Source: Bordetella genomosp. 12
Lineage (GTDB): Bacteria; Pseudomonadota; Gammaproteobacteria; Burkholderiales; Burkholderiaceae_B
NCBI RefSeq assembly: GCF_002261355.1
Contig: NZ_NEVU01000001.1
Location: 248,001 to 312,000, forward strand
Direction of reading: 5' to 3'
Length of the DNA stretch: 64,000 bases
In this document: positions 1-64,000 of the stretch, piece after piece
Numbering within the stretch: the stretch's first letter is position 1
Layout of the letters: every line of letters starts with the position of its first letter
The notes under the pieces: model-generated
What the model saw: the letters and a program-made list of their open reading frames with translations, nothing else
What the model was told of the DNA's origin: nothing
The model's database searches: none
Made by a program: the position numbers and the translations under genes

Positions 1-187
1 GCACGCCGATGGCGATATCGAAACTCGCTCCCTTGGGGTAGCCGCCGATGAAGGCTTCGGGAAACACCGCGATGTCGGCGCCCTGGCGCGCGCAATCGGC
101 GATCAGCGCGCAGGCCTTGGCCACCGTGGCCGGCGTGTCTTCGGTAATGGAGGCGGCCTGAACGACCGCGGCCTTGAACTTAGCCAT
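1..187 (-). CDS. Nitrilase, N-terminal part (cut by window edge)
   Basis: The first 62 residues of a carbon-nitrogen hydrolase are visible; the rest lies left of the window. The segment VFPEAFIGGYPKG is the conserved first block of true nitrilases, and Glu44 within it is the expected catalytic Glu of the Glu-Lys-Cys triad. Nitrilases hydrolyse nitriles to carboxylates and ammonia in the cytoplasm. The start is the ATG at 187, 12 nt after the livF stop, so the gene is probably the last cistron of the liv-type transporter operon. That suggests the transporter imports the nitrile or a related amide or amino acid (inference). Lys and Cys of the triad are outside the window, so an amidase of the same superfamily cannot be excluded. 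Confidence 0.8.
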   Translation of the reverse strand, partial: MAKFKAAVVQAASITEDTPATVAKACALIADCARQGADIAVFPEAFIGGYPKGASFDIAIGV

Positions 188-199
188 GTGGATTTCCTT

Positions 200-901
200 C
201 TAAATGCCGAGATAGGTACGACGGATATCGTCGTTGGATTCGAGTTCGGCGGCGCTGCCATGCATGGCGATGCGGCCGCTTTCCAGAACATAGGCCCGGC
301 CCACGACGCGCAGGGCGCTGGCCACGTTCTGTTCAATCAGCAACACGGAGATGCCCTGGGCGTTGACCTTCAGGATGGCGTCGTGCACTTCGTCGACCAT
401 CATGGGAGCCAGACCGTGGCTGGGCTCATCGAGCAGCAGCAAGCGCGGCCGGGCCATCAGCGCGCGGCAGAAGGCGACCATCTGCTGCTCGCCGCCCGAC
501 AAGGTGCCGGCCATCTGGCCGCGGCGTTCGGCCAGGCGCGGAAACAGCGTGAAGCAGGCCTGGATATCGGCGCTCAGGTCCGCGCCCCGGCGGTTGTAGG
601 CGCCCAGCAGCAGGTTGTCGTGGACACTCATTTCAGGAAAGACATGCCGGCCTTCCGGCACGCAGGCCACACCGGCATTGACGCGCCGGTGTGCGGGCAA
701 TTCCGTCAGATTGCGGCCTTCGAACGCGATGGTGCCGCTCAGTTTGGGCAGTTGCCCGCAGATGGCGCGGATGATCGACGTCTTGCCGGCCGTGTTGGCG
801 CCCAGAATGGCGACGGTTTCGCCGGCCTGCACGTCGATGTTCACGTCGTGCAGAACCGGCCGGGGTCCGTAGCCGCCCGTGAGATTACGTATGCTGAGCA
901 T
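200..901 (-). CDS. livF: Branched-chain amino-acid-type ABC transporter ATPase LivF
   Basis: 233-residue ATP-binding subunit of a LivFGHMJ-type importer. Walker A is at residues 34-41 (GANTAGKT; the usual NGAGKT has Thr in place of Gly), signature LSGGEQQ at 134-140 and Walker B LLLLDEP at 154-160. An ATG start at 901 is chosen because GGGAGG lies just upstream and the protein then begins MLSIRNL, as usual for LivF. A longer frame back to 931 lacks this support. It overlaps the end of livG by 17 nt, which fits translational coupling. The substrate cannot be told from the ATPase. The neighbouring nitrilase suggests an amide- or nitrile-related compound. Confidence 0.92.
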   Translation of the reverse strand: MLSIRNLTGGYGPRPVLHDVNIDVQAGETVAILGANTAGKTSIIRAICGQLPKLSGTIAFEGRNLTELPAHRRVNAGVACVPEGRHVFPEMSVHDNLLLGAYNRRGADLSADIQACFTLFPRLAERRGQMAGTLSGGEQQMVAFCRALMARPRLLLLDEPSHGLAPMMVDEVHDAILKVNAQGISVLLIEQNVASALRVVGRAYVLESGRIAMHGSAAELESNDDIRRTYLGI

Positions 902-1616
902 GGCTGCCTCCCAGATAGGCGGAGATGACATCGGGGTTGGCGGAGACGTCGGCCGGCGTGCCGTCGGCGATCAGCCGGCCGAAATTCAGCACCAGAAGTC
1001 TTTCGCACAGGCGCATGATGGCGCGCATGTGGTGTTCGACCACGATGAGCGTCAGGCCGTCGCGGTCGCGCAACTCGCGCAGCGTCGCCATGACGGCATC
1101 CATCTCCGGCGGCGTGAGCGCGGCCATCACCTCGTCGAGCAGCAGGATGCGCGGCTCGGTGGCCAGGGCGCGGGCGACTTCGCCCAGCGCCTTTTGCGGA
1201 AACGTCAGGTCATCGACGTCGGCGTGTGCCTGGTCGCGCAGCCCGACTTTGTCCAGGCAGTCCCAGGCCAGGGCGCGCGCGTCGGGCAGCTTGTGATGCA
1301 GCAAGCCGGCCGTCGTGACGTTTTCCAGCAGGCTCATCTCGGGAAACAGCGCGGTGTTCTGGAAGGTCTTGGTCATGCCCTGACGCGCGATGACGTGCGG
1401 GCGTTTGCGGTCGATGCGTTTGCCGTCGAAGTGAATCTGTCCCGACGTGGGTTTGTACATGCCCACCAGCATGCTGAACAACGTGGTTTTGCCGGCGCCG
1501 TTCGGGCCGATGAGGCCGATGATTTCCTTGGGCCGGATGCTGAAAGAGACATCGTTGACGGCCACCAGGCCGCCGAACCGGACGGTCAGATTGCTGGCGA
1601 TCAAAGTGGCGGTCAT
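885..1616 (-). CDS. livG: Branched-chain amino-acid-type ABC transporter ATPase LivG
   Basis: 243-residue partner ATPase. Walker A GPNGAGKT is at residues 37-44 and Walker B ILLLDE is followed by the long LivG-type C-terminal part. The ABC signature is unusual: where LivG proteins normally carry a G-G/Q-Q-like motif this one reads LTFPQKALGE. One composite site of the LivF/LivG dimer may therefore be degenerate. The start at 1616 has GCAGGAG upstream and overlaps the livM stop as ATGA. Known role: energises transport through LivHM together with LivF. Confidence 0.92.
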   Translation of the reverse strand: MTATLIASNLTVRFGGLVAVNDVSFSIRPKEIIGLIGPNGAGKTTLFSMLVGMYKPTSGQIHFDGKRIDRKRPHVIARQGMTKTFQNTALFPEMSLLENVTTAGLLHHKLPDARALAWDCLDKVGLRDQAHADVDDLTFPQKALGEVARALATEPRILLLDEVMAALTPPEMDAVMATLRELRDRDGLTLIVVEHHMRAIMRLCERLLVLNFGRLIADGTPADVSANPDVISAYLGGSHAQHT

Positions 1617-2575
1617 GCGCGTGCTCCTGCCCGCTTGCCGCGGAATACCGATACCAGCCCGCGTGGACGCCACAGCACGATGGCGATGAGCACCACGCCG
1701 AACGTAAAGGGCGCGATGCCGGCTGCCTTATTGGACAGATACGTGTTGAGGACTTCTTCGAGCGGCACGACGACCAGCGCGCCGATGATGGGGCCGGCCA
1801 GGGTGCCGACGCCGCCGACGATGGCGATGAGGGCGGCACGGATGGAGATGCCCGCCGCGCTGAAAACGCTTTCCGGATCAAAGAAGAAGGTGAACTGCGC
1901 GAACAGCGTGCCGGTGGCGGCTGTCAGCGCCGCGGAGATCAGCGCGCCGGTAAGTTTGACCTTGAGCGTATCGACTCCGGCGACCTCGGCGGCATCTTCG
2001 TTCTCGCGCACGGCCCGCAGCAGATAGCCCATCTTGCCGTGCGCCAGCCAGGCAAACACCAGCGAGACAATGACGAACAGCCCGGTAAAGAGATAGACGT
2101 AGTTGCCCGCGCCGCGGAACTGCATCATGAGCCAGGAGTTACCCACGAAAGGCACGGAGATGCCCTGGGGGCCGCCCGTAATGCCGGGCAGTGAGGTCGC
2201 CAGGATGCGGCATGCCTCGCCGAAAGCCAGCGTGGCCAGGGCGAAGTACGGGCCTTTGAGGCGCATGGTCGGCAGGGCCAGGACGATGGCCGCCAGCATG
2301 GCCAGGACCATGCCCAGCAGCATGCCCAGCCACGGCGTGATGCCCCACAGGGTCTGCAGCACGGTCGAGGAATAGGCGCCGATGCCAAAGAAGGCCGCGT
2401 GACCGAGCGAGATCTGGTTGGCCAGGCCGCCGACGATGTTCCAGCATTGGCCCAGGGTGGCGGCCATCAGGACCAGGCACAGCACGCGCACCGCGTAGCC
2501 GCGCGGGTCGAGCACCAGCGACAGGCCCAGCGCGGCGATGGCGACGATGGCGATGAGGAGCACAGACTTTTTCAT
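1613..2575 (-). CDS. livM: ABC transporter permease LivM
   Basis: 320-residue inner-membrane permease of the BPD_transp_2 family. It begins MKKSVLLIAIVAIAALG and has about eight to ten hydrophobic segments. The LivM hallmark RAVRENEDAAEVAGVD lies in the cytoplasmic loop that contacts the ATPase. The start at 2575 overlaps the livH stop by 4 nt (ATGA), and its own stop overlaps the livG start the same way. It forms the translocation pore with LivH. Confidence 0.93.
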   Translation of the reverse strand: MKKSVLLIAIVAIAALGLSLVLDPRGYAVRVLCLVLMAATLGQCWNIVGGLANQISLGHAAFFGIGAYSSTVLQTLWGITPWLGMLLGMVLAMLAAIVLALPTMRLKGPYFALATLAFGEACRILATSLPGITGGPQGISVPFVGNSWLMMQFRGAGNYVYLFTGLFVIVSLVFAWLAHGKMGYLLRAVRENEDAAEVAGVDTLKVKLTGALISAALTAATGTLFAQFTFFFDPESVFSAAGISIRAALIAIVGGVGTLAGPIIGALVVVPLEEVLNTYLSNKAAGIAPFTFGVVLIAIVLWRPRGLVSVFRGKRAGARA

Positions 2576-3441
2576 CGTGCCCCCTTGCCCAGCAAGCCCT
2601 GCGGGCGGAAGGCCAGAAAAGTGATGAAGACCACGAACAGCGCGAGGTTCTGCAGTTGTATGGGCATGACGAGGGTGGAGAGCGACTGGATGACGCCGAC
2701 GATGAGGCCGCCGACCAAGGCGCCCAGGACGCTGCCCAAGCCGCCCAGCACCACGACGGTGAACATCAGGACGACGAATTGCGCACCGGCGGTGGGACTG
2801 ACGGCCGAATAGCTGAGAATGACGCCGCCGCCAAAGGCGGTCAGGCCGGTTCCCAGTCCGAAGGCGATGGCATAGACGGTGCGCGTATCGATGCCGAAGA
2901 GTTGCGCGGCATTGGCGTTTTGCGAGGTGGCGCGGATGGCCCGGCCGATCCAGCTGCGCGTCAACAGCAGCCATAGCGCACCCGAGATCACCAGGGCGGC
3001 GATGAAGGCCACCAGATAGGGCACGGAGATGAACAGCGGTCCGATCTCCAGGGCGGCGGTCTGGTAAGGCGTGCGCACCGAACGGAACTCCGAGCCAAAC
3101 AGCATCAGCGCGCCGTTCTCGATCACCGCCAGCAGGCCGACGGTCAGGAAAATCTGCGCCACCGGCGGTGCTTTGAGCACATGCTGCACCAGCAGCCGCT
3201 GACAGAGCGCGCCCAGCGCAAAGCCCACCGCCAGGGAGACGAAGGCGCCCAGCACGGGATCCAGGCCCAGGTAGGCCCAGGCGAACCAGGCGGCGTACAT
3301 GCCTATCATCAGGAATTCCGCCTGCGCGAAATTGACGATCTTGAGCACGCCGAACACCAGCGACAGGCCGACGGCGATCACGCCGTAGACCCCGCCGATC
3401 AGCAGCCCGTCAATCAGGGTTTGAAGAAATGCGGAGATCAT
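2572..3441 (-). CDS. livH: ABC transporter permease LivH
   Basis: 289-residue permease starting MISAFLQTLIDGLLIGGVYG, a typical LivH N-terminus, and ending FLAFRPQGLLG. The loop RAIRATSQNANAAQLFGID is the LivH coupling segment. It pairs with LivM. A 51-nt gap with a GC-rich hairpin separates it from the upstream binding-protein gene, whereas livH, livM, livG and livF all overlap, so the four are translationally coupled. Confidence 0.93.
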   Translation of the reverse strand: MISAFLQTLIDGLLIGGVYGVIAVGLSLVFGVLKIVNFAQAEFLMIGMYAAWFAWAYLGLDPVLGAFVSLAVGFALGALCQRLLVQHVLKAPPVAQIFLTVGLLAVIENGALMLFGSEFRSVRTPYQTAALEIGPLFISVPYLVAFIAALVISGALWLLLTRSWIGRAIRATSQNANAAQLFGIDTRTVYAIAFGLGTGLTAFGGGVILSYSAVSPTAGAQFVVLMFTVVVLGGLGSVLGALVGGLIVGVIQSLSTLVMPIQLQNLALFVVFITFLAFRPQGLLGKGAR

Positions 3442-3454
3442 GGAGCATCCTGCG

Positions 3455-3474
3455 GGCCGGCGCGGGCCGGCCCT
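3455..3474 (-). repeat. GC-rich intercistronic hairpin between livJ and livH
   Basis: Perfect 7-bp arms GGGCCGG and CCGGCCC are separated by 6 nt in the 51-nt gap after livJ. No T-tract follows, so it is more likely an mRNA-stability or partial-termination element than a full terminator. Such a hairpin after a binding-protein cistron commonly helps the binding protein exceed its permease (inference). Confidence 0.5.
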
Positions 3475-3492
3475 CGGGGAAGTAAAGAGGGG

Positions 3493-4665
3493 TTACTTGA
3501 CTTCGGCGCCCATCCAGCGCGCCGGCGCTTTGGCAGCGGCGTCGGGGAAGACGGTCACCAGATCGGTGCCGCGCCATTGCACGAAGATGGGATAGGCGGT
3601 GGAGGTCAGGCCTTTGGCGTCAAAGGCGGTGCAGCCGCCGGGAATGCCGGCGGCAAAGCCGTCGCACTTCTTCAGGCTGGCCACGGCGTTGCGGATTTTC
3701 TCGGGATCGGTGGATTTGGCTTGCTGGATGGCCGCGATCATGTGCTGCAGCGCCGCGCCGTACATGATGGATTCGTGGGCCATGAACACGCCGTGCTTGG
3801 CCTTGTAGCGCGCGGCGATGTCCGGCGCTGCATCGTAGTTGGCCGGCGCGATCGAGAACACGTCTTCGGCATATTCGCCGAGGCCCTTCTGGAAGTCAGG
3901 CACGATGTAGCCGGCGGCGCCGCCGATGACGGGCAGGTTCACGCGCTGCTGCCGCATGGTGCGGATGATGAGCAGGCCGTCGTTGAAGTACGACACGGGG
4001 AAGACCACCTGGGCGTCGGAGCGGCGCAGTTTGTTGACCAGCGGCGCGACATCGGTGATGCCCAATGGGTAGCCATCATCGATCACGACCTCCACGCCGT
4101 CCTTGGCGGCGGCCTTGCGGATGCCTTCGGCCTGTGAGGTGCCGTAGGCGGTGTCTTCATAGAAGATCGCGATCTTCGACAGTTTCTGTCCGGCCTTGGC
4201 GGCGACGTCCTTGGCGTACTGGAATTGCTTCTCGCCAAAGGTGGTGGCTTTGGGAGCCACCTGGAAGATGTAGCGGTAGCCGCGATTGGTGATCTGGTCG
4301 GCGAAGGAGTGCGTGATCATGGGGATGCCGGCGCGCTCGGTGACTTCCGAAGCCGCCAGCGTGATGGAGCTCACGAATGAGCCCACGATGCCCACGACCT
4401 GGTTCTGGCTGACCAGGCGCTGCACGGCGGCGGCCGCGGCGTTGGGGGCCGGAACATCCGCGTAGACCAGCTTGACATCGAGATCGCCCAGCGCGGGCTT
4501 CATCTCTTCGAGCGCCTGTTCGATGCCGTTCTTGGCATTGATGCCGAACTGGGCATTGGGGCCGCTCAGGGGCAGCACGACGCCGATGTTCACGGTTTCC
4601 GCCGAGGCGGCGGCCGGACCGAGCAAGGCGGCGCTCAATAAAGTCACTGTTAACCAGCGAGCCAT
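3493..4665 (-). CDS. livJ: Periplasmic substrate-binding protein, LivJ/LivK type
   Basis: 390-residue type I periplasmic binding protein (Peripla_BP_6). A signal peptide MARWLTVTLLSAALLGPAAASAE is followed by the family start VNIGVVLPLSGPNAQFG. The segment AFVSSITLAASEVTERAGIPMI-like at the first lobe hinge (SFVSSITLAASEV) and the later YEDTAYGTSQAEGIR are typical of LivJ-like receptors. It delivers substrate to LivHM. It is the first gene of the operon, with a well-formed promoter at 4720-4748. It is divergent from the TrmB-type regulator. The ligand is unknown; amino acids, amides or aromatic acids are all bound by this family. Confidence 0.9.
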   Translation of the reverse strand: MARWLTVTLLSAALLGPAAASAETVNIGVVLPLSGPNAQFGINAKNGIEQALEEMKPALGDLDVKLVYADVPAPNAAAAAVQRLVSQNQVVGIVGSFVSSITLAASEVTERAGIPMITHSFADQITNRGYRYIFQVAPKATTFGEKQFQYAKDVAAKAGQKLSKIAIFYEDTAYGTSQAEGIRKAAAKDGVEVVIDDGYPLGITDVAPLVNKLRRSDAQVVFPVSYFNDGLLIIRTMRQQRVNLPVIGGAAGYIVPDFQKGLGEYAEDVFSIAPANYDAAPDIAARYKAKHGVFMAHESIMYGAALQHMIAAIQQAKSTDPEKIRNAVASLKKCDGFAAGIPGGCTAFDAKGLTSTAYPIFVQWRGTDLVTVFPDAAAKAPARWMGAEVK

Positions 4666-4719
4666 GTTCTTTCTCCTTGGACTGACATTTTTGTGTACCG
4701 CAGCAAGCGGTTGGAAAGC

Positions 4720-4748
4720 AGTCTAGGCAGCGTCAAAACCCACGTCAA
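4720..4748 (-). promoter_or_regulatory. Sigma-70-type promoter for livJ operon
   Basis: On the minus strand TTGACG (4748-4743) and TAGACT (4725-4720) are separated by exactly 17 nt. This places the transcription start about 45-50 nt upstream of the livJ start codon. A TTGTCGA half-site (4761-4755 on the minus strand), identical to one arm of the regulator operator, sits directly upstream of the -35 box. Confidence 0.6.
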
Positions 4749-4754
4749 ATAAAT

Positions 4755-4761
4755 TCGACAA
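4755..4761. promoter_or_regulatory. Operator half-site upstream of livJ promoter
   Basis: TCGACAA here repeats one arm of the perfect inverted repeat at 4830-4849. It lies 7 nt upstream of the livJ -35 box. The mirror arm is weak, so binding here may depend on the stronger site. The assignment rests on repeat identity only. Confidence 0.35.
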
Positions 4762-4799
4762 GAATTCCGCCTTGCTGGCGTTTTCCCCTATTAATACCC

Positions 4800-4828
4800 T
4801 TGTAAAACAGGGCTTTACGGGATATATT
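4800..4828 (+). promoter_or_regulatory. Promoter of the TrmB-family regulator gene
   Basis: TTGTAA (4800-4805) and TATATT (4823-4828) are 17 nt apart, giving a good sigma-70 match. Transcription should start near 4835, inside the inverted repeat at 4830-4849, about 25 nt before the ATG at 4860. Confidence 0.55.
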
Positions 4829-4829
4829 G

Positions 4830-4849
4830 TTGTCGAAAATAATCGACAA
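4830..4849. promoter_or_regulatory. Inverted-repeat operator over the regulator transcription start
   Basis: Perfect arms TTGTCGA and TCGACAA with a 6-nt spacer lie immediately after the -10 box. The position predicts autorepression by the adjacent TrmB-type protein, with the half-site at 4755 linking it to livJ control (inference). The operator also shows that the TTG at 4827 is not the translation start. Confidence 0.55.
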
Positions 4850-4859
4850 AGGAGACGGC

Positions 4860-5618
4860 ATGGAGATCGATGCGCAACTGCAGGCCTTGGGCTTGGACGA
4901 GAAGGAGCGCCGCTTTTATCTTGCAGCGCTGCAGCTGGGCTCGGCCTCGGTCACGGAGGTCGCCACCCGCGCCGGGGTGTCGCGCACCAACGGCTACGAT
5001 CTGCTCGAACGCCTGGAGCGCCGCGGGCTGGTGGCGCAGGAGGGCGAGGCCGCCGGCGTGCGGCGCGTGCTACCGGCCGACCCGAGCGTGCTGATCCGGG
5101 ATTGGGAGCGTAAGCGGCTCATGCTCGACGAACTCGTTCCCGAACTGCGCTCGCTGTATAACGGCTCGCCGCGCAAGCCGCGCACCCGCATGTACGAGGG
5201 GGCGGAGGGCATACATCGCGCGCTGTGGGAAACCCTGGAGTGCCGCAGCAAGTTGCTGCTGGGGGTGCTGTCCATGCATGAGTTGCTCGAAGAGCCCGGC
5301 GCGCAATGGATGGATGGCTTCATCGCCGAGCGCGTCAGGCGCGGCATACGCCTTAACGTGCTGCGCTCGCCGGCGCGCGAGACCGAAAGGATCTGGCCCA
5401 CGAGCGGCGGCGAACTGCGCGAGCTGCGATACGTGCCGGCCGAACTCGATCTGGGCATGACGATGTACATCGCCGACGACAAGGTGACGTATGTGTCTTC
5501 CAAGGAGGAGAACTACGCCATGGTGATCGAAAGCCGCGAGCTGGCGTCTTTGAATCGTTCTTTTTTCTATTCGCTGTGGGCCGGGGCCGTCAAGTCCGGC
5601 GGGCATGCAGCGGCCTGA
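4860..5618 (+). CDS. TrmB-family transcriptional regulator
   Basis: 252 residues. An N-terminal winged helix-turn-helix (about residues 5-75, with SVTEVATRAGVSRTNGYDLLERLERRGLV as the recognition region) is followed by a linker helix and a C-terminal sensor domain (about 100-250) of the TrmB kind seen in sugar and metabolite sensors. ATG 4860 is chosen because GGAGACGGC precedes it and upstream in-frame codons overlap the promoter and operator. It is divergent from the liv/nitrilase operon, so it probably controls that operon and itself. The inducer is unknown. Confidence 0.82.
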   Translation: MEIDAQLQALGLDEKERRFYLAALQLGSASVTEVATRAGVSRTNGYDLLERLERRGLVAQEGEAAGVRRVLPADPSVLIRDWERKRLMLDELVPELRSLYNGSPRKPRTRMYEGAEGIHRALWETLECRSKLLLGVLSMHELLEEPGAQWMDGFIAERVRRGIRLNVLRSPARETERIWPTSGGELRELRYVPAELDLGMTMYIADDKVTYVSSKEENYAMVIESRELASLNRSFFYSLWAGAVKSGGHAAA

Positions 5619-5808
5619 CGGCCAGGGCGTGGTGCAGCGCGGCTTGTCTTTTGCCAACTGGCGCTAATATGCTTAGTGCAGCAGCCCGTCGGGCTGCGTT
5701 CTTTCGTCGCCGCTGTGCAAGGTCCTTGCCGCCATGACTACGCCTGTTTTTTCTCTCTCCATCTCTCCCATGTCCTGTCTGGCCAGACTGTCTGGCCGGT
5801 GACGCGCT
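5619..5808. other. Intergenic region before the TusA/DsrE/MetE unit
   Basis: 190 nt with no convincing gene. The only structure seen is the palindromic cluster at 5777-5797 next to the following gene. No clear terminator for the TrmB-type gene was found. Confidence 0.6.
5777..5797. promoter_or_regulatory. Overlapping palindromes upstream of the TusA-like gene
   Basis: GTCTGGCCAGAC (5777-5788) is a perfect 12-bp palindrome, and GTCTGGCC recurs at 5790-5797. The strand-symmetric unit GTCTGGCC/GGCCAGAC thus occurs three times in 21 nt, ending 11 nt before the GTG start. This could be an operator or an mRNA hairpin controlling the five-gene unit. No regulator is identified. Confidence 0.4.
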
Positions 5809-6048
5809 GTGTCCGCACTCCGTCAAGGCGAAGACTTCTGGGACGCCGGCAACATGGGTTGCGGCGAACTCGTGCTCAAACTGCGCAAGCACCTCAAAAG
5901 CATGCCTGGCGGGCTGATGCGCGTGGTCGCGCATGATCCGGGCGCGATCCACGACATTCCGGCCTTCTGCCGCATGACCCGCAACTCCCTCGAGCACTAC
6001 GATGCCGCGACGCACACCTTCTGGATACGCTCGCGGCTGGATTGGTAG
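5809..6048 (+). CDS. TusA-like sulfur-carrier protein (variant Cys motif)
   Basis: 79 residues with the TusA/SirA fold pattern: an N-terminal strand and helix with the cysteine, then the family block VVAHDPGAIHDIPAFCRMT, then a C-terminal strand. TusA proteins carry sulfane sulfur on a Cys in a C-P-x-P motif. Here the equivalent is Cys18 in MGCGELVLKLRKHL, so the Pro is replaced by Gly. The GTG start at 5809 is needed to keep the first strand; an ATG at 5854 would begin just before the Cys. It is the first gene of a five-gene co-directional unit whose last member carries a second TusA-like domain with the same C-G variant. Role inferred: sulfur or thiol carrier for that unit. Confidence 0.75.
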   Translation: MSALRQGEDFWDAGNMGCGELVLKLRKHLKSMPGGLMRVVAHDPGAIHDIPAFCRMTRNSLEHYDAATHTFWIRSRLDW

Positions 6049-6090
6049 CGTTGTTTATCCATTCTTACTTCAACACCCTGGAGGCTCAAC

Positions 6091-6453
6091 ATGGCTGGAA
6101 AATTCGTCGTCTCGCTGACCTGTTCCAAGAACGATACCGATAAGGCAACCGTGGCCTTCGTGGTGGCCAATGCCGCCGTCGCTTCCGACAAGCAAACCGT
6201 GGTGTTTCTCTCCATCGAGGGCACGCGGCTGTCTCAGCAAGGTTATGCGGATGAGATCCACGAGGCGGGCTTCGCCCCGCTCAAGGAACTGATGGACAAC
6301 TTCGCGGCCGCGGGCGGCGAAATCTACGTGTGTTCGCCGTGCTTCAAGAAACGCGCGCTGGATGAGAACAAGCTGATTCCCGGCGCCAAGATCGTCGGCG
6401 GCGCCAAGCTGGTGGAATTCATGAGCGAGGGCGCGCCCAGCATCAGCTATTGA
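6091..6453 (+). CDS. DsrE/DsrF-like family protein
   Basis: 120 residues of the DsrE-like fold (COG2044-type). The N-terminus is KFVVSLTCSKNDTDKATVAF, followed by a Rossmann-like core and the conserved block EIYVCSPCFKKR. Cys81 and Cys84 form a C-x-x-C and Cys11 lies at the end of strand 1. DsrE-type proteins relay sulfane sulfur to or from TusA, so a partner relationship with the preceding gene is expected from family knowledge. The good spacing (GGAGG before ATG 6091, 42 nt after the TusA-like stop) supports an operon. Confidence 0.8.
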   Translation: MAGKFVVSLTCSKNDTDKATVAFVVANAAVASDKQTVVFLSIEGTRLSQQGYADEIHEAGFAPLKELMDNFAAAGGEIYVCSPCFKKRALDENKLIPGAKIVGGAKLVEFMSEGAPSISY

Positions 6454-6473
6454 TCCACCTTCGGGAGACGCTC

Positions 6474-6989
6474 ATGTCAGTCCGTCGTTTGATGTGCACG
6501 GTATTCGTGTTGGCCGCCCTGGCGTATGTCGCGGTCAGCTATGCCGTTTTCGAGCTGCCTGCCACGGCCGCCGCCGCCGAGGAATGCGGCTTTTTGCCGG
6601 GCGAATTCGCCACGGGCGGCGGGCTGACTTATGAACGCACCCAGGCTTTCGGTATCAGCTTCGTGCGCAAGCAGGAGTACTTCACGGCCATCACCGTCGG
6701 CCTGGCGCTGGCCTTCATGGCCTTCGCCCTGAGCATCGGTCGCCGCGGCGGCGCCGCCTCGGCCGGCGTGGCCGCGGGCAGTGGCGCGCTGGCGGTCTCC
6801 GCGCTGTGCGTGAGCTGCCTGGCGCCGGCCCTGTCGGTCGTCGGATTGGGGATCGCAGGCGGTTTTCTCGCCGACGTACCGAAATGGCTGATCGCCTTGA
6901 ACACGCTGCTGCTGACGGGCTGGGGCGTGCTGTTCCTGTCGCGGCGCGCCAACGCCTGTGCGCTGCCGCCGCGGGCGGCCCGGGTTTGA
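6474..6989 (+). CDS. Four-helix membrane protein with MerT-like Cys motif
   Basis: 171 residues, not assigned to a named family with certainty. Four hydrophobic segments are seen at about 7-28, 70-90, 97-130 and 136-157. The third contains ALCVSCLAPALSVVGLGIAGG, with Cys112 and Cys115, resembling the Cys pair followed by Pro and Gly of MerT-type transporters. A further Cys38 lies in a predicted periplasmic loop. The start at 6474 follows GGGAG. It is 20 nt after the DsrE-like gene and 19 nt before the next. A thiol- or metal-transport role across the inner membrane is possible but is inference. Confidence 0.65.
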   Translation: MSVRRLMCTVFVLAALAYVAVSYAVFELPATAAAAEECGFLPGEFATGGGLTYERTQAFGISFVRKQEYFTAITVGLALAFMAFALSIGRRGGAASAGVAAGSGALAVSALCVSCLAPALSVVGLGIAGGFLADVPKWLIALNTLLLTGWGVLFLSRRANACALPPRAARV

Positions 6990-7008
6990 ATTCCATCGAG
7001 TGCCACCT

Positions 7009-8544
7009 ATGAAAATCCGCTACGCCGCCACAGTCGCGGCCTGTATGGTCGCGTTGCCGGCCTATGCGCTGGACGGTGCCAGCGTGCTGACGCCGGCTCG
7101 CCCGGATGTGCCGCTGGCCCATCCCATCGCCGCCGAACCCATTGCGCCGCCGCCGTTCTCGCTGATCGCCGAGCGGCCGGTCAAACCCGCTTACGTCACC
7201 GGCCTGCCTGGCTTGCCGCAGTACCGCATGGTCAGCGATGATTTTGGCCGCAAGATCGCTAAGTACGACGGTGTCTTCATCCGCCAGAGCCGCGTCGAAC
7301 AGGGCGAAGTGGTCATTCCGCCGGGCGGCCTGTACTACCTGGAAGATACTTGGGGCGGCGAGGTGGCGCTGCGCGGCGAGCAAGTGCCCATGCTGGGCCG
7401 CATGGCCACCTTCGTCGACTACGACATGTCCATCGAGGTGCAGGAAAACGTCACCATTCCCGCGGGCGGCAGCGTGGTGGTGGGCGGGCAGGTGTACCAA
7501 TACTATGCGACGGTTGGCCATGAGACCATGGCCAACCACGCGCTGCATGTGCGCACCATCGCGGGTACCGATTGGGAGTGGGCGTTCGGCAATCCCATCC
7601 TGTCGGCCAATGAGACCAACTGGTGGGGCACGCGATTCAACCAGCTCTACAACCAGGGCCAGGCGCGCGAGGTGTCGCCGCAGAAGATGGTGTTCGACTG
7701 GCTGAGCGGAGTGCGCACCGACCGCCTGCTGTATGCCGAGGACAAGATCCATGCGGGCCTGGCCGGCGCGGGCGAGCAATGGCAGATCGGCGCACGCACG
7801 CTGCGTGTGGCGGCGGTCGGCCATGACACCGTCACGCTCGAACTCCTCGAAGACGGCAAGGTCGTCAAGACGCGCACGTTGGGTCCGGTGCAACCGGCCA
7901 GGCTGATCGAAGATACGGCGGCGCGCAAGGCACTGGTCTTCGAGGATGGCGACATCGTGGTCTTTCTGTCGCCCTGGCCCAAGGCCTTCGAAGACGGCAA
8001 GGCCAACCTCAAGGTGTACGGCAAGGCATTCAGCCTGGCTTATGGCGCCGACTACGCACCTGACACGCGTTACGCCAGTTATCCGGTGGGCTGCCCGACC
8101 GGGCATCAGTTCGGCTTCATGCTGGTCAACAAGGAAACGATACGGCTTAAGCCGGGCGAGGCCTATACCGGACCGGAAGGGTATTTCAAGATCGCGGTCG
8201 ACGGCATCGATAACGGCAAGGTGACCGGCTGGCATATCGAAGATCGCGACGGCGCGCGCTCCATCAATCTGGGCGGCCCGGACGTCGAGAACGTCGATCT
8301 GGTTCTGGGCCAGGGGCGTGTGGCCGGGCAGGCCATGTTGTTCGACGTGGGCCGAGCGATGCTGGCCCGCAGTTATGCCACCGCCCAGCGCGCCGATGCG
8401 GGCGCAGCGCCCGCGCCCGTCGCGGCCGCCCCGGTGGCGGCCGAGTCGCGGGCCGGCTGGTCGCCGTCGTTGATCATTGTCGTCGCCATCCTCGCGCTGG
8501 CCTGCCTGGGCGTGGGTTTCGAGTGGGGCCGGCGCCGCCGCTAG
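7009..8544 (+). CDS. Secreted, C-terminally membrane-anchored protein of unknown function
   Basis: 511 residues. A signal peptide (MKIRYAATVAACMVALPAYA) is followed by about 440 residues rich in beta-strand pattern. An Ala/Pro-rich linker (about 463-482) precedes one C-terminal transmembrane helix (SLIIVVAILALACLGVGF) and a basic tail GRRRR. The body has repeated beta motifs such as WQIGARTLRVAAVGHDTVTLELLEDGKVV, which recalls S-layer-like or cell-surface beta domains. A single conserved-looking Cys lies in YPVGCPTGHQFGF. I do not recognise the family. It sits between the MerT-like protein and the TusA-MetE fusion with 19-nt gaps, so it probably faces the periplasm for the same pathway. Confidence 0.7.
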   Translation: MKIRYAATVAACMVALPAYALDGASVLTPARPDVPLAHPIAAEPIAPPPFSLIAERPVKPAYVTGLPGLPQYRMVSDDFGRKIAKYDGVFIRQSRVEQGEVVIPPGGLYYLEDTWGGEVALRGEQVPMLGRMATFVDYDMSIEVQENVTIPAGGSVVVGGQVYQYYATVGHETMANHALHVRTIAGTDWEWAFGNPILSANETNWWGTRFNQLYNQGQAREVSPQKMVFDWLSGVRTDRLLYAEDKIHAGLAGAGEQWQIGARTLRVAAVGHDTVTLELLEDGKVVKTRTLGPVQPARLIEDTAARKALVFEDGDIVVFLSPWPKAFEDGKANLKVYGKAFSLAYGADYAPDTRYASYPVGCPTGHQFGFMLVNKETIRLKPGEAYTGPEGYFKIAVDGIDNGKVTGWHIEDRDGARSINLGGPDVENVDLVLGQGRVAGQAMLFDVGRAMLARSYATAQRADAGAAPAPVAAAPVAAESRAGWSPSLIIVVAILALACLGVGFEWGRRRR

Positions 8545-8563
8545 TTCGTACAGGAGTCCTGCC

Positions 8564-10066
8564 ATGCAAGCCGTATCCCGGCATGAACACAGCCCCGATG
8601 TCAGTTTCGACGGCGGGGATCTGGATTGCGGCAACGGGTTGTTGCTGTTGATCCGCAAACACATCGATCCCCTGCCGCGCGGCGGCTTGCTGGAAATCCA
8701 GTCGCGCGAGATTTCGGTCGATGAGGATCTGCCCGCCTGGTGCCGCCTGACGGGCAATGAGTTGTTGTCCTGGACCTGTCACGGCGCGCAGCGCAGTTTT
8801 CTGGTCTGCAAGGGTGCGCTGGCCGAACGGCAAGCGCCGGGTCAGGCGCCGGTGGACGCGCGCGTCGAGGGCGCGCCGGCACGGCAGGCCGAGCGCCAGC
8901 GCAGGCCCGTTGCCGCCCTGCCGCCGCTGGCGGTCACGGGCATGGGCAGTTGGCCGCGCCCGCGCTGGATGATCGATGCCATGCACGCCCACGTGCAGGG
9001 GCGGCTGGCGGAGGCGGCGTTTCAAGAGACTGCGGACGACGCCGTGCGCCTGGCCATCGCCGCCCAGGAGAAGGCGGGCGTGGATATGGTCACCGATGGC
9101 GAGCAGCGCCGCGACAGCTACGCCAGCTTTGTGGCCTCGCGGCTGGATAACTGCCAGCTCATCCCCCTGACCGATCTGCTGCCCCTGGTGGACGACCCCG
9201 AGGCGTTTGCCGCCGAGCTGCGCGCGCTGGATATTCCGGCCGGCGACGTGCGGCATCCCGCCGTGTTTGGCCGGCTGGCCCGGTCACGGCCATTGGTCGC
9301 GCATGAAGTCGATTTCGCGCGCTCGATCACGGACAAACCGGTGAAAGTCGCCTTGCCCGGCCCCTATTTACTGACGCGCACCATGTGGATGGAGTGCATC
9401 TCCGACCGGGCTTATGACAACCGTGAGGCGCTGGCGGCCGATATCGTGCGGGTGTTGCGCGAAGAACTGGCCGAGGCCTTGGATGCCGGTGCGACATTGG
9501 TGCAGTTGGACGAGCCGGTGCTCTCCGAGGTGGTGTTTGCCGGCGCGAAGAACAAGCGCAGCTTCATGTGCGGCGCGCTGTCCGAATCGCTGGCGCCGGC
9601 CGATGAGCTGGCGTTTGCCCGCGATCTGCTCAATGCGGTGCTGGACGGCATGCCGCAGGAGCGCACGGCCTTGCATGTCTGCCGGGGGAACTGGACGCCC
9701 GATGAAAGCGTGGCGCTGTCGGGCGATTATGCGCCGCTGCTGCCTACGCTGGCACAGGTGCGGGTCGGCGCCTATCTGCTGGAGATGTGCACGCCGCGCG
9801 CCGGCGACGTGGCCATGCTCGGGGCCCTGCCGGATCACGCCCGCATCGGCATCGGGGTCGTGAATCAGAAAGACCCGGCCATCGAAGCCGAGGCGGAGGT
9901 CGCTTCGCGCATCGAACGCGGCATCCAGCTGTTTGGGCGCGACCGCTTGCTGCTGCATCCCGATTGCGGGTTCGCGACCTTTGCCGATAACCCCATCTGT
10001 TCGGCGGGTATCGCCCAGCAGAAGCTGGCGGTGATCGCCCGCGCCGCCAGCCGCTTTAAGCGGTAA
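8564..10066 (+). CDS. Fusion of TusA-like domain and MetE-type zinc methyltransferase
   Basis: 500 residues. Residues about 10-80 form a TusA-like domain with Cys22 in GGDLDCGNGLLLLIRKH and the family's second half (SREISVDEDLPAWCRLTGNEL). After a linker rich in Ala, Gln and Arg (about 88-120), residues about 122-500 match the C-terminal catalytic domain of cobalamin-independent methionine synthase. Zinc ligands are present: His371 and Cys373 in LHVCRGNW, Glu407 in YLLEMC and Cys468 in HPDCGF. The MetE N-terminal domain that binds triglutamyl-folate is absent, so an ordinary MetE role is unlikely. Inference: methyl transfer to or from a sulfur atom carried on the TusA domain. Strong AGGAG before ATG 8564. 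Confidence 0.85.
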   Translation: MQAVSRHEHSPDVSFDGGDLDCGNGLLLLIRKHIDPLPRGGLLEIQSREISVDEDLPAWCRLTGNELLSWTCHGAQRSFLVCKGALAERQAPGQAPVDARVEGAPARQAERQRRPVAALPPLAVTGMGSWPRPRWMIDAMHAHVQGRLAEAAFQETADDAVRLAIAAQEKAGVDMVTDGEQRRDSYASFVASRLDNCQLIPLTDLLPLVDDPEAFAAELRALDIPAGDVRHPAVFGRLARSRPLVAHEVDFARSITDKPVKVALPGPYLLTRTMWMECISDRAYDNREALAADIVRVLREELAEALDAGATLVQLDEPVLSEVVFAGAKNKRSFMCGALSESLAPADELAFARDLLNAVLDGMPQERTALHVCRGNWTPDESVALSGDYAPLLPTLAQVRVGAYLLEMCTPRAGDVAMLGALPDHARIGIGVVNQKDPAIEAEAEVASRIERGIQLFGRDRLLLHPDCGFATFADNPICSAGIAQQKLAVIARAASRFKR

Positions 10067-10120
10067 AGGGTGGCGGAAGGCGCGCAAGGCTATGATGGCG
10101 CACCTCGCACAGGAATCACC

Positions 10121-10384
10121 ATGAAAAAGTACGACCTCGAAAAGAACAAGGCTTTGAAGCTGGCAGGCCAGTTGCGCCAGGCCGGCACGCCCGGCCGCTT
10201 CGGCGCCGACCCCCTGCCGGATCGGCGTGAGCAGCGCAAGCGCGACCAGGCCGCCGGCCTGGTGCCCTTTGCGCTCAAGCTGCCGCAGGCGCAGGCCGAG
10301 CGCGTGCGCGCTCTGGCTCAGGAGCGTGGCGTGTCGACCAACGAGCTGGTCGCCGAGCTGCTGCAACAAGCCCTGGACGCCTGA
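10121..10384 (+). CDS. Small RHH-like hypothetical protein
   Basis: 87 residues, basic N-terminal half. The C-terminal part [34 protein letters not shown] looks like a ribbon-helix-helix (Arc/CopG-like) segment. AGGAATCACC precedes ATG 10121. It lies 54 nt after the TusA-MetE gene and 5 nt before the DUF188 gene. Possibly a DNA- or nucleic-acid-binding protein; function unknown. Confidence 0.6.
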
Positions 10385-10389
10385 TCCGC

Positions 10390-10869
10390 ATGCAGATCTG
10401 GGTCGATGCCGATGCCTGCCCGGTGGTCATCAAAGACATTCTTTATCGGGCCGCCACGCGCTGGCAGCTGCCGATGACGCTGGTGGCCAACCAGATGCTG
10501 CGCACGCCGCCGTCGCCCTGGATCCGCGCCGTGCAGGTCCCGCGCGGGTTCGATGTGGCCGATGCGCATATCACGCAGCATGCCGTGGCCGGCGACCTGG
10601 TCATCACCGCCGATATCCCGCTGGCTGCCGATGTGCTGGCCAAAGGGGTCATGGCGATCAACCCGCGGGGGGAGCGCTACTCGCCGGAAACCATCCGCGA
10701 GCGCCTGACCATGCGCGACATGATGGAAGAGCTGCGCTCGGCAGGCGTGGAAACCGGAGGGCCGGCCGCGTTCAGCCAGGCCGACCGCAAGGCGTTCGTC
10801 AATCAACTGGACGCGCTGCTGGCGCGGCACGCGCGCTCCGGCAGCGCAAATAACAAACCCTCCGTGTGA
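10390..10869 (+). CDS. YaiI/YqxD (DUF188, UPF0178) family protein
   Basis: 159 residues starting [19 protein letters not shown], the family signature, with [18 protein letters not shown] and [13 protein letters not shown] further on. The fold is PIN/NYN-like, and the acidic residues at positions 6, 8 and in TADIPLA are candidates for a nuclease-type metal site, but the biological role is unknown. Its last codons form the left arm of the terminator at 10853-10882. Confidence 0.9.
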
Positions 10870-10882
10870 CCGGAGGGTTTGT
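10853..10882. terminator. Bidirectional terminator between the DUF188 gene and porin
   Basis: ACAAACCCTCCG and CGGAGGGTTTGT form perfect 12-bp arms with a 6-nt loop. The TTTGT/ACAAA ends supply short T-rich tails in both directions. It overlaps the 3' end of the DUF188 gene and lies 47 nt past the convergent porin gene, so it can serve both. Confidence 0.8.
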
Positions 10883-10929
10883 GGTGAGCGCAGGCCTTGC
10901 GGCTTGCGCTCGTGTTGCCTGCTACAGGA

Positions 10930-12036
10930 TCAGAAGCTGTGGCGCAGGCCTACGCCCACGGCCGTGCTCTTCAGATCGTCGACGAAGGCATAGTTCTTCG
11001 CGTACGAGGCATAGGCATACAGATCCGTGCGCTTGGACAGATCATAGGTATAGCCCAGGCTGAAGACATTCATCTTCTCGTCGCCGCCGGTCAGGCGGTC
11101 GTTGGACGGATCGACCATTTGCCAGGAGCCGAACAGGCTGCCTGCCCCGCCGACCGGCATCGTGGCGCCGACCATGTACGAGTTGGCCTTGAAGCCGTCT
11201 TCGAAACGGTAGCTGCCGAACTCATTGCTGTAGGGCGTGCCGCTGGGCAGATCCTGGCCGACGAACCAACCGTCGGTGGTGCGGCCGTAAGCGGCGGCCA
11301 GCTTGACGACTTCGAAGTCGTAGGTCACGCCCACGGCGTACTGGCGCGGCGTGGCGCCGTTGTCGATGGAGGAGCGGCTGGCGCCGTTGAGCTGGTCGTA
11401 GGTCAGCGTGACGTTCAGGGGGCCTTGCAGGTAGCGCAGGCCGGCGGTGATGCCGCGCGTATTGTCGGCGGTGCGGAAGCCCGATTGATCGTCGTTGTTG
11501 CTGTCGACGTTGAAGGAATACCCCACGCCGAGTTCAAAGCCGTTGAACGACGGGGTCTTGTACATCACCATGTTGTCCCAGCGCATGGTGTTGGCGGCGC
11601 TGAAACCGGCGCCGATGTTCGCTTGGGTGTAGCTGGTGTAGAAGGGGTCGATGTCGGCCAGGTAATTGGAGCCGACCGTCGCCTGGCGGCCGAATTCCAG
11701 CGAGCCCCAGGCGTTGCTGGCCAGCCCGATGGTGGCCTGGCGCCCGAACATGCGGTCGTCCTGGGCGCGGCTGCCGTTGCCGGAGTCAAAGCCGCTTTCG
11801 AGCTTGAAGGTCGCGCGCAGTCCGTCTCCCAGATCCTCGGTGCCGCGCAAACCCCAGCGCGAGCCTTCCTGGATGCCGTTGATCATGCCGGCGCGGCTGC
11901 CGTCGAAGCCCGGGCCCTTGATCTTGTTGTAGCCAATGCCGGTGTCGATGACACCGTAGAGAGTGACTGACGTGTCTGCCTGTGCAATGCCGGCCAGTGA
12001 CAGGCCCAGCGCCGTTGCGAGCAACGTCTTTTTCAT
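10930..12036 (-). CDS. Gram-negative porin (outer-membrane, Bordetella/Burkholderia type)
   Basis: 368 residues. Signal peptide MKKTLLATALGLSLAGIAQA is followed by DTSVTLYGVIDTGIGY, the standard first strand of the betaproteobacterial general porins (Porin_4, OmpC-like). WGLRGTEDLGDGLRATFKLE follows, and the C-terminus is VGVGLRHSF with the terminal Phe used for BAM recognition. It forms a trimeric 16-strand diffusion pore. An unusual terminator-like hairpin lies in the leader (12084-12120). Transcription ends at 10853-10882. It is monocistronic. Confidence 0.95.
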   Translation of the reverse strand: MKKTLLATALGLSLAGIAQADTSVTLYGVIDTGIGYNKIKGPGFDGSRAGMINGIQEGSRWGLRGTEDLGDGLRATFKLESGFDSGNGSRAQDDRMFGRQATIGLASNAWGSLEFGRQATVGSNYLADIDPFYTSYTQANIGAGFSAANTMRWDNMVMYKTPSFNGFELGVGYSFNVDSNNDDQSGFRTADNTRGITAGLRYLQGPLNVTLTYDQLNGASRSSIDNGATPRQYAVGVTYDFEVVKLAAAYGRTTDGWFVGQDLPSGTPYSNEFGSYRFEDGFKANSYMVGATMPVGGAGSLFGSWQMVDPSNDRLTGGDEKMNVFSLGYTYDLSKRTDLYAYASYAKNYAFVDDLKSTAVGVGLRHSF

Positions 12037-12347
12037 CCGAGAAATCTCCGTGCAGGGGTTGAGACATGCGCCGCTTTGTCCGGCGCAAAAAAGAAGGGAA
12101 CTGCGGATGACGCGGTTCCCTTGTGCCGAGTGTAGGCCAAAACGAAGCTATTTCGGTCAATTGTGCTCAATATGCATCTATTTAGAAACATTAGGTTGCT
12201 AAAGTAAAGAATCGTCTCGACCCCGTTTGTGCGGGCGGCGCACCCTGGCCGGCGGCGGTGCTCGCTCCGCGTTGCGCGTTATCGGGGCAGCGGCGGCGCA
12301 TCCGGCCCGCACTGGTGTAGCCTTGGCCCTCCCATCAAGGAGAGGTT
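12037..12347. other. Divergent intergenic region, porin and panB
   Basis: 311 nt without a gene. The stretch 12120-12210 is AT-rich compared with its surroundings and should hold the porin promoter. A TTGACC on the minus strand (about 12160) is a possible -35, but no well-spaced -10 was found. The panB side has GGAGAGGTT before ATG 12348. The porin leader hairpin is listed separately. Confidence 0.6.
12084..12120 (-). promoter_or_regulatory. Terminator-like hairpin in the porin leader
   Basis: On the minus strand GGGAAC..GTTCCC (outer 6 bp) encloses GCG..CGC with one mismatch. The stem is followed directly by TTCTTTTTT, about 50-60 nt upstream of the porin start. Since no minus-strand gene lies upstream, this cannot be the terminator of another transcript. 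It fits an attenuator or protective 5' hairpin of the porin mRNA. Confidence 0.5.
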
Positions 12348-13214
12348 ATGGCCAGCAGCGCCCCCCAGCATTCCCCCGCGCCCTACGGCGGCGCGAGCCC
12401 AGTCCGCAAAGTCACGCCACGGCGTCTGCAGGAGATGCGCGAGGCCGGTGAAAAAATCGTCATGCTGACGGCCTACGACGCCGTATTCGCGGGGCTGGCG
12501 GGGCAGGCCGGGGTGGACGTGGTGCTCGTCGGCGATTCGCTGGGCATGGTCTGCCAGGGGGGCGACAGCACGGTGCCGGTCACGATGGACGACATGGTCT
12601 ATCACACGCAAGGCGTGGCGCGTGGCCTGGCGGCGGCGGATGCGGCCTCCCTGCTCTTGTCGGATCTGCCCTTCGGCAGTTATCACGGCGGGCAGGATGA
12701 AGCCATGCGCAATGCCGTACGCCTGATGCAGGCCGGCGCGCACATGGTCAAACTGGAAGGCGGCGGCTGGACGGCGCCGCTGGTGCGTTTTCTGGTCGAG
12801 CGCGGGGTGCCGGTATGCGCGCATCTGGGGCTGACGCCGCAGACGGTGCACGCATTGAGCGGCTACCGCGTCCAGGGCCGCGACGACGCGGGCGCCGCGC
12901 TACTGGAGCGCCACGCGCGTGAGTTGGCCGATGCGGGCGCGACGCTGCTGGTGCTCGAAATGGTGCCGGCCGCGCTGTCGTCGCGCATTACCCAGGCCTT
13001 GCCGGCCTGCCACACCATCGGCATCGGCGCCGGCCGCGGCACGGCCGGCCAGGTGCTGGTGATGCATGACATGCTGGGCGCCAGCCTGGGCAAAACGCCG
13101 CGCTTCGTGAAGAACTTCCTGGCCGGCAGCGGCGGGGTGCGCGAGGCCTTCGCGGCCTATGCCCAGGCCGTGCGGCAGGGCAGCTTCCCGGACGACGCCC
13201 TGCACGCCTGGTAA
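12348..13214 (+). CDS. panB: 3-methyl-2-oxobutanoate hydroxymethyltransferase PanB
   Basis: 288 residues. It makes ketopantoate from 2-oxoisovalerate and methylene-tetrahydrofolate, the first step of pantothenate synthesis. Hallmarks are [29 protein letters not shown] with the metal-binding Asp, [31 protein letters not shown] and IGIGAG. The ATG at 12348 has GGAGAGGTT upstream. panC is not adjacent. It converges with the yegD-like gene with only 4 nt between the stops. Confidence 0.96.
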
Positions 13215-13218
13215 CCGG

Positions 13219-14460
13219 TCAGCCGAATTGGCGCCGGGCATCCAGCGCCAGCCCGGCGCCGATGCTGCCGAACAGATCGCCTTCGACGCTGCGAGCCTGC
13301 GGCACCAGCGCCGAGACGCGCTCGCGCAGACAGGGCACGCGGCTCGAGCCGCCCGTGAAAAACAGGGTGTCCACCGTGGTTACCCCGGCGTCGGCCAGCA
13401 GACGGGCGACGGTGGTCTCGACACGGTCGATCAGGCCGTTCATCGAGACGTCGAAGGCGGGCCGGTCGATGTCGGCGGCCAGGCCCGGCGCAATGCGCGC
13501 CAGGTCGATGTGCGTGGCCGACGCTTCGGACAGGGCGATCTTGGCCTCCTCGACCTGGATGGCGACCCAATGCCCCTCGCGATTCTTGATCAGCGTCATC
13601 AGGTGGTCGATCTTGGCGCGATCGACCGCCTGGGCCTGGATGAAGGCAAAGGTTTCGGCAGCCTTGCGGGTATAGGCCTGATTGATCGTATGCCAGCATG
13701 CCAGGTTGGCGTATTGCGTCGAGGGGACATCCTTGCCGGTTTTCAGTTGTCCGCCCAGCCCGAACAAGGGCATGACATGCGCCAGGCTCAACTGCTTGTC
13801 GAAGTCGGTGCCGCCAATATGGACCCCGCCATGCGACAGGATGTCGTCGCGCCGGTCGGCGCGCCCGGCGCGGTCGGGTCCCAGGCGGATGAGCGAGAAG
13901 TCGGAGGTGCCCCCGCCGATATCGATGACCAGCACCAGTTCCTCGCGCGAAATCTGCGACTCGTAGTCGAAGGCGGCGGCCAGGGGCTCATACTGAAACG
14001 CGATATCGCGCAGACCCACCGCGCGGGCGATCTCCGCCAGGGTGTCCTGGGCGAGCTGGTCCGCCTTGGGATCGTCGTCGACGAAAAAGACCGGGCGGCC
14101 GAGCACGGCGGCTTCAAAGCTGCGGCCGGCCGTGCGTTCGGCGCGGGCCTTCAGTTCAGCGATAAAGCGCGTGAGCAAAACCTTGAAGGGCACGGCGCGG
14201 CCGGCCACCTCGGTATGGCCTTCCATGAGGGAGCTGCCCAGCAGGCTCTTCATGGAGCGCATCAGGCGGCCATCGTAGCCGGCCACATAGTCGGCGATCG
14301 CGGCACGGCCATAGCTGACCTCATCATCCTCATCGTGAAAGAAGATGGCCGAGGGCAAGGTGGCTTTGCCGTCTTCCAGCGCGAGCAGGGCGTGCTGTCC
14401 GGGGCGCATCCATCCGACGGTGGAGTTGGAGGTGCCGAAATCGATTCCGCAGGCAGTCAT
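13219..14460 (-). CDS. Hsp70-family protein, YegD type
   Basis: 413 residues. It has the Hsp70/actin nucleotide-binding fold: phosphate-1 loop GIDFGTSNSTVGW (about 5-17), phosphate-2 loop LVIDIGGGTSDFSLI (about 195-209) and adenosine motif FFTGGSSRVP near 370. The DnaK substrate-binding domain is missing, as in E. coli YegD. Such proteins are cytoplasmic ATPases of unclear chaperone function. It is monocistronic and divergent from the sigma-54 activator, with about 120 nt between them. Confidence 0.9.
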   Translation of the reverse strand: MTACGIDFGTSNSTVGWMRPGQHALLALEDGKATLPSAIFFHDEDDEVSYGRAAIADYVAGYDGRLMRSMKSLLGSSLMEGHTEVAGRAVPFKVLLTRFIAELKARAERTAGRSFEAAVLGRPVFFVDDDPKADQLAQDTLAEIARAVGLRDIAFQYEPLAAAFDYESQISREELVLVIDIGGGTSDFSLIRLGPDRAGRADRRDDILSHGGVHIGGTDFDKQLSLAHVMPLFGLGGQLKTGKDVPSTQYANLACWHTINQAYTRKAAETFAFIQAQAVDRAKIDHLMTLIKNREGHWVAIQVEEAKIALSEASATHIDLARIAPGLAADIDRPAFDVSMNGLIDRVETTVARLLADAGVTTVDTLFFTGGSSRVPCLRERVSALVPQARSVEGDLFGSIGAGLALDARRQFG

Positions 14461-14583
14461 GGCAAACCAGGAAAAAAGCGGGCTAGTGTAGCCCAGGCCG
14501 ACCTGGCCTAGGGTATGCCGGAATGGAGCCCGGGCGCGGACGGTCGCATAATCGCGACAGTATCGCGTCCCTATATTGCATCA

Positions 14584-15549
14584 ATGACACCGCCGCCCGC
14601 CCTGGCCGACGCCATCGTCGGCGATCATCCCTCCATTGTGGCCTTGCGCGACCTGGTCTTGCGCGTGGCGCGCAGCCGCGCCAGCTCCGTGCTGATTTAC
14701 GGCGAAACCGGCACCGGCAAAGGGCTGGTCGCCCGCGCGCTGCACGAGCATTCGGCGCGCGCCGACAAGGGCTTTACCGAGATCAACTGCGCGGCCATTC
14801 CGGGCAACCTGCTGGAGTCGGAGCTGTTCGGCCATGAGCGCGGCGCCTTCACGGGGGCGGTCGCGCGCAAGGAGGGCCTGCTGGAAATCGCGCATGGCGG
14901 CAGCGTGTTTCTCGACGAGGTGCGCGAGCTCGAGCCCATGATGCAGGCCAAGATCCTCACCTTGCTCGACAGCCGGCGCTTTCGCCGCATCGGCGCGGTG
15001 CACGAGCTGAGCACCGACGTGCGCTTTATCGCGGCGACCAACAAGATCCTGTTGGGTGAGGTGGCCGAGGGCAGGTTTCGCGATGATCTCTACTATCGTC
15101 TGCAGGTCGTATCGATCAACCTGCCGCCGCTGCGCGAACGCGGCGACGATGTCTTCGTGCTGGCCGATCGTTTCCTGGCGCGCTACAACGCGCTGCACGC
15201 CAGCGGCTTTCGCCACATCGACACCGACGTGCAGGATATTTTCCGGCGCTATGGCTGGCCGGGCAATGTGCGGGAGTTGGGCAACCTGCTTGAACGCATC
15301 TGCATCCTGGAAAGCGGCGACACCATCGGCATGGGCCACCTGCCGGCGCGCATTGTGCGCGAGGCCACCGCGGCGCCGCAAACGGGCGGTTATGCCGTGC
15401 GCACCGCGCAGTTTCAGCGCCGCATGATCGAGGCGGCCTTGGCGGCGGCGGGCGGCAGCGTGGCCGCGGCCGCGCAGTCCTTGGGCTTGACTCGCCATGC
15501 CCTGCGGCACCAGATGGCCCGGCTGGCGTTGGAAAAAACACCGGCCTGA
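14584..15549 (+). CDS. Sigma-54-dependent activator without receiver domain (PspF-like layout)
   Basis: 321 residues. The AAA+ domain (about 10-240) has Walker A GETGTGKG at 40-47, the sigma-54 contact loop GAFTGA at 87-92, Walker B GGSVFLDEV and the arginine-finger region LPPLRERGDD. A Fis-type HTH lies at about 285-320 (AAAAQSLGLTRHALRHQMARL). There is no N-terminal regulatory domain, so activity would be set by a partner protein or by abundance, as for PspF. No pspA is nearby and the targets are unknown. The ATG at 14584 is chosen because it begins just before the AAA+ domain; in-frame codons extend to 14515. Confidence 0.85.
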   Translation: MTPPPALADAIVGDHPSIVALRDLVLRVARSRASSVLIYGETGTGKGLVARALHEHSARADKGFTEINCAAIPGNLLESELFGHERGAFTGAVARKEGLLEIAHGGSVFLDEVRELEPMMQAKILTLLDSRRFRRIGAVHELSTDVRFIAATNKILLGEVAEGRFRDDLYYRLQVVSINLPPLRERGDDVFVLADRFLARYNALHASGFRHIDTDVQDIFRRYGWPGNVRELGNLLERICILESGDTIGMGHLPARIVREATAAPQTGGYAVRTAQFQRRMIEAALAAAGGSVAAAAQSLGLTRHALRHQMARLALEKTPA

Positions 15550-15552
15550 CGG

Positions 15553-15570
15553 CCGGGCCGGCAGGCCCGG
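15553..15570. repeat. GC-rich hairpin in a convergent gap
   Basis: CCGGGCC and GGCCCGG arms with loop GGCA lie between the stops of the sigma-54 activator and the Bug receptor gene. There is no T-tract. It may act as a weak bidirectional terminator. Confidence 0.35.
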
Positions 15571-15580
15571 CGCGCAAGCT

Positions 15581-16543
15581 TCATTCGACGCTGATGTGGT
15601 GGCTGAGCGCGACATCACGCCACAGCGCATAGTCGCGGGCCACGCGCGCGCCGAAGTCGGCGCTGCTGATGGCGGCCGGCACCGTGCCGTCCATGTCGAG
15701 CAATGCGGTGGTTTCGGGCGCCTTGGCCACCTGGTTGATCGCCTGGTTGTAGCGTTCGATCAGCGCTGGCGGCGTGCCCGCCGGCGCGAAGACGCCGACC
15801 CAGATGTCCACGCTGTAGCCCGGCAGCAAGGCGGCGGCCGGTTCGAGCTTGGGGAATGCCGGATGCGCCTGGCGCGCCGTGGTCGCCACCAGCTTGATCT
15901 TGCCGGCCTGAACCAGCGGCGCCAGCGAGCTGTAGTTGGCCAGCATGATGTCTATCTGTCCGCCGGCCATGTCGGAGGCGGCATTGGCCGCGCCCTTGTA
16001 GGGCACATGGGTCATGGAGACGTGGGCGGCGTCATCCATCATCACCGTGGCCAGATGGGCCAGCGATCCGATGCCGGCCGTGCCGTAGTTGAGCACATCG
16101 GGACTGGGGCGGGCGGCGTCCAGAACCTGGCTCAGGCGTGTGTAGGGTTTGGTGCCGGTCACGCCGATGACCAGCGGGCCCTCGCCCACCATGGCCACCG
16201 GCGCGAAGCTCTTGACCGGGTCATAGGGCATGCGCGGCTGGGTGGCGGCCGAGGTGAGAAACGTGGAGGAGGTCAACAGGAGCGTCGCGCCATCCTTGGC
16301 CGATTTGGCCACATAATCCGAGCCGATGACGCCGGCCGCGCCCACCCGGTTCTCGACGATGACGATGGTCTTTAACTGTTCGGCCAATTGCGGGGCGATG
16401 GCACGCGCGATGGCGTCATTGCTGGCGCCGGCGCTAAAGGGCACGACGATTTTGATCTGCTTGGGCACGGATGCCGGAGCTTGCTGGGCCTGTGCGCCGG
16501 CGGTCAGTGCGCACAGCGCCACCGCCTGAAGAATGTGCTTCAT
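15581..16543 (-). CDS. Bug-family tripartite tricarboxylate receptor (periplasmic)
   Basis: 320 residues. Signal peptide MKHILQAVALCALTAGAQAQ is followed by the TctC/Bug start KQIKIVVPFSAGASNDAIAR. NRVGAAGVIGSDYVAKSAKDG and LAHLATVMMDDAAHVSMTHVPYKGAANAASDM-type blocks (HVPYKGAANA) are typical. Bug proteins bind carboxylates and related small acids. No TctA/TctB membrane subunits are nearby, as usual for orphan Bug receptors. It follows the AtuA and DUF4387 genes on the same strand, so its ligand may be the substrate of that pathway. The ATG at 16543 is preferred; ATG 16555 is an alternative four residues upstream. Confidence 0.88.
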   Translation of the reverse strand: MKHILQAVALCALTAGAQAQQAPASVPKQIKIVVPFSAGASNDAIARAIAPQLAEQLKTIVIVENRVGAAGVIGSDYVAKSAKDGATLLLTSSTFLTSAATQPRMPYDPVKSFAPVAMVGEGPLVIGVTGTKPYTRLSQVLDAARPSPDVLNYGTAGIGSLAHLATVMMDDAAHVSMTHVPYKGAANAASDMAGGQIDIMLANYSSLAPLVQAGKIKLVATTARQAHPAFPKLEPAAALLPGYSVDIWVGVFAPAGTPPALIERYNQAINQVAKAPETTALLDMDGTVPAAISSADFGARVARDYALWRDVALSHHISVE

Positions 16544-16564
16544 TGTTTTCCCCATGATGTGGCA

Positions 16565-16584
16565 GGCCCGCCATCGGGCGGGCC
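16565..16584 (-). repeat. Intercistronic GC hairpin before the Bug receptor gene
   Basis: Perfect 8-bp arms GGCCCGCC and GGCGGGCC with loop ATCG lie between the DUF4387 stop and the Bug receptor start. No T-tract follows in the direction of transcription. Likely an mRNA processing or stability element. Confidence 0.5.
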
Positions 16585-16595
16585 CTGTTTGTGGT

Positions 16596-16916
16596 TTAGC
16601 GTTGCACAGGCAGATCCAGAAGCGGCGCGTACTGCTGGGCGCCGAAGATGTCGCCATCGCCGGCCGAGCCGCTGGGCGTGAGGCGATAGAGGGTGAACTT
16701 GATCGCCAGGCCGGGATCGTAAGCCACAAAGTCAGAGATGCGTGTCTCCGGGATGCGATACAGGGTGGCCACGCTTTGCCGCGTGAGGGCGCCCGAGCGC
16801 TTGACGGATTCGTAAGTGTCGCGGTCGCGGAAGATGATGTCGAAGGTGATCTTGTTCACGCCAGCATTCTTGCTGCGTATGGTCTTGGCGAGTTCGCTCA
16901 GTTTCTGCAGGGACAT
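16596..16916 (-). CDS. DUF4387 family protein
   Basis: 106 residues starting MSLQKLSELAKTIRSKNAGVNKITFDIIF, the DUF4387 pattern, with YRIPETRISDFVAYDPGLAIKFTLYR following. These small proteins accompany AtuA-like (DUF1446) proteins, as here, where it starts 11 nt after the AtuA-like stop. A role as small subunit of the AtuA-like enzyme is inferred from the constant pairing. No catalytic motif is recognised. Confidence 0.88.
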   Translation of the reverse strand: MSLQKLSELAKTIRSKNAGVNKITFDIIFRDRDTYESVKRSGALTRQSVATLYRIPETRISDFVAYDPGLAIKFTLYRLTPSGSAGDGDIFGAQQYAPLLDLPVQR

Positions 16917-16927
16917 GGCGGGTCTTC

Positions 16928-18283
16928 TCAGGCCTGGATGAGGTGGGTTTGGATCAATTCGAAGATGTCTTCCACCGGAATGGTGTGATTCAGTGTCCAG
17001 CGGTAGGCAGCGCTGGCGCGCACGACCTCATCGAGCGGAAAGGACACCGAGCCGGCCGTGCCTTTGACGTCGGGCAGGCGGGCATAGAACATCTGGCGCA
17101 GGCCCGTGAGCGTCAACTCCTCGGCCATCTCGGCCGTGGGCGCCACCCCTTGGACCATGATGCACAGCTCGTGCGCGGGGCGGTCGCGCAGCGGCTCCAG
17201 CTCGCCCATCACCCCGTCGCGGCCATAGACCTTGTAATGCAGCTCATAGCCGCTGTCGCCAAAGCGCTCGCGCACCTTGTCGCGCGCCCAGGCGATGACG
17301 CGATCGATATTGGCGATGGTGTAGGGGTCGCGCACGCCGCACAGGCCGATGTAGCGCTCCCCCACTTTGCCCGAGCCTTCCAGCTTGACGGACAGGTGCT
17401 CGGAGGGGATGAAGCGTGAGCCGGTGATGCGGGTGGTGCGCTCATCGAGTTGTTCGTAGTGGCATTCGCGCATGTCCAGTTTGCCGCCGGCGAAGAACTC
17501 TTCATAAGGATTGGAGCGCTCATACATGGCGTGGCCCGCGACCGAGGCGATGGTGCATCGTTGATCGGGATGCATGGCCGTGACCCGGACGTCCTCATGG
17601 CTGATTTCGCCCATCACCGTTTCCTTGCCGCCATAGGGCTCGGCGCAGAACGAGGCGCATTCGAGCACCTTGCCCAGGTAGTAGGCCTGGTCGGCAGGAA
17701 ATCCGTGATGCAATGCGGCCGCCGCGAAGAGGGCCGCATCCGAGCTGCGCCCGCCGATGATGACGTCGGCGCCGGCCTGCAGCAGCTTCAGGTAGGGCTG
17801 GGTGCCGGCCACGGCGACGATGCGTTGGGTCGCATCCAGTTCGGCCTCGGTCAGGTCGGCATAGCCGTCCAGGCCCGCGACGGTCACGCCGGCGCGGAGC
17901 TTGCGCCGCACGAATTCGGGGTCGACTTCGGAGTAGAAATAACCGATCTTGAAAGGAGCCAGGCCATGTTCCTGTGCCAGCTCGCGGATGATGCGGACAA
18001 AGCGGTCCACCCGGCTGTTGGAGCCGGTGTCGCCGGCCGAGCCGATGATCAGGGGCACTTGCTGGGCGCGCGCGGCCAGCAGCATCTGCTCCAGATCATG
18101 GCGTTGCCAGGCTTCGGGGCTGGTCGAGGTGTCTGAACCCAGGGGCACCGGGCCGACGTCGTCGCTGCCGGAATCGGCGGCGATGTAGTCAGGCTGGGCG
18201 CGCACGCCCGCCTGAAAACTCTCGGTACGCAGGGGGGCGAAGCCCAGGTGCCCGTTGGGACAAATGATTTTTAGAGAGCGCAT
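16928..18283 (-). CDS. AtuA-like (DUF1446) acyclic terpene utilisation family protein
   Basis: 451 residues. Hallmarks of the AtuA-like family are YIAADSGSDDVGP near the N-terminus, IIGSAGDTGSNSRVDRFVRI, AGADVIIGGRSSDAALFAAA and ISHEDVRVTAMHP. AtuA is needed for citronellol/geraniol catabolism in Pseudomonas, but the reaction of this wider family is not settled. First gene of a three-gene unit with DUF4387 and a Bug receptor, which suggests uptake and conversion of an organic acid (inference). No acyl-CoA carboxylase genes are adjacent, unlike the atu cluster. Confidence 0.88.
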   Translation of the reverse strand: MRSLKIICPNGHLGFAPLRTESFQAGVRAQPDYIAADSGSDDVGPVPLGSDTSTSPEAWQRHDLEQMLLAARAQQVPLIIGSAGDTGSNSRVDRFVRIIRELAQEHGLAPFKIGYFYSEVDPEFVRRKLRAGVTVAGLDGYADLTEAELDATQRIVAVAGTQPYLKLLQAGADVIIGGRSSDAALFAAAALHHGFPADQAYYLGKVLECASFCAEPYGGKETVMGEISHEDVRVTAMHPDQRCTIASVAGHAMYERSNPYEEFFAGGKLDMRECHYEQLDERTTRITGSRFIPSEHLSVKLEGSGKVGERYIGLCGVRDPYTIANIDRVIAWARDKVRERFGDSGYELHYKVYGRDGVMGELEPLRDRPAHELCIMVQGVAPTAEMAEELTLTGLRQMFYARLPDVKGTAGSVSFPLDEVVRASAAYRWTLNHTIPVEDIFELIQTHLIQA

Positions 18284-18391
18284 CTTCTGACTCGGTCGAG
18301 AGCGGCCACGCAGGGCCGGATGCCTGGTTTATTGCAAACGCCGTGCCAGTCTCGATGTTTTGAAAATCGTCAGAAAAAACAGAGGGTTGTG

Positions 18392-18422
18392 AAAAACCCA
18401 TGGCCGGGGGTGCTGGGGTTTT
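18392..18422 (-). terminator. Candidate terminator after the diguanylate cyclase gene
   Basis: On the minus strand AAAACCC and GGGTTTT arms (18422-18416 and 18399-18393) enclose a C-rich loop and end in a T-run, about 70 nt after the stop at 18489. A further TTTTTT follows at about 18380. Long loop, so moderate support only. Confidence 0.35.
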
Positions 18423-18488
18423 GCGTGAAAGGCGCGCAGCCTGCGTGAATACCGCGCACCGGGCAGGCCGCGCCTGGCGGCCAAGGCG

Positions 18489-19631
18489 TCAGGCGGCGAT
18501 GGCCCAGCGGCCCTTGCCGCTGCTTTTGGCCTGATAGAGCGCGCGGTCGGCGGCCTTGAGGATGTCGGGCATCTCCTGGCCATGCTCGGGGATGAGCGCG
18601 ATGCCCAGGCTGCTGGAGATGGTCACCATGCTGCTTTCGCCGATATCGTAGGGCTTGCTGACCTCGGTGATGAGCCGCGCGCCGATGTCGCCCGGTTCGA
18701 AGTGGCGGTCGATGCGCAGCAGCAAGACGAACTCGTCGCCGCCGATGCGCGCAATGGCCGTGCCGCCCGGGGCGAGCATGCACAAGCGTTGCGCCACCTC
18801 GCGCAGCAAGCGGTCGCCGCTGGCATGGCCGAGGGTGTCGTTGACCGCCTTGAAGCCATCCAGGTCCAGGTAGAGCAAGGCGTATTGCTGGTGCCGCTCG
18901 CGCACCAGGGCGGTGGCTTCTTCGAGCGCCAGGCTCAGGCCCAGCCGGTTGAGCACGCCCGTCAGGAAGTCGCGCCGCGCGCGCTCTTCGTTCTCGCGCT
19001 CGGCCCGCATGGTGGTCACGAGCATCGCGTTAAGCTTGTAGGCCGCCACGGTCATGCTGGCGATATACATCGGCAACTGCCAGGCGAACAGCCAGAGCTG
19101 CCAGGCAGAGTTGAAGATCGGCACCGTGATGCACGGCCCCAGGGCCAGCACGACCATCACGGCGGTCAGGCGCGGCGCGCCGAAATTGCGAAAGCAAATG
19201 CCGCCGACCATGGCGGCGGCCGACAGGCAGGTCATCGTAATGGCGATCCAGTCGCCGCTGAGCGCGCTGATGGTCACGCCATAGCCCACGCTGGCGGCCC
19301 AGGCCACCGCCAACAGCAAATAGATATCGGTGTGTGTTGAGCCGCCTCGGCGCACGTTGCGGCGCGCCGACACCAGCACGATGCCGCGCGTGACGCAGAT
19401 GAAAACCTCCAGCGCGATCCAGCCGTAGAAAATCGGCGTGTCCACCCGCCAGGCCAGCACGGCGGCAATCAGGACACTATTGAGAACGCCGCCGATGAAA
19501 ATCGGCAGGGTGCCGAACAGACCGCCGATCATGGCGCCACGAATTTCCGGCGGAACGTTGCGTCCGGGATCGGCGAGCCACTTGGTCAGGCGCCAGGTGG
19601 GGGCGGAATAGATGCTGCGGGTTGGAAGCAT
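18489..19631 (-). CDS. Membrane diguanylate cyclase (GGDEF)
   Basis: 380 residues. The N-terminal half (about 25-215) has five to six hydrophobic segments of a MASE-like sensor region. A short coiled linker (TTMRAERENEERARRDFLTG) leads to a GGDEF domain at about 220-378. The active-site RIGGDEFVLLL is intact and DFLTGVLNR and DLDGFKAVND are present, so it should make c-di-GMP from two GTP. The autoinhibitory I-site RxxD that usually lies five residues before GGDEF is absent (APGG there). ATG 19631 is chosen as the start of the likely N-terminus MLPTRSIYS; the frame stays open upstream to 19760. Confidence 0.88.
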   Translation of the reverse strand: MLPTRSIYSAPTWRLTKWLADPGRNVPPEIRGAMIGGLFGTLPIFIGGVLNSVLIAAVLAWRVDTPIFYGWIALEVFICVTRGIVLVSARRNVRRGGSTHTDIYLLLAVAWAASVGYGVTISALSGDWIAITMTCLSAAAMVGGICFRNFGAPRLTAVMVVLALGPCITVPIFNSAWQLWLFAWQLPMYIASMTVAAYKLNAMLVTTMRAERENEERARRDFLTGVLNRLGLSLALEEATALVRERHQQYALLYLDLDGFKAVNDTLGHASGDRLLREVAQRLCMLAPGGTAIARIGGDEFVLLLRIDRHFEPGDIGARLITEVSKPYDIGESSMVTISSSLGIALIPEHGQEMPDILKAADRALYQAKSSGKGRWAIAA

Positions 19632-19732
19632 GCTCGGTATTCGTGACTGGCGAGCTAGTGGTATAGCCTGCCGTGATGACCGTCGCAAGACCATTCGGGG
19701 TGAAGAGCGGGCGTGAGCGCGAAATTTGTGGT

Positions 19733-20263
19733 TTAGAGCTGCCAGCCCAGCAGGCAGCATTGGCGCTCGCCCTGCAGCACCGGGCCCGCGCCCAGACGCA
19801 ATACGGTGGTGTAGTGGCCCTGGCGCCCCTGGACGGGCCGCGGGCCGGTGGCGCAGATGGCGACGCTGCCCTGCTCGAGCGGCAGCACCGCCGGGCGTGA
19901 CTGCATGCGGGGGCGCTGTTCGACCGCGATCGTCTGCCCGCCGGTGAAGTCCCGCCCAGGCGCGTCCAGCAGGATCAGCAATTGCAGGGGGAAGCGGTCC
20001 GGCGCATGGTGGGTGCTCAGCGGCAAGGCCTGCCCGGCCGTGAGCCTGTGCGCTTGCACAACGGCTTGCGCGGCGCGGGCGGCGCCGCCGGCCGGCCCAA
20101 GATGACTGAGCCAGCGGTGCGCGATCGGTTCGAGCTGATCACGCAGCGTGGCGGCCCAGCGCGGGACCTGCCCGGCGCGCAGGCCCAGCAGGGCCTGGCC
20201 GTCCAGCGGGCGGTCCAGCAGCACCCACCCCTGCTCGTCCAGCGGCTCATCCCATTGCGGCAT
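19733..20263 (-). CDS. Degenerate 2OG-Fe(II) oxygenase paralogue (probable pseudoenzyme)
   Basis: 176 residues. The middle and C-terminal parts (FPLQLLILLDAPGRDFTGG, EQRPRMQSRPAVLPLEQGS, then GERQCCLLGW) align with the 242-residue 2OG oxygenase of the same cluster at 22059-22787. In an ungapped alignment the H-x-D iron ligands fall on Leu and Thr and the distal His on Leu, while the 2OG-binding Arg is kept. The protein is also about 65 residues shorter at the N-terminus. It starts 3 nt after the ada stop, so it is probably the last cistron of the ada unit. A non-catalytic role or ongoing decay are both possible. Confidence 0.7.
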   Translation of the reverse strand: MPQWDEPLDEQGWVLLDRPLDGQALLGLRAGQVPRWAATLRDQLEPIAHRWLSHLGPAGGAARAAQAVVQAHRLTAGQALPLSTHHAPDRFPLQLLILLDAPGRDFTGGQTIAVEQRPRMQSRPAVLPLEQGSVAICATGPRPVQGRQGHYTTVLRLGAGPVLQGERQCCLLGWQL

Positions 20264-20266
20264 GGT

Positions 20267-21310
20267 TCAGGCGGCCTGCGCGCGTTCGCGGCGCAGCAGC
20301 TCGCGCTTGCGCGCCACGCCCCAGCGGTAGCCCGACAGCGCGCCGTCGTTGCGCACCACGCGGTGGCAAGGAATGGCCACCGCCAGGGCGTTGGCCGCGC
20401 AGGCCTGGGCCACGGCGCGTACGGCCTTGGGCTGGCCGATACGGCGCGCGATTTCGCTGTATGAGGCCGTCTGCCCTGGGGCGATCTGGGTCAAGGCATG
20501 CCAGACCCGTTCCTGGAAGGCCGTGCCGCGCACGTCCAGCGGCAGGTCCACGGCGGCGCCGGGGCGCTCCACCATGCCCACCACGGTGGCCATCAGGCTT
20601 TCGTAACCGGGGTCGCCGCCGATCAGCTCGGCCTTCGGGAAACGATCCTGCAAGGACTGCAGCAAAGGCTCGGGGTCATCGCCCAGCAGGATGGCGCAGA
20701 CGCCGCGCTCGCTTTGCGCCACCAGAATGGCGCCCAGAGAGCATTGGCCGATGGCGAAATAGAGCCGCGCGTTGGCCCCGCCCTCGCGATAAGCACTCGG
20801 TGTCATGCCCAGCATGTTATCGGCGCTGGCGTAAAAGCGGCTGTTGGAGTTGAATCCGGCGGCGTAGAGGGCAGCGGTGACGCGTTCGCCGCTGGCCAGT
20901 TCCTGGCGCACCCGCTGCGCGCGATGCGCCTGGGCGTAGGCGCGCGGAGTCAGGCCGGTGGCGGCCTTGAACACGCGATGAAAATGGTAGCTGCTCACCC
21001 CGAGTTCCGCGGCCAGTTCGCGCAAGGAGGGCAGCGTGTCGGGGGTTTCCAGGCGGCGGCAGGCCAGGGCCACCCAGGCAGCATGGGCCTGGCTGGCCCT
21101 GGCCTGGGTCAGGCTGGGCCGGTAGCCGGCGGCCTCGGCCAGCCTGGCGCAGGCGAAGAACTCGACATTTTCCGGCCGCGGCAGGCGTGCCGGGTGGCCG
21201 GGATGATGGTAGATACCGGTGGTTTTGACGCCGTAGACAAAGTCGGCATGCGGGTCGCGCGCGATCACGGCGGCCCAGCGGGGATCGGTGATGGTCAGGC
21301 GCTTGTTCAT
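20267..21310 (-). CDS. ada: Ada-type O6-methylguanine methyltransferase/regulator lacking the N-terminal zinc cysteines
   Basis: 347 residues in the order of Ada: N-Ada domain (about 8-75), AraC-type HTH (about 85-175) and MGMT domain (about 185-345) with active Cys315 in IPCHRVV. E. coli Ada senses methylphosphotriesters through Cys38, bound to zinc with Cys42, Cys69 and Cys72. The equivalent residues here are His35, His39, Ser66 and Gln69, so the classic Cys methyl switch cannot operate in the usual way. MGMT repair of O6-methylguanine should be intact. ATG 21310 matches the E. coli N-terminus (MNKRLTITD); an ATG pair at 21334 coincides with the predicted transcription start. Confidence 0.9.
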   Translation of the reverse strand: MNKRLTITDPRWAAVIARDPHADFVYGVKTTGIYHHPGHPARLPRPENVEFFACARLAEAAGYRPSLTQARASQAHAAWVALACRRLETPDTLPSLRELAAELGVSSYHFHRVFKAATGLTPRAYAQAHRAQRVRQELASGERVTAALYAAGFNSNSRFYASADNMLGMTPSAYREGGANARLYFAIGQCSLGAILVAQSERGVCAILLGDDPEPLLQSLQDRFPKAELIGGDPGYESLMATVVGMVERPGAAVDLPLDVRGTAFQERVWHALTQIAPGQTASYSEIARRIGQPKAVRAVAQACAANALAVAIPCHRVVRNDGALSGYRWGVARKRELLRRERAQAA

Positions 21311-21340
21311 GGCGGGCTCGGGAAGAATCATCATGGGGCC

Positions 21341-21390
21341 ACTGTAGGCCGGCGCCGGATCGGGCGCACTCCGCTGCTTGCGGTCGAATT
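21341..21390 (-). promoter_or_regulatory. ada promoter with Ada box
   Basis: On the minus strand AATTCGACCGCAA (21390-21378) fits the Ada recognition pattern AAT-N6-GCAA. A possible -10 TACAGT (21346-21341) puts the start near 21334, so the box would lie at about -44 to -56, the expected position for Ada activation. The box is 68 nt from ATG 21310, the same spacing as the second box at 22855 to its GTG. Confidence 0.55.
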
Positions 21391-21406
21391 CGGACGCCCT
21401 GGCGCT

Positions 21407-22057
21407 TCACTTTACCTGGTGGCCGGCCTGGCGCAGGGTCAGGTTGATGCGTTGGCGTCCCACCAGGGGATGCCGTCCATCGGCCAGCGGCAGCACCCCG
21501 TGAAAGCGCAGGCGGTCCGCGCCGCCCCAGACGGCGATGTCGCCGTGCTGCAACAGCACGCGGGCCGTGCGGTCGTCGCGCCGCAGGCCGCCAAACAGAA
21601 ATACCGCCGGCAAGCCCAGCGATACCGACACGATGGGGGCCGTGAAATCCTGTTCGTTGCTGTCCTGGTGCAAGCTCATGCGTGCGCCCGGCGCATAGTG
21701 GTTGATGAGGCAGGCATCGGGGCGGAATCCGTCGAAACCCGCCCGCGCGGCGGCGTCAGCCGCCAGGCGCGAAAACAGCGCGGGCAGCGGCGGCCAGGCC
21801 TGCCCGTTCTGCGGATCATCAGGTCGATAGCGATAGCCCTGCCGGTCTGTGGTCCACCCCAGCGCGCCGCAATTGGTGATGGCCGCCGACATGGTGAAGC
21901 CGCCCGGCGTGATCATCTGCCGCGGCGGCGCGCCGGCCTCGATGTCGGCCAGCGCCTGCAGGATGGCCTCGGCCCAGGGCAGCGCCAGCCCGCGCAGGAC
22001 ACAGGCATGCGGCCCCAGGGCGATGCGGTGGTCGTCGGCGAACAGATCGGCCTGCAT
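21407..22057 (-). CDS. alkB: DNA oxidative demethylase AlkB
   Basis: 216 residues, the same length as E. coli AlkB. It oxidatively removes 1-methyladenine and 3-methylcytosine using Fe(II) and 2-oxoglutarate. All key residues are present at almost identical positions: His130 and Asp132 (SLHQDSNE), distal His186 (RFHGVLPL), Arg203 and Arg209 (GRQRINLTLR), plus NHYAPGARM for substrate binding. The start is 1 nt after the stop of the upstream 2OG oxygenase gene, so the two are co-translated. Confidence 0.96.
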   Translation of the reverse strand: MQADLFADDHRIALGPHACVLRGLALPWAEAILQALADIEAGAPPRQMITPGGFTMSAAITNCGALGWTTDRQGYRYRPDDPQNGQAWPPLPALFSRLAADAAARAGFDGFRPDACLINHYAPGARMSLHQDSNEQDFTAPIVSVSLGLPAVFLFGGLRRDDRTARVLLQHGDIAVWGGADRLRFHGVLPLADGRHPLVGRQRINLTLRQAGHQVK

Positions 22058-22058
22058 G

Positions 22059-22787
22059 TCAGGCGGCGTCGTGAAAGATGATGCCCAGGGTGTGGCGCTC
22101 GCCCGCGCGCACCGCCGCCACGCCGTGGCGCAGGGTGCGCCGATGCCAGCCTCGTGGGCCGGCGGCCGGCCGGTGATGGACGGCGAAGATCAGGGCATCT
22201 CCCTGCTGCAGCGGCAATACCTCGGCTTGCGCGGGCTGGCCGGCGCGCTGTTCAGTCATGACGAATTCTCCTCCCGTGAAATCCTGGCCCGGGGCGGACA
22301 GCAGCACGGCGCATTGCAGGGGAAAGACCTGCTCGCCATACACGTCCTGGTGCAGGCAGTTGTAGTCGCCCTTACGGTAGCGCAGGATCAGCGGCGTGGG
22401 GCGCGTCTGGCCGGCCAGATGACAGCGGGCCAGGTAGTCGGCGTGGTGATCCGGGTAGTCGGCCATCAAGCCCAGCCGCTGGCCCCAGGTCCGCGCAATG
22501 GGCGCCAGGCGGGCGTAGAGCGCCGTGCGCCACAGGGCCAGGGCCGGGGGCAGCGGATACGCAAAGTACCGGTACTCGCCCCGGCCAAAGCCGTGGCGGG
22601 CCATGACGATGCGGCTGCGGTAGCGGCCGGTGTCGTCGTCATAGGCCTGCGCCAGCTGCCGGCACTCGGCCGGCCGCAGCAATGCGGGCAGCACGGCCCG
22701 CCCCGCCGCGTCCAGCGACAGGCGCAGGGCGTGCCAGTCTTGGGTGTCCAGGCGTTGTTCGATGCGGCGGGCGTAATCAGCGGTCAC
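22059..22787 (-). CDS. 2OG-Fe(II) oxygenase of the ada/alkB cluster
   Basis: 242 residues from GTG 22787. The family blocks are RHGFGRGEYRYFAYPLP, PTPLILRYRKGDYNCLHQD and APGQDFTGGEF. Iron ligands His146, Asp148 and His221 and the 2OG-binding Arg231 are intact, so it should be an active dioxygenase; the substrate is unknown. The frame is open to 22955, but that stretch contains an Ada box at 22855-22867. GTG 22787 lies 68 nt from that box, exactly as ATG 21310 does from the ada box. No good ribosome-binding site was seen. Co-transcription with alkB implies a role in alkylation stress (inference). Confidence 0.82.
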   Translation of the reverse strand: MTADYARRIEQRLDTQDWHALRLSLDAAGRAVLPALLRPAECRQLAQAYDDDTGRYRSRIVMARHGFGRGEYRYFAYPLPPALALWRTALYARLAPIARTWGQRLGLMADYPDHHADYLARCHLAGQTRPTPLILRYRKGDYNCLHQDVYGEQVFPLQCAVLLSAPGQDFTGGEFVMTEQRAGQPAQAEVLPLQQGDALIFAVHHRPAAGPRGWHRRTLRHGVAAVRAGERHTLGIIFHDAA

Positions 22788-22854
22788 GGCAGGCAGGAGG
22801 TGCAGGGTGTGCCGGGCAGTCTGACGCAGCGGCGGCCGCGGCGCATCCGCTTTC

Positions 22855-22867
22855 TTGCGCTCGAATC
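22855..22867 (-). promoter_or_regulatory. Second Ada box, upstream of the 2OG oxygenase-alkB unit
   Basis: On the minus strand GATTCGAGCGCAA matches 10 of 13 positions of the E. coli ada site AATTAAAGCGCAA as recalled, and repeats the box at 21378-21390. The similarity continues for about 15 nt downstream (AAG..GCGGA..TGCGCC in both). A -10-like CAGACT lies at the expected distance (22823-22818). Confidence 0.5.
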
Positions 22868-22966
22868 GGGCGCGGGGGACGGATGCGGCCTTGCCGCAAG
22901 CGCCGGCAGGCGGGCATTTTTCAGTTGGAGGAAAATAACAGCATTGTCCCCGCATCGAGAATCCTG

Positions 22967-23401
22967 ATGAGCGCCGTGTCCGTCACTATCGCGCAGACCG
23001 CCGACCCCGAGCTTGTCGAGGCCTTCGCCCGGCTGCTGCCCCAATTGTCGGCCAGCGCGGCGGCCTTGTCGTCCGCCACGCTCGCGCAGATCGTCGCGGC
23101 CCCGGGCAACGATGTTTTCGTCGCGCGGGCGGCGGGCCGCATTGTCGGCACCCTGACCCTGGTGCACTTTCGCATTCCCACCGGCATGCGGGCCTGGATC
23201 GAGGATGTGGTGGTCGATGGCCAGGCCCGCGGGCTGGGCGTGGGCCAAGCCCTGGTGCGGGCGGCGGTGGCGCGCAGCCGCGAGCTGGGCGCGCGCACGC
23301 TGGACCTGACCTCTCATCCCGGCCGGGCCGCGGCGCATGGTCTGTACGAGAAAGCCGGTTTCGCCGTGCGCGACACGCGGGTCTATCGGCACCAGGGCTA
23401 A
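22967..23401 (+). CDS. GNAT-family N-acetyltransferase
   Basis: 144 residues. Acetyl-CoA-binding motif A is visible as IEDVVVDGQARGLGVGQALVRAAV (the R-G-x-G-V-G pyrophosphate loop), followed by LDLTSHPGRAAAHGLYEKAGF, the C-terminal GNAT motif. Substrate unknown. ATG 22967 is the first plausible start. It is divergent from the 2OG oxygenase-alkB unit, with about 180 nt shared, and 3 nt before the DUF523 gene. Confidence 0.88.
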   Translation: MSAVSVTIAQTADPELVEAFARLLPQLSASAAALSSATLAQIVAAPGNDVFVARAAGRIVGTLTLVHFRIPTGMRAWIEDVVVDGQARGLGVGQALVRAAVARSRELGARTLDLTSHPGRAAAHGLYEKAGFAVRDTRVYRHQG

Positions 23402-23404
23402 GCC

Positions 23405-23896
23405 ATGAAACGCGTGCTCGTCAGCGCCTGTCTGCTGGGGCAACCCGTCCGTTACGACGGGCGCCACGCCGCGCCCGACGGCCCCATTCTGGCGCGGTGG
23501 GCGGCCGAAGGCCGCATCGTGGCGCTGTGCCCCGAGGTGGCAGGCGGCCTGCCCATCCCGCGCGCGGCCGCCGAGATCGAACCGGGCGCAGATGGCCTGG
23601 CCGTCTGGCAAGGCGTGGCCCGCGTGCGCACCCGGGACGGCAGCGATGTCAGCCCCGCCTTTCTGGCAGGGGCCCGCCTGGCGCTGGCGCTGATGCAAGG
23701 CCACGATATCGCCGTGGCCGTGCTCAAAGAGGGCAGCCCCTCCTGCGGCAGCGCCTTCATCTACGACGGCCGCTTCCAGGGCCGGCGCATCGCCGGCAGC
23801 GGCGTGACGGCCGCCAGCCTGGCCCAAGCGGGCCTGCGGGTATTCAGCGAGCTCGAACTCGAGGCGGCCGACGCCGCACTGCGCGCGCTGGATTGA
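23405..23896 (+). CDS. DUF523 family protein
   Basis: 163 residues starting MKRVLVSACLLGQPVRYDG, the DUF523 signature. Conserved Cys in LCPEVAGGLPIPR and LKEGSPSCGSAFIYDG fit a cysteine-based metal or Fe-S site suggested for this family; the function is not established. Three nt after the GNAT gene, so the two form an operon. The 3' neighbour is a separate unit with its own operator. Confidence 0.88.
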   Translation: MKRVLVSACLLGQPVRYDGRHAAPDGPILARWAAEGRIVALCPEVAGGLPIPRAAAEIEPGADGLAVWQGVARVRTRDGSDVSPAFLAGARLALALMQGHDIAVAVLKEGSPSCGSAFIYDGRFQGRRIAGSGVTAASLAQAGLRVFSELELEAADAALRALD

Positions 23897-23942
23897 CCCC
23901 TTTTTGGAGATGACAACCCGGGCACCGAGGGTATTCCCTATT

Positions 23943-23960
23943 TAGTTGCGAGCGCAACTA
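23943..23960. promoter_or_regulatory. Palindromic operator upstream of the monooxygenase gene
   Basis: TAGTTGCG-AG-CGCAACTA is a perfect 8+8 inverted repeat 50 nt before the start codon at 24010. The arm TAGTTGCG recurs at 23971-23978 in GTTGCGCAAAC, an imperfect second palindrome. MarR-type regulators bind sites of this kind, and a MarR gene closes the cluster at 26821. Confidence 0.55.
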
Positions 23961-24009
23961 GAACGGCATATAGTTGCGCAAACAACCAAATAGACGGATG
24001 GAGACGAGC

Positions 24010-25575
24010 ATGCCGCAAGGCGATCATGTTCCCGTTGTTATCGCCGGTGGCGGGCCGGTCGGCCTGATGATGGCGCTATTGCTGGCGCGCCAAGGGATTG
24101 CCTCGGTCACCGTGGAGGCGGATCCCTCCTATTGCGAAGGCAGCCGCGCGATCTGCATGTCACGCCGGTCGCTGGAGATACTGGCCTGGGCCGGCGTGGA
24201 CAAGCCGGTGCTGGAAAAAGGCCTGGCCTGGAGCGGCGGGCGCAGCTATTACCGCGATCGCGAAGTCTTGCACTTCGAGATGCCGCATGAGCCCGCGCAG
24301 CGGTTCGCGCCCATGGTCAACATCCAGCAGTTCTATATCGAGGAGTATCTCGATCGCGCCTTGCGCCAGCACAGCGACCTGGCGCAGGTCATGTGGAGCA
24401 GCAAAGTCACCGGTGTGCAGCAGGACGAGCACGGCGCTTGCGTGTCGATCCAGACCGGCGGCCAGTGCCGCGAGCTGCGCGCCGATTGGGTGCTGGCCTG
24501 TGACGGCGGCCGCAGCACGGTGCGCGAGCTCAGCGGCTTGTCCTTGCAGGGCATGCAGTATGAAGGCCGTTACGTGATCGTCGATATCCGCCAGAAAAGC
24601 CAGCGGGCGACCGAAAGGCTGGCCTGGTTCGATCCGCCCTCCAATCCGGGATCCACCTTGCTCATGCATCGTCAGCCGGATGACGTATGGCGCATTGATT
24701 ACCAGATCCGCGACGATGAAGACCCCGCCGAAGCCGTCAAGCCCGAGAACGTGCTGCCGCGTGTGCGCAGCCATCTCGAGATGATCGGCGAGAACGAGCC
24801 GTGGGAGCCGTTGTGGATTTCGATCTACAACGCGAAATGCCTGACGCTGGAAAACTACCATCATGGCCGAGTCCTGTTCGCCGGAGACGCGGCGCACCTG
24901 GTGCCCATCTTCGGCGTGCGCGGCTTGAACTCCGGCCTCGACGACGCAGCCAATCTGGCCTGGAAGCTGGCCGCCGTGGTGGCCGGCCGCGCGCCCCAGA
25001 CCTTGCTCGACAGCTACAGCCAGGAACGCGTGGCCGCCGCGCGCATGAACATCGCCTACGGCGCCAAAAGCACCGAGTTCATGGCGCCGCCCAGCTATGG
25101 CTTCGACGTGTTGCGCCAGGCCACGCTGCGGCTTGCCCTGCATGAGCCGAGCGTGCGCTCGCTCATTAACCCGCGGCAATCCGAACCGGTGTACTACCGT
25201 GATAGCGCGTTGAACCTGCCCGATGGCGCCCCTGAGGCGGGCTGGCAGGCCGCGCCGGGCATGCCGGCGCCGGAATGTGAACTGCGCCAGGACGGCCGCA
25301 GCCGGCATCTGAGCGAATGGTTGGGTCAGCAATTCACCGTGCTGATGCTGGGGGATGACATGCCTGCGTTCGATGGCGGGCCGCACGTTCAGGTGTTGCG
25401 CATCGGCGCGCAGACGGCCCTGCGCGACACCGGACAATTGCGCCAGCGGTATGGCCATGCGCAGCTCTACCTGATCCGGCCCGACGGCTATGTGCTGGGG
25501 CGCTGGAATCAACCCGATATGCAAGCCCTGCGCCAGGCGCTGGCGTCGTTTGGAATTCAAGGCGAAACGCGATGA
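24010..25575 (+). CDS. FAD-dependent aromatic monooxygenase (PheA/TfdB/MhpA type)
   Basis: 521 residues. The FAD Rossmann motif VIAGGGPVGLMMALLLARQG lies near the N-terminus. The DG motif VLACDGGRSTVRE and GDAAHLVPIFGVRGLNSGLDDA (GDAAH at 292-296) follow. The C-terminal 130 residues form the thioredoxin-like domain typical of phenol-hydroxylase-like flavoproteins. It probably hydroxylates an aromatic ring with NAD(P)H and O2; the substrate is unknown. ATG 24010 has GGAGACGAGC before it. Its stop overlaps the small DUF2783 gene, and a Bug receptor and MarR regulator follow. Confidence 0.9.
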   Translation: MPQGDHVPVVIAGGGPVGLMMALLLARQGIASVTVEADPSYCEGSRAICMSRRSLEILAWAGVDKPVLEKGLAWSGGRSYYRDREVLHFEMPHEPAQRFAPMVNIQQFYIEEYLDRALRQHSDLAQVMWSSKVTGVQQDEHGACVSIQTGGQCRELRADWVLACDGGRSTVRELSGLSLQGMQYEGRYVIVDIRQKSQRATERLAWFDPPSNPGSTLLMHRQPDDVWRIDYQIRDDEDPAEAVKPENVLPRVRSHLEMIGENEPWEPLWISIYNAKCLTLENYHHGRVLFAGDAAHLVPIFGVRGLNSGLDDAANLAWKLAAVVAGRAPQTLLDSYSQERVAAARMNIAYGAKSTEFMAPPSYGFDVLRQATLRLALHEPSVRSLINPRQSEPVYYRDSALNLPDGAPEAGWQAAPGMPAPECELRQDGRSRHLSEWLGQQFTVLMLGDDMPAFDGGPHVQVLRIGAQTALRDTGQLRQRYGHAQLYLIRPDGYVLGRWNQPDMQALRQALASFGIQGETR

Positions 25576-25745
25576 CCCACCAGGAACTCGATCAGGTCTA
25601 TACCGAATTGGCGCACAGCCTGACGCGCGCGGGGCAGGAGCGTGCACCGCTTTTGTTGTCCATGCTCTGCCTGGCGCTGCTGGGCCGGCAGGACGATGCC
25701 CGAACCGCGCTGGAGCTCATCCGGCAGGCCGAGACAGCGCTTTAG
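25572..25745 (+). CDS. Small DUF2783-like protein
   Basis: 57 residues overlapping the monooxygenase stop as ATGA. The sequence pattern LDQVYTELAHSL, then APLLLSMLCLALLGR, then ALELIRQAE matches the small DUF2783 proteins that follow FAD-dependent monooxygenase genes. Mostly helical. Likely an accessory subunit of the flavoenzyme, inferred from the fixed pairing. Confidence 0.7.
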   Translation: MTHQELDQVYTELAHSLTRAGQERAPLLLSMLCLALLGRQDDARTALELIRQAETAL

Positions 25746-25794
25746 CCCGCGCATCTTTCATAAAGCAAGAAAACAATAAACCCGAGGAGACATC

Positions 25795-26769
25795 ATGACG
25801 TTGCGATATACGGCGGCGCTTGCCGCCAGCCTGACCCTGACCGTGTTCGCCGGCGCCGCCCACGCGGCCGGCTACCCCGAGCGCCCCATCGAATGGGTCG
25901 TGCCCTATCCGGCCGGCGGCGGTTCGGACATCGTGGCCCGCACGCTGTCCGAACCCATGGCGCGCGAACTCAAACAGACCTTGATCATTTCCAATAAGCC
26001 CGGCGCGGCCACGGCCATCGGCGCGGACTATGCCGCGCGCGCCAAGGCTGACGGCTACGTGATGCTCACCGGGGACACGGCGACCCTGGCCGCCAACCCC
26101 TCGCTCTATCCCAAGCTGTCCTATCAACCGCAGCGTGACTTCGACGCCGTCGGCCTGATGACGCGATTCTCCATGATCCTGGTGGTCAACCCCTCGGTGC
26201 CGGTCAAGACCTATGACGAGTTCCTCGCCTGGGCCAAGACGCAGAAGGACGGCGTGCCCTACGCCACGCCCGGTTCGGGCAGCCCGCATCACCTGGCCAC
26301 CGAGTTGCTGCGCGCGCGCACCGGGCTGAATCTGGTGCATGTGCCCTACCGGGGCGCGGCCCCGGCCGTACAGGATGTGGTGGGCGGCCAGGTGCCCATG
26401 ATGTTTGTCGATTCCGCCACGGGGATGCAGTACATCGCCTCGGGCAAGCTGCGCCCCATTGCGGTGGCCAGCGACAAGCGTCCGGCCGGTTTCCCGCAGG
26501 TGCCCACGCTGATCGAGTCGGGTCTTAAGGATTTCCAGGCTTACGCATGGCAAGGGCTGGTGGTACCCAAAGGCACGCCGCCGGCCATCGTCCAGCAGTT
26601 GAATCAGGCTTTGCAGACCGCCCTGGCTCAGCCGGCCGTGCGGGAGCGCTTTGCCGCGATGGGCCTGGAGACCTTGCCGGGAACGCCGGACGCCATGGCC
26701 GCCTACGCGGCCGAGGAACAGGGCAAATGGGCCAAGGTGATCAAGGAGGCGGATATCCGGGTGGATTGA
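25795..26769 (+). CDS. Bug-family tripartite tricarboxylate receptor (periplasmic)
   Basis: 324 residues. Signal peptide MTLRYTAALAASLTLTVFAGAAHA is followed by YPERPIEWVVPYPAGGGSDIVAR, the Bug/TctC first block. NKPGAATAIGADYAARAKADGY, PGSGSPHHLATELL and HVPYRGAAPAVQDVVGG follow. The protein binds a small carboxylate in the periplasm, perhaps the aromatic acid used by the adjacent monooxygenase (inference). GAGGAGACATC precedes the ATG. No TctA/TctB genes are nearby. Confidence 0.92.
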   Translation: MTLRYTAALAASLTLTVFAGAAHAAGYPERPIEWVVPYPAGGGSDIVARTLSEPMARELKQTLIISNKPGAATAIGADYAARAKADGYVMLTGDTATLAANPSLYPKLSYQPQRDFDAVGLMTRFSMILVVNPSVPVKTYDEFLAWAKTQKDGVPYATPGSGSPHHLATELLRARTGLNLVHVPYRGAAPAVQDVVGGQVPMMFVDSATGMQYIASGKLRPIAVASDKRPAGFPQVPTLIESGLKDFQAYAWQGLVVPKGTPPAIVQQLNQALQTALAQPAVRERFAAMGLETLPGTPDAMAAYAAEEQGKWAKVIKEADIRVD

Positions 26770-26820
26770 GGCTTGCCGGCTTGTGGCACACTCGCAGCTT
26801 CCCATCGAGGTATGCAGACC

Positions 26821-27288
26821 ATGTCCAACGATAACGTCAACCCTGATGAGCTGCCCGCTCTGGACCGGTTCCTGACCTATCGCCTGCATGTGATCAACAA
26901 GATCAGCGATCGAGACAGTGCCCAGGCCTATGCCGACCAGTATCAATTGCCCATCGGCGAGGGGCGGTGCCTGGCGGCCATTGGCCGTTTTGCGCCGCTG
27001 TCGGTCAATGATCTGGCGCGGGCTGCCAATCTGAACAAGGGCCAGGCCAGCCGTTGCGCTCAGGCCCTGTGCGACGCCGGCCTCATCCGCAAGGCCGTCA
27101 GCCATGTCGATGGGCGCGGCGTCGTGCTCAGCCCCACGGCCAAGGGGCAGCGGCGCTATCGCCAGCTCATCGCCCTGATCGCCGCGCGCAACGACGAAGT
27201 CTTCGGCTGCCTCAACGCCCGCGAACAGGCCGAGTTCAGCCGCATGCTGGACAAAATCATCGCCCATCTGCGCCCCGACGAGGGCTGA
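26821..27288 (+). CDS. MarR-family transcriptional regulator
   Basis: 155 residues with the winged HTH at about 45-120: LSVNDLARAANLNKGQASRCAQALCDAGLI as helix-turn-helix and SHVDGRGVVLSPTAKGQ as the wing. Flanking helices would form the dimer interface. It is the last gene of the monooxygenase cluster and the likely ligand of the palindrome at 23943-23960. MarR repressors of aromatic catabolism usually release DNA on binding the substrate. ATG 26821 is preferred over ATG 26812, which would leave GAGG too close. Its stop lies in a GCTGAG/CTCAGC hairpin shared with the convergent bhuV stop. Confidence 0.85.
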   Translation: MSNDNVNPDELPALDRFLTYRLHVINKISDRDSAQAYADQYQLPIGEGRCLAAIGRFAPLSVNDLARAANLNKGQASRCAQALCDAGLIRKAVSHVDGRGVVLSPTAKGQRRYRQLIALIAARNDEVFGCLNAREQAEFSRMLDKIIAHLRPDEG

Positions 27289-27295
27289 GCCCGCC

Positions 27296-28081
27296 TCAGC
27301 GCATCAGCACCAGCAAGGCGCCGGCCTCGCGCGGATGCGGCAGCACTTCAGCCTCTACACCATAGACGTGATGCAGATTCGCCGGCGTCAGGACGTCGGC
27401 CGGGCGGCCTTCGGCCACCGTGGCGCCGTCGGCCAGCAGCAGGAGGCGGTCGCACCACTGGGCCGCCAGATTGACATCATGCGCGATGACCAGCACGCCG
27501 ACACCCTGTTCGCGCGCCAGCTCGCGCGCGGTGCGCAACAGATCGATCTGATGCCGGGGGTCGAGGTTGGAGATGGGTTCATCGAGCATCAGATAACGCG
27601 CCGCGCCGTCGGGCGCGGCCTGGCATTGCGTGAGCACGCGGGCGAATTGCACGCGTTGTTGCTCGCCGCCGGACAGCTCCAGATAGCGCCGTTGCGCCAG
27701 GTGGCTCACGCCGGCCTGCCGCAGCGCGCGATCGCAGAGCTGATCGACCTGTTCCGTGCTCAGCTCGATAAACGGGTAGGCGCCCATGCCCACGACCTCG
27801 CGCACGCCCAGGTCGAACGACAGGGAGGGTTTTTGCGGCAGCACGGCGCGCAGCCGGGCCTGCTGCGTGGCCTTCAGGCGCAGCAAGGGCTGGCCGTTGA
27901 GGGTCACCTGGCCGCTGACCGGCGCCAGTTCGCCGGACAGGCTGGCCAGCAGCGTAGACTTGCCCGCGCCATTGGCGCCCAGCAAACCGAGCGTCAGGCC
28001 CGGGGTCAGCGTGAGCGAGACGTCGGTCAGGATGCGCTTGCCGCCGCGCTCCAGGGTGAGTTGATGAGCGTGCAGTGTCAT
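27296..28081 (-). CDS. bhuV: Haem ABC transporter ATPase BhuV (HmuV)
   Basis: 261 residues. Walker A GANGAGKS is at 35-42, signature LSGGEQQ at 136-142 and Walker B YLMLDEP at 163-169, with the FecCD-type signature PQKPSLSFDLGVREVV between. It powers haem import through BhuU. The start overlaps the bhuU stop by 1 nt. Last gene of the hurIR-bhuRSTUV operon; its stop converges with the MarR gene, 7 nt apart. Confidence 0.95.
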   Translation of the reverse strand: MTLHAHQLTLERGGKRILTDVSLTLTPGLTLGLLGANGAGKSTLLASLSGELAPVSGQVTLNGQPLLRLKATQQARLRAVLPQKPSLSFDLGVREVVGMGAYPFIELSTEQVDQLCDRALRQAGVSHLAQRRYLELSGGEQQRVQFARVLTQCQAAPDGAARYLMLDEPISNLDPRHQIDLLRTARELAREQGVGVLVIAHDVNLAAQWCDRLLLLADGATVAEGRPADVLTPANLHHVYGVEAEVLPHPREAGALLVLMR

Positions 28082-29085
28082 CAGAAGCGGCGTCCGCGTG
28101 CCAAGAGCCAGAGAAAGAAAGGCCCGCCGACCAGCGCGGTCACCAGGCCGATGGGCAGTTCTGCGGGCACCACCACGATGCGCGCGAGCCAGTCGGCCAA
28201 GGCCAGCGCCACGGCGCCGGCCAGGATGCAGGCTGGCAGCAGCAGGCGATGATTGGCGCCCAGGCCCATGCGCACCAGGTGCGGCACCACCAGCCCGACA
28301 AAGCCGATGCCGCCGGTGGCGGCGACCAGCGGCCCGACCACCAGGGCGGTCACGAGGATGAGCTTGCGCCGCAGCCGCGACAAGGCAAAGCCCAGATGCT
28401 GGGCCTCACGCTCGCCCAGCAGCAAGGCGTTGAGCGCGCGCCACTGCCGCATCAGCCAGATACACCAGAAGAGGGTCCAGGGTGCCAGAAACGCCAGCAC
28501 CGGCCAGCGCGCGCCGGCCAGGCTGCCCATGTTCCAGAAGGTGAGATCACGCAGTTGCGCGTCGCTGGCAATGAATGTGAGCAGCCCGATGACTGCCCCG
28601 CAGATCGCATTGATGGCGATCCCGGCCAGCAACAGGCCGGCCACGCCCTGCACGCGTTGGCCGAGGGCGTAAGCACAGGCGGTTGCGGCCAGACTGCCGG
28701 CAAAGGCCGCCGATGCGGTCAGAAAGAATCCGCCCGCGCCCAGAACGATGGCCGCCACCGCGCCCAGGGCGCCGCCGAGCGAAATCCCGACCAGGCCGGG
28801 CTCGGCCAGCGGATTACGAAACAGGGCCTGCATGGTGGCGCCGCAGATGGCCAGGGCCGCGCCCGTCACCAGGGCAAAGGCCACGCGGGGCAGCCGGATG
28901 TCCCAGATGATGTTCTGCCACAGCGCGTCCTCGGGGCCGGCGCGCCCGCCCAGCAGACGCGGCAGCGCCGACAGCGGAATGGACACCGCGCCGCTGGCCG
29001 TGGCCAGCAGCGTCACCACGATGAGCGCCAGACCCAGGCCGCCCAGTATCCAGCGTGCGCGGGCCGCGTCAGTGGCCGGCGGCAT
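28081..29085 (-). CDS. bhuU: Haem ABC transporter permease BhuU (HmuU)
   Basis: 334 residues from ATG 29085, FecCD family with about ten membrane helices. Landmarks are LWQNIIWDIRLPRVAFALV, GATMQALFRNPLAEPGLVGISLG and GGIGFVGLVVPHLVR. It carries haem across the inner membrane. ATG 29085 overlaps bhuT by 17 nt; a GTG at 29127 in the same frame would add 14 residues. Neither has a clear ribosome-binding site, which suggests translational coupling to bhuT. Confidence 0.93.
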   Translation of the reverse strand: MPPATDAARARWILGGLGLALIVVTLLATASGAVSIPLSALPRLLGGRAGPEDALWQNIIWDIRLPRVAFALVTGAALAICGATMQALFRNPLAEPGLVGISLGGALGAVAAIVLGAGGFFLTASAAFAGSLAATACAYALGQRVQGVAGLLLAGIAINAICGAVIGLLTFIASDAQLRDLTFWNMGSLAGARWPVLAFLAPWTLFWCIWLMRQWRALNALLLGEREAQHLGFALSRLRRKLILVTALVVGPLVAATGGIGFVGLVVPHLVRMGLGANHRLLLPACILAGAVALALADWLARIVVVPAELPIGLVTALVGGPFFLWLLARGRRF

Positions 29086-29902
29086 GTTGGATGCAAGGTT
29101 GCTGCTTGAGGAATCGGATGGCTTCACCCAGCCGCGGCCCGGTACCCAGCGCCAGCAGGTCGTCCATGGCGATGATGCACTGATTGCGCGCGGCCGGCGT
29201 GCTGGCCAGGCCGGGCTGCTGATACAGCTTGGGCAAGCCTCCCGAGGCCGCGGCCGATGCTTCGGTCACAATGATGACTTCGGGGGCGAGCGCGCCGATG
29301 CCTTCGGCGGACAGGGGCTTATAGCCCTGCTGCTTGGCCATGACGTTCTCCAGCCCGGCCATGCGCAGCACCATGTCGGCCGCCGTGCCGCCGCCGGCCG
29401 CCTGGGGCGTGCCGGTGCGGTTCAAGAGCAGCACCGCCCGCTTGCCCGAGGCGGGCAAGGCCTGGGCCGCCGTGAGATTTTCCCGGACCTGGGCGAGCAG
29501 GCGCTCGCCCTCGGGCCTGGCCTGCAACGCATCGGCCACCTGACCGATGCGTTTTTCCAGCGACTGTACGGACGGCTCGTCGGAGACGTGCACCACCTTG
29601 ACGCCCACCTCGCTCAGGCGCTTGAGCGCCTCGGGCGGGCCAGACTGTTCGGAGGCCAGCACCAGGTCCGGTTTGAGCGCCAGTACGCCCTCGACCGGCA
29701 CGCTGCGGTAATAGCCCACGCGCGGCAGCTGGGTGGCCGCTTGCGGGTACACGCTGGAGAGGTCATCGCCCACCAGCGTGTCGCCCTTGCCCAGCGCGTA
29801 GACGATTTCCGTCACGCTGCCGCCCAGCGTCACGACGCGGTCGGCGGCCTGCGCTGATAGCCCCAGGCAAGCTCCGAGTACGGCGCCCAACAGTCTTTTC
29901 AT
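29069..29902 (-). CDS. bhuT: Periplasmic haem-binding protein BhuT (HmuT)
   Basis: 277 residues. Signal peptide MKRLLGAVLGACLGLSAQA is followed by RVVTLGGSVTEIVYALGKGD, the start of class III haem-binding proteins. VGYYRSVPVEGVLALKPDLVLASE has the Tyr residue region that ligates haem in this family. ATG 29902 has GAGGTGG just upstream. It passes haem to BhuUV. Confidence 0.93.
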   Translation of the reverse strand: MKRLLGAVLGACLGLSAQAADRVVTLGGSVTEIVYALGKGDTLVGDDLSSVYPQAATQLPRVGYYRSVPVEGVLALKPDLVLASEQSGPPEALKRLSEVGVKVVHVSDEPSVQSLEKRIGQVADALQARPEGERLLAQVRENLTAAQALPASGKRAVLLLNRTGTPQAAGGGTAADMVLRMAGLENVMAKQQGYKPLSAEGIGALAPEVIIVTEASAAASGGLPKLYQQPGLASTPAARNQCIIAMDDLLALGTGPRLGEAIRFLKQQPCIQHAAGH

Positions 29903-29909
29903 ATCCACC

Positions 29910-30956
29910 TCAAGCGGCCAGCGGCTCTGCGCAAAGGCCGATCATAAGTTCTCGCCAGGCGGGCAATTCCGGCTTGCCGGGTTTGCGTTCGCCAAAGAAT
30001 TGCACGATCAGATCGCCGTTGGACGCATAGATTTCCAGCGACGTCACCCAGCCATCCGACGTGGGCTTGTTGACCACCCAGGCTTGGGCGATGGCCTCCG
30101 TGTTCAGGTGCAGATTAAAGCGCGGATCGAGCACGTTGAACCAGGGACCGGTGCGTCGCAGATTATGCACCGCGCCGGTGTGGATCTGGATCATGCCGCG
30201 ATTGCCCACGAAGCACATGATGGACAGGCCGCTGGCGGCGGCCTGCGTGAGCATGCGCTCGGCGGCGTCGGCCGGTACGGTCTGGGCCAGGTCGCTGCCT
30301 GCGGCGCTCAGCGCGGCCTGGCGCGTGACCTTGAACTTGCGCAGCAGCGGGAAGAATTCGTGCGTGTCTTTCATGGCCAGCCAGGCCTGGCGCAGCGCCT
30401 GCGGATCGGCCACGCGGTCGTCTTCGACGGTGGGGGCGATGGCTTGCGGGACGGGCCAGGCCGGGGCGCCGGCGAAGCGGTCGACCAGCGCCTGCCAGGC
30501 AGCCGCATCGGTGGCGTCGGTACGGTAGACCTTGTGCACCGCCACGCCTTCGGCGTCGAAGAACTGCAGGCTGTGGCGGCCGTCCTGTTCGACGGCCCAG
30601 GCCGAGCGCCAGCAATTGAAGAAGACGCGCAGATCGATGTCCGGGCCGAGTACCAGCCCCACCGCGCCTTGCGCCTGGATGTCTTCGTAGCGGCCGTGGC
30701 GCTCGTGCACGCACCACTCGTTGCGCGTGAGGGCCATCACTTCGCCCAGGGTGCCCAGTTCGCGGAAAATAGCTTGGGCCTCGCCGTTCAGGGCGGTCAC
30801 GCGGGCCCCGCCACAGCCGGCGGCAACCCATTCTGCTTCGCTCACGCCCAGCGCCTGGGCAGCGTTGCGGGCACGCTGGCCGGGTTGGCTGGCGGCATAG
30901 GCGTCGTGCCGGGCGCGCAGCTCGCCGGCGCGCTGGTCAAAAGAAAGATCGGTCAT
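29910..30956 (-). CDS. bhuS: Haem-degrading/haem-trafficking factor BhuS (HmuS)
   Basis: 348 residues with the duplicated HemS fold: two repeats of about 170 residues (LGTLGEVMALTRNEWCVHERHGRYEDI in the first and GLSIMCFVGNRGMIQIHTGAVHNLRRTGPWFNVLDP in the second). The cytoplasmic protein binds haem after import and delivers or degrades it. ATG 30956 (MTDLSFDQRA) is the usual N-terminus; the open frame upstream to 31004 overlaps the hairpin at 30976-31000. Confidence 0.95.
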   Translation of the reverse strand: MTDLSFDQRAGELRARHDAYAASQPGQRARNAAQALGVSEAEWVAAGCGGARVTALNGEAQAIFRELGTLGEVMALTRNEWCVHERHGRYEDIQAQGAVGLVLGPDIDLRVFFNCWRSAWAVEQDGRHSLQFFDAEGVAVHKVYRTDATDAAAWQALVDRFAGAPAWPVPQAIAPTVEDDRVADPQALRQAWLAMKDTHEFFPLLRKFKVTRQAALSAAGSDLAQTVPADAAERMLTQAAASGLSIMCFVGNRGMIQIHTGAVHNLRRTGPWFNVLDPRFNLHLNTEAIAQAWVVNKPTSDGWVTSLEIYASNGDLIVQFFGERKPGKPELPAWRELMIGLCAEPLAA

Positions 30957-30975
30957 GCGGTTTCTCCTAGGTCCG

Positions 30976-31000
30976 GCGGGCGGGGCCTGACCCCGCCCGC
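30976..31000 (-). repeat. Strong GC hairpin between bhuR and bhuS
   Basis: Perfect 10-bp arms GCGGGCGGGG and CCCCGCCCGC with a 5-nt loop lie in the 54-nt gap after bhuR. No T-tract follows. It is well placed to let the receptor mRNA accumulate over the transporter part (inference). Confidence 0.6.
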
Positions 31001-31010
31001 GCAAGGGGGG

Positions 31011-33584
31011 TCAGTATTGATAGGTCAGGGACAGGCGCACGCTGCGGCCGGGTTCGGTGTACCAGTCTACCGGCCGGGCGATGGCCGTGGCGCCGGCGGT
31101 GGGCACATTGATGGCTTCCCAGTACTTTTTGTCGAACAGGTTGAACACGCCCAACTGTACCTGCATGCCCTTGACGGCGGCCGGCCGCCAGTAGGCCATC
31201 AAATCCACAACGCCATAGCCGGGCGCCTGAAAATCAGGATAAGGCGTGGCGCTGGAGGCGTCCGGATACTCGACCTTGCTGTGCTTGCGCGCGGCGGTGA
31301 GCGTGGCGTCCACCCCCCACTGATCGCGGGCATAGCCCAGGCCCAGCACGGCTTTGAGCGCCGGGATGGAGTTCAGGTATTGCCCCGTGCCCTGGTCCTT
31401 GCCCACGGCCCATGCGAGCGAGCCCCAGGTGCGCCAGTTGGGGGCGAACTTCCAGTGGGCCGAGGCTTCGGCGCCGTAGATGCGCACGCGGTCACGATTG
31501 ACGATACCGGTCACGCCCAGCGGATACTGGCCGGCCCAGCTCGGCTGCCATTGCGGCGAGCTGGCGTCGATGGGCACGTTCTTGTCGATGAAGTTCTGGT
31601 AGCGGTTGTCGAAGAAGGACAGCGCGCCGCCCAGGGCCTCGTCGCCCAGTTTGGTGCCCAGCTCCCAGCCCTTGCTGGTTTCGGGTTTGAGATAGGGGTT
31701 GCCCACCCGCAGATAGGTGCCGGCCCCGCCATAGTTGGTGTAGAGCTCGCTGGCGTTGGGCGCGCGGTAGCCAAAGCCGTACTGCGCATAGAAAGTGACC
31801 TGCTCCTGGGCTTTCCAGGTGCCAAGCAGCTTGGGCGAGAAGCGTCCGCCCGAGGACGACGGCGGCAGCGTGCCTTGCGAGTTGGCGTTGCTGTCGTAGC
31901 CATCGCTGGACTGCGGCTTTTGCTCGTAGTGGTCGTAGCGCAGCGAAGGCGTCAGCGTGTAGCGGCCGTCGGCGAAGCTGAACTCATCCTGCGCCCAGAA
32001 GGCGAACTGGCTGCCCTTGACGTGCGGCATGTCGGCCTGATTGGTGTGCAGCAGATCGCACAGGCGCGGGCCGAACGGGGCGGGCAGGCCGCTGCGGATG
32101 GCCGGGCAATTGTCGTAGCCATCGGAATACTGTTGCGTGCGGTTGCCCATCCACTCGCCACCGAGTGTTACGCGTTGGGCGACCGTGCCCTCGAAACGGC
32201 GGCTGGCTTCGCCGTTGACCCCGAACAGCGCTTCTCGGATGGAGTTGCTGCGGCCGTATGCGCCCGAGGGGTAGCCATAGAGGAAGGGATCGCGCGGGAT
32301 GATGGAAGCGCGGCTGTCGACGCTGCGCTGGCCGTCGAGCGCGTTGTCCAGCGTGACCCGTTGCCAATAGATGGCCGCCGTGGCGCTGTCGATCAGGCCG
32401 CCAGCCGTCGGCGCGGTGTATTGGTAGTCGAGGGAGACGCGCTCGCGCTTGGTGGTCTTGACGGTGGAGTTGCCCCCGATCAGGTAGCTGGTGCCGGGCC
32501 CCTGTTCGTACATATTGTCCAGCGTGCCTTTGCGCTTGAAGTACTCGCCGGTCAGGCCGAAGCGATGGCCGCCGTCGATTTTTTGCTGCAGCTTGGCCAG
32601 GAAGTTCTGCTGGGTGTAGTTCTCGGGCGTGGGCTCGTCGCGTTTGGGGCCGTAGCCGCCGACATCGCCGCGGTTGTCCAGCGCGTGGCCGGCGCGCGCG
32701 CCGGCCTGAATCAGCCACGAGGTGTTTTCCTGCAGGCGGCCGGCCAGCGCGGCATTGGCGCCGCGGCTGGTGTCAGCCGAGTCATAGTCGATTTTGGCCA
32801 GTGCGCCGAAGTTGCGGTCGTCCCGCAGCAGATCGGAGGGATCCAGGGTGTGCAGGTCGGCCATGCCGCCCAGAGCGCCCGAGCCGGCTTTGGTCGAATC
32901 GGCGCCGCGCACGATATCCAGCCGCGACAGCGTGTTGAAGTCCACCGCCTCCAGTCCGCCTTTGACGCCACGCGCGCCGTCGTCCAGGAAAGGCAGGCGG
33001 ATGCCGTCGATGCGGGTCAGCACGCGGTCCTGGTCCAGCCCGCGGATGTTGATGCTGTTGTTCTGGCGGTTGAACGTCACGCCCGGGTCCAGCCGTTTGC
33101 TGACGTCGCTCCAGCTGTAGGCCATGGCGGCGTCCAGTTCGGGCCGCGTGGTGACCGTGTTCCAGGCGGGATCGGCGCGCGTGCTCTCGCCTTCGACGGA
33201 GACGGGGGGCAATTGGGGCACGTTGCCGGCCGGGCGGACGACGTAAGTGCCATTGCCCTGCCGGGAGGCCACCAGCGGGGTGCCGGCCAGCAGCCGGGCC
33301 AGCGCCTGTTCGGGGGTGTAGTTGCCGTGCAGGCCGGGGCTCTTGAGCCCCGCCACGGCCGAGGGCTCGTACAGCAGCGTCAGGCCGGCCTGATCGGCAT
33401 AGCGGGCCAGCGCGTCAGCCAGCGGCGCGGCCTCGATCTGATAGCTGCGCGGGGCCGTCTGCTGGGCCAGCGCGGGCACGGACAAGCCCAGCGCCAGGGC
33501 CAGGGCTGTCAGGGCCGTGGCGCGCGCCAGTCTGGGCGAGCGGACGGAGGAGAAAGAAGCTGCGGGAGGAGTTACAGGTGCCAT
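31011..33584 (-). CDS. bhuR: TonB-dependent haem receptor BhuR with N-terminal signalling domain
   Basis: 857 residues. A signal sequence ends near AQQ, residue 42. Then comes the secretin/TonB short N-terminal domain (about 45-120), which talks to the HurR anti-sigma factor. A TonB box is followed by the plug (about 140-260) and the 22-strand barrel ending LTYQY. The haem-receptor landmarks YRAP and GNPYLKPE (for FRAP and NPNL) are present, but the stretch between them contains no His, where other haem receptors have a ligand His. It imports haem across the outer membrane and senses it. Confidence 0.94.
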   Translation of the reverse strand: MAPVTPPAASFSSVRSPRLARATALTALALALGLSVPALAQQTAPRSYQIEAAPLADALARYADQAGLTLLYEPSAVAGLKSPGLHGNYTPEQALARLLAGTPLVASRQGNGTYVVRPAGNVPQLPPVSVEGESTRADPAWNTVTTRPELDAAMAYSWSDVSKRLDPGVTFNRQNNSINIRGLDQDRVLTRIDGIRLPFLDDGARGVKGGLEAVDFNTLSRLDIVRGADSTKAGSGALGGMADLHTLDPSDLLRDDRNFGALAKIDYDSADTSRGANAALAGRLQENTSWLIQAGARAGHALDNRGDVGGYGPKRDEPTPENYTQQNFLAKLQQKIDGGHRFGLTGEYFKRKGTLDNMYEQGPGTSYLIGGNSTVKTTKRERVSLDYQYTAPTAGGLIDSATAAIYWQRVTLDNALDGQRSVDSRASIIPRDPFLYGYPSGAYGRSNSIREALFGVNGEASRRFEGTVAQRVTLGGEWMGNRTQQYSDGYDNCPAIRSGLPAPFGPRLCDLLHTNQADMPHVKGSQFAFWAQDEFSFADGRYTLTPSLRYDHYEQKPQSSDGYDSNANSQGTLPPSSSGGRFSPKLLGTWKAQEQVTFYAQYGFGYRAPNASELYTNYGGAGTYLRVGNPYLKPETSKGWELGTKLGDEALGGALSFFDNRYQNFIDKNVPIDASSPQWQPSWAGQYPLGVTGIVNRDRVRIYGAEASAHWKFAPNWRTWGSLAWAVGKDQGTGQYLNSIPALKAVLGLGYARDQWGVDATLTAARKHSKVEYPDASSATPYPDFQAPGYGVVDLMAYWRPAAVKGMQVQLGVFNLFDKKYWEAINVPTAGATAIARPVDWYTEPGRSVRLSLTYQY

Positions 33585-33680
33585 GAGGTCGTTCCGATCA
33601 GAGGTAGCCGTTGCTTCCCATGACCGTTGAGCAGTTCAAACCGGACAGCTCATGCCCCGCTTTTTTGTAACAGGAATCAT

Positions 33681-34613
33681 TCAGGTTTCCAGCGGCCCGA
33701 TCGTGACCCAGTAAGGGGTACGGGTGTGGACGGTGACCGGCAGCAAAGCGGGCAAGGCGCGCAGCACGCCGGCCGTGTTGTCGAGTTGGAAGGTGCCCGA
33801 GACGCGCAGTTGTGCCACGGCGGGATCGCAACGCACGATGCCGCGGCGGTGCCGGGCGATTTCGGCCGCGAACTCGGCCAGCGACATGTCGCGCGCCTGG
33901 AGCACGCCGCGCAGCCAGGCAGGCTGGCTGTCGGGAACCGTGGGCAGCGCGTGCAGGGCCGTGCTGTCGAACCAGGCGGTGCGCGGAGCGGGCATGGTGG
34001 CGGGTGAGCCGAGCGCGGGCTGGACGCGCACATGGCCTTCGTAGACTTCCACGCGGCAGCCATCGTCCTGCAGGCGCAGGGCAAAACGCGCCTGCTGCGC
34101 CATGACCTGGCCTTGCGGCGTCTGGGCCACGCAGGCGTGGGCGCCGGCACGGACATAGATTTCGCCCACGCGCAGGCGCAGGCCGTCGGGGGTGAGATCC
34201 AGGGCCGTGGCGCTGTTGAGCGTGACCTGGGTGCCGTCGGGTAGCGTGATGTCGCGCCGCTCGCCGGGCGCGCTGCGGTATTCGGCGAACAGGCCGGCCT
34301 GCTCGCCGCCGCGCCAGGCGGCCCAGGCCGCCGGCGTGGCGAGGATGAGGCCGGCCAGGGATTTGAGGGCTGCGCGGCGGGCCTTGAAGGCCGGCCGCCC
34401 CAGGGTGGCGCGCGCCAGTTCGGGCGGCAGGCCGCCCAGCAGATCACTGACGCGCTGGGCGCGTTGCCAAGCCTGCTCGTGCTGGGCGTTGCGCGCGCGC
34501 CAGCGTTCGCAGGCGGCCATGTCTTCGACACTGGCCTGCCCCGAGGCCAGTTGCATGAGCCAGCGGGCGGCTTCGCGGGCGACGCGGCGGTCTATCGTGC
34601 CTTCGGGAGTCAT
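33681..34613 (-). CDS. hurR: FecR-type anti-sigma regulator HurR
   Basis: 310 residues. A cytoplasmic N-terminal helix domain (about 8-85, RRVAREAARWLMQLASGQ and RWRARNAQHEQAWQRAQRV) is followed by one membrane segment (LAGLILATPAAWAAW) and the periplasmic FecR domain (about 130-310). It carries the haem signal from BhuR to HurI. ATG 34613 overlaps the hurI stop as ATGA, so synthesis of sigma and anti-sigma factors is coupled. Confidence 0.93.
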   Translation of the reverse strand: MTPEGTIDRRVAREAARWLMQLASGQASVEDMAACERWRARNAQHEQAWQRAQRVSDLLGGLPPELARATLGRPAFKARRAALKSLAGLILATPAAWAAWRGGEQAGLFAEYRSAPGERRDITLPDGTQVTLNSATALDLTPDGLRLRVGEIYVRAGAHACVAQTPQGQVMAQQARFALRLQDDGCRVEVYEGHVRVQPALGSPATMPAPRTAWFDSTALHALPTVPDSQPAWLRGVLQARDMSLAEFAAEIARHRRGIVRCDPAVAQLRVSGTFQLDNTAGVLRALPALLPVTVHTRTPYWVTIGPLET

Positions 34614-35128
34614 GCGTCGTTCAGCGCCAGAATGCACTGCTCGTAGGCGCGCAGGATATGGCGCTGCACGGTGCGCACCGAAATCTGCAGCTGTTCGGCG
34701 ATCTCGGCATGAGACAGGTGCTCGATCTGGGCCAGCAGGAAGGCCGTGCGCGTTTTGGCCGGCAGGGCCGTGAGCAGGGCGTCGATATGGTCCAGGGTTT
34801 CGAGGACGAGCAGGCGCTGCTCGGGCGAGGGGGCGCATTCGAGCGGCAGCACCGCCAGCGCCTCTTCATAGGCGCGCTCCAGCGAGCGGCGCCGGTAGTG
34901 GTTCAGCAGCAGGCGCCCGGCGATGGTGACCAGATACGCCCGCGGTTCGCGCACGGCGGACAGCTCGCGGCGATGGCGCAGCACGCGCAGGAAAGTGTCC
35001 TGAGCGAGGTCCGCGGCATCGAAACTGTTGCCGAGTTTTTTGCGCAGCCAGCCATTGAGCCAGCCGTGATGATCGGCGTAGAGGCGATGGACGTCGTCTT
35101 GGGAGGCGGAGAACACGTAGGCGCCCAA
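34610..35128 (-). CDS. hurI: ECF sigma factor HurI (FecI type)
   Basis: 172 residues. Sigma region 2 (LYADHHGWLNGWLRKKLGNSFDAADLAQDTFLRVL) and region 4 (about 110-165, LSHAEIAEQLQISVRTVQRHI) are clear. It directs RNA polymerase to bhuR when haem is bound outside. The start is uncertain: TTG 35128 opens the frame, and GTG 35116 would begin closer to the usual FecI length. The Fur box at 35133-35151 overlaps its promoter. Confidence 0.92.
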   Translation of the reverse strand: MGAYVFSASQDDVHRLYADHHGWLNGWLRKKLGNSFDAADLAQDTFLRVLRHRRELSAVREPRAYLVTIAGRLLLNHYRRRSLERAYEEALAVLPLECAPSPEQRLLVLETLDHIDALLTALPAKTRTAFLLAQIEHLSHAEIAEQLQISVRTVQRHILRAYEQCILALNDA

Positions 35129-35132
35129 TGTA

Positions 35133-35151
35133 AATGAAAATAGCTCTCATT
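35133..35151. promoter_or_regulatory. Fur box of hurI
   Basis: AATGAAAATAGCTCTCATT contains TGA-x-AAT...T-x-TCA in the 7-1-7 layout; 11 of 14 non-central positions match the consensus TGATAATNATTATCA. It overlaps the predicted hurI transcription start, so iron-loaded Fur should repress the haem operon. Confidence 0.65.
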
Positions 35152-35176
35152 CTATTAAATGAGCATGAAACTGCAA
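35149..35176 (-). promoter_or_regulatory. hurI promoter
   Basis: TTGCAG (35176-35171) and TAGAAT (35154-35149) on the minus strand, 16 nt apart. The start would be near 35142, within the Fur box. Confidence 0.5.
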
Positions 35177-35423
35177 TCGGAATTTGTCCGCCCCTGGCCG
35201 GCGCCCCACCCCGCCCCGGCCGCGAGCGCGGCCCCGGGGCGGCAGGTCAGGCGCGCCGTCTCGGCGTGGGGTGCGGCGCGTTTGCGGCCGCTGTTGCCAG
35301 GTTGCAACAGACCACCGGGAAAGCTCCAGCGGCATCGGACGTTGCACTTTTCGGGGAGCGGCTATGCCAAAATGACGTCACACCGGCCCTGTTGCCGCTG
35401 ATCTTTTTAGGTATTGCCCCACC
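35177..35423. other. GC-rich spacer upstream of the beta-propeller gene
   Basis: About 250 nt with no convincing gene. A near-perfect inverted repeat GGCCGCG-AG-CGCGGCC occurs at 35218-35233 inside a longer GC block. A promoter for the following gene could not be fixed. Confidence 0.5.
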
Positions 35424-36419
35424 TTGAAGCCCCTGCATTTGATCCGCTGCGCTCTGGCGAGCGCGGGGATGGCGTTGAGTCTGTCGGCGGCCGCGGCCCC
35501 GATCTTCGTGCTCAACTCGCTGAACGCCAATGTCAGCATCATTGATCCTGCGACCTATACCGAGCTGCGGCGTGTGCCGACCGGCAAGGAGCCGCATCAC
35601 CTCTATCTCACTCCCGACGAGAAGTCGCTCATGGTGGCCAATGCCCTGAGCGACACCATCACGCTGATGGATCCTCGCACCGGTGAAATCCAGCGCACGC
35701 TGACCGGCATCGTCGACCCCTATCAGTTGCGCTTCTCGCCCGACATGAAGTGGTTCGTCACGGCGGCCAACCGGCTGGATCACATCGATATCTATGAGTA
35801 CAAGCCGCTGGGCCAGGGCAAGGGTTTCGACCTCAAGCTGGTCAAGCGCGTGCCGGCCGGCAAGACGCCCAGCCACATCGCCATCGACAGCAAGAGCAAG
35901 ATCACCTATGTGTCGCTGCAGGACAGCGATCAGGTGATGGCCATCGACCTGGCCACGCAAAAGCCGCTGTGGACCATGCCGGTGGGTAAAACGCCGGCCG
36001 ATGTCTTCATCACCGCCGACGACAAGACGTTGCTGGTGGCGCTGACGGGCGACAACTATGTCGAGGCCTATGACCTGACCGCCAAGCCGGTCAAGCTCAT
36101 CAAGCGCATCAAGACCGGGGCCGGCGCCCACGCCTTCCGGGCTCAGGGAGATGGCCGCCATCTCTTCGTGAGTAACCGCAGCGCCAACACCATCAGCCGC
36201 ATCGATACGCGTGCGCTGGAGGTGACCGATACCTTCGCAGCGCCCGGCGGCCCGGATTGCATGGACGTCTCCAAGGACGGCAAGCTGCTTTTCGTCACCT
36301 CGCGCTGGGCAGGCAAGCTGACGGTCATCGATCTCGAGAAGAAAACCGTCAGCAAACAGGTCCGCGTGGGCAAGTCCCCGCACGGGGTATGGACGCTGAA
36401 TCATGCGCCGGCCCGCTGA
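35424..36419 (+). CDS. YncE-like secreted beta-propeller protein
   Basis: 331 residues. A signal peptide (ends about residue 24, SLSAAAA) precedes repeated blades of the YVTN/NHL type: NANVSIIDPATYTELRRV, DTITLMDPRTGEIQRT, SDQVMAIDLATQKPLWT and GKLTVIDLEKKTVSKQ. TTG 35424 is needed to include the signal peptide. The protein is probably periplasmic; ligand unknown. It overlaps the next gene by 17 nt and heads a three-gene unit with a deacetylase-like and a hydroxylase-like protein. Confidence 0.85.
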   Translation: MKPLHLIRCALASAGMALSLSAAAAPIFVLNSLNANVSIIDPATYTELRRVPTGKEPHHLYLTPDEKSLMVANALSDTITLMDPRTGEIQRTLTGIVDPYQLRFSPDMKWFVTAANRLDHIDIYEYKPLGQGKGFDLKLVKRVPAGKTPSHIAIDSKSKITYVSLQDSDQVMAIDLATQKPLWTMPVGKTPADVFITADDKTLLVALTGDNYVEAYDLTAKPVKLIKRIKTGAGAHAFRAQGDGRHLFVSNRSANTISRIDTRALEVTDTFAAPGGPDCMDVSKDGKLLFVTSRWAGKLTVIDLEKKTVSKQVRVGKSPHGVWTLNHAPAR

Positions 36420-37209
36420 TCGACGCCGTATCGTGGCGGCCGGCCTGCTGGCCGCCGCCTGCTCGCAAGCCGCGCTGGCCGCGCCCGTGGCGGCCGTGTG
36501 CGACAAACCGGTTTATCTGACGTTCGACACCGGACACATGGGAGTGGCCGAGCATATCGCCGCGGTGCTCAAGCGCCAGGGCGTGCATGCCACGTTCTTT
36601 CTGGCCAATGAGCGCACGCTCACCGATGGCAGCAGCCTGGATGCGCAATGGGCGCCATGGTGGAAAGCGATGGCCGCCCAGGGGCATGTGTTCGGCTCGC
36701 ACACCTACGATCACGTCTATTGGCGCGGCGACCTGCCCGACGGCAAGTTCCGCGTGCGGCCCAGCGCCGGCCCCGATAACGGCAAGACCGAGACGTGGAC
36801 GGCCGCGCAGTACTGCGACGAGATCAAGCGTTCGGCGCAACGCTTCACGGCCATGACGGGCAAGACCATGTTGCCGCTGTATCGGGCGCCGGGCGGCAAG
36901 ACTTCGCCCGCGCTGCTGGCCGCGGCACGCCAATGCGGTTATGCCCATGTCGGCTGGGCCGACGCGGGCTTTCTGGGCGATGAGCTGCCCAGCGACAAAT
37001 ACCCCAATGCGGCCTTGCTGGAGCAGGCATTGCGCCGCATCCGGCCGGGCGATATTCTGCTTGCACACCTGGGCATCTGGTCGCGCAAAGATCCCTGGGC
37101 GCCGGCCGTGCTGGAGCCGCTGATCACCGGCCTGAAGGCCAAGGGCTATTGTTTCGCCACGCTCGATACCCATCCGGCGTATCGCCAGTGGCTTGCCACG
37201 CATCACTGA
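36403..37209 (+). CDS. Polysaccharide deacetylase-like (NodB fold) protein with TFDT motif
   Basis: 268 residues, signal peptide about 1-27 (AAACSQAALAA). NodB motif 1 reads LTFDTGHMG rather than TFDDG, so the second, metal-binding Asp is Thr. Motif 2 GSHTYDHVYW keeps both His. Motif 3 YRAPGGK and the late ILLAHLGIW are also present. It may use a different metal arrangement or a different substrate from canonical deacetylases. ATG 36403 overlaps the preceding gene, which indicates coupled translation. It is followed at 6 nt by the hydroxylase-like gene. Confidence 0.85.
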   Translation: MRRPADRRRIVAAGLLAAACSQAALAAPVAAVCDKPVYLTFDTGHMGVAEHIAAVLKRQGVHATFFLANERTLTDGSSLDAQWAPWWKAMAAQGHVFGSHTYDHVYWRGDLPDGKFRVRPSAGPDNGKTETWTAAQYCDEIKRSAQRFTAMTGKTMLPLYRAPGGKTSPALLAAARQCGYAHVGWADAGFLGDELPSDKYPNAALLEQALRRIRPGDILLAHLGIWSRKDPWAPAVLEPLITGLKAKGYCFATLDTHPAYRQWLATHH

Positions 37210-37215
37210 TTCACC

Positions 37216-38205
37216 ATGGAAACACTCAGTCAGCTGTTTTCACAATGCCAGGAATGGCTGTTTGAAACCGCCGTACAGCCGCTGCTTTTTCATCTGGGGC
37301 TGGCCAACATCATCGAAGACGCCTACGACGGCACGATGTGGCTGCTGGTCGGCCTGATCCAGATCGTTGTCATGGTGGTGATCTTCGGCGCGCTGGAGCG
37401 CTGGCGTCCGGTCGAGGCGGTGCGCGACCGCCAGCAAGTCTTCGTGGACGTGCTCTATACCCTGGTGCATCGCCTGGGGCTGTTCCGCATCCTGTTGTTC
37501 TTTACGGTCGAGCCGCTTTGGGACGGTGTCTTCGGTACGCTGCACACCTGGGGCCTGGCGACCTTCCAGCTCGATCAGGTCTGGCCGGGCGTCACCGACG
37601 GTCCCTGGACCAGTCTGCTGCTGTATCTGCTGATCTTCGATCTGGTCGATTATCTCTACCACCGCGCGCAGCACCGTTTCAGCTGGCTCTGGGCCTTGCA
37701 TTCCCTGCATCACAGCCAGCAGCAGATGACGCTCTGGAGCGACAACCGCAATCATTTGCTCGATGACATGTTGCGCGACGTGGTGATCGTGCTGGTGTCG
37801 CAGCTGATCGGCGTGCCGCCGGCGCAGTTCGTGGCCGTGGTGGCCATCACGCAGCTCACCGAGAGCCTGTCGCACGCCAATCTGCGCGCCAGCTTCGGCT
37901 GGCTGGGCTCGCGCCTGGTCGTAGGGCCGCGTTTTCATCGCCAGCATCACTCGATCGCCTATGACGCCTCGGCGCCCGGCCCGGCGGGCGGCTATAACTT
38001 CGCCGCCCTGTTTCCTATCTGGGACATGCTGTTTCGCACGGCGCGCTTCGACGGCGACTACGGCCCGACCGGCATCCACGACCAGCTGCCCCAAGGGGGC
38101 GGCCGGGATTACGGGCGCGGTTTCTGGGCCCAGCAATGGCTGGGCATGAAGCGGCTGTTCTCGCGGGCTAAGTCGCGACGCTCGGATCGTGCGCCTGCTT
38201 CTTGA
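37216..38205 (+). CDS. Membrane fatty-acid hydroxylase/sterol desaturase family protein
   Basis: 329 residues with at least four membrane segments. The eight-His di-iron motif is present: DYLYHRAQHRF (H-x3-H), LHSLHHSQQ (H-x2-HH) and FHRQHHSIAYD (H-x2-HH), plus LTESLSHANL. These enzymes hydroxylate or desaturate lipid chains using O2. The C-terminus overlaps the convergent thioesterase gene by 38 nt. With the propeller and deacetylase-like proteins it may act on envelope lipids or glycolipids (inference). Confidence 0.88.
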   Translation: METLSQLFSQCQEWLFETAVQPLLFHLGLANIIEDAYDGTMWLLVGLIQIVVMVVIFGALERWRPVEAVRDRQQVFVDVLYTLVHRLGLFRILLFFTVEPLWDGVFGTLHTWGLATFQLDQVWPGVTDGPWTSLLLYLLIFDLVDYLYHRAQHRFSWLWALHSLHHSQQQMTLWSDNRNHLLDDMLRDVVIVLVSQLIGVPPAQFVAVVAITQLTESLSHANLRASFGWLGSRLVVGPRFHRQHHSIAYDASAPGPAGGYNFAALFPIWDMLFRTARFDGDYGPTGIHDQLPQGGGRDYGRGFWAQQWLGMKRLFSRAKSRRSDRAPAS

Positions 38206-38674
38206 TGGCGTCGTGGCGGTTTTCCATTTCCTGACGCAGGGCGCGCCGCTGCTTGGCGGCCTCGAAACGCTGGCGCTCCTCGAGGGTGCGTAGCTCCAGC
38301 GCCGGCACGGCGGTGGGTTGCCCCTGGTCGTCGACGGCCACCATCGTGAAATAACAACTATTGGTGTGGCGCACCAGCTTGCGCCGGATGTCTTCGGTCA
38401 CGACCTTGATACCCACTTCCATCGAGGTGCGGCCGGTGTAGTTGACCGAGGCCAGGAAGGTCACCAGCTCGCCCACATGGATGGGTTCGCGAAAGACCAC
38501 CTGATCGACCGACAGGGTGACGACATATTGGCCGGCGAACCGGCTTGCACAGGCGTAGGCCACCTGATCCAGATACTTGAGTATGGTGCCCCCGTGAACA
38601 TTGCCCGAGAAGTTCGCCATGTCTGGCGTCATCAGGATGGTCATCGAAAGCTGGTGGCTGAAAGCGTCTTCCAT
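38168..38674 (-). CDS. Acyl-CoA thioesterase (hotdog fold, YciA/BACH type)
   Basis: 168 residues. The catalytic hotdog block MTPDMANFSGNVHGGTILKYLDQVAY has the Asn and Asp/Gly pattern of acyl-CoA thioesterases, and VVTLSVDQVVFREPIHVGELV follows. It hydrolyses acyl-CoA to the free acid in the cytoplasm. The C-terminal helix (about 128-168) is charged. Its 3' end overlaps the convergent hydroxylase gene. Confidence 0.92.
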   Translation of the reverse strand: MEDAFSHQLSMTILMTPDMANFSGNVHGGTILKYLDQVAYACASRFAGQYVVTLSVDQVVFREPIHVGELVTFLASVNYTGRTSMEVGIKVVTEDIRRKLVRHTNSCYFTMVAVDDQGQPTAVPALELRTLEERQRFEAAKQRRALRQEMENRHDAIKKQAHDPSVAT

Positions 38675-38712
38675 GGCGGTCTTACGAATGGGAAAGCGGC
38701 TATCGTACCCGG

Positions 38713-40143
38713 CTATTGGGCGGCGGCGGCGCCCTGCGGCGCGGCTGCCGCCGGTTCGGCCGCAAGCGGCGGCGGATTCCAGTGCCCATCGAGCGCGGCG
38801 GCGGCGGGTAGATACACCCTCAGCACGATGCGCAGGTCCTCGCCGGACAGGGGCAGCCAGTTGGCCCGATCGGCTTCGGGCGGCGGGTCGGCTTGCAGAT
38901 AGAGCTCCAGCGACCCATCAGGATTGAAGCGCAGGGGATCGCGATCGCCCACGCTGTGGCGGCGGTAGGGGGAGGTCAGGGGTTGGCCTTGCGCATCAAA
39001 GGCCGCCAGCGCCCAGAAGGCGTCCCCCGGCGGCAGCGCATCGGGTTCGAAGCGCAGCACGTAGCGTGTGGCCGCATCGATGGGCCGGCCGGCGGCGTCG
39101 CTCACCAGACGCCAGGCCAGCACATCTTCGGGCAGCTCCGCGCCGGGCTGGCGCAGGGCCATCTGCGCCCGCTTGAGATAGGCAGCGCCATAGGCGCCCA
39201 TGGCCTGGCGCTCGGCCACCCAGCCGCCGATGGCCGCCTGCGGCGCTTGATCCAGCGCCGCGAGATAGGCCGGACCTTCGCGGGCGGCGCGGCGCAGCGC
39301 CTGCTGCACGCTGTTGTCCTGGCGCGCAAAATCAAATTGCTGGCCAGGCACGATGCCCAGGCGGCGCAGCCGCGCTGCCATGGGTTGATCGGTGTCGTGC
39401 GCCGGCGTTCGGCGCAGCAGGTCCGCGGCATACGCGAAGAACACCTCGGCCGGCATCCTGGCCAGCAACTGCTTGGGCGGCGTGACCGCGTCCAGTGTCG
39501 GGTCCGATTTCACCTGGACCGATTGCGCGCCCCGGTTCCAGTCTTGCAAGGGCGTCAGGATGAAGGCGTCCTGCAGTTGTTGCGTCTCACCAGGCTCGCC
39601 CGCCTGCAGCAGACCAGTGAGCCACACGTGGCCAGTGGGTGCATCGATCCGTTGCATCCCGGGCGGCAACGGGGTTGGCCAGCCCGGCGGCACCACGGCG
39701 TAATTGCCGCGTCCGGTGCCGGTGCTGCGCTTGCCCACCACCGCAAAGGCATCGCCCCACAGGTCATGCAGCGTGAGGGTATAAAGCCGGCCTTGCGTGG
39801 GGGGCACCGAGATGACGACCGGCCCGGCGTCCAGGTCCAGCCAGGCGTTCATCTGTTGCATGTCGGCATGAGGCCAGGCGCCGGTGCTGGCCTCGCCGCG
39901 CTGCAGCCAGAAATGGTTGGCCGGCGCGTGGCCCGGCTGGCCCGCGGTTTTGGCCGATACGGCCTGGCGTCTGGCCAGATCCATGGATACCAGCGGGTAG
40001 AGATACACATAGGCATCCAAGGCCAGGCGCGGCAGCTCGGCCGTGGCCGCCATCGCGGGGGGGGCGGCCGGCGGCTGCGCGCGGCCAGGCACCGGTGCGG
40101 CGAGAGCAGCCAGGGCCAGAAGGGCCGCGTTCAGGCAGCGCAT
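38713..40143 (-). CDS. DUF1254/DUF1214 secreted protein
   Basis: 476 residues. Signal peptide MRCLNAALLALAALAAPVPGRAQ. The DUF1254 domain (about 35-165) contains LALDAYVYLYPLVSMDLARRQ and NHFWLQR...DLDAGPVVISVPPTQGRLYTLTL-like blocks. The DUF1214 domain (about 330-455) contains LRFEPDALPPGDAFWALAAFDAQG and ends DLRIVLRVYLPAA. Proteins of this kind are exported; their activity is unknown. ATG 40143 opens at the signal peptide. The C-terminus is Ala/Pro-rich. Confidence 0.88.
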   Translation of the reverse strand: MRCLNAALLALAALAAPVPGRAQPPAAPPAMAATAELPRLALDAYVYLYPLVSMDLARRQAVSAKTAGQPGHAPANHFWLQRGEASTGAWPHADMQQMNAWLDLDAGPVVISVPPTQGRLYTLTLHDLWGDAFAVVGKRSTGTGRGNYAVVPPGWPTPLPPGMQRIDAPTGHVWLTGLLQAGEPGETQQLQDAFILTPLQDWNRGAQSVQVKSDPTLDAVTPPKQLLARMPAEVFFAYAADLLRRTPAHDTDQPMAARLRRLGIVPGQQFDFARQDNSVQQALRRAAREGPAYLAALDQAPQAAIGGWVAERQAMGAYGAAYLKRAQMALRQPGAELPEDVLAWRLVSDAAGRPIDAATRYVLRFEPDALPPGDAFWALAAFDAQGQPLTSPYRRHSVGDRDPLRFNPDGSLELYLQADPPPEADRANWLPLSGEDLRIVLRVYLPAAAALDGHWNPPPLAAEPAAAAPQGAAAAQ

Positions 40144-40290
40144 GCGATCTCCAGTATCAGGAATGGATTTTCTTCCCATTCGTATCAAAAAAACGGGGTG
40201 GGATCGGCGCATGGTAACAGCGCACTGCGGCGCTAAAATCGGTGAATACACCGCTTTCTTGATCTATATCCTTGATTGAGCGGTGCGCAA

Positions 40291-40320
40291 TTGATATGGG
40301 CCTTGTATGCATCCTATACT
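40291..40320 (+). promoter_or_regulatory. Promoter of the formate dehydrogenase operon
   Basis: TTGATA (40291-40296) and TATACT (40315-40320) are 18 nt apart, giving a start near 40327 and a leader of about 75 nt before fdhG. The sequence 40144-40290 upstream holds no gene. Confidence 0.5.
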
Positions 40321-40401
40321 GGCTGTATCACAGACGCTGGCCGTGGCTTTACGAGAGATACGGACGGGCGTCAGTTTCCTCCACCCAGAAGGGAGTGCTT
40401 C

Positions 40402-43400
40402 ATGCTGAACATGAATCGCCGCCAGTTCTTCAAGGTGACAGGGTCGACGCTGGCAGGCTCGAGCCTGGCTCTGTTGGGCGTCGCGCCCGGCACGGCCCTG
40501 GCCGAAGTGCGCCAGTACAAGCTTGCGCGCATGAAAGAAACGCGCAACACCTGTCCTTACTGTTCGGTCGCCTGTGGCATCTTGATGTACGGGCTTGGCG
40601 ACGGCGCCAAGAACGCCAAGGCCAGCATCGTCCACATCGAAGGCGATGCCGATCACCCGGTCAACCGCGGGACCCTCTGTCCCAAGGGGGCTGGCCTGAT
40701 CGATTTCATTCACAGCCCCAATCGCCTGACCTATCCCGAGTACCGCGCACCGGGCTCGGATACGTGGCAGCGTATGTCCTGGGACGAGGCGATGACGCGC
40801 ATCGCCAAGCTCATGAAGGACGACCGCGACGCCAATTTCGTGCAGAAAACGGCCGACGGCAAGACCGTCAACCGCTGGCTGACCACCGGCATGCTCGCGG
40901 CCTCCGCCAGCAGCAACGAGGTCGGCTACATCACGCACAAAGTTGTGCGCAGCATGGGGATGCTTGCATTCGACAACCAAGCTCGTGTCTGACATGGTCC
41001 GACGGTGGCAGGTCTTGCCCCGACGTTTGGCCGTGGAGCGATGACGAACCATTGGGTCGACATCAAGAATGCGGATGTAGTGCTGATCATGGGTGGCAAT
41101 GCCGCCGAGGCCCACCCTTGCGGGTTCAAATGGGTCACGGAAGCCAAAGCCCATAACAAGGCAAAATTGCTGGTCGTGGACCCGCGCTTTACGCGCTCGG
41201 CGTCCGTGGCGGATTTTTACGCGCCCATACGGACCGGCACGGACATCGTCTTCCTGGGCGGGGTGATCCATTACCTGCTCGAAAACGACAAGGTCCAGCA
41301 CGAGTACGTGCGCAATTACACCGACTTCTCGTTCATCGTCCGCGAGGACTTCCAGTTCGAGGACGGTATCTACTCGGGCTACAACGCCGAGAAACGCAGC
41401 TACGACAAGGCCTCCTGGGATTACGAGCGGGGCGAGGACGGTTTCGTCAAGACCGATCCGACACTGCAGCACCCGCGCACGGTCTATCAGTTGCTCAAGC
41501 AGCACTACGCGCGCTATACGCCGGAGATGGTCGAGCGCGTCTGCGGCACGCCGGTGGACAAGTTCCAACACGTCTGCGAGGTACTGGCGTCGACGGCCAC
41601 CACGGACCGCGCCGCCACGATTCTCTACGCGCTGGGCTGGACGCAGCATTCCATCGGTTCGCAGATCATCCGCACCGGCGCCATGCTGCAGCTGCTGCTG
41701 GGCAATATCGGTGTGGCCGGCGGCGGCATGAACGCGCTGCGCGGGCACTCCAATATCCAGGGCCTGACCGATCTGGGGCTGATGTCCAACCTGCTGCCGG
41801 GCTATATGACGCTGCCCAACGAGGGCGAGCAGGATTTCGGCAAATACATCGATGTCCGCGCGCAAAAGCCCCTGCGTCCCAATCAGCTGAGCTATTGGCA
41901 GAACTATAAGAAGTTCCACGTCAGCCTCATGAAGGCCTGGTGGGGACCGGCTGCCACGGCGGACAACAATTGGGCCTATGACTATCTGCCCAAGCTGGAC
42001 AAGCTCTACGACATGCTGCAGACGTACGAGCTGATGAACCAGGGCAAGGTCAATGGCTACATTTGCCAGGGTTTCAACCCCTTGGCCGCCGCGCCCAACA
42101 AGGCCAAGCTGACGGCCGGTTTCTCCAAGCTCAAGTTCATGGTCATCATGGACCCGCTGAGCACCGAAACCTCCGAGTTCTGGCGCAATGTGGGCGAGCA
42201 CAACGACGTTGATCCGAGCAAGATCCAGACCGAAGTCTTCCGCTTGCCCACGACCTGTTTCGCCGAGGAAGAAGGCGCGCTGGTCAACTCGGGCCGCTGG
42301 CTGCAATGGCACTGGAAGGGCGCCGAGCCGCCGGGCGAGGCGCGCAGCGACATCGAGATCATGTCCGATCTTTATACGCGCATGCGCGAGCTGTACCGCA
42401 AGGAAGGTGGCGTCTATCCCGATCCCATCGTCAATCTGTCGTGGCCCTATTCCAATCCGGAAAGCCCCACGGCGGTCGAGCTGGCCAAGGAATACAACGG
42501 CCGTGCGCTGGTAGACCTGACCGATCCCAAGGATCCGACGCGCGTCACGCGCAAGGCTGGCGAGCAATTGGCCGGGTTTGCCGAACTGCGCGACGATGGC
42601 ACCACTTTGAGCGGCTGCTGGATCTTTGCCGGTGCCTGGACCGAGGCCGGCAATATGATGGCGCGCCGCGACAACAGCGATCCGACCGGTATCGGGCAGA
42701 CCCTGAGCTGGGCTTGGGCCTGGCCTGCCAACCGCCGGGTGCTCTACAACCGCGCCTCGTGCGATGTGCAGGGCCAGCCTTTCAATCCGCGCCGCAGCCT
42801 GATCTCCTGGAACGGCAAGGCCTGGGTGGGCGCCGACATCCCCGACTTCAAGGGCGACGAGAATCCCGCTGGCGGCATGGGGCCCTTCATCATGAACCCC
42901 GAGGGCGTGGCGCGCTTTTTCGCGCGCGGCGGCATGGCCGAAGGCCCCTTCCCCGAGCACTACGAACCCTTCGAGAATCCGCTGGGGTACAACCCGCTGC
43001 ATCCCAAGCAGCCGCTGGCCGTCAGTAATCCGGCCGCGCGCGTGTTCAAGTCGGACCGGGAAGCCATGGGCACCGCGAAGGACTTCCCGTATGTGGCGAC
43101 GACCTATCGCCTGACCGAACACTTCCATTACTGGACCAAGAACGTCAGGCTCAATGCCATTCTGCAGCCCGAGCAATTCGTCGAGATCGGCGAGGCGCTG
43201 GCCAAGGAGCTGGGCATCGCCAACGGTTCGCGTGTGAAGGTGTCGTCCAAGCGCGGCTACATCAAGGCCGTGGCGCTGGTGACCAAGCGGATCAAGGCGT
43301 TGACCATCGAGGGCCGCACCGTGCACCAGGTGGGTATCCCGATTCATTGGGGCTTTGTGGGGATAGCCAAACCCGGCTTCCTGACCAATACGCTGACGCC

Positions 43401-43470
43401 GTTCGTGGGCGATGGCAACAGTCAGACGCCCGAGTTCAAGTCCTTCCTGGTCAAGGTCGAGAAGGCATAG
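40402..43470 (+). CDS. fdhG: Selenocysteine formate dehydrogenase, catalytic alpha subunit (FdnG/FdoG type)
   Basis: 1022 residues when TGA 40990-40992 is read as selenocysteine, residue 197 (E. coli FdnG Sec196). Twin-arginine signal NRRQFFKV is at the N-terminus. The [4Fe-4S] motif has Cys51, Cys54, Cys58 and Cys93. The Sec is followed at once by [21 protein letters not shown], the molybdenum bis-MGD active-site block, so the two open segments join without a shift. It oxidises formate to CO2 in the periplasm, passing electrons to FdhB and FdhC. Start 40402 has GGGAG upstream. First gene of the island with all Sec-insertion genes. Confidence 0.97.
40990..41022 (+). promoter_or_regulatory. 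Selenocysteine codon and bacterial SECIS hairpin in fdhG
   Basis: TGA 40990-40992 is followed by the hairpin CGG-T-GGCA-GGTCT-TGCC-CCG at 41003-41022. The stem GGCA/TGCC, the five-base loop GGTCT and the single bulged T at 41006 reproduce the loop and bulge that E. coli SelB recognises. This directs SelB-dependent insertion of Sec at residue 197. Confidence 0.92.
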
Positions 43471-43480
43471 GAGTCAAGTT

Positions 43481-44380
43481 ATGTCGATGCAATCACTAGA
43501 CATCAAACGGCGCTCGGCCACCACCACCCCGCCGCCTGGCGTGCGCGAGCCCTCCACGGGCAGCGTCGCCAAGCTGATCGACGTCTCCAAGTGCATAGGC
43601 TGCAAAGCCTGTCAGGTGGCGTGCATGGAGTGGAACGATCTGCGCGACGAGATCGGCGTGAACGTGGGGGTCTATGACAACCCGGCCGATCTCACCGAGC
43701 ACTCCTGGACGGTCATGCGGTTTTCGGAGTACGAGAACGACAAGGGCGACCTGGAATGGCTGATCCGCAAGGACGGCTGTATGCACTGCGAGGACCCGGG
43801 CTGTCTGAAGGCCTGTCCCTCGCCGGGCGCCATCATTCAGTACAACAACGGCATCGTGGATTTCCACGAGGAAAACTGTATTGGCTGTGGCTATTGCATT
43901 ACCGGCTGTCCGTTCAACGTGCCGCGCATCTCGCAGAAAGACCACAAGGCCTATAAGTGCACCTTGTGTTCGGACCGCGTGGCGGTGGGTCAGGAGCCGG
44001 CCTGCGTCAAAACCTGTCCGACCGGTGCCATCGAGTTCGGCACCAAGGAAGACATGAAGCAGCATGCGGAGCTGCGCATCGAGGATCTGAAGTCCCGGGG
44101 TTTCGAGAATGCCGGTCTGTACGATCCCCAGGGCGTGGGCGGCACGCACGTCATGTATGTCCTGCACCACGCCGACCAGCCGCAGCTCTACCACGGCCTG
44201 CCCAAGGATCCCAAGATCAGCCCCATGGTCGGTCTCTGGAAAGGCATCGCCAAACCCTTGGGCGTGGCCGCGATGGCCTTGACGGCGCTGGCGGGCTTCA
44301 TGCATTACATCCGGGTCGGCCCGAACGAGACCGACGAGGAAGACGAACGCAAGGCTGAAGAGGAGGCGCGCCATGGCTGA
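43481..44380 (+). CDS. fdhB: Formate dehydrogenase iron-sulfur beta subunit
   Basis: 299 residues. Four [4Fe-4S] clusters are predicted from Cys sets in [52 protein letters not shown] and [21 protein letters not shown]. One C-terminal membrane helix ([17 protein letters not shown]) anchors it to the gamma subunit. It relays electrons from FdhG to FdhC. AGGAG precedes ATG 43481, and the end overlaps fdhC by 8 nt. Confidence 0.96.
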
Positions 44381-45020
44381 CCCCCATCATCCCAAGTTGA
44401 TTCAGCGTTACACGGCCAATGAGCGCACCAATCATTGGCTGATCGCGCTGACCTTCATCCTGCTGGCGCTCTCGGGGCTGGCGCTCTTTCATCCGGCCTT
44501 CTCGTGGCTGTACGCCCTGCTGGGCGGCGGCCCGTGGACGCGCATTCTGCATCCCTTCATTGGGGTCGTCATGTTCGTCTGCTTCTTTGTTTTTGCCGTC
44601 CATATGTGGCGCAACAACATCATGACGAGAAACGACGTCCAGTGGCTGCGTCAGCTGGGCGATGTCCTGAACAACCGCGAGGACAAACTGCCCGAGGTCG
44701 GCAAGTACAACGGCGGACAGAAGCTGTTGTTCTTCGTGCTGGTGGTCTGCATGCTGGGCCTGATCCTGACCGGCATCGTGATGTGGCGCGCCTACTTCGC
44801 GATGTATTTCCCGATCTGGGCCGTGCGCGCCGCCTCGCTGCTGCATGCGATTTTTGCTTTTGCCCTGATTTGCGCGATCATTGTGCATATCTATGCGGCG
44901 ATCTGGGTCAAGGGTTCGATCCGGGCCATGGTGCGCGGCACCGTGACCTGGGGCTGGGCCTGGAAACATCATCGCGCCTGGTTCCGTACGGTTCGCAAGG
45001 AGTCGCCTGGCGGCGAATAA
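44373..45020 (+). CDS. fdhC: Formate dehydrogenase cytochrome b556 gamma subunit
   Basis: 215 residues with four membrane helices and conserved His for two b haems: [32 protein letters not shown] and [11 protein letters not shown]. It passes electrons to the quinone pool. A hairpin with a T-rich tail follows the stop and separates the structural from the accessory genes. Confidence 0.95.
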
Positions 45021-45060
45021 CCCCCGTCCAGCGTATCCCTCGGGCCGGCCGGCCCGCCGC

Positions 45061-45105
45061 ACGGCTGCGTTGCGTCTCCTGGCGCGTTCGCAGCCGTGTT
45101 TGTTT
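45061..45105 (+). terminator. Terminator-like hairpin between fdhC and fdhE
   Basis: ACGGCTGCG (45061-45069) pairs with CGCAGCCGT (45089-45097), 9 perfect bp with a 19-nt loop, then GTTTGTTT. A second perfect palindrome CGGGCCGGCCGGCCCG lies at 45041-45056. Together they could lower read-through into fdhE-selAB, so that the accessory genes are less expressed than fdhGBC. Confidence 0.5.
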
Positions 45106-45119
45106 CTCTGGAGAGTGCT

Positions 45120-46055
45120 TTGCAGCGAATTCTGCCGCGCGGTGAGATCGAGTCCCTGGATCACACTGCCATCGCCCGCCTGCGCCAACCCGAGCGCAGC
45201 ACGGTTTTCAGCGCCCGCGCCGCCCGTTTGCGCAGCCTGGCCGAAGACAGCCCGATCGCCGACTATCTGCGTCTGATGGCGCATGTGGCCGACGCCCAGC
45301 AGGCGCTGCTGGGCACCAGCCATTTCGCCGGCCCGTCGGCCGAGCGGATTGAACTGGCGCAGGCGCACGGTATGCCGCCCATGCAGGCCGTGGCCTGGGA
45401 GCGCGATCCCGCCTGGCGTGACTTGCTGGACCAATTGCTCGCGCGCGTGGCCGCGCTGCCCGACGTCGCGGCCGCCGCGCGCGAGGTCTGCGAACGCTGG
45501 CGCGAGGTGCTGGCCCGCGATCCGCAGGCCGTCGAGGAGCTTGCCGACGCGGTGCTGGCCGAGCGCGCCGTCGGGGTGGACAGCGCCGCCGCGCCTCTGG
45601 TCATGGCCGCTTTGCAGGTCTACTGGACCGATATGGCGTGCCGCTTCGACCCCAAGGCCATGCCGGTGGCCAGCCCTTTTGGCGTGTGCCCCATGTGCGG
45701 CAGCCTGCCGGTCTCCAGCGTGGTGCGCGTGGGCGGGCAGTCCGACGGGTTGCGTTATCTGGCCTGCGGCCTGTGCGCCTGCGAATGGCATCTGGTGCGG
45801 GTGACCTGCAGCCAGTGCCAGGGCACCAAGGACATCGCGTATCACAACATCGAAGGCCGCTCCGAAGCCATCAAGGCCGAGTCCTGCGACAGCTGCCACA
45901 GCTACCGCAAGATTTTCTATCAGGAAAAAGAACTGCGTGTCGATCCGGTGGCCGATGATCTGGCCAGCCTGGCGCTGGATGTGTTGATGGGCGAGGCCGG
46001 CTATCACCGCGCCAGCGGCAACCCGCTGCTCTGGCACGAGGAGAGCGCGCCATGA
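45120..46055 (+). CDS. fdhE: Formate dehydrogenase accessory protein FdhE
   Basis: 311 residues from TTG 45120, which has GGAGAG just upstream; a GTG at 45096 lies in the terminator hairpin and is less likely. FdhE binds iron by C-x-x-C pairs, visible here as [22 protein letters not shown] and CDSCHSYRK. It is needed for assembly of active respiratory formate dehydrogenase in the cytoplasm. The stop overlaps the selA start as ATGA. Confidence 0.92.
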
Positions 46056-47467
46056 GTGCGCGGCCGGCGACGCCGGGCGAACTGCCCTCGCTGGACCGGC
46101 TGCTCAGCCAGCCGGCTTATGCGCCGCTGCACGAGACGTTCGGACGCAGCCAGGTCGTGGCGGCTGCGCGCCAGCAATTGCAGGCCTTGCGCGAACGTGC
46201 GCTGGCCGGCGCGCTGGATCTGGCCGAACTCGACCTTGGCGTGCTGGCCAAGGTCACGGAACAGACGCTGCTCGCGCGCAATGCGCCGCGCCTGCGGGCC
46301 GTGTTCAATCTGACCGGCACCGTGTTGCATACGAATCTGGGCCGGGCCTTGCTGCCGGACGAGGCCGTCGATGCGGTGCTGCGCGCCCTCACCCGCCCGG
46401 CCAATCTGGAATTCGATCTGGAGACCGGCGCGCGAGGCGACCGCGATGACCTGGTTGAAGATCTGCTGTGCGAATTGACCGGCGCCGAAGCCGCGACGGT
46501 GGTCAACAATAATGCCGCGGCGGTTTTGCTCATGCTCAATGCGCTGGCCGATCGCCGCGAGGTCATCGTCTCGCGCGGCGAACTGGTGGAAATCGGCGGG
46601 GCATTCCGCATTCCCGACATCATGAAGCGGGCCGGCGCGCGCCTGGTCGAGGTTGGCACCACCAATCGCACGCACGCCGCCGATTATGCCAATGCCATGG
46701 GCGCGCGCACCGCGATGCTGATGAAGGTGCATTGCAGCAACTACGCCGTGACGGGCTTTACCAAGAGCGTCAGTGTCGCCGAGGTCGCGGCGCTGGCGCA
46801 TGCCCAGGGGCTGCCGGCCACGGTCGATCTGGGCAGCGGCACCTTGCTGGACCTGACGCAATGGGGATTGCCGCGCGAGGATACCGTGCGCGATACCATC
46901 GAGGCCGGCGCTGACTTGGTCACCTTCAGTGGCGACAAACTGTTGGGCGGCCCGCAGGCCGGCCTGCTGGTCGGGCGCGCCGACCTGATCCGCAAGATCA
47001 AGAAGAACCCGCTCAAACGCGCCTTGCGCGTGGGCAAGCTGACGCTGGCCGCGCTCGAACCCGTGCTGGCGCTTTACCGTGCGCCCGAGAAGCTGGCCGA
47101 GCGGCTGACGACCTTGCGTCTGCTTACGCGGGGGCAGCGCCAGATGCAGGCGCAGGCCGAGCGTCTGCGCGCCGGCGTGCAACAGGCGGTGGGGCCCGAG
47201 TTTGGCGTCGAAGGCGCAGCGATGTTCAGCCAGATCGGCAGCGGCGCTTTGCCCGTCGATCAATTGCCCAGTTTTGGCCTGGCCATCCGGTATCTCGGCC
47301 GAGGCCGTCCCGGACGCCATCTGGAGCGTCTGCAGGCAGGCCTGCGCGGTCTGGCGCGGCCCGTGATCGGCCGCATCGAAGACGATGTTTTCTGGCTGGA
47401 TCTGCGCTGCCTCGAAGCGCGCGATGAAGCCGAGTTCGCCGCCCAATTGACGGAGCCTATCGCATGA
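46052..47467 (+). CDS. selA: L-seryl-tRNA(Sec) selenium transferase SelA
   Basis: 471 residues. It converts Ser-tRNA(Sec) to Sec-tRNA(Sec) with selenophosphate, using PLP as a homodecamer. N-terminal tRNA-binding helix region about 1-70. The PLP Lys is Lys296 in [14 protein letters not shown] (E. coli Lys295), and [17 protein letters not shown] and [13 protein letters not shown] are also diagnostic. The start overlaps fdhE and the stop overlaps selB, both as ATGA. Confidence 0.97.
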
Positions 47468-49398
47468 TCGTCGGCACGGCCGGGCATATCGACCACGGCA
47501 AAACCACGCTGGTGCGCGCGCTGACCGGCGTCGATACCGACCGCCTCAAGGAAGAGAAGGCGCGCGGAATTTCCATTGAGCTGGGTTACGCCTACACGCC
47601 CTTGCCTAATGGCGACGTGCTGGGATTCATCGATGTGCCCGGTCACGAAAAACTGGTGCATACCATGGCCGCCGGCGCCAGCGGTATCGATTTCGGGCTG
47701 CTGGTGGTGGCCGCCGACGACGGCGTGATGCCGCAGACACGCGAGCATTTATCCATCCTGGCGCTGCTGGGCGTGGACCGTGGGGCGGTCGTTCTGACCA
47801 AGGCAGACCGCGTGGAGGCGGATCGCATCCAGGCCGTGCAGGCGGAGGTCGCCGCGTTGACGGCCGGCACCTTCTTGCGGGATGCGCCTGTGTTCGTGGT
47901 CGCGGCCGGGCAGCCGGACCATGCCGGCGTGCGCGAACTCAAAGCCTGGCTGGATGCGCAGGCGCAGGCGCAGGCATTGGCGCCGCGGCCCGCCAGCGGC
48001 CTGTTTCGGCTGGCGATCGATCGCGCGTTCACGCTGGCCGGGCATGGCACGGTCGTGACGGGCACCGTGCATGGCGGAACGGTGCGCGTGGGCGAGGAGG
48101 GCGTCGATCTGCGGCTCATGCCGGCCGCGCGGCCGGTACGGGTGCGCAGCATCCATGCCCAGAACCGCAGCAGCGAGACCGGCGTGGCCGGGCAGCGTTG
48201 CGCGCTGAATCTGCCTGGTGTGGATAAGGATGCGATCACGCGTGGCGATTGGGTGGCCGACGCGCGCTGCTTCACGGCCTCGCAGCATATGGACGCCGAG
48301 CTGCGTTGGCAGGGCGAGACGGCGCTGGCCGCCTGGACGCCGCTGCATGTGCATCTGGGCGCGGCGCGCGCGCTCGCGCATGCCGTGCCGCTGGCGCCCG
48401 CGCTACTGCTGGCCGGCCAAACCGGGCGGGTGCAGCTGGTGTTCGATACGCCCATGTGCGCCATGCCGGGCGACCGTTTCATCGTGCGCAATGCCCAGGC
48501 CAATCGCACGGTCGGCGGCGGGCAGATCCTCGATGCCAACGCGCCCGACCGCAAACGCCGTTCGCCCGAGCGGCTGGCCTGGCTGGACGCCGTGGCCGCC
48601 TATCTGGCCGATGGCGATCTGCAACCCGTGCTGGCGCAAGCGCCGCTGGGCATCTCCGAACTCATGGTCCTGCGCCTGGGCGCAATGGATCGGCTGCCGC
48701 CGCACGCGCTATGGGTGGCGCCGCGCCAGGGCGGCGCGCGCGTGCTGATCGATCAGGCGCGCTGGCAGGCGCTGCACGAAGACCTGCAGACCGCGTTGAC
48801 GGCTTTTCATGCACAGTATCCGGATGAGCCGGGCGCCGATGCCGGCCGGCTGCGGCGCATGGCCTGGCCGCAGGCCACGCCGGCGCTGTGGCAGGCCTTG
48901 CTGGAGGACGCCGCGCAAACGGGGCAGGTGCGGCGCAACGGCGTCTGGTGGCAACTGCCCGACCATGGCGTGTCTTTGAGCGACGCCGAGTCCGTGCTGG
49001 CCGCAAGCGTGTTGCCGCTCTTGCAGCAGGGCCGTTACGATCCGCCCTGGGTGCGCGATCTGGGCCGTGCGCTGCATGTGGCCGAAGAGGATATGCGCCG
49101 CCTGTTGCGCAAACTGTTGCGGCAGGGCGAGGTGGTCCAGGTGGTGCGCGATCTGTTCTATCACCGTGATGCGGTGCAGGCGTTGGCGGCCTTGGTCGCC
49201 GGTTTGTGCCGGGAGCATGGCAGTGCCGAGGCGGCCTCCTTTCGCGACCTGACCGGCCTGGGCCGCAAACGCGCGATCCAGATCCTGGAATACTTCGATC
49301 GCGCGGGCTATACCCGGCGCCTGCGCGACGGGCATGTGCTGCGCAGTGACAGCCTGCTTTACCCCTATGCACAAGACGGGGACGAGTCGCTATCATAG
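47464..49398 (+). CDS. selB: Selenocysteine-specific elongation factor SelB
   Basis: 644 residues. GTPase domain 1 has G1 GHIDHGKTT at 7-15, the [16 protein letters not shown] block and TKAD as the guanine motif. Two beta-barrel domains follow to about 340, then four winged-helix domains (about 380-640) that bind the SECIS hairpin. It brings Sec-tRNA(Sec) to the ribosome at TGA 40990. It is followed after 12 nt by the tRNA-Sec gene, so the whole route is transcribed together. Confidence 0.97.
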
Positions 49399-49410
49399 AG
49401 GGCCACCAAG

Positions 49411-49506
49411 GGAAGGCATGCGTGCCCGGTGGCACGGCTGGGCTTCAAACCCAGTTGGGGGCGTCAGACGCTCCCAGGTAGGTTCGACTCCTGCTGCCTT
49501 CCGCCA
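49411..49506 (+). tRNA. selC: tRNA-Sec (anticodon TCA)
   Basis: 96 nt including encoded CCA. The 8-bp acceptor stem GGAAGGCA/TGCCTTCC, discriminator G and CCA end are clear. The anticodon arm CTGGG-CTTCAAA-CCCAG carries TCA at 49445-49447. A long variable arm (GGGGGCGTCAGACGCTCCC region) is present, as is GGTTCGACTCC for the T arm. This is the tRNA charged by SerRS and converted by SelA. It lies 12 nt after selB. Confidence 0.96.
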
Positions 49507-49564
49507 TCGTTTGCGCGGGCGCGATGCTATGCTTTCAGCGCCCCTGATCTGATGGAGATTGCGC

Positions 49565-50614
49565 ATGTCCAACGATACCGTCCCGCGCCTGACCTCGTTG
49601 TCTCATGGCGGTGGCTGCGGCTGCAAGATAGCGCCTGGCGTGCTGTCGGAGTTGCTGGCGCGTTTCGTGCCGCAACGCAGCGACCCGAATCTTCTGGTGG
49701 GCACCGAGACTTCGGATGACGCGGCCGTCTATCGGCTCAACGATGAGCAGGCCTTGATCGCCACCACCGATTTCTTCATGCCCATCGTCGACAACCCTTT
49801 CGACTTCGGGCGTATCGCCGCCACTAACGCGCTGTCCGATATCTACGCCATGGGCGGCAAGCCCATTCTGGCGCTGGCCATCGTGGGCATGCCCATCAAT
49901 GTCTTGCCGCATGATGTGATTGCCGAGATTCTGCGCGGCGGCGAGTCTGTCTGCCAGGACGCCGGCATCATGGTGGCCGGCGGGCACAGCATCGATTCGG
50001 TCGAACCCATCTATGGTCTGGCCGCCATGGGCCTGGTCCATCCGGAGCGCATCAAACGCAATGCCGATGCGCGGCCCGGCGACGTGCTGATTCTGGGCAA
50101 ACCGCTGGGCGTGGGCGTGCTGTCGGCCGCCCTGAAGAAAAACTGCCTCGATGAGGCGGGCTACGCCGCCATGATCGCCGCCACCACCCGGCTCAACCGT
50201 CCGGGGACGGAGCTCGGTGCGCTGGCCGGCGTACATGCGATGACCGATGTCACGGGCTTTGGCCTGCTGGGGCACACGCTGGAGATGGCGCGTGGCGCGG
50301 GCTTGACGGCCCGTTTGCGCTTGAGCGATCTGCCCTGGATGCCCGGCGTGCGTGCCTTGGCCGCCGAGGGCGTGGTCACCGGCGCTTCGGGCCGCAACTG
50401 GGCTTCTTATGGCGCCGACATTCGTCTGGCCCCCACCCTCGCCGAGAGCGATCGCGCCTTGCTGACCGACCCGCAGACCTCAGGCGGCCTGCTGGTGGCT
50501 TGCGCGCCCGACACCGTCGATCAGGTGCTGGCGGTTTTCCGCGCCGCGGGCTTTGCCGAAGCGGCGGTCATCGGCGAGATGGCCGCAGGCGATCCGGTGG
50601 TCGACGTCGCATAA
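49565..50614 (+). CDS. selD: Selenophosphate synthetase SelD
   Basis: 349 residues. Catalytic Cys18 and Lys21 lie in LSHGGGCGCKIAP (E. coli Cys17 and Lys20); the position is Cys, not Sec. ATP-binding Asp-rich motifs (TSDDAAVYRLND, TTDFFMPIVDNPFDFGRIAATNALSD) and the C-terminal LTDPQTSGGLLVA follow. It makes the selenium donor for SelA from selenide and ATP. ATG 49565 gives the usual N-terminus. It completes the Sec island. Confidence 0.97.
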   Translation: MSNDTVPRLTSLSHGGGCGCKIAPGVLSELLARFVPQRSDPNLLVGTETSDDAAVYRLNDEQALIATTDFFMPIVDNPFDFGRIAATNALSDIYAMGGKPILALAIVGMPINVLPHDVIAEILRGGESVCQDAGIMVAGGHSIDSVEPIYGLAAMGLVHPERIKRNADARPGDVLILGKPLGVGVLSAALKKNCLDEAGYAAMIAATTRLNRPGTELGALAGVHAMTDVTGFGLLGHTLEMARGAGLTARLRLSDLPWMPGVRALAAEGVVTGASGRNWASYGADIRLAPTLAESDRALLTDPQTSGGLLVACAPDTVDQVLAVFRAAGFAEAAVIGEMAAGDPVVDVA

Positions 50615-50620
50615 GCCGCT

Positions 50621-51526
50621 TCAGCCGGCTGCCGCTCGCGCCTGATGGCGCAGCCAGTCGGCCACGATATCTGCTTGCGCAGAAGGCCGCCGGGGATTGC
50701 GCACCAGCCAGTACGCCAAGGGCGTGTCGCCGGCCGCCTCGCCGCCCACGGCCTGCAACCTGCCTTCGGCGAGCATGGGCGCGATCAGCGCCTGGCGCCC
50801 CAGGGCCACGCCGTGGCCGGCCAGCGCGGCCTGAACGACCTGGTCATATTGGTTAAAGCGCAACATGCTGCGCGGACGCAGCCGGTCCAGGCCCCTTGCC
50901 TGCAGCCAACTCTCCCATTGCAGCCAGGGGCGAGTGGGATCGTCGAATTCGAGCAGCACCTGCTCAGGCAGCGTGCGCGGGTCCAGGCGGGTCAGATGCA
51001 GCGCGGGGTGAGCCACGGGCAGCACGGCCTCGCCAAACAGCCACTGGGCCGCTTCACCGACCTGATCGGCGGTGCAGTAACGGATGGCGATATCCACGCC
51101 TTCGCGGTCCAGATCCATCACCCGGTTGTCGGCGGCGACCCGGACATCGATGTCCGGATGGGCGGCCTGGAAGGCGCCCAGGCGCGGCAAGAGCCAGAGC
51201 GACGCCACGCCGATGGTCGTGGTCACCGTGATGGGCAGGCGCCGGCCGGGTGTGCGCCATTGCGCGCTGAGTTCGGCCAGCTCGCTCAGCCAGGGGTCGG
51301 CCAGGCGGAACAGCTGCGCGCCTTCCGGGGTGAACGACACGCTGCGGAAGCCGCGCTTGAGCAGGGGGACGCCCAGATGGGCTTCCAGGCTGCGGATCTG
51401 GCGGCTCACGGCCGATTGGGTGACATGCAGATCCTGCGCCGCCTGGGTGATGCTCATGCGCCGGCCCACCGCCACAAAGCCGCGCACCAGGTCCAGCGGT
51501 GGTAATTTAGCGAGGGTAAGTGGCAT
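50621..51526 (-). CDS. LysR-family regulator, GcvA-like
   Basis: 301 residues. The N-terminal winged HTH (about 10-68, SITQAAQDLHVTQSAVSRQIRSLEAHLG) is typical, and LFKRG-type wing LLKRGFRSVSFTPEG follows. The effector domain occupies about 95-295. The start faces the DsbA-like gene at 51775, so it may control that gene and the following dehydrogenase. It converges with selD, 6 nt apart. Effector unknown. Confidence 0.88.
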   Translation of the reverse strand: MPLTLAKLPPLDLVRGFVAVGRRMSITQAAQDLHVTQSAVSRQIRSLEAHLGVPLLKRGFRSVSFTPEGAQLFRLADPWLSELAELSAQWRTPGRRLPITVTTTIGVASLWLLPRLGAFQAAHPDIDVRVAADNRVMDLDREGVDIAIRYCTADQVGEAAQWLFGEAVLPVAHPALHLTRLDPRTLPEQVLLEFDDPTRPWLQWESWLQARGLDRLRPRSMLRFNQYDQVVQAALAGHGVALGRQALIAPMLAEGRLQAVGGEAAGDTPLAYWLVRNPRRPSAQADIVADWLRHQARAAAG

Positions 51527-51774
51527 TCGTAAAACTCATGTCATGAAGCCGTGAAAGTCGCTTGAGCAATAGTACCCCCGGGGCGTTCAATAGCAGTGGC
51601 CCGAATGAGCGGGCTGACGGGCCGGGCTGCCAGGCCTGTGCGCCGGCAAGGCCCGGGCTTGCGCTGCCGCGACGCTGTTCTATGCTTGGGGCAGCGGCCG
51701 CCCGTGGTCCGCTCGCGAGCCCGCCGACGGCGGCCCTGACCGCCGTGCCCTTTTTACCGCCGGAGTCCACCCTC

Positions 51775-52389
51775 ATGACCCTTCCCGCGCCCAGCGTTGA
51801 GATGTGGTTCGATTTCGCCAGCCCCTACAGTTATCTGGCCATGGCGCGCGTCGAGGCGCTGGCCAGCCAGGCCGGTGTGCGGCTGACCTTGCAGCCCTTT
51901 CTGCTGGGGCCTATTTTTCAGGCTCAGGGCTGGAACGACAGCCCCTTCCGGCTCTATCCGGGTAAAGGCGCTTACATGATGCGCGATATTGCCCGCCTGG
52001 CCGACAAGTATGGCGTGCCGTACCACCGGCCGGTGATTTTCCCGCGGGTGGGCGTGCTGCCCGCCCGGCTGGCGCTGCTGGGGCAGCATCAGGCCTGGGG
52101 CCTGGCGTTCTGCCAGGCAGTCTTTCGGGCGAACTTCGCTCAGGATCGCGACATTCAGGACGAGGATGTCATGCAAGAGATTCTGCTGGAGCTCGGCCTG
52201 GATGCGGCGGACTGGATCGCGCGCGCCAGGACCGAAGCCACCAAAGAGGCCTTGCGCCGGCAGGTCGACCGGGCGCGCCAGCATGGCATCTTCGGCGCGC
52301 CGACCTTCATGGTCGGCGATGAAATGTTCTGGGGTAATGACAGGCTTGAGGACGCCCTGCAATGGGCCTGCGACCGGAGCCCGGCATGA
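51775..52389 (+). CDS. DsbA-family 2-hydroxychromene-2-carboxylate isomerase-like protein
   Basis: 204 residues. The kappa-class GST/HCCA-isomerase start EMWFDFASPYSYLAM places Ser where DsbA has CxxC, so the fold is used for glutathione chemistry rather than disulfide exchange. QPFLLGPIFQAQGW, and later HGIFGAPTFMVGDEMFWGNDRL, are diagnostic. It may isomerise an aromatic-degradation intermediate. The stop overlaps the SDR start as ATGA. Confidence 0.88.
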   Translation: MTLPAPSVEMWFDFASPYSYLAMARVEALASQAGVRLTLQPFLLGPIFQAQGWNDSPFRLYPGKGAYMMRDIARLADKYGVPYHRPVIFPRVGVLPARLALLGQHQAWGLAFCQAVFRANFAQDRDIQDEDVMQEILLELGLDAADWIARARTEATKEALRRQVDRARQHGIFGAPTFMVGDEMFWGNDRLEDALQWACDRSPA

Positions 52390-53135
52390 ACCGGCCGGTG
52401 CTTTTGATCACCGGCGGCGCGCGCGGCATTGGCGCGGCGACCGCGCGCCTGGCCGCGCACCGCGGCTATGCGGTCTGTGTGAACTATCGCACCAATGTCG
52501 AGGCCGCCGAGCGCCTGGTCGAGGCGTTGCGCGGCACGGGTGCCGAGGCGCTGGCCGTACAGGCGGACGTGGCCCGCGAGGCCGAGGTCGCGGCCTTGTT
52601 CGCGGCGGTGGACCGGCAATGGGGACGGCTGGATGCGCTGGTCAACAATGCCGCCATCCTGGAGACGCAGATGCGGGTCGAAGACATGGACGCGGACCGC
52701 ATCACGCGCATCCTGGCCACCAACGTGGTCGGCGCCTTTGTCTGCTGCCGCGAGGCGGTGCGGCGCATGGCGCCGCGCCATGGTGGCCAGGGTGGGGCCA
52801 TCGTCAATGTGTCATCGGCGGCCGCGCGGCTGGGTTCGGCCGGCGAGTACGTCGATTACGCTGCCTCCAAGGGGGCACTGGATACGCTGACGCTGGGCCT
52901 GGCGCGTGAAGTGGCCGAGGACGGCATCCGCGTCAACACGGTGCGGCCTGGCCTCATTCATACCGAGATGCATGCCTCGGGTGGCGAACCCGGCCGTGTG
53001 GACCGGCTCAAGCATTTTCTGCCCATGAAGCGCGGCGGCACGGCCGACGAAGTCGCCGCCGCCATCATGTGGCTGCTTTCTCCGGAGGCGAGCTACACCA
53101 CCGCCTCTTTTATCGAAGTCTCAGGCGGACGATGA
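52386..53135 (+). CDS. Short-chain dehydrogenase/reductase (SDR)
   Basis: 249 residues. Nucleotide motif TGGARGIG near the N-terminus (about 9-16), NNAA at about 88-91, active-site YVDYAASKG (Tyr-x3-Lys) and PG following. The basic residue after strand 2 (NYRTNVEAAERLV) suggests NADP. It probably reduces a carbonyl; substrate unknown. Coupled to the isomerase-like gene upstream. Confidence 0.92.
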   Translation: MNRPVLLITGGARGIGAATARLAAHRGYAVCVNYRTNVEAAERLVEALRGTGAEALAVQADVAREAEVAALFAAVDRQWGRLDALVNNAAILETQMRVEDMDADRITRILATNVVGAFVCCREAVRRMAPRHGGQGGAIVNVSSAAARLGSAGEYVDYAASKGALDTLTLGLAREVAEDGIRVNTVRPGLIHTEMHASGGEPGRVDRLKHFLPMKRGGTADEVAAAIMWLLSPEASYTTASFIEVSGGR

Positions 53136-53287
53136 AAAACAGTGCCCACCGCGCGCTGCCCATGCCGGGCAGCCGCTCCTTGACCCAATTCCGCAGTGCC
53201 CGTATCCGTCGCGTGGCGTTTCATTGGCGTCGCCGTCAGGATGGCGTGTGCGCCGCGCCGGCGGCGGACACGGACAAAAAGGACTGA
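53132..53287 (+). CDS. Possible 51-residue basic protein after the SDR gene
   Basis: ATG 53132 overlaps the SDR stop as ATGA and opens a short Arg-rich frame ending before the convergent alcohol dehydrogenase stop. No family is recognised. The frame may be chance in GC-rich DNA; the coupling overlap is the only support. Confidence 0.25.
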   Translation: MKNSAHRALPMPGSRSLTQFRSARIRRVAFHWRRRQDGVCAAPAADTDKKD

Positions 53288-53288
53288 C

Positions 53289-54323
53289 TCAGGCCGTCAT
53301 GTCCAGCACGATGCGGCCTTCGATCTGGCCTTTGTGCATTTTGTCGAACACCTGATTGATGTCGTCCAGCCGCGCGGTGCTGATGGTTGCGGCCACGCGG
53401 CCGTCGGCGGCGAATTCCAGCGATTCCTGCAGGTCCAGCCGGGTGCCGACGATGGAGCCGCGCACCGTCAAGCCATTGAGCACGGTACTGAATATGGGTA
53501 GCGGGAAGTCTCCCGGCGGCAGCCCGTTGAGCGAAATCGTGCCGCCGCGCGCCGTCATGCCCATGGCCTGCTCGAACGCCTTGGGCGAGACGGCCGTCAC
53601 CAGCACGCCTTGCACACCGCCCGACGTCAGTTTCTTGACCTCGGCGGCCGGATCGGCGCTGGTTCGGGCGTTGACCGCGATTTCAGCCCCCAGGCGGCGG
53701 GCCAGTTCCAGTTTGTCGTCGTCGACGTCGACGGCGACCACGTGCAGGCCCATGGCGCGCGCATACTGGACGGCCATGTGACCCAGCCCGCCGATGCCGG
53801 AAATCGCCACCCAGTCGCCGGGCTTGGTGTCGGTGACCTTCAGCCCTTTGTAGACCGTGACCCCCGCGCACAGCACCGGGGCGATCTCGGCGAAGCCGAC
53901 GTTGGCCGGCAAATGCCCCACGTAATTGGGGTCAGCCACCACATATTCGGCGAAACCGCCGTTGACCGAGTAGCCGGTATTCTGCTGCGACTCGCACAGC
54001 GTCTCCCATCCGCCCAGGCAGTGCCGGCAATGCCCGCAAGCCGTGTAGAGCCAGGGCACGCCTACCCGGTCGCCTTCCTTGACGAAGGTCACGCCCGCGC
54101 CGACGGCCGACACAAAGCCCACGCCTTCGTGGCCAGGAATGAACGGGGGATTGGGTTTGACCGGCCAATCGCCTTCGGCGGCGTGCAGGTCTGTGTGGCA
54201 GACGCCGGAGGCCTGGATGGCGACCTGGATCTGGCCCGGGCCAGGCATGGGGATGGGGGCGTCCTCGATGACGAGGGGTTTGCCAAACTCGCGGACCACT
54301 GCGGCTTTCATGGTTTTTGCCAT
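53289..54323 (-). CDS. Zinc-dependent alcohol dehydrogenase, AdhA/AdhP type
   Basis: 344 residues. Catalytic zinc ligands: Cys in [16 protein letters not shown], His in PGHEGVG and the later Cys in [11 protein letters not shown]. Structural zinc Cys are in [17 protein letters not shown]. The NAD loop is [15 protein letters not shown], followed by the Asp-rich [11 protein letters not shown]. It oxidises or reduces short alcohols and aldehydes. A 150-nt gap separates it from trpC on the same strand. Confidence 0.95.
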
Positions 54324-54474
54324 TGCCGATCTCCTGGGGTGCCCGCGCAGGCATGGGAGGAGAGGATCCGCTCCCGGAGACGCGGGATACCCGAAGACTG
54401 TAGCGCATCGGCGGCGGCCTGAGGTTGTGTATTGTCAAGCCGCCTGCTGGCGATCGGCGCTGCCGCAGGGCGGA

Positions 54475-55263
54475 TCAGGCGATGAGGCGGGCCAGTTCGA
54501 CGCCGGGATCCTCGGCGCGCATGAAGGCCTCGCCCACCAGGAAGGCGTGCACATCGTGCTGGCGCATCAGTTGCACATCCTCGGGTTTGACGATGCCGCT
54601 CTCGGTGACCACGCGCTTGCCGGCAGGCACGCGCGGCAGCAGGTTCAGCGTGGTGTCCAGGCGGGTCTCGAACGTGCGCAGATTGCGGTTGTTGATGCCC
54701 AGCAGCGGCGTCTTCATCGACAGCGCCACTTCGAGCTCGCGCTCGTCGTGGACTTCGACCAATACATCCAGACCCAGATCCAGCGCCAGCGCTTCGTAGT
54801 CGCGCAGTTGTGCCGGCGTGAGCGCGGCCACGATCAGCAGCACGCAGTCCGCGCCCATGGCGCGCGCCGAGATGATCTGGTAGGGATCGATGATGAAGTC
54901 TTTACGCAGCACGGGCAGCGAGCAGGCCGCGCGCGCGCGGCGCAGATTGTCGTGCGAGCCCTGGAAAAAATGCACATCGGTCAGCACCGACAGGCAGGCC
55001 GCGCCATGCACGGCATAGGAGGCGGCGATTTCGGCGGGATCGAAGTTCTCGCGCAACACGCCTTTGGACGGCGAGGCCTTCTTGATCTCGGCGATCACGC
55101 CGGCCTTGCCCTGCGAGATCTTGTCCTCGATGGCTTGCGCAAAGCCGCGCACGTCCTGGCGGGCCTGCGCTTCGCGCAGCAACTCCGCTTCGCTGCGCAA
55201 TTGGCGCGCGGTAGCGACTTCCTCGACCTTGATGGCGAGGATCTTCGCAAGAATGTCGTTCAT
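54475..55263 (-). CDS. trpC: Indole-3-glycerol phosphate synthase TrpC
   Basis: 262 residues of a TIM barrel. The landmarks [47 protein letters not shown] and ESGI are present. It closes the indole ring in tryptophan synthesis. The start overlaps the trpD stop by 4 nt. Last gene of the trpEGDC operon. Confidence 0.97.
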
Positions 55264-56291
55264 GTTGAAAATTTCCGGGTGTATGCGCAGAATTCTTCCA
55301 ACTTGGCGCGTGCCGCCCCGTTGGTGATCGTTTCAAAAGCCAGAGCCAAAGCTGACTCGATGCTGTCGGCCTTGTTGCCGGCGTAGATCGCCAGGCCAGC
55401 GTTCAGCGCGACGATATCACGTGCCGCCCCTTCGACATTATCCAATGCTTCCATGACAAGTTCACGCGACTGTTCGCGATTGGACACCTTGATGGTGCGA
55501 TTGGACATCATGGATAGTCCGTAGTCTTCCGGATGAATCTCGTATTCGCGTACGACGCCGTCCTTGAGTTCGCCGACCAGGGTGGCCGCGCCCAGCGAGG
55601 CTTCATCCATGCCATCCTTGCCATGCACGACCAGCACGTGGCGCGAGCCCAGGCGCTCGAGCACGCGCACCTGGATGCCCACCAGGTCGGGGTGGAAAAC
55701 GCCCATCAATTGATTGGCCGCGCCCGCCGGGTTGGTCAGCGGGCCCAGGATATTGAAAATGGTGCGCACGGCCAGTTCCTTGCGCACCGCCGCGACGTTC
55801 TTCATGGCGCCATGGTGAGCCGGGGCGAACATAAAGCCGATGCCGGTGGCCTGGATGCATTCGGCGACCTGCTCGGGCGAGAGTTGCAGATTGGCGCCCA
55901 GGGCCTCCAGGACGTCGGCGCTGCCCGACGAGGAGGAGGCGCTGCGGTTGCCATGCTTGGCGATCGGCACGCCGGCGGCCGCGGCCACGAACATGGCCGT
56001 GGTGGAGATGTTGAAGGTGTGGCTGCCGTCGCCGCCGGTGCCGCACATGTCCAGCAGATCGGCTGCATTGGGCGTGACCACGGGGGTGGCGAACTCGCGC
56101 ATGACCTGGGCCGCGGCCGTGATCTCGCCCACGGTTTCCTTTTTGACCCGCAAACCCATCAACAAGGCGCTGGCGATCTGCGGCGACATTTCGCCGCGCA
56201 TCAGCATGCGCATCAGATGCAGCATTTCGTCGTGAAAGATCTCGCGGTGTTCGATGCAGCGCGTCAAGGCTTCGGTGGGAGTGATCGTCAT
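55260..56291 (-). CDS. trpD: Anthranilate phosphoribosyltransferase TrpD
   Basis: 343 residues. [23 protein letters not shown] in the N-terminal helical domain and the PRPP-binding [17 protein letters not shown] are diagnostic. [21 protein letters not shown] follows. It joins anthranilate to PRPP. It starts 16 nt after the trpG stop, not fused to TrpG as in enteric bacteria. Confidence 0.97.
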
Positions 56292-56307
56292 GGTGGATTC
56301 GCCTTTT

Positions 56308-56871
56308 TTAGATATTCAGAAAATTGCGCAACATGTCGTGGCCGTGCTCGCTGAGCACCGACTCCGGATGAAACTGTACGCCGTACAGCGGCAGGGTTTT
56401 ATGCCGCACGCCCATGATGTCGCCGTCGGGCGCGGTGGCGGTGACTTCCAGCACGTCCGGCAGCGTGGCCGGATCGATGGTCAGCGAGTTGTAGCGGATG
56501 ACGGTATAGGGCGAGGGCAAGCCCCGGAAAATATCGGTGCCGGTATGGCTGACCTGCACGGTTTTGCCGTGCATGATGGTCTGCGCGCGCACAATGTCGC
56601 CGCCATAGGCCGCGCCGATGGCCTGATGGCCCAGGCACACGCCCAGAATGGGCAGCTTGCCGGCGAACTCGCGGATGACGGGTACCGAAATACCGGCTTC
56701 GGCCGGCGAGCAGGGGCCGGGCGAGACGCAGATGCGGTCCGGCGCCATGGCGGCGATCTCTTCCAGCGTGATCTGGTCATTGCGGGCCACCCGCACGTCT
56801 TCGCCGAGTTCGCCGAAGTACTGCACCAGGTTGTAGGTAAAGGAATCGTAGTTGTCGATCATCAGCAGCAT
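56308..56871 (-). CDS. trpG: Anthranilate synthase glutaminase subunit TrpG
   Basis: 187 residues, class I glutamine amidotransferase. The catalytic Cys lies in [12 protein letters not shown] and the His-Glu pair in [14 protein letters not shown]; the start is [21 protein letters not shown]. It supplies ammonia to TrpE. A strong GC hairpin lies in the 81-nt gap after trpE. Confidence 0.97.
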
Positions 56872-56917
56872 GGCTGTGCAACCTCAAGAGAATGATGGAC
56901 GAAGCAGAAGGCGGAAG

Positions 56918-56945
56918 CGCCCGCCGGCGCGCGGGCCGGCGGGCG
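56918..56945 (-). repeat. GC-rich hairpin between trpE and trpG
   Basis: Perfect 10-bp arms CGCCCGCCGG and CCGGCGGGCG with an 8-nt loop. No T-tract. One of several similar hairpins in same-strand gaps of this window. Confidence 0.55.
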
Positions 56946-56952
56946 GCCGATG

Positions 56953-58473
56953 TCAGATGGGATCATCCAGCCCATGCTGCACCTGTTCGGCGGCACGCAG
57001 GACAGCCCGTGCCTTGGCCTCGGTCTCGGCCCATTCGAGTTCGGGCACCGAATCGGCGACCACGCCCGCCGCAGCCTGCACGAAGAGCGTGCCGTTCTTG
57101 ATGACGCCGGTGCGGATGGCGATGGCCACGTCCATTTCGCCGCCATAGCTCAGGTAACCCGCCGCGCCGCCATAAATCCCCCGGCGTACCGGCTCGAGCT
57201 CATCGATGATCTCCATGGCCCGCACCTTGGGCGCGCCGGTCAGCGTGCCGGCGGGGAAGGCTGCGCGCAGCACGTCCATGCTGCTCATGCCGGGGTTCAG
57301 ATTGCCGGTCACGTTGGAGACCAGGTGCATGACATGCGAGTAGCGCTCGATGGCCATGGTGTCGCTCACCTTGACCGAGCCGACTTCGGCCACGCGGCCG
57401 ACGTCATTGCGCGCCAGGTCGATCAGCATGACGTGCTCGGCGATTTCCTTGGGGTCGGCGCGCAGTTCGGCGGCCAGGGCCAGGTCTTCTTCGGGCGTGC
57501 CGCCACGCTTGCGCGTGCCGGCCAGCGGGCGAATGGTGATCTGCGATTTGAGCTGGCCTTCTTCCTTGACCTGTTCCTGGCGCACGAGGATCTCCGGAGA
57601 GGAGCCCACGACCTGAAAGTCGCCGAAGTTCCAGAAGTACATATAAGGCGAAGGATTCAGCGAGCGCAGCGCGCGGTACAGCGACAGCGGCGCATCGCGG
57701 AAAGGCTTGGCGATCACCTGGCCGACCTGGACCTGCATCAGGTCGCCGGCCGCGATGTATTCCTTGGCGCGGCGCACCGCGGCCAGGTAGTCGTCCTTGG
57801 CGAAGTCGCGGCGCTCTTCCGTCTGCATGCTGGCGTGGCTGTAGGGAATGTCGACGGGCTTGCGCAGGCGGGCGCGCAGCTCCAGCAGGCGTTCCTGGGC
57901 GCGGTTGTAGGCTTCGGGGCGGGCCGGGTCGGCGTACACCATCAGATAGGTGCGTCCGGCCAGGTTGTCGACGATCACCAGCTCATCGACATGCAGCAGC
58001 ATGATGTCCGGTGTGCCCTCTTCCATGCCGTTGGGGAAAGGCTTGACGGCCGGGCCCAGGCGCGGCTCGATGTGGCGCACGGTGTCGTAGCCGAAATAGC
58101 CGGCCAGGCCGCCGCAGAAGCGCGGCATGCCCGGGCGCAGCGCGACCTTGAAACGGGCCTGATATTGCTCGATGAAAGCCAGCGGGTCACCGTCGTGGGT
58201 TTCGACCACGTTGCCGTCGCGCAGCACTTCGGTCTTGCGGCCGCTGGCGCGGATGACGGTGTGCGCCGGCAGGCCGATGAAGGAGTAGCGCCCGAAGCGT
58301 TCGCCGCCGACGACGGATTCCATCAGGCAGCTCATGCGGCCGTTCTGCGGGCCGGCGTGGGCCAGCTTCAGGTAGATGGCCAGCGGCGTGTCGAGGTCGG
58401 CATAGGTCTCGGCGACCAGCGGGATGCGGTTGTAGCCTTGGGCAGCGAGGGCTTTGAATTCAAGTTCGGTCAT
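56953..58473 (-). CDS. trpE: Anthranilate synthase component I TrpE
   Basis: 506 residues. The chorismate-binding domain has VAKPFRDAPLSLYRALRSLNPSPYMYFW-type block (RALRSLNPSPYMYF), ILVR, TIRPLAGTRKRG, DLARNDVGRVA and PAGTLTGAPKVRAMEIID. The N-terminal feedback region holds the LLES-like element ESVVGGERFGRYSFIG. It makes anthranilate with TrpG. ATG 58473 gives the usual MTELEFKALA start. A trpL leader peptide and attenuator precede it. Confidence 0.97.
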   Translation of the reverse strand: MTELEFKALAAQGYNRIPLVAETYADLDTPLAIYLKLAHAGPQNGRMSCLMESVVGGERFGRYSFIGLPAHTVIRASGRKTEVLRDGNVVETHDGDPLAFIEQYQARFKVALRPGMPRFCGGLAGYFGYDTVRHIEPRLGPAVKPFPNGMEEGTPDIMLLHVDELVIVDNLAGRTYLMVYADPARPEAYNRAQERLLELRARLRKPVDIPYSHASMQTEERRDFAKDDYLAAVRRAKEYIAAGDLMQVQVGQVIAKPFRDAPLSLYRALRSLNPSPYMYFWNFGDFQVVGSSPEILVRQEQVKEEGQLKSQITIRPLAGTRKRGGTPEEDLALAAELRADPKEIAEHVMLIDLARNDVGRVAEVGSVKVSDTMAIERYSHVMHLVSNVTGNLNPGMSSMDVLRAAFPAGTLTGAPKVRAMEIIDELEPVRRGIYGGAAGYLSYGGEMDVAIAIRTGVIKNGTLFVQAAAGVVADSVPELEWAETEAKARAVLRAAEQVQHGLDDPI

Positions 58474-58507
58474 GTCGGGTCTCGATGTTTGGGGGACCAG
58501 GCACGCA

Positions 58508-58540
58508 ACAAAAAAGCCCGGTCCTTGGCGGTTCCGGGCT
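58508..58540 (-). terminator. trp attenuator (intrinsic terminator in trpE leader)
   Basis: On the minus strand AGCCCGG (58540-58534) and CCGGGCT (58521-58515) form a 7-bp stem with a 12-nt loop followed by TTTTTTG. It lies 35 nt upstream of trpE and 49 nt after the trpL stop. The CCGGG at 58602-58598, at the end of trpL, can pair with the left arm to form an antiterminator. Confidence 0.85.
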
Positions 58541-58588
58541 TGGCTTTTGGGCACTATCGCGACGCGCGCGTTTAGGGCCGGGAAGAGA

Positions 58589-58663
58589 TCATCGCCACCC
58601 GGAAGACAAACGCCACCAACGCCACGAGGCGTTGCGCATTTGGGTCTGGAGGCGAGTGTTCAT
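58589..58663 (-). CDS. trpL: trp leader peptide TrpL
   Basis: 24 residues, MNTRLQTQMRNASWRWWRLS followed by SGWR. Four Trp codons occur at positions 14, 16, 17 and 23, far above chance. The Trp codons lie in the hairpin CAACGCC/GGCGTTG (58617-58634), and the last overlaps the CCGGG antiterminator strand. Ribosome stalling at low Trp-tRNA would free CCGGG to capture the terminator arm. No strong ribosome-binding site is seen, as is common for leader peptides. Confidence 0.85.
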   Translation of the reverse strand: MNTRLQTQMRNASWRWWRLSSGWR

Positions 58664-58708
58664 TGAATCGGGCGGTAGCTGTGAATAGGCTTGGGGTGGC
58701 CGCTGGGC

Positions 58709-59404
58709 TCAGGCGGGCCGGCCGGTGTCGGGCTGGCGCGTGATCCAGGCTGCGGCCTCGATAAGCGAATCAACTATACCATCGACATCGAGCGAACGCA
58801 CGTCCATGCCTTCGTTGTAACCATAAGGCACGGCCAGCACAGCCGTGCCCGCGCTGCGCCCGGCCTGCGCGTCATTGACCGAGTCGCCGATGGTCACTGC
58901 CTCGCGCGGGCTCACGCCCAATTGTTCGCAGGCGTGCAGCACCTGATCGGGGTCCGGCTTGCGGCGCGCGCAGGTGTCGCCGCAGACCACGAGTTCGAAA
59001 AAGCCCGCCAGCCCGGTGCGCTGCAGCAGGGGCAGCGTGAACTCGGTGGGCTTGTTGGTCACCACGGCCAGCTTCAGACCGGCCTCGCGCATGCGCTTGA
59101 GGCCTTCGATGACGCCATCGAAGACGCGGGCGCGGTCGCCGTTGACCAGGTGATAGTGGCGGTGGAAGGATTCGCGGCCCTTGGCAAACAGCGCCTCCTC
59201 GATTTCGCCGCCGTCACGGCTGGCCGCCAGCGTGCGGCGCACCAGATTGTCGACCCCCTTGCCCACGAACGTGGCCAGCACGTCGTCGCGCAGCGGCGGC
59301 ATGTCCAGCTCGACGCGCATGGCGTTGGCGGCCATGGCCAGGTCGGGGATCGAATCGAGCAGGGTGCCATCCAGATCCAGCAGGGCAGCGCGATAACGGC
59401 TCAT
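58709..59404 (-). CDS. gph: Phosphoglycolate phosphatase Gph
   Basis: 231 residues of the HAD superfamily. Motif I LLDLDGTLLDS, motif II VVTNKP, Lys in RKPDPDQVLHAC and motif IV VTIGDSVNDAQAG are present. It removes the phosphate of 2-phosphoglycolate. Located between rpe and trp, as in other betaproteobacteria. Confidence 0.94.
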   Translation of the reverse strand: MSRYRAALLDLDGTLLDSIPDLAMAANAMRVELDMPPLRDDVLATFVGKGVDNLVRRTLAASRDGGEIEEALFAKGRESFHRHYHLVNGDRARVFDGVIEGLKRMREAGLKLAVVTNKPTEFTLPLLQRTGLAGFFELVVCGDTCARRKPDPDQVLHACEQLGVSPREAVTIGDSVNDAQAGRSAGTAVLAVPYGYNEGMDVRSLDVDGIVDSLIEAAAWITRQPDTGRPA

Positions 59405-59419
59405 AGGGCTTCTCTCGGG

Positions 59420-60121
59420 TCAGGCAGACAGGGTTTCGCCGCGGGCGATTTCTTCGCGCAGGGCCTTGATGACGGCGGGGTAATCGGGTTTGCCGAAAAT
59501 GGCCGAGCCGGCGACGAAGGTGTCGGCCCCGGCGCGGCGGATCTCGGCGATGTTATCGGTTTTCACGCCGCCGTCGACTTCCAGCAGGATGGGCTGGCCG
59601 CCGGCTTGCATCCAGGCATCGATGCGGGCGCGCGCTTCGCGCAATTTTGCCAGCGTGGCCGGAATAAAGGCCTGGCCGCCGAAGCCGGGGTTGACCGACA
59701 TCAACAGCACCACGTCCAGCTTGTCCATGACGTAGTCCATGTACGACAGCGGGGTGGCGGGATTGAACACCAGCCCGGCTTTACAGCCGTGGTCGCGGAT
59801 CAGGCCCAGCGTGCGGTCGACGTGGCGGCTGGCTTCGGGATGGAAGGTGATGATGTTGGCGCCGGCCTTGGCAAACAGCGGCACGATCTCGTCGACCGGC
59901 TCGACCATGAGATGGACGTCGATGGGAACCTGGACATGGGGACGGATGGCAGCGCACACCATGGGCCCGATGGTCAGGTTGGGAACGTAATGGTTGTCCA
60001 TCACGTCGAAGTGTATCCAGTCGGCGCCGGCGGCGACGACATTTCGGACTTCTTCGCCCAGGCGGGCGAAGTCGGCGGATAGAATGCTGGGAGCGATGCG
60101 AGTGGTGGCCGGGACGGACAT
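59420..60121 (-). CDS. rpe: Ribulose-phosphate 3-epimerase Rpe
   Basis: 233 residues from ATG 60121. TIM-barrel landmarks are [46 protein letters not shown]-like [11 protein letters not shown] and [15 protein letters not shown]. It interconverts ribulose-5- and xylulose-5-phosphate. ATG 60145 and 60154 are in-frame alternatives; 60121 gives the usual short N-terminus. It is divergent from apaG. Confidence 0.95.
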
Positions 60122-60250
60122 GGTGTTCAAAGTATCCAAGGGCATAATGTGCAATTATTGCAGTTTGGCGCCCAGGCTTGCGTTACGGGTTTGTGTAGAC
60201 GCCCTGGCCCGCCTTTATCGTATTGTCGAGAGCCAAACCGGGAAAGGCCT

Positions 60251-60625
60251 GTGAAACCCTACGATCTGACCGTATCCGTGACTCCGCGCTTCGTACCGGA
60301 GCAGTCCGATCCAAGTCAACAACAGTACGTCTTCGCGTATACGGTGCGCATCACCAACACCGGCGCGCATCCGGCCCAGGTCATCAGCCGCCACTGGGTC
60401 ATCACCGACGGCAATCAGCGCGTGCAGGAAGTCCGCGGGTTGGGCGTGGTGGGGCAGCAGCCTTTGCTGGCGCCGGGCGAGACGTTTGAATACACCAGCG
60501 GCTGTCCGCTGCCGACCCCGGTCGGCACGATGCGGGGCACTTATCACTGCGTGGGCGAAAACGGCATTCCTTTCGAGGTCCCGATTGCCGAGTTCTTGCT
60601 GGCCATGCCCCGTACGCTGCACTGA
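60251..60625 (+). CDS. apaG: ApaG (CorD) protein
   Basis: 124 residues. Fibronectin-III-like fold with the pattern YTVRITNTGAHPAQVISRHWVITD and YHCVGENGIPFEVPIAEF. Linked in other bacteria to Co2+ resistance and Mg2+ efflux; the molecular role is unclear. GTG 60251 follows GGGAAAGG. It precedes mltA by 18 nt. Confidence 0.94.
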   Translation: MKPYDLTVSVTPRFVPEQSDPSQQQYVFAYTVRITNTGAHPAQVISRHWVITDGNQRVQEVRGLGVVGQQPLLAPGETFEYTSGCPLPTPVGTMRGTYHCVGENGIPFEVPIAEFLLAMPRTLH

Positions 60626-60643
60626 CCGGACCCACCCGTCTTC

Positions 60644-61933
60644 ATGAAACGTCTTCTTTGTTTGTCCCTGCTGTCGGCGCTGCTGGCGGCATGTTCCACC
60701 ACAACGGAAATCCCGCCCGAGGACGGCGGGCGCGGCACGGCGCCCGCTGCCGAGACCGGGCTGTCGGTGCCGACCGCCTCGGCGCTGCCCGACACCCCGG
60801 CGCGCGCGCTGGCCGGCCGCTATCAGCGCGCCGCCTGGAGCGAGCTGCCCGGCTGGGAGAGCGACGATCTGTCGCGTATCTGGCCGTTGATCGTGCGCAA
60901 CTGTAAGGGCCTGATGCGCCCGACCTCGGGCAATCTGGCGGTGCCGGCACGGGCCACGCCCCGCGCCTGGCAGCCGGTCTGCGCCGCGGTCGCCGATCCG
61001 GCGCGCGCGCCAGCCGCGGGCGACGCGGCCGCCGTGCGCCGGTTCATCCAGACCTATCTGCAACCCTGGCGCCTCAGTGGCGCCGACGGCCGCCCGGCGA
61101 TCAACACCGTGACGGGCTACTACGAGCCCCTGGTACGCGGCTCGCGCGAGCGCGGCGGGCGCCATCAATGGCCGCTGTACGGGGTGCCCGACGACCTGCT
61201 GACCATCGATCTAGGCGCGGTATATCCGGACCTGGCCGGCAAGCGCGTGCGCGGCAAGCTCGAAGGGCGCCGGGTGGTGCCTTACGACACCCGCGCCGGC
61301 ATCGAGGCCGCCAGCCGCAAGCCGCCCGTGGTGGTCTGGGTGGACGATCCGGTGGACAACTTCTTTCTGCAGGTGCAGGGCTCCGGTCGCGTGCAGCTCA
61401 CCGAAGGCCCTGACGCGGGCAAGACCATACGCGTGGCCTATGCCGATCACAACGGCCAGCCGTATATGTCCATCGGCCGCTGGCTGATCGATCGTGGCGA
61501 AATGCGGGCCGATCAGGCCTCGATGCAGAACATCCGTGCCTGGGCGCAGCGCAACCCCGCGCGCGTGCAGGAGATGCTCAACGCCAATCCGGCCGTGGTG
61601 TTCTTCCGCGAAGAGACCGTCGCCGATCCCGAGCAGGGTCCCAAGGGGGCGTATGCCATCCCGCTGGCGCCCGGACGCTCGATTGCCGTGGATCCGACCT
61701 TCGTGCCCTTGGGCACGCCGGTCTACCTTGCCACCACCTATCCCGCTTCCGAACGGCCGCTGCAGCGCCTGGTGTTCGCCCAAGACACCGGCACCGCCAT
61801 ACGCGGCGCGGCGCGGGCCGATTATTACTGGGGTTTCGGCGATGAGGCCGGGCAGCAGGCCGGGCGCATGAAGCAGCGCGGCCAGATGTGGCTGCTGTGG
61901 CCCAAACAAGCCGGGGAGCCGTCCGCAAGATGA
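60644..61933 (+). CDS. mltA: Membrane-bound lytic murein transglycosylase A
   Basis: 429 residues. The lipoprotein signal MKRLLCLSLLSALLAAC has its lipobox Cys at 17. The MltA domain shows TGYYEPLVRGSRERGGRHQWPLYG, VVWVDDPVDNFFLQVQGSGRV and the C-terminal 3D domain with QDTGTAIRGAARADYYWG, where the catalytic Asp lies. It cleaves peptidoglycan strands at the outer membrane. The stop overlaps the next gene as ATGA. Confidence 0.96.
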   Translation: MKRLLCLSLLSALLAACSTTTEIPPEDGGRGTAPAAETGLSVPTASALPDTPARALAGRYQRAAWSELPGWESDDLSRIWPLIVRNCKGLMRPTSGNLAVPARATPRAWQPVCAAVADPARAPAAGDAAAVRRFIQTYLQPWRLSGADGRPAINTVTGYYEPLVRGSRERGGRHQWPLYGVPDDLLTIDLGAVYPDLAGKRVRGKLEGRRVVPYDTRAGIEAASRKPPVVVWVDDPVDNFFLQVQGSGRVQLTEGPDAGKTIRVAYADHNGQPYMSIGRWLIDRGEMRADQASMQNIRAWAQRNPARVQEMLNANPAVVFFREETVADPEQGPKGAYAIPLAPGRSIAVDPTFVPLGTPVYLATTYPASERPLQRLVFAQDTGTAIRGAARADYYWGFGDEAGQQAGRMKQRGQMWLLWPKQAGEPSAR

Positions 61934-63099
61934 AACATCAAATCGTGGTTTGTGGCGCGGGCATCGTTGGCCTGTCGACCGCGCTGGCGCTGGCCAGGCG
62001 GCAGCAGCGGGTCGCCGTGCTGGCCCCGCGCATGCCGTTGCCGGCGGCAGAGCCGGACGTCTATCACCCGCGCGTCTATGCGATTTCGCCGGCCAGCCAG
62101 CGCTTTCTGGCCGAGCTGGGTATCTGGGATTCCATGCCCGCCTCCCGCCTCACGCCCGTGACGGCCATGGAGATCCACGGCGATGCCGATGGCCGGGTGG
62201 AACTCAACGCCTGGCAGGCCGCGCAGAATCAGCTCGCCTGGATCGTCGAGTCCGGCGAAATCGAACGCGTGCTCGTGCAGGCCACGCGCATGTTCGGCAT
62301 TCCCTGGATCGAAGAACGCGCGGTGGCCTGGCATGACGGCGAGGTCGAGACCGAAACCGGCCAGCGTCTGAAGGCCGAGCTGTTCGTGGGTGCCGATGGC
62401 GCCGCGTCGCCGCTGCGCGCCGCCGCCGGGCTCAAGCATGAGAGCAAATCCTATGGCGACATCGGGTTGGTCATGCACCTGGATGTCGAGCAGCCGCACC
62501 TCGGCACCGCCTTCCAGTGGTTCCGTGATGACGGCGTGCTGGCCTTGCTGCCGCTGCCCGACACGCGCGAAGGCGCGCAGGTATCCATGGTGTGGTCCAT
62601 GCGCGAGGCGCAGGCCCGGGTGTTGCTGGATATGCCGGCCGCCGAGCAGGCCGCCGAGCTCGAAAAACGCCTGTTCATGGCCAGCGAAGGCCGGCTGGGG
62701 CGGTTGCGCGCGCGCAGCCCCTTGCATGGGTTCCCGTTGACCCTGGCGCGATCGCAGATGGTGGCTCCCGGCATCGCGCTGGCGGGCGACGCCGCTCACC
62801 GGCTGCACCCCCTGGCGGGCCAGGGCCTGAACTTGGGGCTGGGCGACGTGGAGGCCCTGGCGCGTGTCGTGGCCACGCGCGAGCCTTATCGCGAAGCCGG
62901 CGATCTGCGCGTGCTGCGCCGCTATCAGCGCGCCCGCGCCGAGCCGGTGCTGGCCATGCGGCTGGCCACCGACGGGCTGCATCGTCTGTTTGCCGCGCAC
63001 AACGCGCCGGCGGCTTTCGTGCGCAATGCCGGCATGCGGCTGGTCGATGCCCTGCCTTTTCTCAAGCGCCGTCTTATCGAGGACGCCTCGCGCAATTGA
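61930..63099 (+). CDS. UbiH/UbiF/COQ6-type FAD hydroxylase
   Basis: 389 residues. FAD motif QIVVCGAGIVGLSTALALAR, the DG motif VGADGAASPLRAAAGL and IALAGDAAHRLHPLAGQGLNLGLGD are typical of the flavoprotein hydroxylases of ubiquinone synthesis. Which ring carbon it hydroxylates cannot be told; paralogues elsewhere in the genome are likely. Co-translated with mltA. Confidence 0.92.
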   Translation: MKHQIVVCGAGIVGLSTALALARRQQRVAVLAPRMPLPAAEPDVYHPRVYAISPASQRFLAELGIWDSMPASRLTPVTAMEIHGDADGRVELNAWQAAQNQLAWIVESGEIERVLVQATRMFGIPWIEERAVAWHDGEVETETGQRLKAELFVGADGAASPLRAAAGLKHESKSYGDIGLVMHLDVEQPHLGTAFQWFRDDGVLALLPLPDTREGAQVSMVWSMREAQARVLLDMPAAEQAAELEKRLFMASEGRLGRLRARSPLHGFPLTLARSQMVAPGIALAGDAAHRLHPLAGQGLNLGLGDVEALARVVATREPYREAGDLRVLRRYQRARAEPVLAMRLATDGLHRLFAAHNAPAAFVRNAGMRLVDALPFLKRRLIEDASRN

Positions 63100-63101
63100 A
63101 T

Positions 63102-63116
63102 CGCGCCATCGGCGCG
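63102..63116 (+). terminator. Weak hairpin after the UbiH-like gene
   Basis: CGCGCC-ATC-GGCGCG, extendable by T-G and A-T pairs, directly after the stop and followed by TTCTGGTTT. May be a weak terminator or mRNA end between this gene and dsbC. Confidence 0.35.
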
Positions 63117-63138
63117 GTTCTGGTTTCAGGAGTGGATT

Positions 63139-63918
63139 ATGAAAGCACGCATCGCTTTTCTGCTGGTCGGCCTGTTGTGCGGCTTGGCGCAAGCCCAGGA
63201 TGGCAAATCGGTCTCGACCACGCAGCCCGCGGGCGCCAAGGACAAGGTCTATTCCACGGCGGCCGTGCAGCCGGCCGATCCGGCGGCCGATGCCGTCAAG
63301 AAGCGCTTCCAGGTGCGTTTCAATGAGATGGACATCACGGCCGTGCGGCGCACCCCCTATGGCCTGTTCGAGGTCCAGGTCGGCCCCGACATGATCTACA
63401 CCGACGAAGGGGTGACCTGGGTCATGGAAGGGCCGTTGATCGACGCGGCCACGCGGCGTGATGTCACGCGCGAAAACCAGGAAAAGCTCAGCGCCATCCA
63501 GTTTTCCGATCTGCCGCTCGATCTGGCCATCAAGCAGGTCAAGGGCAAGGGCACGCGCAAGATCGCCATCTTCGAGGATCCGAATTGCGGCTATTGCAAA
63601 CAGCTGCGTCACACCCTCAAGGATGTCGATGATGTGACGATCTACACCTTCCTCTACCCTATTCTTTCGCCCGATTCGACGACCAAGGTGCGCGACGTAT
63701 GGTGCGCCGCCGACAAGGGTAAAGCCTGGGACGACTGGATGATCGATGGCAAGCGGCCTGCCACCGCGCAGTGCGAAGCGCCTGTCGAGGCGATGCTGGC
63801 GCTGGGCCGCAAGCTCATGGTGCGGGGCACACCGACGATATTCTTTGAAAATGGCGCGCGCGCCAGCGGCGCGCTGCCCTTGGCGCAATTGCAGCAAAGG
63901 CTGGCCACGAGCCACTGA
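63139..63918 (+). CDS. dsbC: Thiol:disulfide interchange protein DsbC
   Basis: 259 residues. Signal peptide MKARIAFLLVGLLCGLAQAQ, N-terminal dimerisation domain (about 50-110) and thioredoxin domain with Cys150-Gly-Tyr-Cys153 in FEDPNCGYCKQL. A second Cys pair (VWCAAD and AQCEAP) is the structural disulfide, and the cis-Pro is in RGTPTIFF. It isomerises wrong disulfides in the periplasm. Confidence 0.95.
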   Translation: MKARIAFLLVGLLCGLAQAQDGKSVSTTQPAGAKDKVYSTAAVQPADPAADAVKKRFQVRFNEMDITAVRRTPYGLFEVQVGPDMIYTDEGVTWVMEGPLIDAATRRDVTRENQEKLSAIQFSDLPLDLAIKQVKGKGTRKIAIFEDPNCGYCKQLRHTLKDVDDVTIYTFLYPILSPDSTTKVRDVWCAADKGKAWDDWMIDGKRPATAQCEAPVEAMLALGRKLMVRGTPTIFFENGARASGALPLAQLQQRLATSH

Positions 63919-63944
63919 GTCAGACGCGGGAGAGGAGACAGAAC

Positions 63945-64000
63945 ATGAAAATCGCCGTACTGGACGATTACCACGAAGTGGCCTTGAGCTATGCCGACTG
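63945..64000 (+). CDS. D-2-hydroxyacid dehydrogenase, N-terminal part (cut by window edge)
   Basis: Only 18 residues are visible, MKIAVLDDYHEVALSYAD, which match the start of NAD-dependent D-2-hydroxyacid dehydrogenases (SerA/GhrA superfamily). AGAGGAGACAG precedes the ATG. The rest is outside the window. Confidence 0.6.
   Translation, partial: MKIAVLDDYHEVALSYAD

Follow-up and report, generated by a model that had tools for sequence, protein, structure and literature searches.

The TusA and DsrE families serve as sulfur carriers in known systems. To our knowledge, how selenium stays separate from far more abundant sulfur en route to SelD is unclear. Among the described systems that resemble the locus presented here, YedF is a selenium-linked protein composed of TusA and DsrE parts (Lin 2015, PMC5322559), and methyl-selenide recycling by zinc methyltransferases of the UroD superfamily has been proposed for type I mlp clusters (Kountz and Balskus, PMC10418091). 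According to two reviews, prokaryotes have no identified (specific) high-affinity system for selenium transport (PMC9312934, 2022; PMC13188914, 2026). The sections of PMC7857596 on core methionine synthases supply the zinc and homocysteine ligand criteria used below and call the structure 3rpd a MesD. Finally, the pocket of the HtxB-like binding proteins has been published as a likely phosphite binder, and the describers of this orphan subfamily considered it for phosphite-based biocontainment (PMC6629693).

The five-gene locus

The window, a stretch of 64,000 nucleotides from Bordetella genomosp. 12, contains five co-directional genes at 5809-10066 on the + strand, separated by successive gaps of 42, 20, 19 and 19 nt:

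g1, 5809-6048, +: TusA-like carrier encoded on its own (79 aa), with a GTG start and the C-G motif
g2, 6091-6453, +: DsrE-like protein, 120 aa, CSPC motif
g3, 6474-6989, +: membrane protein, roughly four hydrophobic stretches, conserved cysteines
g4, 7009-8544, +: 511 aa, beta-rich, with a signal-like N-terminal and an anchor-like C-terminal hydrophobic stretch
g5, 8564-10066, +: fusion of a TusA-like domain (about residues 10-85) and a MetE catalytic core (about residues 120-500)

The order, strand and 19-42 nt gaps agree with the preliminary description, while its start at 5777 does not stand: that position is out of the g1 frame, in which a stop codon at 5800 rules out any start ahead of the GTG at 5809. 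Both carrier assignments hold, with g1 scoring 39.1 bits against TusA (PF01206, cut-off 28.6) and g2 scoring 55.4 bits against DsrE (PF02635, cut-off 22.7) in Pfam, and C-G replaces C-P-x-P in g1 and in the TusA-like part of g5, as had been described.

A TrmB-like regulator upstream was not counted as part of the module, since its only matches were in the genome of the window and at one further locus (L037). Riboswitch control was also set aside, as the window and 8 of 80 loci held no SAM, SAH or cobalamin riboswitch at the gathering threshold, only tRNA-Sec and SECIS elements. Selenocysteine inside the carriers was rejected: with TGA read as Sec in 172 TusA-model, 87 DsrE-model and 198 fusion-model matches, neither g1 nor g2 showed a Sec position. 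The TGA codons in that scan lie mostly just beyond gene ends; at L029 one precedes another core MetE, and the sole fusion fragment that has a TGA inside it (L026) appears degenerate.

The TusA-MetE fusion

The analysis bears out the reading of g5 as a TusA-like domain joined to a MetE-type zinc methyltransferase core that is missing the folate-binding N-terminal domain of MetE. The core scores 96.4 bits against Meth_synt_2 (Pfam, cut-off 21), and the N-terminus, at 15.9 bits against TusA, is under the Pfam cut-off of 28.6 and shares 39% identity with g1 across residues 11-70. The folate-binding domain (PF08267) is absent, with 16.1 bits over 42 residues against a cut-off of 27, and g5 is not a full-length MetE (TIGR01371, 84.1 bits, cut-off 929.95). 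The zinc ligands His371, Cys373, Glu407 and Cys468 are invariant in 88/88 aligned rows (85 distinct), and the homocysteine ligands Ser129, Glu180 and Asp316 are kept in the same rows. Within the TusA domain, Cys22 and Cys60 are kept across the 88 rows and the Cys22-Gly23 pair occurs in all of them, while Cys197, Cys278 and Cys336, likewise kept across these rows, are specific to the fusion, missing from 18/18 other core MetE. For g5, the best fold match is 3rpd. Together, the sequence features support a putative zinc- and homocysteine-type methyltransferase core without a folate domain. In the open-licence literature, we found neither a paper on a TusA-MetE fusion nor an assay of any member of the module.

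The view that this enzyme does not serve methionine synthesis is upheld in that a housekeeping role was rejected: MetH is present in 34/39 fusion-genome rows, which argues that the fusion is not the main methionine synthase. Full MetE (E below 1e-100) occurs in 11 of the 39 rows, and the window genome additionally encodes both full MetE and MetH.

Distribution and variants of the module

TusA-MetE fusions elsewhere form a wide family (the 88 aligned rows, 85 distinct). Judged from record titles, full-length relatives span Alpha- and Betaproteobacteria, Planctomycetota, Rokuibacteriota, Binatia and Obscuribacterales, and the five-gene set is thus more than chance. DsrE adjoins the fusion in 75/81 loci and a same-strand stand-alone TusA is found in 66/81; the view of the genes as a real unit is supported. 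All five families are together in only 24/81 loci, and the full set is one variant of the module. Two membrane modules replace each other among the loci, g3-g4 and an ABC importer that belongs to the orphan HtxB-like type, and this exchange strengthens the earlier idea of transport across the membrane.

Binatia fusion loci adjoin metY-metX-metW, which also fits plain methionine metabolism and weighs against a selenium reading. Among families shared by at least five loci, no DUF1852 (MesX) or corrinoid partner was recognised by reading, and no sulfur-oxidation gene was recognised when the first 90 residues were read by eye; recurrent neighbours, by reading, included no recognisable MtaA-like methyltransferase. 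Phosphorus was rejected as the element, with no ptxD, htxA or C-P lyase recognised by reading among recurrent neighbours. Arsenic was rejected as well: no ars genes were noticed in the 19 fusion loci with listed open frames, and an ArsS neighbour was seen at one HtxB-like copy without the fusion.

Membrane genes and the HtxB-like importer

Neither g3 nor g4 matches a Pfam family at E<=1, and g3 has no NCBIfam match over cut-off, leaving the earlier label of g3 as MerT-like without profile backing. Its cysteine pair was correctly described, as Cys112 and Cys115, together with Cys38 and Cys162, are invariant in 20 aligned sequences, and the roughly four hydrophobic stretches also agree. The two terminal hydrophobic stretches of g4 fit a membrane-anchored periplasmic protein, as suggested before. 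This gene occurs in 2/300 Burkholderiales genomes, both with the fusion, and its predicted model resembles an archaeal S-layer DUF1608 domain; the Foldseek and VIA rows ranked below DUF1608 were dropped as short, apparently unrelated beta matches.

For the alternative importer, we aligned 34 HtxB-like rows (33 distinct); fusion loci supplied 26 of them (25 distinct), and genomes lacking a full fusion the other 8. The pocket signature Trp52, Ser128-Thr129-Ser130, His158, Phe/Tyr176, Arg178 and Asp206 is present in 34/34 rows, and two 42%-identical proteins lack it. In all rows, the residues of the HtxB hypophosphite pocket, Asn128, Phe158 and Met176, are replaced by Ser, His and Phe or Tyr, while Trp52, Arg178 and Asp206 are kept, which is the pattern of the HtxB-like subfamily. 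Against the putative selenate ABC transporter binding protein TIGR04553, the importer protein scores 85.2 bits, under the cut-off of 250. One HtxB-like copy without the fusion (L129) adjoins ArsS (TIGR04167) and TIGR04283.

Genomic link to selenium

The window genome is a selenium user, with these features on the + strand outside the operon:

selA, 46079-47452, + (G000:C3:294079-295452)
selB open frame (stop to stop), 47428-49395, +
tRNA-Sec, 49411-49506, +
selD open frame (stop to stop), 49553-50611, +
SECIS_3 element, 40987-41045, +, in a region that resembles formate dehydrogenase by reading

In other genomes, SelA, SelB, SelD or tRNA-Sec stands beside the fusion in 4/80 loci. In Paracoccus versutus (L069), selA lies about 80 nt downstream of the fusion; in a Bradyrhizobiaceae MAG (L056), selD is co-directional with the fusion and some 130 nt downstream of it, with selB, selA and tRNA-Sec also present; P. 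aminovorans (L059) has selA and tRNA-Sec, and a betaproteobacterial MAG (L055) has selB and tRNA-Sec. The annotated Paracoccus ferrooxidans record pFER4 carries tusA, dsrE, two hypothetical genes (g3-g4), the fusion, selA and trxB in a row, with selB on the same record. We discounted a SelB match at L066 (E 2e-12), which on reading is probably a piece of an elongation factor.

Genome content points the same way. SelD is over cut-off in 50/52 fusion genomes, the remaining two having SelA, and SelA in 46/52; nine further fusion genomes from a Burkholderiales draw have SelD in 8/9. Altogether, SelD or SelA is found in 60/61 fusion genomes checked, the exception being a genome that is 78% complete (G126), with neither over cut-off. 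In Hyphomicrobiales, SelD occurs in 12/12 fusion genomes versus 8/154 others (Fisher 2e-13). In Burkholderiales, SelA occurs in 7/9 genomes with the importer versus 80/291 others (p = 0.003), and neither SelD (10/12 fusion genomes versus 205/288 others, p = 0.29) nor SelA (5/12 versus 82/288, p = 0.25) is significantly associated with the fusion, so that SelD alone was discarded as support in this order. SelD is common in Burkholderiales generally. This lack of association, G126 and the 76/80 loci with no sel gene within the stretch examined speak against the selenium reading.

A probable selenium supply module and its alternatives

The genomic link of the module to selenium is well supported. 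Both the neighbouring genes and the co-occurrence across genomes make selenium the most likely element, rather than the sulfur of the preliminary description, though the co-occurrence is not significant in Burkholderiales alone. The cluster is probably a selenium supply module (uptake, carrier, salvage) for SelD-dependent selenium use. We infer the following path for the cargo. The membrane module, either g3 and g4 or the HtxB-like ABC importer of sister loci, would import a small selenium compound, whose selenium the TusA-like and DsrE-like proteins would hold on their cysteines. The TusA domain of the fusion would hand the selenium on to the MetE-type zinc site, at which homocysteine would be bound and activated. 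There, the zinc-bound homocysteine thiolate may take a methyl group from methylated selenium on or near Cys22, giving methionine and a selenide or perselenide, either of which would be passed to SelD. In this the fusion might parallel the corrinoid UroD-family enzymes, for which such a methyl transfer is proposed in anaerobes. We know of no established corrinoid-free methyl transfer from a thioether or selenoether to a thiolate.

In its most specific form, which we put forward tentatively, the module might be a high-affinity selenium acquisition system of aerobes, combining an importer for methylseleninate or selenite (HtxB-like, or the g3-g4 pair), a TusA/DsrE relay and a corrinoid-free demethylating TusA-MetE that sends selenide to SelD and methyl to methionine. 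The likely phosphite binding published for the HtxB-like pocket (PMC6629693) stands against an importer of selenium compounds.

A selenium module without demethylation shares all of the above selenium evidence, and we consider it unlikely. Selenite would enter through the HtxB-like importer or g3/g4, TusA and DsrE would carry selenopersulfide, and the MetE-fold homocysteine or zinc-cysteine site would be a transfer station separating selenium from sulfur before SelD. By an isostere argument of our own, selenite suits in shape the pocket argued in PMC6629693 to take phosphite, a three-oxygen ligand; the private Cys197, Cys278 and Cys336 of the fusion and the trxB that follows selA in P. ferrooxidans also fit. 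The complete homocysteine pocket in 88/88 rows is what it leaves unexplained.

A sulfur or methyl-sulfur route is quite improbable. Thiosulfate or an organosulfur compound would be the source of sulfane sulfur or a methylthio group, which the carriers would shuttle to or from homocysteine, in keeping with the Binatia loci beside metYXW and the known role of TusA and DsrE. Related PBP-like sensors bind sulfur oxyanions, which also speaks for it; the lack of a sulfur-oxidation gene recognised, by reading, among the families of five or more loci, the SelD link in Hyphomicrobiales and the operon-like row with selA-trxB argue against it. Least likely is a fifth Mes family, a core methionine synthase with a TusA-delivered methyl donor and a selenium link that is a by-product of both traits in versatile aerobes. 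The seven kept ligands and the adjoining metYXW in Binatia speak for it; MetH and full MetE in fusion genomes, the lack of a DUF1852 or corrinoid partner recognised, by reading, as a recurrent neighbour, and an unexplained sel adjacency speak against it.

As a selenium supply module, the cluster would name testable candidates for two steps, selenium import and separation from sulfur before SelD: an importer that has a close relative of solved structure, two carrier proteins, and an enzyme of known fold with a predictable reaction.

Comparison with known systems

The type I mlp clusters, as described in the sections of PMC10418091 on them, are alike in their zinc methyltransferases, strong co-occurrence with Sec machinery and proposed methyl-selenium demethylation. 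They differ in their anoxic settings, corrinoid proteins and MtaA-like enzymes, whereas here TusA is joined to a MetE-type core whose homocysteine pocket is intact, and reading of the recurrent neighbours led to no recognised corrinoid gene. The YedF/YedE pair, as presented in the passages of PMC5322559 on it, also combines TusA (SirA-like) and DsrE-like domains with a membrane protein and is SelD-linked. However, YedF is a single chain with a CPxP TusA and a CGxC DsrE-like domain, while TusA (C-G) and DsrE (CSPC in the window) are on separate genes here, with no match to YedF (TIGR03527) at E<=1, and YedE, with its ten helices, is far longer than g3. With MetE, the cobalamin-independent methionine synthase, the fusion has the catalytic barrel and zinc site in common, but not the folate domain. 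MesA-MesD, in the account of their ligands by Price (2021, PMC7857596), are likewise MetE cores without a folate domain and with the same zinc and homocysteine ligands; the fusion is set apart by its N-terminal TusA domain, private cysteines and SelD genomic company. Lastly, the importer binding proteins have the same pocket signature as the HtxB-like ("hybrid") proteins of PMC5700983 and PMC6629693, where phosphite was modelled and the sections on these proteins do not report TusA, DsrE or fusion company. The orphan HtxB-like subfamily thereby gains a genomic context.

The operon and the fusion family

The five co-directional genes lie as the preliminary description had them, with the same gene ends and with gaps of 42, 20, 19 and 19 nt, except that the first cannot start at 5777; because a stop at 5800 closes its frame, a GTG at 5809 is required.

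5809-10066, + strand: TusA-like (g1), DsrE-like (g2), membrane (g3), membrane-anchored periplasmic (g4) and TusA-MetE-core fusion (g5) genes
4827-5618, + strand: TrmB-like regulator, upstream of the operon, matched beyond the window genome only in locus L037
200-4665, - strand: branched-chain amino acid type ABC transporter genes (by reading), upstream of the operon

Profile searches confirmed TusA (g1), DsrE (g2) and the MetE catalytic domain (g5), and gave no match over cut-off for g3 or g4. The TusA match at the g5 N-terminus falls below the Pfam cut-off, but residues 11-70 are 39% identical to g1. Four cysteines are invariant among 20 g3 sequences, while the predicted structure of g4 (pLDDT 70) has as its top match a DUF1608 S-layer domain from Methanosarcina.

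The TusA-MetE fusion is a real and wide family. Scanning species genomes yielded 144 relatives; the best 80 of these (L034-L113) come, by record title, from Alpha- and Betaproteobacteria, Planctomycetota, Rokuibacteriota, Binatia and Obscuribacterales. The fusion occurs in 12/300 Burkholderiales genomes, counting the window genome and partial or degenerate copies, and at E<=1e-100 in 1/155 genomes of Hyphomicrobiales (the order of Xanthobacter tagetidis), this being the centre genome itself. One degenerate-looking copy (L026 1264-2208, genome G026) is broken up, carries a TGA in its interior and loses similarity. A search of the open-licence PMC literature found no description of the fusion or of a TusA/DsrE/MetE unit.

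Across an alignment of 88 full-length rows including the window (85 distinct, given three identical pairs), the zinc ligands His371, Cys373, Glu407 and Cys468 and the homocysteine ligands Ser129, Glu180 and Asp316 are invariant, following the ligand criteria in an excerpt of PMC7857596, as are Cys22 and Cys60 of the TusA part. Cys278 and Cys336 are present in 88/88 rows and Cys197 in 87/88, and none of the three is found in 18 other core MetE proteins. In the tree, the fusions group together as a single clade (local support 0.735), separate from those 18 and from the MetE of the window genome. The predicted structure of the fusion (pLDDT 81) matches 3rpd and MetE.

Modular organization of the loci

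Neighborhoods were counted over 81 loci, the best 80 of 144 plus the window. DsrE adjoins the fusion in 75/81, and a stand-alone, same-strand TusA lies beside it in 66/81. Of the six loci lacking DsrE, L053, L074 and L088 end close to the fusion, and L064, L085 and L087 do not. The expected co-occurrence of all five families held in part: they stand together in 24/81 loci (22 in plain order, plus L044 and L045), and in the rest the full set is not seen. ABC importer genes (permease and ATPase) adjoin the fusion in 29/81 loci, 25 of these 29 with a recognized binding protein; L044 carries both membrane modules, and an ATPase match in L045 was treated as unrelated. TusA, DsrE and the fusion alone are visible in 18/81 loci. 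Among 300 Burkholderiales genomes, g4 occurs in two, both also with the fusion.

Association with selenium-use genes

Selenium-use genes adjoin the fusion in 4/80 loci. The selA gene follows it in P. versutus (L069) and P. aminovorans (L059), two Paracoccus loci that are not independent; selD comes immediately after it in L056, with selB, selA and tRNA-Sec beyond, and selB and tRNA-Sec follow it in L055. By title, the last two belong to different classes, L056 being alphaproteobacterial and L055 betaproteobacterial. Taking each 5 Mb genome to contain two sel loci, we roughly estimate 0.6 adjacencies by chance, with P(>=4)=0.003 and P(>=3)=0.02. Between fusion and sel genes, L055 (10199-11148) and L056 (10699-12142) each have another DsrE-like gene paired with one read as GcvH-like; this additional DsrE-like family is also found near the TusA-DsrE-fusion trio in other loci. 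On the annotated P. ferrooxidans plasmid pFER4, the gene order is tusA-dsrE-hypothetical-hypothetical-fusion-selA-trxB, and the record also contains selB. Upstream of this operon, on the opposite strand, is a cysteine desulfurase gene (L141 7705-8907), which could encode a selenocysteine lyase-like enzyme. In the window, the Sec locus is ~30-40 kb from the five genes.

40987-50611: SECIS_3 in a formate-dehydrogenase-like region, selA, selB, tRNA-Sec, selD

Among 52 fusion genomes (those of 49/80 loci plus G000, the window genome, G237 and G002), SelD exceeds the cut-off in 50 and SelA in 46; both genomes missing SelD, G002 and G324, have SelA. Twelve of the 52 are Hyphomicrobiales judging by record title and genus, and all 12 have SelD, against 8/154 in the background (9/155 before removing one of the 12); Fisher p=2e-13, with the sets differently drawn and kinship ignored. 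SelD is present in 215/300 Burkholderiales genomes, and there the link is not significant for SelD (10/12 fusion genomes versus 205/288, p=0.29) or SelA (5/12 versus 82/288, p=0.25). The two Burkholderiales fusion genomes without SelD are G002, where SelA is present, and G126, which has neither and is 78% complete. Over both sets combined, SelD or SelA is found in 60/61 fusion genomes; a published survey places SelD in 38.3% of bacteria (PMC5322559).

The HtxB-like importer

The nearest relative of the importer binding protein is HtxB (5me4, E 5e-75). At the pocket positions named in excerpts of PMC5700983 and PMC6629693, Trp52, Ser128, Thr129, Ser130, His158, Phe or Tyr176, Arg178 and Asp206 are present in all 26 fusion-locus rows (25 distinct) and all eight from genomes without a full fusion; two more distant proteins depart from this pocket. 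These residues place the protein in the "HtxB-like" subfamily described in PMC6629693, where phosphite was proposed as ligand. The gene neighbors here suggest a ligand other than phosphite. Among the 300 Burkholderiales genomes, the nine with this importer (at least 59% identity) have SelA in 7/9, versus 80/291 (p=0.003).

Some HtxB-like importers occur without the fusion. In L128 2875-6078 (G263), a TusA-DsrE-importer set is followed by molybdate-uptake-looking genes. In L129 7564-9438 (G169), the HtxB-like gene adjoins ArsS (TIGR04167), in the same stretch as a TIGR04283 glycosyltransferase and a MerA-like oxidoreductase; its ligand may bear on arsenosugar or selenium-ArsS biology. A metallophosphatase-like gene (by reading) adjoins three such importers (L133 7589-8665, L134 8760-9851, L129 6503-7603), the L129 and L133 copies giving no NCBIfam match.

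Proposed reaction

The window genome has a separate full MetE and MetH besides the fusion. MetH is present in 34/39 fusion-genome rows (33/38 with G237 and G300 merged, the same genome by coordinates) and full MetE in 11/39; the fusion is therefore probably not the main methionine synthase. A methionine-related role is best supported by Binatia, where the DsrE-fusion pair is divergent from metY, metX and metW (L108, L111, L113), as is the fusion in L112, where DsrE is not among the genes listed; L109 has gene families in common with these four loci. This context is consistent with homocysteine as partner and with a zinc enzyme. A PNP_UDP_1 phosphorylase gene lies alongside metY-metX-metW in L108, L111, L112 and L113, and some Binatia loci have AztD-like, CobW-like and ZnuA-like genes downstream, resembling zinc homeostasis (by reading).

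The intact homocysteine pocket on the zinc barrel, the cysteine carrier domain replacing the folate domain, and the selenium neighbors together suggest that the fusion would use a methylated selenium species as methyl donor and homocysteine as acceptor. The main rival is a plain selenium relay without demethylation. For the proposed methyl transfer, selenolate is far superior to thiolate as a leaving group. Selenide can be methylated by SAM without an enzyme, and a similar logic has been proposed for corrinoid enzymes of the UroD superfamily (both from an excerpt of PMC10418091).
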